Shown in pieces: positions 1 to 30,679 of a stretch of 30,679 nt of DNA (its first letter is position 1; the number at the start of each line of letters is the position of its first letter). The notes under the pieces are model-generated. The model was not told where the DNA came from, made no database searches, and worked only from the letters and a program-made list of their open reading frames with translations. Position numbers and translations under genes: made by a program. Source of the stretch: a bacterium (GTDB lineage: Bacteria > UBP6 > JAFGXH01); NCBI GenBank assembly GCA_027064085.1, contig JAMOQH010000158.1, positions 1 to 30,679 of the forward strand. The letters are read 5' to 3'.

Positions 1-90
1 TAAAAAATTTATACATCTCTTACCTCAACAATACTGTTCCTTATCAATTATATAGATTAGAATACTTAAGTAAACTCGAAAATATCATGC

Positions 91-408
91 GTACACCGTG
101 AAGATGTAGTTGAAAAGGCATTTGGCAACTTAAAAGATAGATTAAGCATGAGAAGAATGTTAGTATCTAATGAGAAAAGTCTTGATGGCAAATTATTTGT
201 ACAGTTTATTGCGTTGATATTTCTATCTTATATAAAAAAGCAAATGCAGATTAAAGATTTATATAAAAAATATACTATTATAAGCCTTCTTGATAAGATT
301 GATATTATTGAGTACTTTGAATATCCTGACATAAAGCCTCGTGTTGGAGAGATTTTAGAAAAGCAGAAAGTGATTTATGAAGCAATGGAGTTTGATGTTC
401 CTCGTTAG
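91..408 (+). pseudogene. C-terminal remnant of an IS transposase (IS4/IS1634-like)
   Basis: The frame reads through 'REDVVEKAFGNLKDRLSMRR', 'SLDGKLFVQFIALIFLSYI' and 'EYFEYPDIKPRVGEI..KQ', ending '..MEFDVPR'. From memory this is the C-terminal end of DDE transposases of the IS4/IS1634 type: the catalytic Glu region (VEKAFGNLK) followed by the conserved tail. The frame is closed by a stop at 67-69 and the recognisable homology begins only around 91. The DDE residues upstream of the Glu are missing and no ATG precedes the conserved part, so the copy is 5'-truncated and inactive. I could not define terminal inverted repeats. Positions 1-90 show no convincing transposase similarity in any frame. 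Family assignment is from pattern recognition only. Confidence 0.7.
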
Positions 409-436
409 GTGTGGGAGGGAATCTAGATAATCAAAA

Positions 437-1798
437 TCAAGACAAATTAATAAATCTCATTAAATCAGTTATTTGAGATAAAGTTGTTATCTTTATAGCC
501 ATTTTTAGGTTTTCAAGAGGTTTTAAGTTATTTTGAGCAATAACAACCTCCTTTATTCCTAATTTTTCGAGCTCTTTTACTCTATTTTCTATAAAAGTAA
601 CTCCTCTCACCTCTCCATTTAAACCAACTTCACCTATAAAAGCAACAGAAGAAGGTAAAGCTACATCTAAAAAGTTTGAAATCAACGCCGCCATAACACC
701 TAAATCAACAGCTGTTTCATCTACTTTTAAGCCTCCAACAATGTTTACAAAAACATCACTAGTTGCAAATTTCAAATGTAAATATTTATCAAGAATTGCA
801 AGTAACATACTAATTCTTTTTTGGTCAAAGCCTACTATTGTTCTTTTAGGAATTTGATATTCTGTTTTTATTATTAAAGCTTGAACTTCTATCATTATTG
901 GCCTAGTTCCTTCCATTATTGGAATTAATGCACTTCCCGGCGTTTTTTCTTTACCAAGTGATACAAATAAAAGTGATGGATTTTTTACTTCTTTAAGACC
1001 TTTACTCATCATTTCAAAAATACCAATTTCGTTTGTAGCACCGAATCTATTTTTTATGCTCCTTAAAACTCTTAAATATCCGTTTTTATCTCCTTCAAAA
1101 TATAAAACAGTGTCAACCATATGTTCTAAAACCTTAGGACCTGCAATTGCTCCATCTTTTGTAATATGACCTATCATAATAGTTGTAAAATTATACCTTT
1201 TACTGTAATTCATAAATTTAAATGTAATTTCTCTTAGTTGGGTTATAGAACCTGGAGTTGATTTAATTTCTTCTAAATAAATAGTTTGAACAGAATCTAC
1301 AATTACAATATCAGGTTTTATATCATTTAGAGTTTCTGCAATAACTTCAAATCTATTTTCTATTAAAATATATATGTTTTCGCTATTAATACCAAGCCTT
1401 TGAGCCCTCATTTTTAATTGGCTTGCTGATTCTTCTGCTGAAATATACAACACTTTATAGTTTGGAGCTAAATATGATGCCATTTGTAATGTTATTGTTG
1501 ATTTTCCAATACCAGGAGCACCACCAATTAAAGTTAATGAAGCTTTTACAATTCCGCCACCAAAAACTCTATCTAATTCTTCAATTTGGGTTAAAATCCT
1601 ATCTTTTTTGGTTGTTTGAATTTCAGAAAGCTTTAATGGAGTATTCTTTTTGGTTTTTTTGCTCTTTATAACACTCCTAAGAGAGTTTGTTTCTTCTTCT
1701 ATAAAACTGTTCCAGTTTCCACAGTCAGGACATTTCCCTTGCCATTTAGGTGACTCATATCCGCAACCCTGACAGATAAAAACAGACTTTTTTGCCAT
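437..1798 (-). CDS. radA: DNA repair protein RadA/Sms
   Basis: RadA is a RecA-related, DnaB-like branch-migration ATPase that processes recombination intermediates in the cytoplasm. All hallmarks are present in 453 aa, the usual family length. They are an N-terminal C4 zinc finger (C9, C12, C23, C26), a Walker A P-loop 'GAPGIGKST' at about 93-101, the RadA-specific 'KNRFG' motif at about 249-253, and a C-terminal Lon-protease-like domain ('GGLKVDETAVDLGVMAALIS', 'FIGEVGLNGEVR'). The start ATG is preceded by a GGAG Shine-Dalgarno. The gene is monocistronic. Downstream on its strand lies the transposase remnant, and upstream lies a gap of about 150 bp after fliN. Identification is secure. Confidence 0.97.
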   Translation of the reverse strand: MAKKSVFICQGCGYESPKWQGKCPDCGNWNSFIEEETNSLRSVIKSKKTKKNTPLKLSEIQTTKKDRILTQIEELDRVFGGGIVKASLTLIGGAPGIGKSTITLQMASYLAPNYKVLYISAEESASQLKMRAQRLGINSENIYILIENRFEVIAETLNDIKPDIVIVDSVQTIYLEEIKSTPGSITQLREITFKFMNYSKRYNFTTIMIGHITKDGAIAGPKVLEHMVDTVLYFEGDKNGYLRVLRSIKNRFGATNEIGIFEMMSKGLKEVKNPSLLFVSLGKEKTPGSALIPIMEGTRPIMIEVQALIIKTEYQIPKRTIVGFDQKRISMLLAILDKYLHLKFATSDVFVNIVGGLKVDETAVDLGVMAALISNFLDVALPSSVAFIGEVGLNGEVRGVTFIENRVKELEKLGIKEVVIAQNNLKPLENLKMAIKITTLSQITDLMRFINLS

Positions 1799-1818
1799 TA
1801 TGATACTCCATAAAACAC

Positions 1819-1850
1819 ATTATATTGCCATAATTGAGTTATTTTGTCTA
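1819..1850 (-). promoter_or_regulatory. Possible radA promoter
   Basis: On the minus strand a perfect -10 TATAAT (plus 1819-1824) lies just upstream of radA. The best -35 match, TAGACA (plus 1845-1850), is spaced 20 bp away, which is longer than ideal for a sigma-70 promoter. In such AT-rich DNA a lone TATAAT is weak evidence. Confidence 0.3.
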
Positions 1851-1900
1851 TTGTATTTTTATAATTAAAAAAAATAAGACAGTTTTGGCTTATTTTTGCA

Positions 1901-1924
1901 CGGAAAACACTGTTTTTAACAGTG
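1901..1924 (-). terminator. Weak rho-independent terminator after fliN
   Basis: A perfect 7-bp stem, CACTGTT / AACAGTG with a 3-nt loop (1908-1924), lies 27 bp beyond the fliN stop. On the minus strand it is followed by only four T residues and then CC. It is well placed to end the fliL-fliM-fliN transcript, but the short U-tract makes it a modest call. Confidence 0.45.
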
Positions 1925-1950
1925 GTTGAAGTGCCCTACTAAATCATAAA

Positions 1951-2283
1951 TTATTTAAGCTTTTCTATTCTTTCTATTGGAGATATAATATCTGTTAATC
2001 TTACTCCGAATTTTTCGTTTATAACAACAACTTCACCCCTTGCAATTAGTTTATTGTTAATTCTAATATCAAGTGATTCTCCTGCAAGTTTTCCTAACTC
2101 AATAACAGAACCCTGACCAAGTTGAAGTAACTCATTAATAACCATTCTTGTTCTACCTAATTCCACTGAAATTTCAACAGGAACATCAAGTAAAAAATCT
2201 ATACTTCGTTCGGATTGCTTGTTCCCCTCATCTATGCTTTCCTCAGTTACACTTTCTAAATTATCTGTAAATTCATCATTCAT
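1951..2283 (-). CDS. fliN: Flagellar motor switch protein FliN
   Basis: FliN forms the lower part of the cytoplasmic C-ring of the flagellar motor with FliM and FliG, and takes part in switching and export. The 110-aa product has a short acidic N-terminus and then one SpoA (FliMN C) domain: '[15 protein letters not shown]', '[22 protein letters not shown]', '[24 protein letters not shown]'. These are the family signatures at typical length. It lies 8 bp downstream of fliM in the same operon. A hairpin follows at about 1908-1924. Identification is secure. Confidence 0.96.
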
Positions 2284-2291
2284 AATTACCT

Positions 2292-3302
2292 CTAATAATC
2301 TTCAACACCTTTTAATTCTAACAAATCTTCAGAAATAAATTCATCTACTACTTCAACACCATAATATTTATTGGTTTGAACAGGTTTTACTTTAAATTTT
2401 AAAACTCCTTCAACTAGTAAATCTATAGGGTCTGTAATATCTCTATCTAATTGTATTACATCTCCAACTTTTAAATCCTTTACTTCATCAAGGCTTATTT
2501 GTGTTCGCCCCACTTCAGCAAGTAAGTTTAATTCTGTATTCATTAATTTGCTTCTTATTCTTTTAATCCATGTTGTATCAATTTCCATATGTTCATTTTG
2601 TAATGAAGATTGTAGAAAACCTTTAATTGGCTCTATTGACGAATATGGAATAACTAAACTCACAAATCCTTTTACATTTTCTATTTCTATCTCAAAAACA
2701 GAGTTTATTACAACATCACTCGGAGGAACTAAAGTAACAAATCTTGGATTTATTTCTGTTCTTAAATATTCCCATTTAATGCTATAAATTGGATTCCATG
2801 ATTTTTTTAAATCATCAAACATTAAGTTTATTATTTTAGTAATTAAATTCATTTCTATAGATGAGAAATCACGGCCTTCTATTTTTGTTCTTTCGTTGTG
2901 AACTCCACCAAAGTAAAAATTTAAAAGAGCATAAAGTAATCTTGCCTCAATTGAAATTATACCTGCACCTTTAAGAGGATTTAATTTTATTAAATTTAAA
3001 CACGATGGAATTGGTAAATAATTTAAATATTCTCCAAATTTCATAAGATTTGATGATTCTACTGATACATCAACTAGTTTTCTTAGTGAATTGGATAGTG
3101 TAATTCTAAATAATCTGGCAAAACGGTCATTGATAATATCAAGGGCAGGCATTCGTCCCCTGATTATCCTGTCCTGACTTGTTAAGTCAAAAAGTGTTAA
3201 GCCCTCTTTAGCTTCAGCATTATCACCCTCAGTATCAACATCACCGTCACTCACGGCGTTTAATAACGCCGATATTTCATCTTGGGATAAGATTTCTTCC
3301 AT
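2292..3302 (-). CDS. fliM: Flagellar motor switch protein FliM
   Basis: FliM is the C-ring subunit that receives phosphorylated CheY and reverses motor rotation. Residues about 3-16 carry the CheY-P-binding peptide ([15 protein letters not shown]). The central CheC-like domain follows ('[27 protein letters not shown]'), and the C-terminus is a SpoA domain ('[27 protein letters not shown]'). At 336 aa it has normal length. The start codon overlaps the fliL stop by one base (TAATG), indicating translational coupling. An intact CheY-binding peptide implies a chemotaxis-controlled motor, although no che gene lies in the window. Confidence 0.97.
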
Positions 3303-3847
3303 TATTGTACCACAAACTCCTTAAAAAAAACCTTTCTAACTTTTCCTTCGGTAAGAACATTATTTACTTTCTTTTTTATTGTTTTTAATATTAGCCCTTT
3401 ATTTGCACTACCTGTTGTTTGAATATAAGACAAACCACTTAAATACATTATTATAACAGAACGAATCTGAGCTTCCCTTTTAGTTAAAGCCTCTTTAAGT
3501 TTTTTATTTTTAGCCTTAAATTCAAAGGCAATTGATATTTTAAGCATTCTGTTACCACCTGGTTCGTTTAAGTTAACAATAATGCCTTTATATTCTTGAG
3601 TTTCTCCAAACTCTTTTGTATCTTCTTCTTCTTCTTGTTGCTTTTTCTTTTCAGCTTTTTTACTTTCAGCATCCTTATTTATAACTTGAGGGGGAGGGTC
3701 CTTTTTAATAAATAATAAATAACCACCACCTACAAGTATTAAAATAGTATTTAATAAAACAAGTATTGTTACAAGCTTACCACTACCACCTGATGGTTTT
3801 ACTTCTTCATTTTGTTGTTCTTGAATGTCTTTATTGTTATCAGCCAT
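3302..3847 (-). CDS. fliL: Flagellar basal-body-associated protein FliL
   Basis: FliL is a single-pass inner-membrane protein that surrounds the stators and stabilises them under load. The 181-aa product has a short cytoplasmic N-terminus, one transmembrane helix ('LVTILVLLNTILILVGGGYLLF', about residues 25-46), a Lys/Glu-rich linker, and a periplasmic SPFH-like FliL domain. That domain contains 'YKGIIVNLNEPGGNRMLKISIAFEF' and ends 'TEGKVRKVFFKEFVVQ', as is typical. It is the first gene of fliL-fliM-fliN and has a GAGG ribosome-binding site. The linker (KKAEKKKQQEEEEDTKE) is unusually charged. Confidence 0.93.
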   Translation of the reverse strand: MADNNKDIQEQQNEEVKPSGGSGKLVTILVLLNTILILVGGGYLLFIKKDPPPQVINKDAESKKAEKKKQQEEEEDTKEFGETQEYKGIIVNLNEPGGNRMLKISIAFEFKAKNKKLKEALTKREAQIRSVIIMYLSGLSYIQTTGSANKGLILKTIKKKVNNVLTEGKVRKVFFKEFVVQ

Positions 3848-3900
3848 ATTTAACCTCTATAATATATCTAAAATACCAAAATTTAGAAGATAATTAAAGT

Positions 3901-3930
3901 ATTATTTTAATTTACTAGTTTAATTGACAA
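3901..3930 (-). promoter_or_regulatory. Candidate promoter for fliL-fliM-fliN
   Basis: Minus-strand -35 TTGTCA (plus 3925-3930) and -10 AATAAT (plus 3901-3906) are separated by 18 bp. Each hexamer differs from the sigma-70 consensus at one position. I saw no convincing sigma-28 or sigma-54 site. The -35 falls inside the loop of the inverted repeat at 3914-3938. Confidence 0.45.
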
Positions 3931-3938
3931 AAACTAGT
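3914..3938. repeat. Perfect inverted repeat, operator candidate
   Basis: Eight-base arms ACTAGTTT and AAACTAGT flank a 9-nt centre that contains the candidate fliL -35 box. The repeat sits in the divergent intergenic region between fliL and the Trx-barrel gene and has no terminator-like U-tract. A dimeric regulator site is a reasonable inference. Confidence 0.45.
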
Positions 3939-4006
3939 CTTTTATTACATCGGCAAATGTTTATTAATAGTGAATTTTTATTATTTTTCCTTTTTAAATC
4001 AACTAT

Positions 4007-4034
4007 TTGCTTTTTTAACTTAAATAAATATAAT
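4007..4034 (+). promoter_or_regulatory. Promoter of the 4061 envelope operon
   Basis: -35 TTGCTT (4007-4012), a 16-bp spacer and a perfect -10 TATAAT (4029-4034). The predicted transcript start, at about 4041, lies downstream of the ATG at 4037. This rules that codon out and supports the start at 4061. Confidence 0.6.
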
Positions 4035-4060
4035 AAATGAGAATTTATGGAGTTTTAAAG

Positions 4061-6091
4061 ATGAAAACTATATATTTATTTATTTTTTTAATATCCTTTA
4101 ATATCTTAGCATCACAATCAGGTATCACTTTAAAAGATTTAAACAACAAAGATGTTACTATTGATGATTCTATAGGTAAAAAAGTTGTTTTATTAAATTT
4201 TTGGGCAACTTGGTGTGGTCCATGTAAAAAAGAATTACCAATAGTAAATAAACTTTATAATAAATATAAAAATAAAAATTTTACTGTAATTTCAATTTCT
4301 CTCGATGAGCCATCTGAATTTAATGATGTTAGATCTACAGTTTACGGGCTTGCTCTTGATTTCCCAGTTCTTCTTGACCCAAACAGTAAAGCGGCAGATT
4401 ACTATAATCCATCAAAAAATGCACCCTTTTCAATTTTGTATTCTTCAAATGGAGAAAAAATAAAAACATTTTTAGGTTTTACTTCTTCCGATGAGGAAGA
4501 ACTAGAAAATTTAATAAAAAAAGAAATAAACAAAAAAAATCAAACTAAAAACTCAGAATTTTCATGGAGATTTACAACTCTTGATACATATACGAGATAT
4601 TTTAAAGATGATACAAACAAAAACTTTAGTAATTACGAATTTTTGACAACAAGAAGCCATTTATCTACATTTTATAAAAAATATATTGCTTCTGTATCGT
4701 TTCATACAAATAACTTTCTTTCAAGCACTAGATATATTAGAGATAAGCATGGAGATAATTTATCAAATTATCGTTTAGAAAAAGTTTCATTAACGGGATA
4801 TATAGGTAAGCAAAATTATGTTTTGGGAGATTTTCATATTACTCAAGGAAAGGGAATTGCACTATCTATTCATAAAGAGGATGATTTAGGTATTGATACT
4901 ACTCTCCAAGGGCTTAATCTTGATTTAACCTATAAATTTATTAACCTTAATTTATTTGCAGGCTTTGTTAATAATACCAACCTTGATATTGACAATAACA
5001 AATTATATGATGATAAAAGAGATATAATTGCAGGAACAACAGTAAAACTTGATATTTCAGGTAAAATCATATTGTCAGGAAACTACAATGTAATAATGTT
5101 TAAAGAACCACCCTATGATGATGTATATAAAAAACCTGATAACTATAAACAACATAATTTTCAAGTTATGGGTGGAAACATTGAATATAATTACAAATCT
5201 AATTTAAAACTATACTTAGAGTCAGATTTTTTAATAGATAATTTTTATAATGAAGCAGAAAAGCTTGATTCTCCTTATGCTGTTTATGCATCAATTTTCT
5301 ATACATATAAAAAGTTTGTTTTTACTCAAGAATTTAAAAAATATAAAGATTTTCAAATTGGTTTTATTTCTGACAAAGGAAATTCCAAATGGAATTATGC
5401 TTTAAACAGTGTTTTTTATAATAATCCTACTACACTGGAGAGAGAAGGTGAAAAAATAAAAGATATTGCTAGTGATATTTGGGGAACAAGAACAAACATT
5501 AAATATAAATTAAGTAAAAATATTAAGCCATATTTAAATTATTTATATTCTATGTCCTATGCTCATCATGACAGAAGAGCTCATCATTTTTATATAGGTA
5601 GTGAATATTATTTTAACGAATTAAAAAGCAAAATCGACTTATCATTATCTTTTAGATTAGAAAAAGATACCATTTTTGATGACGCAAATAAATCAAATGA
5701 CATAGATAACTATTATGGTCTCGAATTTGATAATACATTTTATATAACTCCTTATTTATCATTAGACTTAAAGGGATATTATCATTTTACTCAAAGAAGT
5801 ATAAAACTTGAAAACAAAACTGATAATTTTGAGGATGCGGAGATAATGACTACTTTAACTTTATTTAAAGATTTCTTTATTTCTTATTTATATAATAGAT
5901 ATACATTTAGTGAAGAAGTAGGAAGCAAGCATAATTATCATGCGTTCAATGCTAAATATAGGTTTTTTAATGATAATTACTTTAGATTTTTCTATGGTAA
6001 TATTAGAGGTGGAATCAAATGCATTGGAGGTGTTTGTAAATACTATCCAGAATTTAATGGTTTTAAAGCAGAAGTATTACTTAGTTTTTAA
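4061..6091 (+). CDS. TlpA-like thioredoxin domain fused to an outer-membrane beta-barrel
   Basis: A two-part exported protein of 676 aa. Residues 1-18 are a signal peptide. Residues about 20-160 form a TlpA/ResA-type thioredoxin fold with 'NFWATWCGPCKKELP' (redox cysteines C52 and C55) and a cis-Pro-like 'NAPFSILY'. The remaining 500 or so residues are aromatic-rich alternating strands ending in 'EVLLSF', a C-terminal Phe typical of BAM-inserted outer-membrane barrels. The stretch 'GDFHITQGKGIAL..DLGIDTTLQG' resembles DUF6029-type barrels as I recall them. The only other cysteines are C654 and C659 in 'CIGGVC' near the last strand. The start at 4061 is chosen over 4037 because GGAG (4049-4052) sits 8 nt upstream and the predicted transcript begins at about 4041. 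The gene heads the lolA operon. The thioredoxin domain would face the periplasm. The substrate is unknown. Confidence 0.85.
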   Translation: MKTIYLFIFLISFNILASQSGITLKDLNNKDVTIDDSIGKKVVLLNFWATWCGPCKKELPIVNKLYNKYKNKNFTVISISLDEPSEFNDVRSTVYGLALDFPVLLDPNSKAADYYNPSKNAPFSILYSSNGEKIKTFLGFTSSDEEELENLIKKEINKKNQTKNSEFSWRFTTLDTYTRYFKDDTNKNFSNYEFLTTRSHLSTFYKKYIASVSFHTNNFLSSTRYIRDKHGDNLSNYRLEKVSLTGYIGKQNYVLGDFHITQGKGIALSIHKEDDLGIDTTLQGLNLDLTYKFINLNLFAGFVNNTNLDIDNNKLYDDKRDIIAGTTVKLDISGKIILSGNYNVIMFKEPPYDDVYKKPDNYKQHNFQVMGGNIEYNYKSNLKLYLESDFLIDNFYNEAEKLDSPYAVYASIFYTYKKFVFTQEFKKYKDFQIGFISDKGNSKWNYALNSVFYNNPTTLEREGEKIKDIASDIWGTRTNIKYKLSKNIKPYLNYLYSMSYAHHDRRAHHFYIGSEYYFNELKSKIDLSLSFRLEKDTIFDDANKSNDIDNYYGLEFDNTFYITPYLSLDLKGYYHFTQRSIKLENKTDNFEDAEIMTTLTLFKDFFISYLYNRYTFSEEVGSKHNYHAFNAKYRFFNDNYFRFFYGNIRGGIKCIGGVCKYYPEFNGFKAEVLLSF

Positions 6092-6145
6092 TTGAATAAT
6101 TATATTAATTAGATGTCTTAAGTATATAACTTTTTTTGAGGAATT

Positions 6146-6793
6146 ATGAAAACTTTAATAATTTTATTCAGCATTTTGGCAACATTCAGTATATACTCTG
6201 CCCCAGATGGAGATGAATCAATCACAAAAACTAAGTTGCAAGAAACAATATCAAAAATAAAAGCTAGCTATGAGAAAGTAGATACATTAGAGGCAGACTT
6301 TGAACAAGTATTTTTTCATAAAGCATATAAAAGAAAGAAAAAATCATCTGGAAATGTTATTTTTACTAAAAAATTAAAAATGAAATGGTCTTATAAAACT
6401 CCAGAAAAAAAATATATAATTTCAAATAATGAAACACTATGGATATATGAACCTGAAAATGAACAAGCATTTAAAACAAATATAAAAGGAAGTGAATTAG
6501 AGTCTGCTGTCAAATTTTTATTAGGAAAAATGGATATTTTAAATGACTACAAAATCAAATTAAAAGAAAACACTCTTATTCTAACACCTAAAAAGGAAAG
6601 TAACTATAAAGTTATTTATCTAAAACTAAATAAAGATTATAAAATTATTGAAACTAAAATGATAGATAATTTTGATAATGAAAATACTATTAAATATAAA
6701 AATTTAAGAATCAATAAAGATAAATTATCAAAAGATTTCTTTAATTTTATACCACCAGATGATACAGAGATAATAGAAAAGGACAAAAAATGA
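6146..6793 (+). CDS. lolA: Outer-membrane lipoprotein carrier protein LolA
   Basis: LolA is the periplasmic chaperone that takes lipoproteins from the LolCDE transporter to the outer membrane. The 215-aa product has a cleavable signal peptide (MKTLIILFSILATFSIYSA). The LolA core follows: 'YEKVDTLEADFEQVF', 'GNVIFTKKLKMKWSYKTPEKKYIISNNETLWIYEPENEQAF', then 'AVKFLLGK'. Length is typical and a GAGGA site precedes the ATG. Its last bases overlap the antiporter start (ATGA), so the two are translationally coupled. Placement after a barrel protein and amid lipoproteins fits an envelope operon. Confidence 0.9.
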   Translation: MKTLIILFSILATFSIYSAPDGDESITKTKLQETISKIKASYEKVDTLEADFEQVFFHKAYKRKKKSSGNVIFTKKLKMKWSYKTPEKKYIISNNETLWIYEPENEQAFKTNIKGSELESAVKFLLGKMDILNDYKIKLKENTLILTPKKESNYKVIYLKLNKDYKIIETKMIDNFDNENTIKYKNLRINKDKLSKDFFNFIPPDDTEIIEKDKK

Positions 6794-7755
6794 TATTTGT
6801 ATACTTCCTATTAATAATAATAGGATTTGCAGTTACAATTAAGGGTGCAGACTTCTTAGTTGATGGAGCTTCAGCACTTGCAAAAAGATTTGGAATTAGT
6901 GAAATAGTAATTGGACTCACAATTGTTGCACTAGGTACCTCTGCTCCAGAAATGGTGGTGAATGTATATTCTAGTATAAATGGTAAAGATGAACTCATAT
7001 TAGGAAACATAATAGGAAGTAATCTTTTTAATACACTGGTCATACTAGGTATTGCTGCGTTTATTTATCCTGTAACAGTAAAAAAAGCTTCTGCCCTTTT
7101 TGAAATTCCGTATTCATTACTTGCAACTATTGTTGTTGCTATTTTGGCAAATGATATATTCTTAAAAACAGGTAATACTAATACGCTAACAAGATTTAAT
7201 GGATTTATTTTATTCATATTTTTTGCAATATTTATAATATACATTATTAGAATGACTATGAAAGACATGTCTGATTATGATGAAGGGATACCCGAAATGT
7301 CATTATCAAAATCCTCTATTTTAATAATATTAGGAATGGTAGGGCTTACTCTAGGTGGAAAATTAGTTGTAGATAATGCTGTTTTGGTTGCAAAAAGCTT
7401 GGGAGTAAGTGATGCACTTATTGGCTTAACTATTTTAGCCGCAGGTACATCATTACCTGAACTTGTTACAGCAATTATTGCTGCTAAAAAGAAAAAATCT
7501 GATATTGTTATAGGTAATGTTATTGGTTCTAACATTTTTAATATCTTTTTAGTTTTAGCAACTTCAGCAGTGATTTCACCTATAAAATTTAAAGAAAGTT
7601 TAAATATTGATTTAGGAGTATTATCTTTAGGAGGTATTCTCTTAATTATCTTTATGTTTTTGGGGAAGCCTAAATATGTTGTTGATAAAAAAGAAGGAAC
7701 GATTTTAATATCTCTATATATTGGATACTTCATTTATATGATGATAAGAATGTGA
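6790..7755 (+). CDS. Calcium/sodium antiporter, CaCA family (YrbG-like)
   Basis: An inner-membrane cation exchanger that would move Ca2+ against Na+ or H+. The 321-aa protein has about ten hydrophobic segments in two inverted halves, each with a signature alpha-repeat. The first is 'ALGTSAPEM' (about 48-55) with 'GNIIGSNLFN' (about 72-81). The second is 'AAGTSLPEL' (about 218-225) with 'GNVIGSNIFN' (about 242-251). The Glu residues of the GTSxPE motifs, which bind the ion, are kept. The start overlaps the lolA stop by 4 bp. Ion specificity cannot be read from the sequence. Confidence 0.93.
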   Translation: MIFVYFLLIIIGFAVTIKGADFLVDGASALAKRFGISEIVIGLTIVALGTSAPEMVVNVYSSINGKDELILGNIIGSNLFNTLVILGIAAFIYPVTVKKASALFEIPYSLLATIVVAILANDIFLKTGNTNTLTRFNGFILFIFFAIFIIYIIRMTMKDMSDYDEGIPEMSLSKSSILIILGMVGLTLGGKLVVDNAVLVAKSLGVSDALIGLTILAAGTSLPELVTAIIAAKKKKSDIVIGNVIGSNIFNIFLVLATSAVISPIKFKESLNIDLGVLSLGGILLIIFMFLGKPKYVVDKKEGTILISLYIGYFIYMMIRM

Positions 7756-7776
7756 GTTGTTTAAAACGGAGGATAT

Positions 7777-8319
7777 ATGAAAACAATTAAATTATTTGAT
7801 ATTGATGGTACTTTAATTGATACAAAAACTCAAATATATGTTGATGGAATTGCTTATCCCCAAACAGAATACAAGAAATTTTTAAAATTAGGAAAAGAAA
7901 TAGATTTATCTGATTTTGCTGATAAAGAAAAGGTTAAAAAAGACTTTACTGAAGGACAGAAATTACCTCTTTTTAAATTAATAAAAAGCTATGGCCGTTT
8001 AATGAAGAAAGCTTTTATTACTGCTAGATCACAAGAAAGTTCTATAGAGAGATGGTTTATTCGTAATGGAATTTTAGGACATTTCTATGCAGTTAATGAT
8101 CCGGAATCAAGAGCATCTTGTTACCAAGGGATGGAAGATTGGGAAAGTTGGACAACAGCTAAAAGAAAGTCAAGTATAATAAGGTATTATTGTAATAAAT
8201 ATGATTTAGTTGAATTTTATGATGATGAAATTGAAAACCTAGAAACAGCTAAAAAACTTAAAATGAATAATTTAGTTTTATGGTTAGTTAAAGATGAATG
8301 TATAACAATTTATGGTTAG
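7777..8319 (+). CDS. HAD-superfamily hydrolase
   Basis: A small cytoplasmic haloacid-dehalogenase-fold hydrolase of 180 aa, probably a phosphatase. Motif I is 'LFDIDGTLID' with nucleophile D8 and acid/base D10. Motif II is 'FITARS' (T82). The acidic motif IV is 'EFYDDEIENL' (D149, D150), and a Lys suitable for motif III lies near 130. The distance between motifs I and II is filled by a helical cap. A GGAGG site precedes the ATG, 21 bp after the antiporter gene. The substrate is unknown. 'FITARS' also occurs in nucleotidase and polynucleotide-phosphatase-like HADs, but that is not enough to assign a reaction. Confidence 0.8.
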   Translation: MKTIKLFDIDGTLIDTKTQIYVDGIAYPQTEYKKFLKLGKEIDLSDFADKEKVKKDFTEGQKLPLFKLIKSYGRLMKKAFITARSQESSIERWFIRNGILGHFYAVNDPESRASCYQGMEDWESWTTAKRKSSIIRYYCNKYDLVEFYDDEIENLETAKKLKMNNLVLWLVKDECITIYG

Positions 8320-9352
8320 TATGTATAAAATATATTTAGTTTTACTATTCTTTTCTATTAATTTATTCTCTCAAATGCTATCAATGGATGATAGATATAA
8401 ACAGATATATAAAAATATAGAAAAAAAAGAGTATCAAGAACAGCTAGTAGAGTTAATAGCAATAGCATTTCAAAATAAAAATATTATAGAAGAATCAAAT
8501 AAAATATTAGCAAATGCCTATGAAAACAAAATATTAAAAGATAAGTTAATCATTCTATTTGTAAATACAATATATGATAATGAAAATTCTATAAAAATAA
8601 AAAAAATTTTTAAAGAATTACTAACAGACGAAAAATTTAAAACATCTATAATTAAAATTATAAAATCTGAGAAAAATACTAAAAAAATATTTAATTTATT
8701 AAAACAGCACTTTATTAAAAAATTTGATAAAAGATTTAATAAAATATTTAAAATATACCTAATAGATAAATTTTTATGCCAAACAAATATTAATACAGTA
8801 TTTAAAGTTATTTCTAAAAATATTTTAGAAGAAAGTGTAATTAAAGTAATATCTGATTATTATGAAAAAAATAAAATAGCTAATAAATACTCAGATAAAT
8901 TTAAACAAAGCTTAGTTTCTTTACCATATGATTATTCTATAGATGCTTGGTTTAAAAAATTATTTAAGAAGGATTACAGTAAAATTAAAAAACTAGTAAC
9001 AAATAGTAAAAACTTTAATTTATTTATAAACAAAAACTTAGAAACTCTTACTTTAAGTGTAATATACTCTACTATTGACAATGAATTATTATTAAAATCT
9101 TATAAAAAAGATTTTAATAATGAATTTATTAAAAATAATTTAATGTTAAAAAAAATATTAAAATCATTAATAATTGATAATAATGATGAAATATTTGATA
9201 AAATTAAAGAAAAAAGATTCAATTGCTTTCATTTAGATGAAAAAATGATTAAACTAGATGAGGGTATTCTAACTATTTACTTAAAAGAAATCTTAAGTAA
9301 ACGGGAGTTAGAAAATAAAGTTTTACCAATTTTATATGAAAGTTTAAAATGA
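8312..9352 (+). CDS. Unknown exported helical protein
   Basis: I do not recognise this 346-aa protein. It starts with a signal-peptide-like stretch (MYKIYLVLLFFSINLFSQ). The rest is Lys/Ile/Asn-rich and almost entirely helical in character, with leucine/isoleucine periodicity that suggests a HEAT/TPR-like or coiled solenoid. There are no obvious catalytic motifs and only two cysteines in the mature part. The ATG at 8312 overlaps the HAD gene by 8 bp. An ATG at 8321 gives nearly the same signal peptide, and neither has a clear Shine-Dalgarno, so translation is probably coupled to the HAD gene. It overlaps the next gene by 4 bp (ATGA), which implies a shared process with the two proteins downstream. 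Confidence 0.7.
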   Translation: MVSMYKIYLVLLFFSINLFSQMLSMDDRYKQIYKNIEKKEYQEQLVELIAIAFQNKNIIEESNKILANAYENKILKDKLIILFVNTIYDNENSIKIKKIFKELLTDEKFKTSIIKIIKSEKNTKKIFNLLKQHFIKKFDKRFNKIFKIYLIDKFLCQTNINTVFKVISKNILEESVIKVISDYYEKNKIANKYSDKFKQSLVSLPYDYSIDAWFKKLFKKDYSKIKKLVTNSKNFNLFINKNLETLTLSVIYSTIDNELLLKSYKKDFNNEFIKNNLMLKKILKSLIIDNNDEIFDKIKEKRFNCFHLDEKMIKLDEGILTIYLKEILSKRELENKVLPILYESLK

Positions 9353-10293
9353 ATATAATTATATTAACACTATTTAGCTATATTTTTAATCCCTCAGTAA
9401 CAGAAGCTGAACAAAATAAGCTTGTTCAAAAATTTAATATTAGCTTTGCACTAAAAAGAACACCAAAAATTGATTTTAATGAAAAAAAATTAATCAAACT
9501 ATACAATAATGGAAAATATAGAAAATACATTAAAAATTTTAATAAATATAAAAAAAAATTTATATATGTTAAAAATAGTAAAATTAATTTTAATAAACTG
9601 TACTTATATTACACCCTATCTCTAAAAATTCTTTCCCAAAATAAAAAATATCAAAATTCATTATGCTTAATTAAAGCGTCATTAAATAATTTTAAAAATT
9701 TACCATCTTTTGTTTTAAAAGAATTTAAAAATAATTGTAATAATTTAAAAAATATTTCTATAAATAACAATAATAAAAATATTAAAATTTATATTAATGG
9801 ACTACTCATTGATGACTCAATTGCTTATATAAATGAAAATACATATAATTTTACAATTTGTAATAATAAAACATGTAAATATTTAAAAACTAAATCTAGC
9901 ACCATAAATAAGCAAGAATATAGTGATTATTTTAGTTGGAAAATCAAAAAAGGATTATTTATTTCTAACACTATTCCAGACAGCTTTTTTCAATATTATA
10001 ATGTTAAACAAGTTCATTATTTTTATAAAAAAAACAATGAACTTTATCACAAAGTAAAACTAAATAATGGACTTATTATTTTAGAAGAAAAAGTTTCATT
10101 AAAAAATAATTTGGATAATCAAAAAAATAAAATAATATTAGATTCAAACAATAAACCTACAGAACAATCATCACCCTTCTACAAAAAATGGTATTTTTAT
10201 GCAGGAATTGTTGCAATTGTAGGGATAACCGCAGGAGGAATATATTGGATTCAGCAAGACAGTGGAACAAATACATCAATAACTTGGCAATAA
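9349..10293 (+). CDS. Unknown exported protein with C-terminal membrane anchor
   Basis: The 314-aa product has a short N-terminal signal-like segment ending near 'PSVTEA'. A Lys/Asn-rich region of about 250 residues follows, with helix-rich repeats (TPR-like spacing, not certain) and then beta-rich stretches ('IKIYINGLLIDDSIAYINENTYNFTI'), which recall a PEGA-type surface beta-sandwich. Near the C-terminus 'PFYKKWYFYAGIVAIVGITA' (about 276-295) is a transmembrane anchor preceded by aromatic and basic residues. That anchor style is common at the end of PEGA/TPR proteins of myxobacteria, as I recall. The gene overlaps its upstream neighbour by 4 bp. The next gene starts inside its 3' end. Function unknown. 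Confidence 0.7.
   Translation: MNIIILTLFSYIFNPSVTEAEQNKLVQKFNISFALKRTPKIDFNEKKLIKLYNNGKYRKYIKNFNKYKKKFIYVKNSKINFNKLYLYYTLSLKILSQNKKYQNSLCLIKASLNNFKNLPSFVLKEFKNNCNNLKNISINNNNKNIKIYINGLLIDDSIAYINENTYNFTICNNKTCKYLKTKSSTINKQEYSDYFSWKIKKGLFISNTIPDSFFQYYNVKQVHYFYKKNNELYHKVKLNNGLIILEEKVSLKNNLDNQKNKIILDSNNKPTEQSSPFYKKWYFYAGIVAIVGITAGGIYWIQQDSGTNTSITWQ
10233..10247 (+). promoter_or_regulatory. Shine-Dalgarno and TTG start inside the upstream gene
   Basis: A perfect AGGAGG (10233-10238), a 6-nt spacer and TTG (10245-10247) lie within the last codons of the preceding gene. This combination decides the start of the following lipoprotein. The longest frame, from 10188, has no ribosome-binding site and encodes an implausible Cys/Arg-rich leader. 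Confidence 0.65.
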
Positions 10294-11522
10294 TATTTGT
10301 TATCTTTTTTGTATCTTGTTCTGATTCTAATGATAAATTTAATCTTGTATTAAAAAGTTTTTCAAATAATGATGATATTGCAATCATTTCCTTTAAAAAT
10401 TTAGATAACAATGAAACAACTAATAAGCCAATAAAAACGATGGAAGCTTTAGATATTGATATTAATTTAAACGCTAATTATTCTATTAAATATACCAATT
10501 CAACATCTAATATTTTTGGATATATAAATAAAATTAAACCCATTAATTATAATAATAAGAATGTATACTTAACCTTAAATGAGAATAAAAAATTTAGGCA
10601 ACTCGTACATATTATTAGTGACACAGTAGAAACAGGTAAATATTACTATTATTTATATGCTAATAATAGTATATATAGAGCAATTGGAAACACTTTTAAA
10701 AAATTATCTTTATTAAGCTTAGAAGATGAAAATATTAATAAATCATTTAATATAACCGACAATAAAGTAATAAATCTAAATGGAGAATATTTAATCAATA
10801 GTACGGAAATAGCTTTTATTGATAAAAACAATGAATTAAAATTTATTGCACATAATATAGTTAATTTAAGTTTTTTAAATACTAAATATGTAAAAATGGA
10901 TAATGATTATTTTTTAATTTTTAACAAAGATGCTTCTAATTATGATTGTATTCGTTTTAATAAACAAATTAATGATGAAATCAAAGTAAATCAAGTTAAT
11001 AATTGTATTCAAACAAGTATATCAACCAATTCTAAATTATTAGTAAAAAATAATGAATTTTACTTATGGGATACAGATAAATTATACAAGTATTCAAATA
11101 GTAAATTTTCTTTATTACATCAATTTGAAAATTCTGGAGAAATTTTTCAAAACAATAATAATTTTTATTTAATATCTAATGACAACTTTATATATTTGCT
11201 TAATGTAGAAAATGAAACACTTACAAAATTAAACTTAAATCCACTTGTAGCTAATAGCATTGCTATTTTTGATATTAATTCAACTACAACACTAATTACC
11301 TCTAAATACTGGAATGCTGGCGAAAACTACTATATATTTGCAAATACTAATTCACAAGTTACTTTAGAAAATTATGAATTTCCTGATTATGTAAATTTAA
11401 AAAATATTGTAAACATTAAAATGGATAGTAATCAAAACATATTTTTGAATAATTTAAGTTTTGAGTCTTCTGGGCAAACTTTTAACACTATAACATTTTA
11501 TCTATTTAGTAATTTCAAGTAA
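10245..11522 (+). CDS. Unknown lipoprotein, possible beta-propeller
   Basis: This product of about 425 aa is not recognised. With a TTG start at 10245 it has a type II signal peptide: a basic n-region, the hydrophobic run 'LAIIFVIFFVSC', and the lipidated Cys at about 25. The mature protein is Asn/Ser/Tyr-rich. It contains many short strands spaced 35-50 residues apart ('LIFNKDASNYDCIRFN', 'EFYLWDTDKLYKYSNSKF', 'NNFYLISNDNFIYLLNVEN'), a rhythm that suggests a beta-propeller or other all-beta repeat. It overlaps the preceding gene by 49 bp and is followed after 27 bp by the EEP enzyme. The operon also supplies LolA, which could deliver it to the outer membrane. Confidence 0.68.
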   Translation: MDSARQWNKYINNLAIIFVIFFVSCSDSNDKFNLVLKSFSNNDDIAIISFKNLDNNETTNKPIKTMEALDIDINLNANYSIKYTNSTSNIFGYINKIKPINYNNKNVYLTLNENKKFRQLVHIISDTVETGKYYYYLYANNSIYRAIGNTFKKLSLLSLEDENINKSFNITDNKVINLNGEYLINSTEIAFIDKNNELKFIAHNIVNLSFLNTKYVKMDNDYFLIFNKDASNYDCIRFNKQINDEIKVNQVNNCIQTSISTNSKLLVKNNEFYLWDTDKLYKYSNSKFSLLHQFENSGEIFQNNNNFYLISNDNFIYLLNVENETLTKLNLNPLVANSIAIFDINSTTTLITSKYWNAGENYYIFANTNSQVTLENYEFPDYVNLKNIVNIKMDSNQNIFLNNLSFESSGQTFNTITFYLFSNFK

Positions 11523-11549
11523 AAAGAATAAAATTAATTTAGGAGCAAT

Positions 11550-12626
11550 ATGTTATCAAAGATTTTTTGGACATTTACGAGTATTTTTTTATTATCACTA
11601 ATATTCATTTTTATTATAATATTTTTTGATTTATTTGATTCAAATTTTAAAAAAGTAGAAAATGCCATTTACTATAAAGCCCAAAATATTAAAGCCTTTA
11701 ATTTAAATAAAAATAAATTAAAAATAATGACTTGGAATATAAAATTTGGAGCAGGTCGTATTGATATGTTTTTTGATTGTCATGGAAAAAGAGAAATTAT
11801 AAAAAAAGAAGAAGTGATAAATAATCTAAATAATATTAGTGAAAAAATTAAGGAAATTGCCCCTGATGTGTTATTCTTGCAAGAAGTTGATATAAAATCA
11901 AACAGAACAGCTAATATTGATGAAGCCCAATATATATTAGATAATACAGATTTAAATTATGGATACTATGCCTCTCAATGGAAGTCAATATTTATTCCTA
12001 GTCATAATATCGCTAAGGTTAATACAGGCAGCTTAATCCTATCAAAATATCCATTAAAAGATGGAAAAAGATATTCATTACCCACTATAGGTTCTCAAAA
12101 TCTAATAGTTCAATATTTTTATTTAAAGAGGAATTTTCTAAAAACAAAATTGGAGATAAATCAACATAAAATAACTTTAATAACGACTCATTTATCAGCC
12201 TATGCACAAGATGAAACTAAAGAAAGACAAATTAATCAAATTGAAAACTATATAAATGGACTATCTCAAGATAAGCATGAATTTATACTTGGAGGAGATT
12301 TTAATATTCTACCTCCAGGAACTAAAAAAGTTAAGAATTTTCCTGATTCAGTATGTAAAGGAGAGTTTGAAGCAGATGATTTCAGCAATCAAACAGAGTT
12401 ATTATCTTCTATTTATAATAGTCAAAACTCCGCTATTAAATTATCTGACTATCAAAATAACAATGAAAAATATTTTACTCATACAACAGATAAAAATGGA
12501 TTTTGGAATAGAAAGATTGATTATATTTTTAGTAATGGTAAGTTAGAAAATGCTAAAGTTTTACAAAAAGGTACTATGAAGTTATCAGACCATGCACCTA
12601 TTACTGTTGATTATATTTTAGAATAG
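11550..12626 (+). CDS. Membrane-anchored endonuclease/exonuclease/phosphatase-fold enzyme
   Basis: The 358-aa product has an N-terminal transmembrane anchor (about 7-29) and then a complete EEP domain. The motifs are 'MTWNIKFGAG' (N63), 'DVLFLQEVD' (Mg-binding E112), 'TTHLSAY', 'FILGGDFNILPPG', 'RKIDYIFSNG' and 'LSDHAPITVDYI' (D347, catalytic H348). Such anchored EEP enzymes may be phosphodiesterases acting on nucleic acids, lipids or phosphorylated sugars, and the substrate cannot be read here. AGGAG lies just upstream of the ATG. The stop codon ends exactly one base before the stop of the convergent MopE-like gene, with no room for a terminator. Confidence 0.85.
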   Translation: MLSKIFWTFTSIFLLSLIFIFIIIFFDLFDSNFKKVENAIYYKAQNIKAFNLNKNKLKIMTWNIKFGAGRIDMFFDCHGKREIIKKEEVINNLNNISEKIKEIAPDVLFLQEVDIKSNRTANIDEAQYILDNTDLNYGYYASQWKSIFIPSHNIAKVNTGSLILSKYPLKDGKRYSLPTIGSQNLIVQYFYLKRNFLKTKLEINQHKITLITTHLSAYAQDETKERQINQIENYINGLSQDKHEFILGGDFNILPPGTKKVKNFPDSVCKGEFEADDFSNQTELLSSIYNSQNSAIKLSDYQNNNEKYFTHTTDKNGFWNRKIDYIFSNGKLENAKVLQKGTMKLSDHAPITVDYILE

Positions 12627-15600
12627 TTATTCACCCCAAATATCATTTGCGTCAGTTACTACACAATAACTGCCCATCCAAGTAATATCTGACATATACC
12701 ACCACCACCTAGAAGTTAGCTCTGATTTGGTATATTCTTTTATAACATCAAGCCCATTAGCACCTAAGCAATTAATTTTAATTTTAAGATTACTACCATT
12801 ATCACCATTATCATAGCCAAATACAGCAACTCTATAGATATCACCATTATTACTTCTTGGAACGGGAACATTAATATTTTCAGGTTTATCACAGTTAGTC
12901 TCTGTACAACCAAAACCCGGAATATTATCAATATCTAAATGAGGATTATCTTCAGAATTTCCACCATTCCACTCAAGTCCATTACCATCATCACAATTAT
13001 TATAGCCACAATCCTTACTAGATGAGCCACCTGATACTTCCCAGTTGCTATGTGCTGCACTTGAAGCACTTGGTACAAGCACATGTAAATCCATATCTGA
13101 AGCATTACTCCATGTTAGTTCTACATGTATAAAGTCTTCACTTACTCCATAAAACTGAACAGTACATGAATCACTTACAGTACCTTCATTTGCAGTAAAT
13201 CTAAGTAAGTAAGGATCATAGCTACCATCCTGTTTTGCTGATATTGTAAGAGGTTTGAATGTCAATGACTTATTAGTATTTAATATTCCACCAATGTTTT
13301 GATTTCCTGCCGGAGCTTCAATTAGCTCCCATTTATAAGTTGCATGTCCATTTTCACCTTGAACAGTTGCTGTAAAATTATAATCTGTTAAAGTAAAAGC
13401 TCTTCCATATCCATCAGGAGGATTTACTGGTCTTACCATAGGTGGCGCAGGACAAGTTACAGCTAAAGCAGAATAACAAGGAGTTTCATCAACTGTTCCA
13501 TCACAATCATCATCTAAACCATTACTGCATACTTCACCACGGCTATCTGCTGTTCCTGGTGTTCCATCACAAACAACGCTGTTATTGCTACATACATACC
13601 CACCCGTTCTTTTACAAATACCTAAGCCTACATTACAAGAATTTCCTAAGTTAAGTTCAGGATCAGTATCAGTAATAGTATCGCAATCATTATCTATACT
13701 ATCACCACATATTTCAGAACTAGGGTTTCCTGGTATCGCATTACACTTAACTGTATGATTCATATTATCACAATAGTAAGTTCCACTTGCTTTACAAGCA
13801 CCAATACCTGATTCACAAGCAAGTCCTAAACTAGGAACATCATCAACTAAACCATTACAATCATTGTCAAGTCCATCACCACAGAGTTCAGTAGTGCCTT
13901 GAGATGGAGTGGCATCACATACAACATCTGTATGGTCAGAAGAACAAATTGTTTTACCTCTTGTTTGACATTCTCCTAAACCACCATAACAATTTTGATT
14001 TAAATTAAATATTTCATCAATTCTGCCATTACAATTATTATCTTTACCATCACAAATTTCCTGATTTGGAGCCAAAGGAGCCAAAGGAGCCCCATTTGTA
14101 TCAACACATGTTACACCACCTTGGTTATTACAAGCATAAACACCAGATACTTTACATTCTCCAACACCAACAAAACAAGTTTCACCGATATTAAATCCAT
14201 TATCTACAACACCATCACAATCATCATCTTGCCCATTACATTGTTCTGCTTGAGGAAGAATTTGACCTTCACAATCACCCCAATATTCACCACCTACACA
14301 AGTAGTTGTTCCTTTTTTACATATACTTGTTCCTCCAATTACGGAATTTGGGGAACCAGTAAAACATTCTTCTGTACCTGAGCAGTTTCCACAATTATCT
14401 CCATCATCAACAGAACCATTACAATCATCATCTAAACCATTATTACAAATATCAGTATCCGATGTTTTAACACATTCAGGAGTTACATCACATATTTCGG
14501 GGTTATCAATTATATTATCACAGTTGTCATCAATACCATTTCCACATATTTCACTAGGAACATCTCCACAACCACCACAAGCATTTCCACCATTTTCAGG
14601 TAAAACATTATCAATAATTCCATCGCAGTCGTCATCTAATCCATTACATGTTTCCTTTGGTAATTCTCCACATTCACCACAGGCATTTGCAACTCCATCA
14701 TCAACAATACCATTACAGTTATTATCAATGCCATCACATGCTTCGGCAACAGGTTTTGATTCGCCCTGACAATCTGACCATTGACCCTGTTGGTTACAAA
14801 TCATAACACCTGATTCACAAATACCCTTTCCTAATTCATCAGGGTTTCCAGTATAACAAGACTTCTCTTCTCCTGGAGTACAACTACAGTTTTCATCTAC
14901 AGTTCCATTACAGTTATTATCTATACCGTCACCACAAGTATCATTATTTTGAGCTACTACTTCTCCAATACACTCAGTTCCCCAAGTTCCTTCTGAAGAA
15001 CATAAATTATATCCAGCTTTACAAATTCCAACACCAATATTATTACCAGCGGTATTACAATCTCTTCTATCTCCAGAATTACATTCTGTTTGAGTATTAC
15101 ATCTATTTTCTTGTTTGTCTATACTACCATTACAATCACTATCTTTATTTAAACATAAATCATTTATGGGAAGAACTTGCCCTAAACACTCTCCTGACCA
15201 TTCATGATTTTCTTTACAAACTTCGGTTCCACTTTTACAAACACCTTTACCTGCAGTATTTTCTGGCCCATTATAACAATCTCTTGTTTCACCAATAGTA
15301 GTGCAACCACAGTCTTCATCAACATGACCATTACAATTATCATCAATTCCATTTCCACAAATTTCAGTTACAGGTTTTACTTCATTTTTACATATATAAT
15401 CCCATTTTCCTTGTTCATTACAAATAATTACACCATCTTTACAAGCACCAACATTTCTTGTAGAGCTTCCACCTGTATAGCAATCCTTTGTTTCATTAGC
15501 CGTACAATCTGTTACGGGAGTATCTAATTGACATTTACCGCTCTCACAAACATATCCCTCTTCACAAGGATTATCAGTACTACAGCCTGTAGACGCCTCT

Positions 15601-15659
15601 GGTTTATTACAGCCCCAAAATATAAATAAAGTAAAAACTAAAAATAGATATTTATACAT
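12627..15659 (-). CDS. Giant Cys-rich MopE-like lipoprotein with metal-binding repeats
   Basis: A surface protein of 1010 aa. A signal peptide ending 'FIFWGC' suggests lipidation at C17. About 650 residues follow with twelve 'CxNGxDxDCDGxxD' units, the putative metal-binding motif of MopE-type proteins (compare 'CNGLDDDCDGIID' and 'CGDGIDNNCNGTVDE'). They alternate with 'CYTG..GxCKxGxxxC..G.W..C.G' linkers. A PKD/Ig-like segment comes next ('YNFTATVQGENGHATYKWELIEAP'). A C-terminal domain of about 160 residues then begins 'VELTWSNASDMDLHVLVP', a YfaP-like type common in myxobacterial secreted proteins. The Asp-rich loops suggest Ca or other metal binding. The start at 15659, rather than 15797, is fixed by GGAGG 5-6 nt upstream, by the signal peptide, and by a promoter lying between the two candidate starts. 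Ligand and role are not known. Confidence 0.85.
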   Translation of the reverse strand: MYKYLFLVFTLFIFWGCNKPEASTGCSTDNPCEEGYVCESGKCQLDTPVTDCTANETKDCYTGGSSTRNVGACKDGVIICNEQGKWDYICKNEVKPVTEICGNGIDDNCNGHVDEDCGCTTIGETRDCYNGPENTAGKGVCKSGTEVCKENHEWSGECLGQVLPINDLCLNKDSDCNGSIDKQENRCNTQTECNSGDRRDCNTAGNNIGVGICKAGYNLCSSEGTWGTECIGEVVAQNNDTCGDGIDNNCNGTVDENCSCTPGEEKSCYTGNPDELGKGICESGVMICNQQGQWSDCQGESKPVAEACDGIDNNCNGIVDDGVANACGECGELPKETCNGLDDDCDGIIDNVLPENGGNACGGCGDVPSEICGNGIDDNCDNIIDNPEICDVTPECVKTSDTDICNNGLDDDCNGSVDDGDNCGNCSGTEECFTGSPNSVIGGTSICKKGTTTCVGGEYWGDCEGQILPQAEQCNGQDDDCDGVVDNGFNIGETCFVGVGECKVSGVYACNNQGGVTCVDTNGAPLAPLAPNQEICDGKDNNCNGRIDEIFNLNQNCYGGLGECQTRGKTICSSDHTDVVCDATPSQGTTELCGDGLDNDCNGLVDDVPSLGLACESGIGACKASGTYYCDNMNHTVKCNAIPGNPSSEICGDSIDNDCDTITDTDPELNLGNSCNVGLGICKRTGGYVCSNNSVVCDGTPGTADSRGEVCSNGLDDDCDGTVDETPCYSALAVTCPAPPMVRPVNPPDGYGRAFTLTDYNFTATVQGENGHATYKWELIEAPAGNQNIGGILNTNKSLTFKPLTISAKQDGSYDPYLLRFTANEGTVSDSCTVQFYGVSEDFIHVELTWSNASDMDLHVLVPSASSAAHSNWEVSGGSSSKDCGYNNCDDGNGLEWNGGNSEDNPHLDIDNIPGFGCTETNCDKPENINVPVPRSNNGDIYRVAVFGYDNGDNGSNLKIKINCLGANGLDVIKEYTKSELTSRWWWYMSDITWMGSYCVVTDANDIWGE
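14071..14091 (-). repeat. Short in-frame tandem repeat (9-bp unit)
   Basis: Two and a third copies of GCCAAAGGA, coding for Ala-Pro-Leu repeats (APLAPLAP) in one linker of the MopE-like protein. It is probably a replication-slippage site. It preserves the frame. Confidence 0.7.
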
Positions 15660-15680
15660 ATTTCCTCCAAAAATCAATAC

Positions 15681-15709
15681 ATAATACCTCAATTTAACAT
15701 TTTTGTCCA
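15681..15709 (-). promoter_or_regulatory. Promoter of the MopE-like gene
   Basis: Minus-strand -35 TGGACA (plus 15704-15709), a 17-bp spacer and -10 TATTAT (plus 15681-15686), each one base from consensus. Transcription would begin about 15 nt upstream of the ATG at 15659. That excludes the longer reading frame starting at 15797. Confidence 0.6.
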
Positions 15710-15769
15710 ATAATTCATCATTGTTTTGTCTAAAAATACTATAAAACAAAAGTATATTAGTCATATTTT

Positions 15770-15797
15770 TGCAACATTGTTGCATTTTTTGCAACAA
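15770..15797. promoter_or_regulatory. TGCAACA palindrome plus third half-site (operator candidate)
   Basis: A perfect palindrome TGCAACA-T-TGTTGCA (15770-15784) is followed by another direct TGCAACA (15790-15796). It lies in the divergent region between the MopE-like gene and the DjlA-like gene, next to possible -10 elements for the latter (TATTAT/TATATT at 15798-15806). No coding or terminator function explains it. A repressor or activator site is inferred. Confidence 0.5.
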
Positions 15798-15833
15798 TAT
15801 TATATTCTAGTTCATATATGATTGGGAGTCCAA

Positions 15834-16724
15834 ATGAATGAAAGCTGGAGAGGTAAATTAGTAGGTTTAGGTTTAGGTTGGTTTGCAACAGGCCCCATAG
15901 GAGCAATACTTGGCGGAATATTAGGTAGTTTCTATGATAATAAACAAGATGAAATAGATGAAACTGTTTTAAATGAAGGAGAAGAACAAGCTATTTATCA
16001 TGCATATTTAGTTTCTTTATTTGTTTATATTGCAAAAGCAGATGGAAAACTATCTTCTATAGAAATTAGAATAATAAGAGATTTTTTTAAAAAGAAAGGA
16101 TCAAGTGAACAAGAAATGCTACAAATTAAAGAAGCCTTAAAAATTGCATCTAAATTAAAAACAATAAAAATAAAAGAAATTGTAGATCAGATTAATCAAA
16201 TATTTGACTATCATACAAAATTTAATATTTTAGAGCTCTGCTATCATATTGCAGCCGCAGATAAAATTATTTCACAATCAGAGTCTATAAAATTAACAGA
16301 ACTTGGCAATTTAATGAAGATTAATATTATGGAACAATATGACTTAGAAATGAAATATGGCTTTGAAAGTATTAACAAAGAAGAAAAAAAGAGAAAGATA
16401 GATGAAGATTTAGAGGATTTAAAAAGAGAAATGAGAGGAGAAAAAAGAAAATATTCTTCTAATCACTCCAATAATCAGTCTAACAGTAATAGTAATAAAA
16501 AACAGTCATCTCACAATTACCAAAATAACAACAAAAGAAAAAAATATAGAAATTCTTGGGAAATACTAGGAGTAAAAGAAGGAGCAACTTACAGAGAAGT
16601 AAAAAGAGCATATATAAAGCTACAACAAAAATACCATCCAGACATAAATCCATCAAAAGAAGCAGAGGAAATTATAAAGGAAGTTAATATTGCTTATGAT
16701 GATTTGAAAAAGAAATTTGAATAA
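15834..16724 (+). CDS. DjlA-like co-chaperone (TerB-like plus DnaJ domain)
   Basis: DjlA-type proteins are membrane-tethered J-proteins that stimulate DnaK. The 296-aa product begins with a Gly-rich hydrophobic segment ('GLGLGWFATGPIGAILGGILG'), as in DjlA. A helical TerB-like domain follows (about 50-170; 'LVSLFVYIAKADGKLSSIEIRIIRDFF'). A Lys/Ser/Asn-rich linker of low complexity separates it from a C-terminal J-domain with the HPD motif (H268-P-D270). The start at 15834 has GGGAG upstream and is preferred to the TTG at 15822, which falls within that site. The sigma-54 regulator follows after 9 bp, so the two are probably cotranscribed. Confidence 0.87.
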   Translation: MNESWRGKLVGLGLGWFATGPIGAILGGILGSFYDNKQDEIDETVLNEGEEQAIYHAYLVSLFVYIAKADGKLSSIEIRIIRDFFKKKGSSEQEMLQIKEALKIASKLKTIKIKEIVDQINQIFDYHTKFNILELCYHIAAADKIISQSESIKLTELGNLMKINIMEQYDLEMKYGFESINKEEKKRKIDEDLEDLKREMRGEKRKYSSNHSNNQSNSNSNKKQSSHNYQNNNKRKKYRNSWEILGVKEGATYREVKRAYIKLQQKYHPDINPSKEAEEIIKEVNIAYDDLKKKFE

Positions 16725-16733
16725 GGATTGTTT

Positions 16734-18482
16734 ATGAATATTGATAAAACTTTAGATGAGCTTCAAAAAAAATTTATAAGTAATCCTGAATCACTTCAAC
16801 CACTTATAGATAAAGCTCCTTATGCTGTATTTATTGTTGATAAAAATAAAAACATACTTTTTTTTAATAAAAAAGCAGAAGAAATAACCGGATACAATAA
16901 AAAAGAAGCAATTAATAACTTATGTATCATTAGTCGTCACTGTACAACATGTGGTAATGAATGTGCTATGTTCGATAGTTTTACAACAAAAGATAAATGT
17001 ATAAAAGAAGTTGGCTTTTTAAGAAAAAATAATAAAGAAATTGTAATTGAGAAGAGCAGTTATCCAATTTTAAACCCATACGGAGAACCAATTGCGGCTA
17101 TAGAGTTTTTTATAGATAAAACAGTACAAATAAATACCCAAAAAAAAATGGAATCAATCATGCAAAAGCTAGATTCTACAAATTATTTTAACAATCTGCT
17201 AAGTAACCTAGTTATTGAAGGTATTATTAAAATTGAGAAAAACAATGTAATTTCTCTATATAGCAAAAAAGCAGAAACCCTAATTGGATTAAATAAAGAT
17301 CTTGTAGAAGGTAAAGAAGCAAATAAAGTTTTTAAAGAAGAAAATTGGAACAATATTTTAAATATTATAAATTCACATAATAATTCGAGTAGTGAGTTAA
17401 ACTTTATAAACTTAACAATAAATAACAGAGATTTAGACTTTGCAATAGTTCCTCTTAAGGATAAAGATAATAATTATGAGTCAACTATTATTTTTGTTAA
17501 GTTATCATTAAAGAAAATGAGCATAGATAATTTAACTGATAACTCTAAGGTTAAGTATTATGACATGATTTCTAAATCAATAAAAATGAAAAAAATATTT
17601 AACTTAATAGAAAACTTAAAAAATAGTAGTGTTAATGTTTTAATAGAAGGAAAAAGTGGTACGGGTAAAGAATTGATTGCAAAAGCATTATTCGAAACTA
17701 ATCAAAATCACAATAAAGTATTTCAAACTATAAATTGTGCAACTCTTTCTCCAGATTTATTAGAATCTGAATTATTTGGACACCAAAAAGGCTCTTTTAC
17801 TGGCGCTATTGCAGATAAAGAGGGGAAGTTTAAGCTTGCTGATGGAGGTACTATATTTTTAGATGAAATTGGAGAAATCCCAATGAATCTTCAAGCTAAA
17901 CTACTTAGAGTATTACAGTTTAAAGAATTTGATCCTGTTGGCTCAACAAAATCAATAAAAATTAATGTTAGAATTATTGCTGCAACTAACAGAAATCTGC
18001 AAGAAGCCATTCTTGAAGGACGATTTAGAGAAGATTTATATTACAGATTGAAAGTTGTACCAATTTATCTACCAAATCTTAATGAAAGAAAAGAAGATAT
18101 CCCTATTTTAATAGATTTTTTTATAAATAAATTAAATAAAGAGCATGCATCAAATAGAAAAGTATCAGAAAATGCTAAAATATTTCTCATGAATTATGAT
18201 TGGCCAGGAAATATACGAGAATTAGAAAATTTAATTTCATATTTATTTGTTGTTACAAATAAAGAAATTATTGACATAAATGATTTACCTGATTATTTAA
18301 TAAATTTATCAAAAGAACTTACATATAAAACCAATTATCATAAATCTGAAAAAGATATAATACTAGAGCATCTTGAAATGTTTGAATATAATCAAAATAA
18401 AACTGCTCAAAGTTTAGGAATTCATAGAACAACTCTTTGGAGAAAAATGAAGCGATATGGCATAGAACCTTATAAAATATAG
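16734..18482 (+). CDS. PAS-containing sigma-54-dependent transcriptional activator
   Basis: A bacterial enhancer-binding protein of 582 aa. A first PAS domain (about 25-130) contains a cysteine cluster: C64, C70, C73, C77 and C89 ('HCTTCGNEC'). A second PAS-like domain spans about 145-255. The AAA+ domain has Walker A 'GKSGTGKE' (about 305-312), the sigma-54 contact loop 'GSFTGA' (353-358, a Ser variant of GAFTGA), Walker B 'GTIFLDE', and arginine-finger 'GRFREDLYYRL'. A Fis-type helix-turn-helix ends the protein ('NKTAQSLGIHRTTLWRKMKRYGI'). AAGGA six nt upstream of the ATG supports this start over the TTG at 16728. It lacks a receiver domain, so signal sensing is probably by the PAS domains, perhaps redox or metal through the cysteines. 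Targets are unknown. Confidence 0.95.
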   Translation: MNIDKTLDELQKKFISNPESLQPLIDKAPYAVFIVDKNKNILFFNKKAEEITGYNKKEAINNLCIISRHCTTCGNECAMFDSFTTKDKCIKEVGFLRKNNKEIVIEKSSYPILNPYGEPIAAIEFFIDKTVQINTQKKMESIMQKLDSTNYFNNLLSNLVIEGIIKIEKNNVISLYSKKAETLIGLNKDLVEGKEANKVFKEENWNNILNIINSHNNSSSELNFINLTINNRDLDFAIVPLKDKDNNYESTIIFVKLSLKKMSIDNLTDNSKVKYYDMISKSIKMKKIFNLIENLKNSSVNVLIEGKSGTGKELIAKALFETNQNHNKVFQTINCATLSPDLLESELFGHQKGSFTGAIADKEGKFKLADGGTIFLDEIGEIPMNLQAKLLRVLQFKEFDPVGSTKSIKINVRIIAATNRNLQEAILEGRFREDLYYRLKVVPIYLPNLNERKEDIPILIDFFINKLNKEHASNRKVSENAKIFLMNYDWPGNIRELENLISYLFVVTNKEIIDINDLPDYLINLSKELTYKTNYHKSEKDIILEHLEMFEYNQNKTAQSLGIHRTTLWRKMKRYGIEPYKI

Positions 18483-18491
18483 CATTAAATA

Positions 18492-18515
18492 AAAAATAGA
18501 AATTAAAAATAGAAA
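18492..18515 (+). repeat. Direct repeat upstream of the Cys-rich lipoprotein
   Basis: Two copies of AAAAATAGAAA, 13 bp apart start to start, lie in the 103-bp gap before the gene at 18586. A TATAAT at 18561-18566 lies downstream but has no good -35. It may be a regulatory site or chance in A-rich DNA. Confidence 0.3.
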
Positions 18516-18585
18516 CTTATAGCAACTTTCTTTACAATTAGTTTATTTTTAGATATACTTTATAATCATTTGGGAGAATGCAGTA

Positions 18586-19443
18586 ATGAGATACTTTATT
18601 CTTATAATATTTATACTTTTAAGTTTTACATATTCATGTAGAAATGAAGATGGTATATATAATGGAAAAATTGAATGTAAAAATGATAGTCATTGTAGTA
18701 AAGGAAAAATTTGTTCAAGATTAGGACAATGTATACCAGACAAAAGATGTTATTCTGATACTCAATGCCTAGAAACTGAAGTTTGTAATTTAGAAATAGG
18801 CTTATGTGTTTCAAAAGAAAGATGTGAAACCGACCATGATTGCAAAAATGATTTAAAATGCATACTAGGTGTTTGTAGTGGTTGTCAAACAAATGATGAT
18901 TGTACCGCTCCTGATGTTTGTAGTTCAGGAGCTTGTTTAAGCCCTCAAAACAATTGCAAGGAAATCACTTGTCAAAAAGATGAAATATGTAATCCAATCA
19001 CTCAAAAATGTCAAAAAATAAGAGAAGATTGTAATACAGATAAAGATTGCTCGTTTGGAAGAAAATGTGAAAATAATAAATGTACAATACTAAAAGATGG
19101 CTGTACGAATAATAGTGATTGCAAATATAATCAAGAATGTAAACTTGGAGTATGTGTAGGTTGTGAAAGTGACCAAGACTGCAAAGATACAAGCAGATGT
19201 ATATTTGGAGCTTGTATTAGTATTGGTATTGATTTATGTACAAATATTGAATGCCCTCAATATGAAATATGTGACCCTCAAACTGGACAATGTTACCTTG
19301 AAACAGGAGAATGTAGAGATGATCTTGAATGTAGACCAGGTACAACATGCCAAGCAACAATGTGCATGGGTTGCGTTGATGAATCTTCATGTCACCCTAA
19401 TATGAAATGTGTTTATGGAATGTGTTTAGCCAATGTTAATTAA
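18586..19443 (+). CDS. Cys-rich lipoprotein with 'DxDC' repeats
   Basis: The 285-aa product has a type II signal peptide (MRYFILIIFILLSFTYSC; lipidated Cys at 18). It then consists of repeats of about 25-50 residues built on 'C.xDxDC....C..G.C' ('CKNDSHCSKGKICSRLGQC', 'CESDQDCKDTSRCIFGAC', 'CQTNDDCTAPDVCSSGAC'). Such disulfide-rich modules are common in secreted proteins of Myxococcota and their relatives. Roughly one residue in eight is Cys, so folding needs periplasmic oxidation. The start has GGGAG about 10 nt upstream. The 3' end overlaps the YbbR-like gene by 11 bp, an odd pairing of a surface protein with a c-di-AMP/cell-wall gene. Function not assigned. Confidence 0.8.
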   Translation: MRYFILIIFILLSFTYSCRNEDGIYNGKIECKNDSHCSKGKICSRLGQCIPDKRCYSDTQCLETEVCNLEIGLCVSKERCETDHDCKNDLKCILGVCSGCQTNDDCTAPDVCSSGACLSPQNNCKEITCQKDEICNPITQKCQKIREDCNTDKDCSFGRKCENNKCTILKDGCTNNSDCKYNQECKLGVCVGCESDQDCKDTSRCIFGACISIGIDLCTNIECPQYEICDPQTGQCYLETGECRDDLECRPGTTCQATMCMGCVDESSCHPNMKCVYGMCLANVN

Positions 19444-20443
19444 AACTTTTTACAACATAATAATAAAAAATCTACACCTTAAAATAATTTCTGTCATTTT
19501 AGCTTTCATTGTCTTTTTAGCAGTACAGATATATAACAACAAGGAAGTTATACAGAGTTTGGATATTAATTTATCATTATCATTACCGAAAAACAGTATG
19601 GTTGTTAACAAGATACCAAGAAAAGTATCTATTTTGGTCAAAGGTTCATTATCTGAGATTAAAAAAATAAAAAAAGAAAATATTTCACTTCCAATTCATT
19701 TAAAAGAATCAAAAACAATTATTTTAAATGAATATAATATCTCAGAATTTAAAAATATAGATATGATACAAATCATACCTAAAACAATTGATATAGTAAT
19801 AGAAAAAGTTGTTGAAAAAAAAGTACCAATACAGTTTAATATAATAAATGAAATACCAGCAGGTTACAAATATAAAGAAAAACCTAAACTAAATAAAAAG
19901 TTTGTAACAATAATTGGTCCTAAGTCATCTATTGACTTGTTAAATAAGGTATATTCTGAACCATTAAATCAATCAGATATCATAGGGAGTGAATCAAAAA
20001 TATTAAAACTAAAATTAGAGAGCTCACTATTAAGATTTAAGAATATACGAGAAGTATCCGTTTCTTATAAAATAGTAGAAGAATTTATAACTAAAGAAAT
20101 AAAAAACCTTAAAATTAAATTCCTAAACTGTGATTTAGAAAAAAATGGTATTGTAGCACTCAAAAATAAAGTTAAATTAGTTGTTAAAATGCCATATTCC
20201 TTAAAAAATAAATTTACAAATAGTGATTTTTTTATATATGCAGACCTAAAAAATTGTAGTAATTTTGAATATTTAACTTCAATTAAACTTTCTATTGCTG
20301 TTCCTCATAAAAAGATCTCTACAAAATATATAATTCCAGCCACGGTTATATTAAAAAAATTACATAAAAAAGAAAATATTCATAATAATAAAAAAAATAT
20401 CCCTAAATTAATATCACCTAAAAAAGAAAAGGTTAAAAAATAA
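19433..20443 (+). CDS. YbbR-domain protein (CdaR-like)
   Basis: The 336-aa product has one N-terminal transmembrane helix ('NLHLKIISVILAFIVFLAVQI', about 13-33) preceded by a short basic segment, followed by extracytoplasmic YbbR-type beta repeats ('KVSILVKGSLSEIKKI', 'IQFNIINEIPAGYKYKEKPKLNKKFVTIIGP', 'KSSIDLLNKVYSEPLNQSDI'). YbbR proteins (CdaR) regulate the diadenylate cyclase CdaA, and the usual operon is cdaA-cdaR-glmM. Here glmM follows after 16 bp, which strongly supports the assignment, but cdaA is not next to it. The start overlaps the upstream lipoprotein gene. The C-terminus is a Lys-rich tail. Confidence 0.82.
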   Translation: MLIKTFYNIIIKNLHLKIISVILAFIVFLAVQIYNNKEVIQSLDINLSLSLPKNSMVVNKIPRKVSILVKGSLSEIKKIKKENISLPIHLKESKTIILNEYNISEFKNIDMIQIIPKTIDIVIEKVVEKKVPIQFNIINEIPAGYKYKEKPKLNKKFVTIIGPKSSIDLLNKVYSEPLNQSDIIGSESKILKLKLESSLLRFKNIREVSVSYKIVEEFITKEIKNLKIKFLNCDLEKNGIVALKNKVKLVVKMPYSLKNKFTNSDFFIYADLKNCSNFEYLTSIKLSIAVPHKKISTKYIIPATVILKKLHKKENIHNNKKNIPKLISPKKEKVKK

Positions 20444-20459
20444 CTAAGAAGGAGTATAA

Positions 20460-21806
20460 ATGAAAAAATTATTTGGAACTGATGGTATTAGAGGCTTGGC
20501 AAATCAATATCCCATGACTATTGATATGGTTCAAAGACTAGGCTCTGCTGCTGCATTATTTTTTAAAAAAAGAAATCAAAAAACAAAAATTGTGATAGGA
20601 AAAGATACAAGAATATCAAACTATATGTTCGAAACTGCATTAACTTCAGGTATAAACGCAATGGGGGTTGATGTTATTTGGATAGGTCCATTGCCTACAC
20701 CAGCAATATCTCACCTAACACAAAGCTTGAGAGCTGATGCTGGAATTATGATTAGTGCATCTCACAACCCATATTATGATAATGGAATCAAATTTTTTGG
20801 CCCTGATGGGGTAAAACTTGGTGATGCAATTGAGATGCAACTAGAAAAACTTGTTATAGAAAATAAATTTAATTATTCAGAAATACAGTATGATAAAATA
20901 GGAAGATTATACAGAATAGATCAAGGAATGGGAAGATATATTGAATATCTAAAATCAACATTTCCTAAATACTTAAAACTAGATGGCTTAAGGATTGGCT
21001 TAGATACTGCCAATGGAGCTGCTTATAAAATTGGCCCTATTGTTCTAGAAGAATTAGGAGCTAAAGTTTTTGTTATTGGTAATAAGCCTAATGGCGTAAA
21101 TATCAATGAAAATATTGGGGCTTTACATACCAAAGAACTAAGAAAACTGGTTATTGAACACGATTTAGATATTGGAATTGCATTAGATGGTGATGCTGAT
21201 AGAGTTATTTTTATAGATAAAATGGGCAATGAAGTAAATGGAGATGCTGTTTTAGGCGTTCTTGCAAAAGAATTAATGAAAACAAATAAATTACAAAATA
21301 AAACACTGGTAACTACTGTTATGAGCAATATGGGATTAGATAAAGCTATTGAATCAATTGGTGGAAAGATAATAAAAACTAAAGTTGGTGATAGATATGT
21401 TATTGAAGGATTAAAGAAATTTAATAGTAATCTAGGAGGGGAAAATTCAGGACATATTATTTTTAAAGAATACTCTAAAACAGGAGATGGCATGCTTGCA
21501 GCATTACAAATGCTTGCAATAATGATTAAAAATAATACAACAATTGATGAATTAGTTAAATTTGTTAAAATATATCCACAAGTTCTAAAATCTATACCTA
21601 TAAGAAAAAAAACACCTTTCGAAACAATTCCTGAAATTAAAAATAAAATAGAAAGCATCAAAAAAGAATTAAATGGCAGTGGCCGAATTTTAGTAAGATA
21701 TTCAGGAACAGAAAATAAAGTTAGAATTATGATAGAAGGTGATAATTATAGTAAAATAAGTATTTATGTTGATGAATTAAGTGATTTGTTTAAAAAACTA
21801 GTTTAG
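20460..21806 (+). CDS. glmM: Phosphoglucosamine mutase GlmM
   Basis: GlmM converts glucosamine-6-phosphate to glucosamine-1-phosphate, on the route to UDP-GlcNAc for peptidoglycan and LPS. The 448-aa product is full length. It begins 'KLFGTDGIRG', the catalytic phosphoserine is S101 in 'ISASHNPYYDNGIK', the Mg-binding loop is 'DGDADR' (243-248), the sugar-binding loop is 'GGENSGHII', and the phosphate-binding loop is 'RYSGTENKVRIMIEG'. AAGGAG precedes the ATG. It is cotranscribed with the YbbR-like gene. Its stop lies 3 bp from the stop of the convergent typA. Confidence 0.97.
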   Translation: MKKLFGTDGIRGLANQYPMTIDMVQRLGSAAALFFKKRNQKTKIVIGKDTRISNYMFETALTSGINAMGVDVIWIGPLPTPAISHLTQSLRADAGIMISASHNPYYDNGIKFFGPDGVKLGDAIEMQLEKLVIENKFNYSEIQYDKIGRLYRIDQGMGRYIEYLKSTFPKYLKLDGLRIGLDTANGAAYKIGPIVLEELGAKVFVIGNKPNGVNINENIGALHTKELRKLVIEHDLDIGIALDGDADRVIFIDKMGNEVNGDAVLGVLAKELMKTNKLQNKTLVTTVMSNMGLDKAIESIGGKIIKTKVGDRYVIEGLKKFNSNLGGENSGHIIFKEYSKTGDGMLAALQMLAIMIKNNTTIDELVKFVKIYPQVLKSIPIRKKTPFETIPEIKNKIESIKKELNGSGRILVRYSGTENKVRIMIEGDNYSKISIYVDELSDLFKKLV

Positions 21807-21809
21807 TAT

Positions 21810-23615
21810 TTATCTTTTTGCCCTTCTTCTATTCAATTCACTTAAAATTCTCTTTCTAATTCTAACTGATTTTGGTGTAACTTCAACTAATTCATCATCT
21901 TCAATAAAATCAATAGCTTTTTCTAAATCCATCTCTAGTGGAGTAACAAGTTTTACAGCCTCATCAGTTCCTGAAGATCTAACATTTGTAAGTTTCTTGG
22001 TTTTAGTAGGATTAACAACTAAATCAATTTTTTTAGGATTAACTCCAATTATCATTCCTTCGTAAACAGGATCATTGTGAGTAATAAAAAATTGGCCTCT
22101 ATCTTGAAGATTAAATATTGCATAAGCAACAGCTTTCCCCCCTGAGATAGAAACAATCGCACCTTGACTTCGCCCTTGTATACTTCCAACAACAGGTCCA
22201 TAAGAATCAAATACTGAATATAAAACACCTTCACCTTTGGTATCTGTCATAAATTGAGCTCTATAACCAAGTAAGCCTCTAGATGGTATTAGGTAAACCA
22301 TTCTTACAATTCCACCTGATTGCATCTCCATTTCTTGCATTTTACCAAATCTTTTATTTAATTTTTCAATGACGGCACCACTCATTGGTTCTGGAACTTC
22401 AATTGTTACAGCCTCATATGGCTCCATTTTCTGGCCATCAATCTCTTTAATAATAACTTGAGGTCTTGAAAGCTGTAACTCATAACCTTCTCTTCTCATA
22501 TTTTCAACAAGTACGGATAAATGTAACTCACCTCTACCAGAAACTTTAAAAGCTTCCGTTGTTTTGGTTGATTCAACATGTAATGCAACATTAGATAAAA
22601 TCTCTTTATCTAATCTATCTTTTATATGTCTACTTGTTAAATATTTACCTTCTTTACCAGCAAAAGGACTATCATTAACCATAAAAAACATAGAAATAGT
22701 AGGTTCATCAACTTTAATTAAAGGTAATGGCTCCACTAATCCTTTTTCACCAATAGTCATTCCAACTTTAAAATCATTAGTTCCGGAAAATGAAATAATA
22801 TCACCTGCATCTGCTTCAGAAATATCAACTTTCTTTAAGCCATCATAACCAAGTAATTTTGTAACTTTAAAACTAACTTTTTTATCTTTATATAAACCTT
22901 CAACAATTTGATTTACTTTTATTGTTCCATTTTTAATTCTACCGGTTGCAACAACTCCAACATAATTATCATAATCTAAAGTTGAAATTTGTACCTGTAA
23001 CGGTTTGTGAAAATCGCCCTCTGGAGGTCTTATTTCTCTTACTACCATATCAAGTAAAACGGACATATCTACATTTTCAGAGTCAGCTTCAACTCTTACA
23101 TATCCTTCTTTTGCAGAAGCATAAATTATAGGAAATTCTAGCTGCTCGTCATCAGCATCTAAGTCAATAAATAAATCATAAACTTGATTTAACACCCTTT
23201 TAGGGTCAGAACCTTTTCTATCTATTTTATTGATAACTAAGATAGGTTGCAAGCCCATAGACATTGCTTTTTTTAGTACAAATTTAGTTTGAGGCATTGG
23301 TCCTTCAAATGCATCAACAACCAAAAGAACTGCATCAACCATATTCAAGACTCTTTCTACTTCACCACCAAAATCAGCATGCCCAGGAGTATCTACTATG
23401 TTGATTTTATAATCATCATAGTAAACTGCTGTATTTTTAGCCAAAATCGTAATTCCTCTTTCTTTTTCTATATCATTTGAGTCCATTGCTCTTTCATCTA
23501 GCTTTGCAAAGTCTCTTTTAGATGTAACTTGCTCTAAAATCTTATCAATAAGTGTTGTTTTACCATGGTCAACATGGGCGATAATTGCAATGTTACGGAT
23601 TTTATCTATTATCAT
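21810..23615 (-). CDS. typA: Ribosome-associated GTPase TypA/BipA
   Basis: TypA/BipA is an EF-G-like GTPase that aids ribosome assembly and stress or cold adaptation. The 601-aa product has G1 'AHVDHGKTT' (13-21), switch I 'RGITI', G3 '[12 protein letters not shown]', G4 'NKIDRKG', an EF-Tu domain II-like region, an EF-G domain V-like region, and the TypA-specific C-terminal domain ('[18 protein letters not shown]'). The ATG at 23615 has GAGGAAT just upstream. The longer frame from 23645 starts inside the rpsT terminator hairpin and encodes its U-tract as Phe, so it is rejected. No promoter fits between that terminator and the start, so expression may depend on read-through from the tig-rpsT transcript or on a promoter inside rpsT. 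Confidence 0.96.
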
Positions 23616-23630
23616 TATTCCTCTATTTTC

Positions 23631-23656
23631 AAAAAAAAAGGGCATAAAATATGCCC
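23631..23656 (-). terminator. Strong rho-independent terminator after rpsT
   Basis: A perfect 7-bp stem, GGGCATA / TATGCCC, with a 3-nt loop (23640-23656). On the minus strand it is followed directly by nine T residues (plus 23631-23639). It stands between rpsT and typA and ends about 15 nt before the typA start codon. Confidence 0.88.
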
Positions 23657-23684
23657 TTTTAAAACTTTTAAAGAGTGATAATAA

Positions 23685-23948
23685 TTATTTTAAATTATTA
23701 ACTCTTTTTTGTAATTGAGCAACTTTTCTAGAAGTTTTATTTTTATGAAAAAGGCCTTTAGCCCCTGCTTTCATAACTTCTTTAATTACAACAGGAAGTA
23801 ATTCTGTTGCTAATTTTTTATCATTTGCTTCTACGGCTTCGTCCATTTTTTTCAAAAATGTTTTTATTCTTGAATTACGAGCTCTATTTCTCAATCTTCT
23901 TTTTTCTGATTGTCTTGTTCTTTTTGCTGCTTGCTTATGATTAGCCAT
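23685..23948 (-). CDS. rpsT: Small-subunit ribosomal protein bS20
   Basis: bS20 is a primary 16S rRNA-binding protein of the 30S subunit. The 87-aa, highly basic helical product begins 'MANHKQAAKRTRQSEKRRLRN' with the family signatures 'NSRIKTFLKK', 'AGAKGLFHKNKTSRKVAQLQKRV' and the usual length. It lies 8 bp after the unknown 134-aa gene and is followed by a strong terminator. Confidence 0.97.
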   Translation of the reverse strand: MANHKQAAKRTRQSEKRRLRNRARNSRIKTFLKKMDEAVEANDKKLATELLPVVIKEVMKAGAKGLFHKNKTSRKVAQLQKRVNNLK

Positions 23949-23956
23949 ATTATCTC

Positions 23957-24361
23957 CTATTTATTTCTTCTGTAATATTTATTCATATCAAGAAGTTTAC
24001 CTAATGAGAAAGTTTTCAACTTATTCATGTAATCTTGATCTACTTTTCCACTATCAAGATGAGCATTTTTATAAACTGCTTCAACAAGAGCATCTTTAGT
24101 TTGAAACTTTTCAGAAACTTCTGTACCGATCCTGTATAATTTAAGTAATTTTTTATTACTTAGTGTTTCAATTCTCGCTTTAAAGCTTTCTTCTGTTTCC
24201 TCACTGTTTCTTTCAATTAAAGGCATTACTTTAGCTGCTAATTCTTTTTTTGAGCCAAAATCTTGCTTTACTAATTGAGCTGGAGAAAGCTTTGTTGGTT
24301 TTGCAACTTTCTTATTGCTTAATCTACGCAATTTCATTTTACGGTTATTTGTTAAACCCAT
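23957..24361 (-). CDS. Unknown small basic protein between tig and rpsT
   Basis: I do not recognise this 134-aa, Lys-rich soluble protein. It has no signal peptide or membrane segment and reads as mainly helical. The segment 'LSNKKLLKLYRIGTEVSEKFQTKDALVEAVY' has the helix-turn-helix rhythm of Rho-N/SAP-like nucleic-acid-binding modules, which is a resemblance only. A motif 'LSNKK' occurs twice (near 14-18 and 87-91). The start has an AAGGGGG ribosome-binding site. It is cotranscribed with tig and rpsT, so a role at the ribosome or with RNA is a fair inference from position and charge, not a demonstrated function. Confidence 0.75.
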   Translation of the reverse strand: MGLTNNRKMKLRRLSNKKVAKPTKLSPAQLVKQDFGSKKELAAKVMPLIERNSEETEESFKARIETLSNKKLLKLYRIGTEVSEKFQTKDALVEAVYKNAHLDSGKVDQDYMNKLKTFSLGKLLDMNKYYRRNK

Positions 24362-24411
24362 AAAACCCCCTTTTCTACCCTTAAGGTATCTATAGAACGG
24401 TTAATAAAAAA

Positions 24412-25704
24412 TTACTCTACTGTATTTTCAACAGGAGTATTATTAGTAGAGAAGTCTACTAAATTATTATTACTTACAATAAACTCTTCAATTTTTTGAT
24501 TTTCAATAAGAGCTACTATTTCAGAATATCTATTTTTATCTGAAAACAACTTGATTGCTTCTTCTTGAGGAATACCATATTGACGAGAAAATGTATTTAT
24601 ATAGTTAATTATTTCACTTTCATTACTGTGTATATGTTCAACATCTTTAAGTTTTAAAACAAATACTTGTTGTCTTGCAAGATTCATAATCTTTTCATTA
24701 TTTTCTTCAAAAAACTTTTCTTTATCTTCAACTTTTGCTCCTTCATTTTTTTGAAGATATCTGTTTAAGAAATCTTGTTTAGCTCCTTCTAAAATCGTTT
24801 TAGGAATATCAAGAGTATAAACGGGAGTCACCATCTCAAGGTACTTTTCAACCAGTTTTCCATTATTTTTTCTATCTATTTGGCCTTGATATTCAGCTTT
24901 TAGATCATTTAAAAATGCTTCCATATTATACTCTTCTCTACCATGAGCAAAATATTGTTGAACAAAATCTTCATTAAGTTCAGGTGTTTCAAAAACCTCT
25001 AGTTTTTTTATTGTTATTTTAAAGTTTACAGGATCAGAATTTTCATCTTTAATATAAGTAAACTCTATTTCTTCTCCTATTTTCTTACCTAAAACCGCAA
25101 CATCAATCCCTTTAAAAATATCTTTACCAACTTCTAATGGAAAATCCACTTTACTAAACTCTTCAACTTCTTTATCATCTTTAGTTGCAACAATATCAAC
25201 AACAGCAATATCAGAAGTTTCAACAACATCTCTACCTTCTACTTCTACTCTTTTAGAAAATCCAGGCAAGAATTGTTCTTTTAGGTAGTTATTAAATTCT
25301 TCTTCGTCAAGCTTTTCTGCCTCAATTTCAATATCTAAATTTTTATATTCACCCATATCAAAGTTAGGAATAAATTCATATTTAATTGTATAATAGAATT
25401 CACCTTTTTTATCTTGTTTAAAATCATCCATTGATGGTTGAGAAACCATCATAACATCTAAGCCCTCTAAGTAAGAAGCAGATGTTTCTTGTAGTAAATC
25501 TTCTGTTATTTCAGCTTTTACAGACTTACCAAATCTCTTTTTTATTAATGCGACAGGAACTCTACCTTTTCTAAAACCTTCTAATTTTACTGTTTTAGAT
25601 AAATCCTTAAGTTTTGCATTATACTTTTTATCAAATTCATCTTGCTCTACAACAATTTTAACTTCTCTTGTTGTCACTGTTTCATTTAATGTTTCAACTG
25701 TCAT
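24412..25704 (-). CDS. tig: Trigger factor
   Basis: Trigger factor is the ribosome-bound chaperone that meets nascent chains at the exit tunnel. The 430-aa product has the N-terminal ribosome-binding domain with signature 'GFRKGRVP' (43-50), an FKBP-type prolyl isomerase domain (about 145-230; 'DIAVVDIVATKDDKEVEEF', 'VAVLGKKIGEEIEF'), and a long helical C-terminal arm region. The ATG at 25704 has GAGG six nt upstream. The longer frame to 25755 begins within the promoter's -35 box and cannot be translated from that transcript. It is the first gene of tig-unknown-rpsT. Confidence 0.95.
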   Translation of the reverse strand: MTVETLNETVTTREVKIVVEQDEFDKKYNAKLKDLSKTVKLEGFRKGRVPVALIKKRFGKSVKAEITEDLLQETSASYLEGLDVMMVSQPSMDDFKQDKKGEFYYTIKYEFIPNFDMGEYKNLDIEIEAEKLDEEEFNNYLKEQFLPGFSKRVEVEGRDVVETSDIAVVDIVATKDDKEVEEFSKVDFPLEVGKDIFKGIDVAVLGKKIGEEIEFTYIKDENSDPVNFKITIKKLEVFETPELNEDFVQQYFAHGREEYNMEAFLNDLKAEYQGQIDRKNNGKLVEKYLEMVTPVYTLDIPKTILEGAKQDFLNRYLQKNEGAKVEDKEKFFEENNEKIMNLARQQVFVLKLKDVEHIHSNESEIINYINTFSRQYGIPQEEAIKLFSDKNRYSEIVALIENQKIEEFIVSNNNLVDFSTNNTPVENTVE

Positions 25705-25726
25705 ACTTAACCTCAAAAAACAAGGG

Positions 25727-25755
25727 ATTATACTAATTTCTATCATAAATGTCAA
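25727..25755 (-). promoter_or_regulatory. Perfect-consensus sigma-70 promoter for tig operon
   Basis: Minus-strand TTGACA (plus 25750-25755), exactly 17 bp, then TATAAT (plus 25727-25732). All twelve consensus bases match. The predicted leader to the tig ATG is about 15 nt. This is the strongest promoter visible in the window and is consistent with high expression of translation genes. Confidence 0.85.
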
Positions 25756-25780
25756 TGTTTTTTATTTGTGGATTTTTTAT

Positions 25781-25809
25781 TTGACTTTTAACTAAAAATT
25801 TTGTAGTAT
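25781..25809 (+). promoter_or_regulatory. Promoter of the 25835 operon
   Basis: -35 TTGACT (25781-25786), a 17-bp spacer and -10 TAGTAT (25804-25809). It is divergent from the tig promoter, with about 25 bp between the two -35 boxes. An AGGAGG ribosome-binding site and ATG follow at 25826-25837. Confidence 0.6.
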
Positions 25810-25834
25810 CCTAACCTATTGATTAGGAGGAAGT

Positions 25835-25969
25835 ATGGCTTCATGTAGAAAAATAACAAAGGCAAAAAGAAATAGAAAGAAAGTAACATCAGGAAAATCT
25901 AGAAAAAAAGAAATTAGAAAAAACGGAACAACTCCTGTTTTTGCTATACATATTGATGTGGAAAAATAA
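25835..25969 (+). CDS. Unannotated 44-aa highly basic protein
   Basis: A short open frame, ATG to TAA, follows a near-ideal AGGAGG site (25826-25831, 3-nt spacer) and a promoter. The product begins 'MASCRKITKAKRNRKKVTSG' and continues with a second basic block (KSRKKEIRKN), then 'GTTPVFAIHIDVEK'. About 16 of 44 residues are Lys or Arg. The composition resembles small ribosomal proteins or other rRNA-binding peptides, and it is divergent from tig/rpsT. I cannot name a family. It is followed after 3 bp by the DUF2085 gene, which would otherwise lack a leader. Confidence 0.75.
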   Translation: MASCRKITKAKRNRKKVTSGKSRKKEIRKNGTTPVFAIHIDVEK

Positions 25970-25972
25970 TAA

Positions 25973-26410
25973 TTGAATTTTAAAGATTTTTTAAAATTCT
26001 CTATTTCCCACCATCATCCAAACCAATATAACAGATGCTACAAAGTTGGCAAACTTCATGTTTGTGCTAGATGCTTGGGATTATATCCAATTCTAATACT
26101 GTTAGTAATATTACAGTTTCATATACCTTTACCTAAAGAATATGAGGAAATAATTTTATTCATTTTACCTCTTCCTGCAATCATAGATTGGGCTATAGGC
26201 TTTATATGGGGAGTAAAAGGTTATAATTGGATAAGAACATTAACTGGTTTTCTATTAGGAGTTTCATTATCAAGATTAATGTGGCTTCATATTAAAAATC
26301 CTTTTAATAAAACTTCATTGAAAGGATTTTTTTTGTATATTTTTATAGTTTCTTTTGTAGTTTCTGTTAAATTTTATTTAAATATGTTAAAACATTACGA
26401 TGATTTTTAA
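25973..26410 (+). CDS. DUF2085-type small membrane protein
   Basis: A 145-aa inner-membrane protein with about four hydrophobic segments. The N-terminal 'HHHPNQYNRCYKVGKLHVCARCLGLYP' carries the His and Cys pattern typical of DUF2085 proteins (a 'C..CARC.G.Y' arrangement suited to metal binding). 'LPAIIDWAIGF' and 'GYNWIRTLTGFLLG' also fit that family. A stop at 25970-25972 closes the frame, so TTG at 25973 is the first usable start. It has only a weak ribosome-binding site, and translation is probably coupled to the 44-aa ORF three bases upstream. The family's function is unknown. Confidence 0.78.
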   Translation: MNFKDFLKFSISHHHPNQYNRCYKVGKLHVCARCLGLYPILILLVILQFHIPLPKEYEEIILFILPLPAIIDWAIGFIWGVKGYNWIRTLTGFLLGVSLSRLMWLHIKNPFNKTSLKGFFLYIFIVSFVVSVKFYLNMLKHYDDF

Positions 26411-26438
26411 GTTATCATAAAACATTTGAGGTATTTCT

Positions 26439-27593
26439 ATGAACTTTAAAACTAAAATCATATTTATTTTAATATTATTTTTATTACTCCCTGCTTGTAA
26501 CAATAAATCAAACTCAGAGAATAATATTGAAAGTTCTAAAAAAGAAAAATTTAGTAAACTTCATAATGAAAGTAAATACAAAAAACTACTTTTAGATATG
26601 AAAACCTTAAGCTATAAAAAAGCAGAGAAATCAATTAAAGAATTGCTTGCAAAATACCCTAAAAGTCCAGAATTATATTATTTGTATGCCGTTATAACTA
26701 AAAATGTTAATCCAGATCCTCTTGAAGCAATAAAAATCCTTCAAGCAGTTGTTCAGCTTGATGATAAATATGGAAAGGCATGGAAACTTTTAGGTGATTT
26801 ATTTTACATAAGAAAAAATTACAAAAATGCTTTAAAATCATGGGAATTAGCAATAGAAACAATGAAAGATAATGCAAACTTATATTATCGCTTAGCAAAT
26901 TTATACTATTCTCAAAAAGATTATAACTTAGCAATTAAATATTTTAAAAAATCTCTTAAAATAGACAAAAAATCAGAATGGAGTTATTACTATCTTGCAG
27001 AAATATACTTTAGATTTTTAAAACAACCTCAAAAAGGGATAGAATATTTAAAAAAAGGTTTAAAAGCTTTACCTAAATCTAAAAATTTAAATCAAAAATT
27101 AGCAATATTTTATTATGACTCTCAAAAATATAAAGAAGCAATAAAGTGGAATAAAGAAGTATTAAAAATTATAAATTATGATAATTTTGCTATAGAAAAT
27201 ATTAGTGATTCATATATGCAGTTAAAGGATTATAAAAATTCTATTAAATGGTTAGATAAAATATTAAAAGAACAACCAAAATCAGTTTACTATATTAAGA
27301 AAAAAGCTAATATATATTCAATAGATAAAAAATTCAAAAAAGCCATAGAATTACTAGAATTTGCTTATAGGTTAAATAATTCTCCTAATATTAAAGCTAA
27401 AATCGCAAAGTTATATTTAATTATGGGAAACCCAAAAAAATACCAAGAAATTGTTAAGGAATTAAGAAATTCAAAGGATTCCAAGGCTCGTAGAATAGGA
27501 AGATATTTAAATCCAACAGGTAAAAATAAAAATTCTATAGACTATGTTCCTGCGAGTAATGCAGGTTTAGAACTTCTAAATCCAAAGAAATAA
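26439..27593 (+). CDS. TPR-repeat lipoprotein
   Basis: The 384-aa product has a type II signal peptide with lipobox 'LLPAC' (Cys at about 20), a short Ser/Asn/Lys linker, and then eight or so tetratricopeptide repeats covering about 45-355. Examples are 'PELYYLYAVITKNVNPDPLEAIKIL', 'ANLYYRLANLYYSQKDYNLAIKYFKKSL' and 'EWSYYYLAEIYFRFLKQPQKGIEYL'. TPR lipoproteins act as scaffolds in envelope complexes, and the partner is not evident. GAGG precedes the ATG by 8 nt. The protease gene follows 10 bp later, so a joint role at the cell surface is possible. Confidence 0.87.
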   Translation: MNFKTKIIFILILFLLLPACNNKSNSENNIESSKKEKFSKLHNESKYKKLLLDMKTLSYKKAEKSIKELLAKYPKSPELYYLYAVITKNVNPDPLEAIKILQAVVQLDDKYGKAWKLLGDLFYIRKNYKNALKSWELAIETMKDNANLYYRLANLYYSQKDYNLAIKYFKKSLKIDKKSEWSYYYLAEIYFRFLKQPQKGIEYLKKGLKALPKSKNLNQKLAIFYYDSQKYKEAIKWNKEVLKIINYDNFAIENISDSYMQLKDYKNSIKWLDKILKEQPKSVYYIKKKANIYSIDKKFKKAIELLEFAYRLNNSPNIKAKIAKLYLIMGNPKKYQEIVKELRNSKDSKARRIGRYLNPTGKNKNSIDYVPASNAGLELLNPKK

Positions 27594-27603
27594 TGGAGGA
27601 AAA

Positions 27604-29898
27604 TTGAAATTTTTTATAATTATGCTAATATTTTTAGCATCAGTAGTGCTTAGTGCGAATAATTTTTATTATTATGACTATCAAGGAAATAAAGTTTATC
27701 CAACAAATAAACATAAAAATTACTTGTCTTATGATGTGAAATATGATGACAAGGTTAAAGATATTTTCAAAACATCAAATATAGAAATTAAGGAATGGAG
27801 AAAATACAAAAAAATAAAAATAATAAAACTTAGTGAAAACTTAGATAAAGAAATAGTTGAGCAGTTAAATAAAAACGACATTAAAACATATAAATACTTT
27901 GGAAAAAATGATAATTGGCCAATAATTTTAATAAATAGAGGAATTCTAGTTTTAAATAATGCTTATGATATTGAGAAATTAAGTAAAGAATTTAATTTTA
28001 AAATAATCTCCTATATTAAACCAATTAATTTATATGTAATTGAGAAATTTAATATTTTACCATTACTAAATGAACTAAAAGAAAAGAATATCGCAAAAAT
28101 GTCACAACCTGATTTTTTAATTCCACATGAAAAAAGATTTATTCCAAATGACCCTTATTTCGACAATCAATGGCACTTGAGTAATCATGGGAATATGTAT
28201 GGAGTTAATGAACATGCTAACATTTCTGCAATTAAAGCTTGGGATATTGAAATGGGAAATTCTAATACGGTTATTGCAATTGTTGATGACGGAATGGATG
28301 TAAACCATCCTGATTTATTTGGTAAAATAATAGCAAAACACGATTTTTTAGGTGATGATGAAGATGTTGGAAATACTGGTGATGATGCAGCTATTCATGG
28401 AACTTCATGTGCAGGTGTTGCCTCTGCAACAGGAAACAACAATGAAGGAATGATAGGAAGTTGTCCAAATTGTTCTTTAGTTTCTGCAAGAATGATAGGC
28501 AATAATCAATCTTCAAATTACAGCCCTACAACAATTGATGCACAAGCTATAATTTGGGCCGCTGGAGGAGAAGTAGATAATACTACTCGGATTAATGGGG
28601 CAGATGTTATTAGTTGCTCATGGGGATTTCAACAACCAACTTCACTTCCTTATTCTTTAAAAGTGGCTATAGACTGGGCTGTTACTAATGGAAGAAATGG
28701 AAAAGGTAGTGTTGTTATATTTGCGTCAGGAAATGACAGTAGAGAATATGGTAATATGGAGCTTGAAGCATATCAAAATGTTGTTACAGTTGGAGCATCT
28801 ACAGATAGTGATAAAAGAGCTTATTATAGTAACTATGGTATGAAACTAGATGTACTAGCGCCCTCTAATGGTGGAAGAAATGGTATATGGACAACAGATT
28901 ATCAAGGTACAGTTGGATATAATAATGGTATGCAAGGTCCTGATAGAGCAGGCAACTATACAAAAACATTTGGTGGGACTTCATCTGCAACACCATTAGT
29001 TAGTGGAATTGCTGGTTTAATATTATCTAAAAATCCAGATTTAACTTGGCGAGAAGTTAGAGATATTTTGAGAGCTTCATGTGATAAAATCAATACAAAT
29101 ATGATTACTTACACCAATGGTTGGAATAAGCAATATGGCTATGGAAGAATTAATGCATATAGAGCTGTAAAATTAGCTGATAACGCAAACTTTAATGATA
29201 TTGGTAAAAATTGTAAAGAAAATTCAGATTGTTATTTTTCTTGTATTTCAGAAAATTATGGTTGGAAAGATGGCTATTGCACAAATGAATGTAACTCTAA
29301 TTATTGTCAAGAAGGTTCTACATGTGTAAGTAATATCCCCGGTATAAACACTCCGTCTTGTTTAAAACGATGTGATAATATTAGTGATTGTAAAGAACAC
29401 TATGCTTGTAGTAAATTTAGTGAATATGATGACTATAGTTATTGTATTCCAGGTTGCTCTACTAAAGGATGTAGAGGAGATTTTAAAATATGTAATACCC
29501 AAACTGAATTATGCGAAGATGATGTTAATAATCTTTGCTGGGATAAAATTACCTCTTCTCCTAAAGTATGTGGTAAACCCTTTAAAACATGTAATCGTGA
29601 TTCTGGAAATTGTGAATGTATTAATAAATATTTTGAAATTGAATCTGGAGATTGCTTAAAAGATTTATGCCTTGAAAAAGAACAAGCTTGTGGTAACTAT
29701 AGTAAATGTGATCAAATGACTGCTTTATGTATATGTGATAAAGGATATAAAAAAGATAAAACTGGAAATTGTACCAAAATTAAAAGTGAATCTTCTAGTT
29801 GCTCTTATGGAAATAACAATAATGACAATACATTTTTGATTTTTTTGATTTTTTTGATTTTAGCTTTTAGAAAAAAATTATCTACCTTGAACTTTTAA
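27604..29898 (+). CDS. Secreted subtilisin-like (S8) protease with Cys-rich region and MYXO-CTERM-like tail
   Basis: The 764-aa product has a signal peptide (about 1-18), a prodomain (about 20-175), and an S8 catalytic domain with the triad D228 ('IVDDGMDVNHP'), H265 ('HGTSCAGVA') and S460 ('GTSSATPLVSGIAG'), plus the oxyanion Asn N377 ('ASGNDS'). From about 537 to 725 a Cys-rich, EGF-like region follows ('CKENSDCYFSC', 'CICDKGYKKDKTGNC'). The C-terminus is 'SSSC', an Asn-rich spacer, a hydrophobic 'FLIFLIFLILAF' and 'RKK', the layout of MYXO-CTERM sorting signals. The start is TTG after GGAGGA, and the next ATG, at 27622, would lose the basic n-region. The last 21 bp overlap the convergent gene. 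The catalytic residues look intact. Confidence 0.92.
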   Translation: MKFFIIMLIFLASVVLSANNFYYYDYQGNKVYPTNKHKNYLSYDVKYDDKVKDIFKTSNIEIKEWRKYKKIKIIKLSENLDKEIVEQLNKNDIKTYKYFGKNDNWPIILINRGILVLNNAYDIEKLSKEFNFKIISYIKPINLYVIEKFNILPLLNELKEKNIAKMSQPDFLIPHEKRFIPNDPYFDNQWHLSNHGNMYGVNEHANISAIKAWDIEMGNSNTVIAIVDDGMDVNHPDLFGKIIAKHDFLGDDEDVGNTGDDAAIHGTSCAGVASATGNNNEGMIGSCPNCSLVSARMIGNNQSSNYSPTTIDAQAIIWAAGGEVDNTTRINGADVISCSWGFQQPTSLPYSLKVAIDWAVTNGRNGKGSVVIFASGNDSREYGNMELEAYQNVVTVGASTDSDKRAYYSNYGMKLDVLAPSNGGRNGIWTTDYQGTVGYNNGMQGPDRAGNYTKTFGGTSSATPLVSGIAGLILSKNPDLTWREVRDILRASCDKINTNMITYTNGWNKQYGYGRINAYRAVKLADNANFNDIGKNCKENSDCYFSCISENYGWKDGYCTNECNSNYCQEGSTCVSNIPGINTPSCLKRCDNISDCKEHYACSKFSEYDDYSYCIPGCSTKGCRGDFKICNTQTELCEDDVNNLCWDKITSSPKVCGKPFKTCNRDSGNCECINKYFEIESGDCLKDLCLEKEQACGNYSKCDQMTALCICDKGYKKDKTGNCTKIKSESSSCSYGNNNNDNTFLIFLIFLILAFRKKLSTLNF
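29833..29859 (+). repeat. Three exact 9-bp tandem repeats coding for FLI-FLI-FLI
   Basis: Three copies of TTTTTGATT in frame encode the hydrophobic core of the protease's C-terminal anchor (residues 744-752). Slippage would change the membrane segment by three residues without breaking the frame. Confidence 0.85.
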
Positions 29899-30597
29899 AA
29901 GCTTAAGCTTTCCTTTTTTATTTTTTTGAATTATTGCATCCATTCTATCGTTTTTCTGTAAAAACAATGCCCCCATATTTTCAGAAGTTGTTTCATCTGT
30001 TGTATCGGGGTTACCATCTTCAATTTTAATAATAGGCTCTGCTTCAATAATGTCACCATTTTTAATACCCAAATCATTTTTAGGAGCATTTGTAACTCTA
30101 ATTTTTAATTTTACACTTGGAAATGTTTCTTCTGCATTTAAAACTTTACCCATAAAATAATTTTTATTTTTTGATTTTTCTTCATCAATTAAAGAGATTT
30201 TAGTTTTTGCACCAGGTTCTTTCATCATTTTCAATGGATCAATATTCTTAGATGCAATTTTTATATCAGAATTTTTAACTTTAGCAATAGGAATTATTGT
30301 TAATCTATTTAGAATTTGTTCTAGAGAATACTTAGTTGTGATTATAACTTTTTTAGTGCCTTTTTTTTCTATTACAGATCTTTTAAACCACTTTTGTAAA
30401 GATGCAACAACATTATCAGTATTAACTCCCAGTGCAAGGGTTAATTCTATAGTGTTATCATTTAATGATTTCCAAGAAGTTGCCATAGATGGAAAGTAAT
30501 TTCCCATTTTACCCCTTTTTACAAGGTTTTTATTTTTAGCAAATACTGAAACCGACATGAATATCGCTAAAAGTATAATTAATAATTTATTAAACAT
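29878..30597 (-). CDS. Unknown exported protein
   Basis: I do not recognise this 239-aa protein. It has a clear Sec signal peptide (MFNKLLIILLAIFMSVSVFA, about 1-20) and no lipobox Cys or further membrane helix, so it is probably periplasmic or outer-membrane-associated. The mature part is Lys-rich. The first half mixes helices and strands ('TIELTLALGVNTDNVVASLQKW', 'KVIITTKYSLEQILNRLTII'). The second half looks like a beta domain ('VKLKIRVTNAPKNDLGIKNGDIIEAEP', 'GALFLQKNDRMDAIIQ'). GGAGGA precedes the ATG. The 3' end overlaps the convergent protease gene by 21 bp. No mature-region motif suggests an enzyme. Confidence 0.7.
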   Translation of the reverse strand: MFNKLLIILLAIFMSVSVFAKNKNLVKRGKMGNYFPSMATSWKSLNDNTIELTLALGVNTDNVVASLQKWFKRSVIEKKGTKKVIITTKYSLEQILNRLTIIPIAKVKNSDIKIASKNIDPLKMMKEPGAKTKISLIDEEKSKNKNYFMGKVLNAEETFPSVKLKIRVTNAPKNDLGIKNGDIIEAEPIIKIEDGNPDTTDETTSENMGALFLQKNDRMDAIIQKNKKGKLKLLKVQGR

Positions 30598-30624
30598 AAG
30601 TCCTCCAAAACAAAACAGTTATAT

Positions 30625-30641
30625 AATAGACGGTATCTATT
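30625..30641. promoter_or_regulatory. Inverted repeat overlapping the putative promoter of the 29878 gene
   Basis: AATAGA and TCTATT flank a 5-nt centre (CGGTA) and overlap a minus-strand -10-like TATTAT (plus 30623-30628). No good -35 was found. It may be an operator, but the arms are only six bases and AT-rich. Confidence 0.3.
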
Positions 30642-30679
30642 GGATTTTATTCATATAAAATTTTAATTTTGTGATTTTT

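Follow-up and report, generated by a model that had tools for sequence, protein, structure and literature searches.

A TlpA-like thioredoxin domain fused to a DUF6029 outer-membrane barrel, and its possible role as a thiol-redox module

Organization of the fused gene

We analysed a stretch of 30,679 nucleotides of bacterial DNA, called the window below. Its ORF at 4061-6091 on the positive strand encodes a protein of 676 residues in which a TlpA-like thioredoxin domain is fused to a predicted DUF6029 outer-membrane barrel. The protein contains four cysteines in all, at positions 52, 55, 654 and 659. An alternative in-frame ATG lies upstream at 4037; the start at 4061 was favoured because of the GGAG that precedes it and the signal peptide that it opens. 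The features of this region are:

4049..4052 (+): GGAG, likely ribosome-binding site, 8 nt before the ATG at 4061 (from the sequence)
4061..4114 (+): signal peptide MKTIYLFIFLISFNILAS, residues 1-18, without lipobox (from the sequence; putative cleavage site)
4124..4531 (+): TlpA/ResA-like thioredoxin-fold domain, residues 22-157 (Pfam, PDB sequence matches, AlphaFold/Foldseek)
4214..4225 (+): redox motif C52-G-P-C55, preceded by W51 (both cysteines in 64/64 linked TlpA domains that have the region)
4424..4426 (+): Pro122, the expected cis-proline facing the CxxC (proline in 65/65 linked TlpA domains)
4559..6088 (+): DUF6029 outer-membrane beta-barrel of about 24 predicted strands, residues 167-676 (PF19494, AlphaFold models)

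Thioredoxin domain

TlpA, ResA and DsbE are thiol-disulfide oxidoreductases of cytochrome c maturation and sporulation, and the N-terminal domain of the fused protein has the fold, the CxxC motif and the cis-proline in common with them. Residues 22-151 matched the Pfam families AhpC-TSA (1.1e-18), Redoxin (8.6e-17) and Thioredoxin_8 (3.4e-13). The best PDB sequence match of the domain was the ResA-like 4nmu (1.1e-19), and its model matched ResA in Foldseek with an E value of about 1e-9. The NCBIfam scores stayed under the curated cut-offs of all three named families (ResA, 86 bits against 170; TlpA, 56 against 230; DsbE, 32.7 against 123), and the domain is therefore regarded as a relative, not a named member, of the ResA/TlpA/DsbE group. 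Unlike these enzymes, it lacks an inner-membrane anchor and is joined to an outer-membrane barrel, and the TlpA proteins paired with DUF6029 form a distinct orthologous group (see below). The motif G[YF]xPG, present in 42 of the 65 linked TlpA domains, was considered as a signature but is not claimed as one, since the comparison covered only some of the paralogues.

Predicted barrel fold and topology

Residues 160-676 matched DUF6029 (PF19494) at 4.5e-9, with 35.9 bits against a cut-off of 27, over positions 21-538 of the 538 in the model. AlphaFold2 placed a thioredoxin fold at residues 23-157 and about 24 long membrane strands at 167-673 (pLDDT 76.6 and pTM 0.70 for the full length; 75.6 and 0.71 for the barrel alone). 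The predicted protein combines a signal peptide, an even-stranded antiparallel barrel and a C-terminal aromatic residue, Phe676, as outer-membrane barrels do. The profile match and the modelled barrel thus confirmed the fusion that an earlier note had proposed from the sequence alone.

The topology was deduced from the strand list of the AlphaFold2 models. The turns after even strands had 2, 2, 2, 3, 3, 2, 5, 4, 2, 3 and 3 residues, and the loops after odd strands 11, 16, 19, 15, 19, 11, 42, 2, 2, 4, 7 and 16. Since even-to-odd turns never exceed five residues and the long loops are all odd-to-even, both termini and the thioredoxin domain are predicted to be periplasmic; by the same topology C654 and C659 would lie in the last extracellular loop.

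In a fold search with the barrel alone, the Z scores ran from 16.8 to 14.5 among the best 50 matches and were much the same for large porins, for ushers and for TonB receptors; as none of these was an outlier, no known barrel family was singled out. Alignments over the full length of the barrel were with 24-strand ushers, and OprD-type porins scored alike. With the full-length model, the best 50 matches listed were thioredoxin-fold proteins only. Wzi (2ynk) ranked 45th in Foldseek, with a TM score of 0.32, amid many unrelated barrels.

Conserved loops and the C-terminal cysteine pair

Conservation was assessed in 70 aligned barrels, in which the following segments stood out:

4823..4912 (+): LGDF..GKGIALS...DDLGIDTTLQG, residues 255-284, comprising strand 5, loop L3 and strand 6 (conservation; predicted topology)
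6005..6052 (+): predicted last extracellular loop L12, RGGIKCIGGVCKYYPE, residues 649-664 (mean conservation 0.64, the highest among the barrel segments)
6020..6037 (+): cysteine pair C654-IGGV-C659, 23 and 18 positions before the C-terminus (-23/-18; 70/70 aligned barrels)

The CxxxxC of the homologues was nearly always at the same distance from the C-terminus, within a last-loop consensus RGGxxCxGGxCRxxPxFxG, and the residues conserved near it were G646, G651, G657, F665, G667 and R/K660. The next-best conserved segments, at 0.47-0.50, were strand 5, strand 24, strand 13 and loop L3; G256, G265, D279 and G284 of the strand 5 to strand 6 region were kept in 64 to 70 of the 70 barrels. Note that many of the homologues were detected through their C-terminal stretch, a bias that could favour the pair. 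For at least 15 the match came only from N-terminal stretches (about 1e-11 or better), and these have the pair as well; the invariance of the pair is therefore not merely an effect of the search. The special role that the earlier note had assigned to these two cysteines gains support from this result.

In the model the two cysteines are at the tip of a small predicted hairpin within residues 649-664, where pLDDT falls below 50 at 654-660. The conserved GG and P-x-F-x-G that flank the pair coincide with breaks, which suggest that the modelled hairpin is bent. Extracellular loops are usually the most variable parts of such barrels, so a conserved surface at L3, L7 and L12 is suggestive of a functional site. 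In loop L7, residue 457 of the window's protein (nt 5429-5431) is Thr; 69 of the 70 barrels have Pro in this column, where a PP motif has its second residue.

Distribution and gene pairing

Of 386 genomes drawn from across the bacteria, 75 had a DUF6029 match above the cut-off; 14 control genomes had none, and in the window's phylum 27 of 28 genomes had it. Most members of the family are stand-alone barrels with a separate TlpA gene upstream, unlike the fused form of the window. A TlpA-like gene was either fused (4 loci) or located upstream on the same strand (61 loci) in 65 of 74 DUF6029 loci, and this adjacency spans about 40 families. The earlier note had mentioned barrels of this type near TlpA genes in other phyla, which proved to be both right and general. 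The upstream gene was within 150 nt in 53 of the 61 cases, most commonly with a 4-nt overlap of the ATGA type; a few large negative gaps correspond to over-extended start codons.

The linked TlpA of genome G034 was compared with 11 other genomes, and in all 11 the best match was the genome's own linked or fused TlpA or, in G351, a TlpA on the side of the Omp28 genes, 2-3 kb from them. The query thus picked this protein ahead of several paralogues, which argues that the linked TlpA is a dedicated orthologous group. Most loci that lack an adjacent TlpA have nevertheless retained one. In one genus of the window's phylum (g3) an orthologue with 63-67% identity was found either on the DUF6029 contig, some 15-27 kb from DUF6029 in most genomes checked, or elsewhere in the genome. 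Three genomes without an adjacent TlpA (G108, G374 and G012) presented, directly upstream of DUF6029, a lipoprotein with a CxxC motif (GCLSC/GCPFC). Very large lipoprotein-like genes with many cysteines were also observed in g3 (L073:2969-7150, 77 Cys; L069:9172-12429, 36 Cys); they end beside DUF6029 where the TlpA gene is missing.

The fused form was found in three genomes of the window's family and in G033 and G052. The two family relatives share the fusion at 40-42% identity, and hence it is not an assembly accident. In a tree of the barrels alone, fusions appeared in three places with good support, each amid unfused relatives; about three separate fusion events are the best reading of this tree, which has some long branches, rather than a certainty. 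In related families of the window's phylum, most linked TlpA proteins have a lipobox in place of the fusion. The two features seem to be alternative means of holding TlpA at the outer membrane, in agreement with the tethering that had been suggested for the window's protein.

A tie of the module to the flagellar genes upstream or to LolA downstream was rejected as a general feature, since by eye the neighbours of the fused gene in L055 and L056 look different. Elsewhere in the window, a 1056-residue protein with five putative copper-binding motifs of the MopE type (PF11617, 121 bits) is encoded at 12627-15797 (-), and a Cys-rich protein with a DUF7107 match at 18586-19443 (+). The latter is probably one of the Cys-rich surface proteins whose disulfides the earlier note had connected with the fusion; we found no evidence for a link between the module and such proteins of the window.

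Further thioredoxin-like neighbours

Of 75 matches to Omp28 (PF11551), 33, in 23 genomes, were no more than 6 kb from DUF6029, as compared with 0.31 expected. Several of the linked Omp28-like proteins have type IX sorting tails or are lipoprotein-like, and they have motifs of the WCGYC type. A cluster of an Omp28-like secreted thioredoxin-fold gene with TlpA and DUF6029 recurred in other phyla (L071, L126, L131, L158 and others). One genome (G085) has two DUF6029 copies (L117 and L135), one with TlpA and the other beside two Omp28-like genes without TlpA. NCBIfam includes a family of Omp28-related selenoproteins, and the UxxC motif listed for it (PMC13188914) supports redox activity.

Upstream of the linked TlpA, and adjoining it, most families of the window's phylum have a gene for a lipoprotein thioredoxin; neither this protein nor Omp28 was matched in the genome of the window or in those of its two relatives from the family. 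Porphyromonas gingivalis encodes an Omp28 lipoprotein (PG_2173), an uncharacterised protein found in vesicles (PG_2174) and a thioredoxin-like protein of known structure (PG_2175; 2m72). These three genes may be a cultured example of the module, with PG_2174 as candidate DUF6029.

Possible function of the module

We tentatively propose that TlpA-DUF6029, widespread as a pair of genes and present in the window in fused form, is a dedicated outer-membrane thiol-redox module, with thiol-disulfide exchange as its likeliest job; we hold this to be plausible, if somewhat short of probable. The TlpA-like thioredoxin would be anchored to the outer membrane on its periplasmic side, where it would maintain the proper redox state of the cysteine pair of the barrel or of a substrate crossing the barrel. 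The pair would act on surface substrates or on thioredoxin-like proteins, such as the Omp28-like proteins and the lipoprotein thioredoxins. We infer that electrons pass between the two cysteine pairs, and in which direction they do so. The predicted positions of the pair, extracellular, and of the thioredoxin domain, periplasmic, count against direct exchange in the mature protein; the gap might be bridged by a lumenal hairpin, by the thioredoxin domain entering the wide barrel or by a small thiol carrier. The earlier suggestion that the C-terminal pair is the internal partner of TlpA is supported as regards functional coupling and not supported in its geometry: it had put CIGGVC on the periplasmic side beside CGPC, at odds with the predicted last extracellular loop unless the hairpin is lumenal. 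A position on the extracellular side was what the note itself had named as speaking against its idea.

DsbD and CcdA pass reducing equivalents through a cysteine pair in a membrane protein to thioredoxin-like partners. They are alpha-helical inner-membrane proteins, unrelated to the window's barrel, and we know of no outer-membrane counterpart. TlpA-DUF6029 could possibly be such a counterpart in many phyla, conveying redox equivalents, reducing or oxidising, via the barrel to the surface cysteines and thence to extracellular thioredoxin-like proteins, although we consider this more specific proposal to be on the unlikely side. A relay to the surface would account for the surface thioredoxins as well as for the fusion and the permanent anchoring. 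Reductases of the DsbD/CcdA type (DsbD_TM) were present in most genomes with DUF6029 and in most without it alike; this co-occurrence is uninformative and leaves the reducing direction without support from that side.

The cysteines of LptD, an outer-membrane barrel, need a periplasmic thiol enzyme (DsbA/DsbC). By analogy, C654 and C659 could form a structural disulfide of the last hairpin, made or repaired by the linked TlpA before barrel insertion, an explanation that seems rather unlikely to us. The invariant pair has, in the model, a spacing suited to a cross-strand hairpin disulfide, the last strands bear the assembly signal, and the thioredoxin would be in the right compartment prior to insertion. 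However, a permanent 1:1 fusion and lipid-anchored TlpA proteins exceed the needs of a transient foldase, the conservation reaches well beyond the cysteines (G646, G651, G657, F665, G667 and R/K660), and the second thioredoxins and Omp28-like genes would be left unexplained. The analogy itself is partial: the LptD cysteines are periplasmic and their catalyst is general, neither fused nor co-transcribed, whereas the barrel cysteines of the window are predicted to be extracellular and the thioredoxin is fused.

Alternatively, a thiol-, metal- or disulfide-containing molecule may cross the barrel, with L3, L7, L12 and the cysteine pair binding it at the mouth and TlpA acting on it in the periplasm. 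The clustering of conserved residues in these predicted extracellular loops, as in substrate-binding porins, would suit a substrate channel, as would the resemblance of the modelled fold to large transport barrels (OprD/Occ, ushers, BtuB). The only naming of DUF6029 in the open-licence papers searched was in work on polysaccharide porins, in which Wzi-type barrels near OPX genes showed HHpred similarity to it (PMC9603273). Among the recurrent neighbour clusters listed around DUF6029 loci, the OPX family was absent. We judge a channel of this kind unlikely; against it, no recurrent substrate gene was seen in the neighbourhoods and the recurrent linked families are thioredoxin-like. It is highly improbable that the neighbourhood involves no functional coupling at all, with an accidental fusion and a cysteine pair of unrelated purpose: in g3 genomes TlpA and DUF6029 have become separated within one contig, but the adjacency in about 40 families, the apparently three separate fusions and the orthologous group formed by the linked TlpA all speak against it.

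Meaning for envelope biology

With these data DUF6029, a family without assigned function, gains a dedicated partner enzyme, an invariant motif of redox type and a testable role. Nothing was found in the open-licence literature on a TlpA-DUF6029 pair or fusion, on the invariant cysteine pair, on a link between Omp28 and thioredoxin or on a thiol relay across the outer membrane. Omp28 and HBP35 of P. gingivalis have thioredoxin-like domains and are located at the surface or in the outer membrane; they are not barrels, and would be candidate partners rather than homologues of the window's protein. HBP35 shows activity in vitro; the authors of that study, who state that what its thioredoxin domain does at the surface is unknown, suggest that it maintains the redox state there (PMC2907840). 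The module bears on how such surface thioredoxin-like proteins of bacteria stay redox-active. If the proposal is true, the passage of thiol chemistry through an outer-membrane barrel would add a new type of function to those of the envelope.
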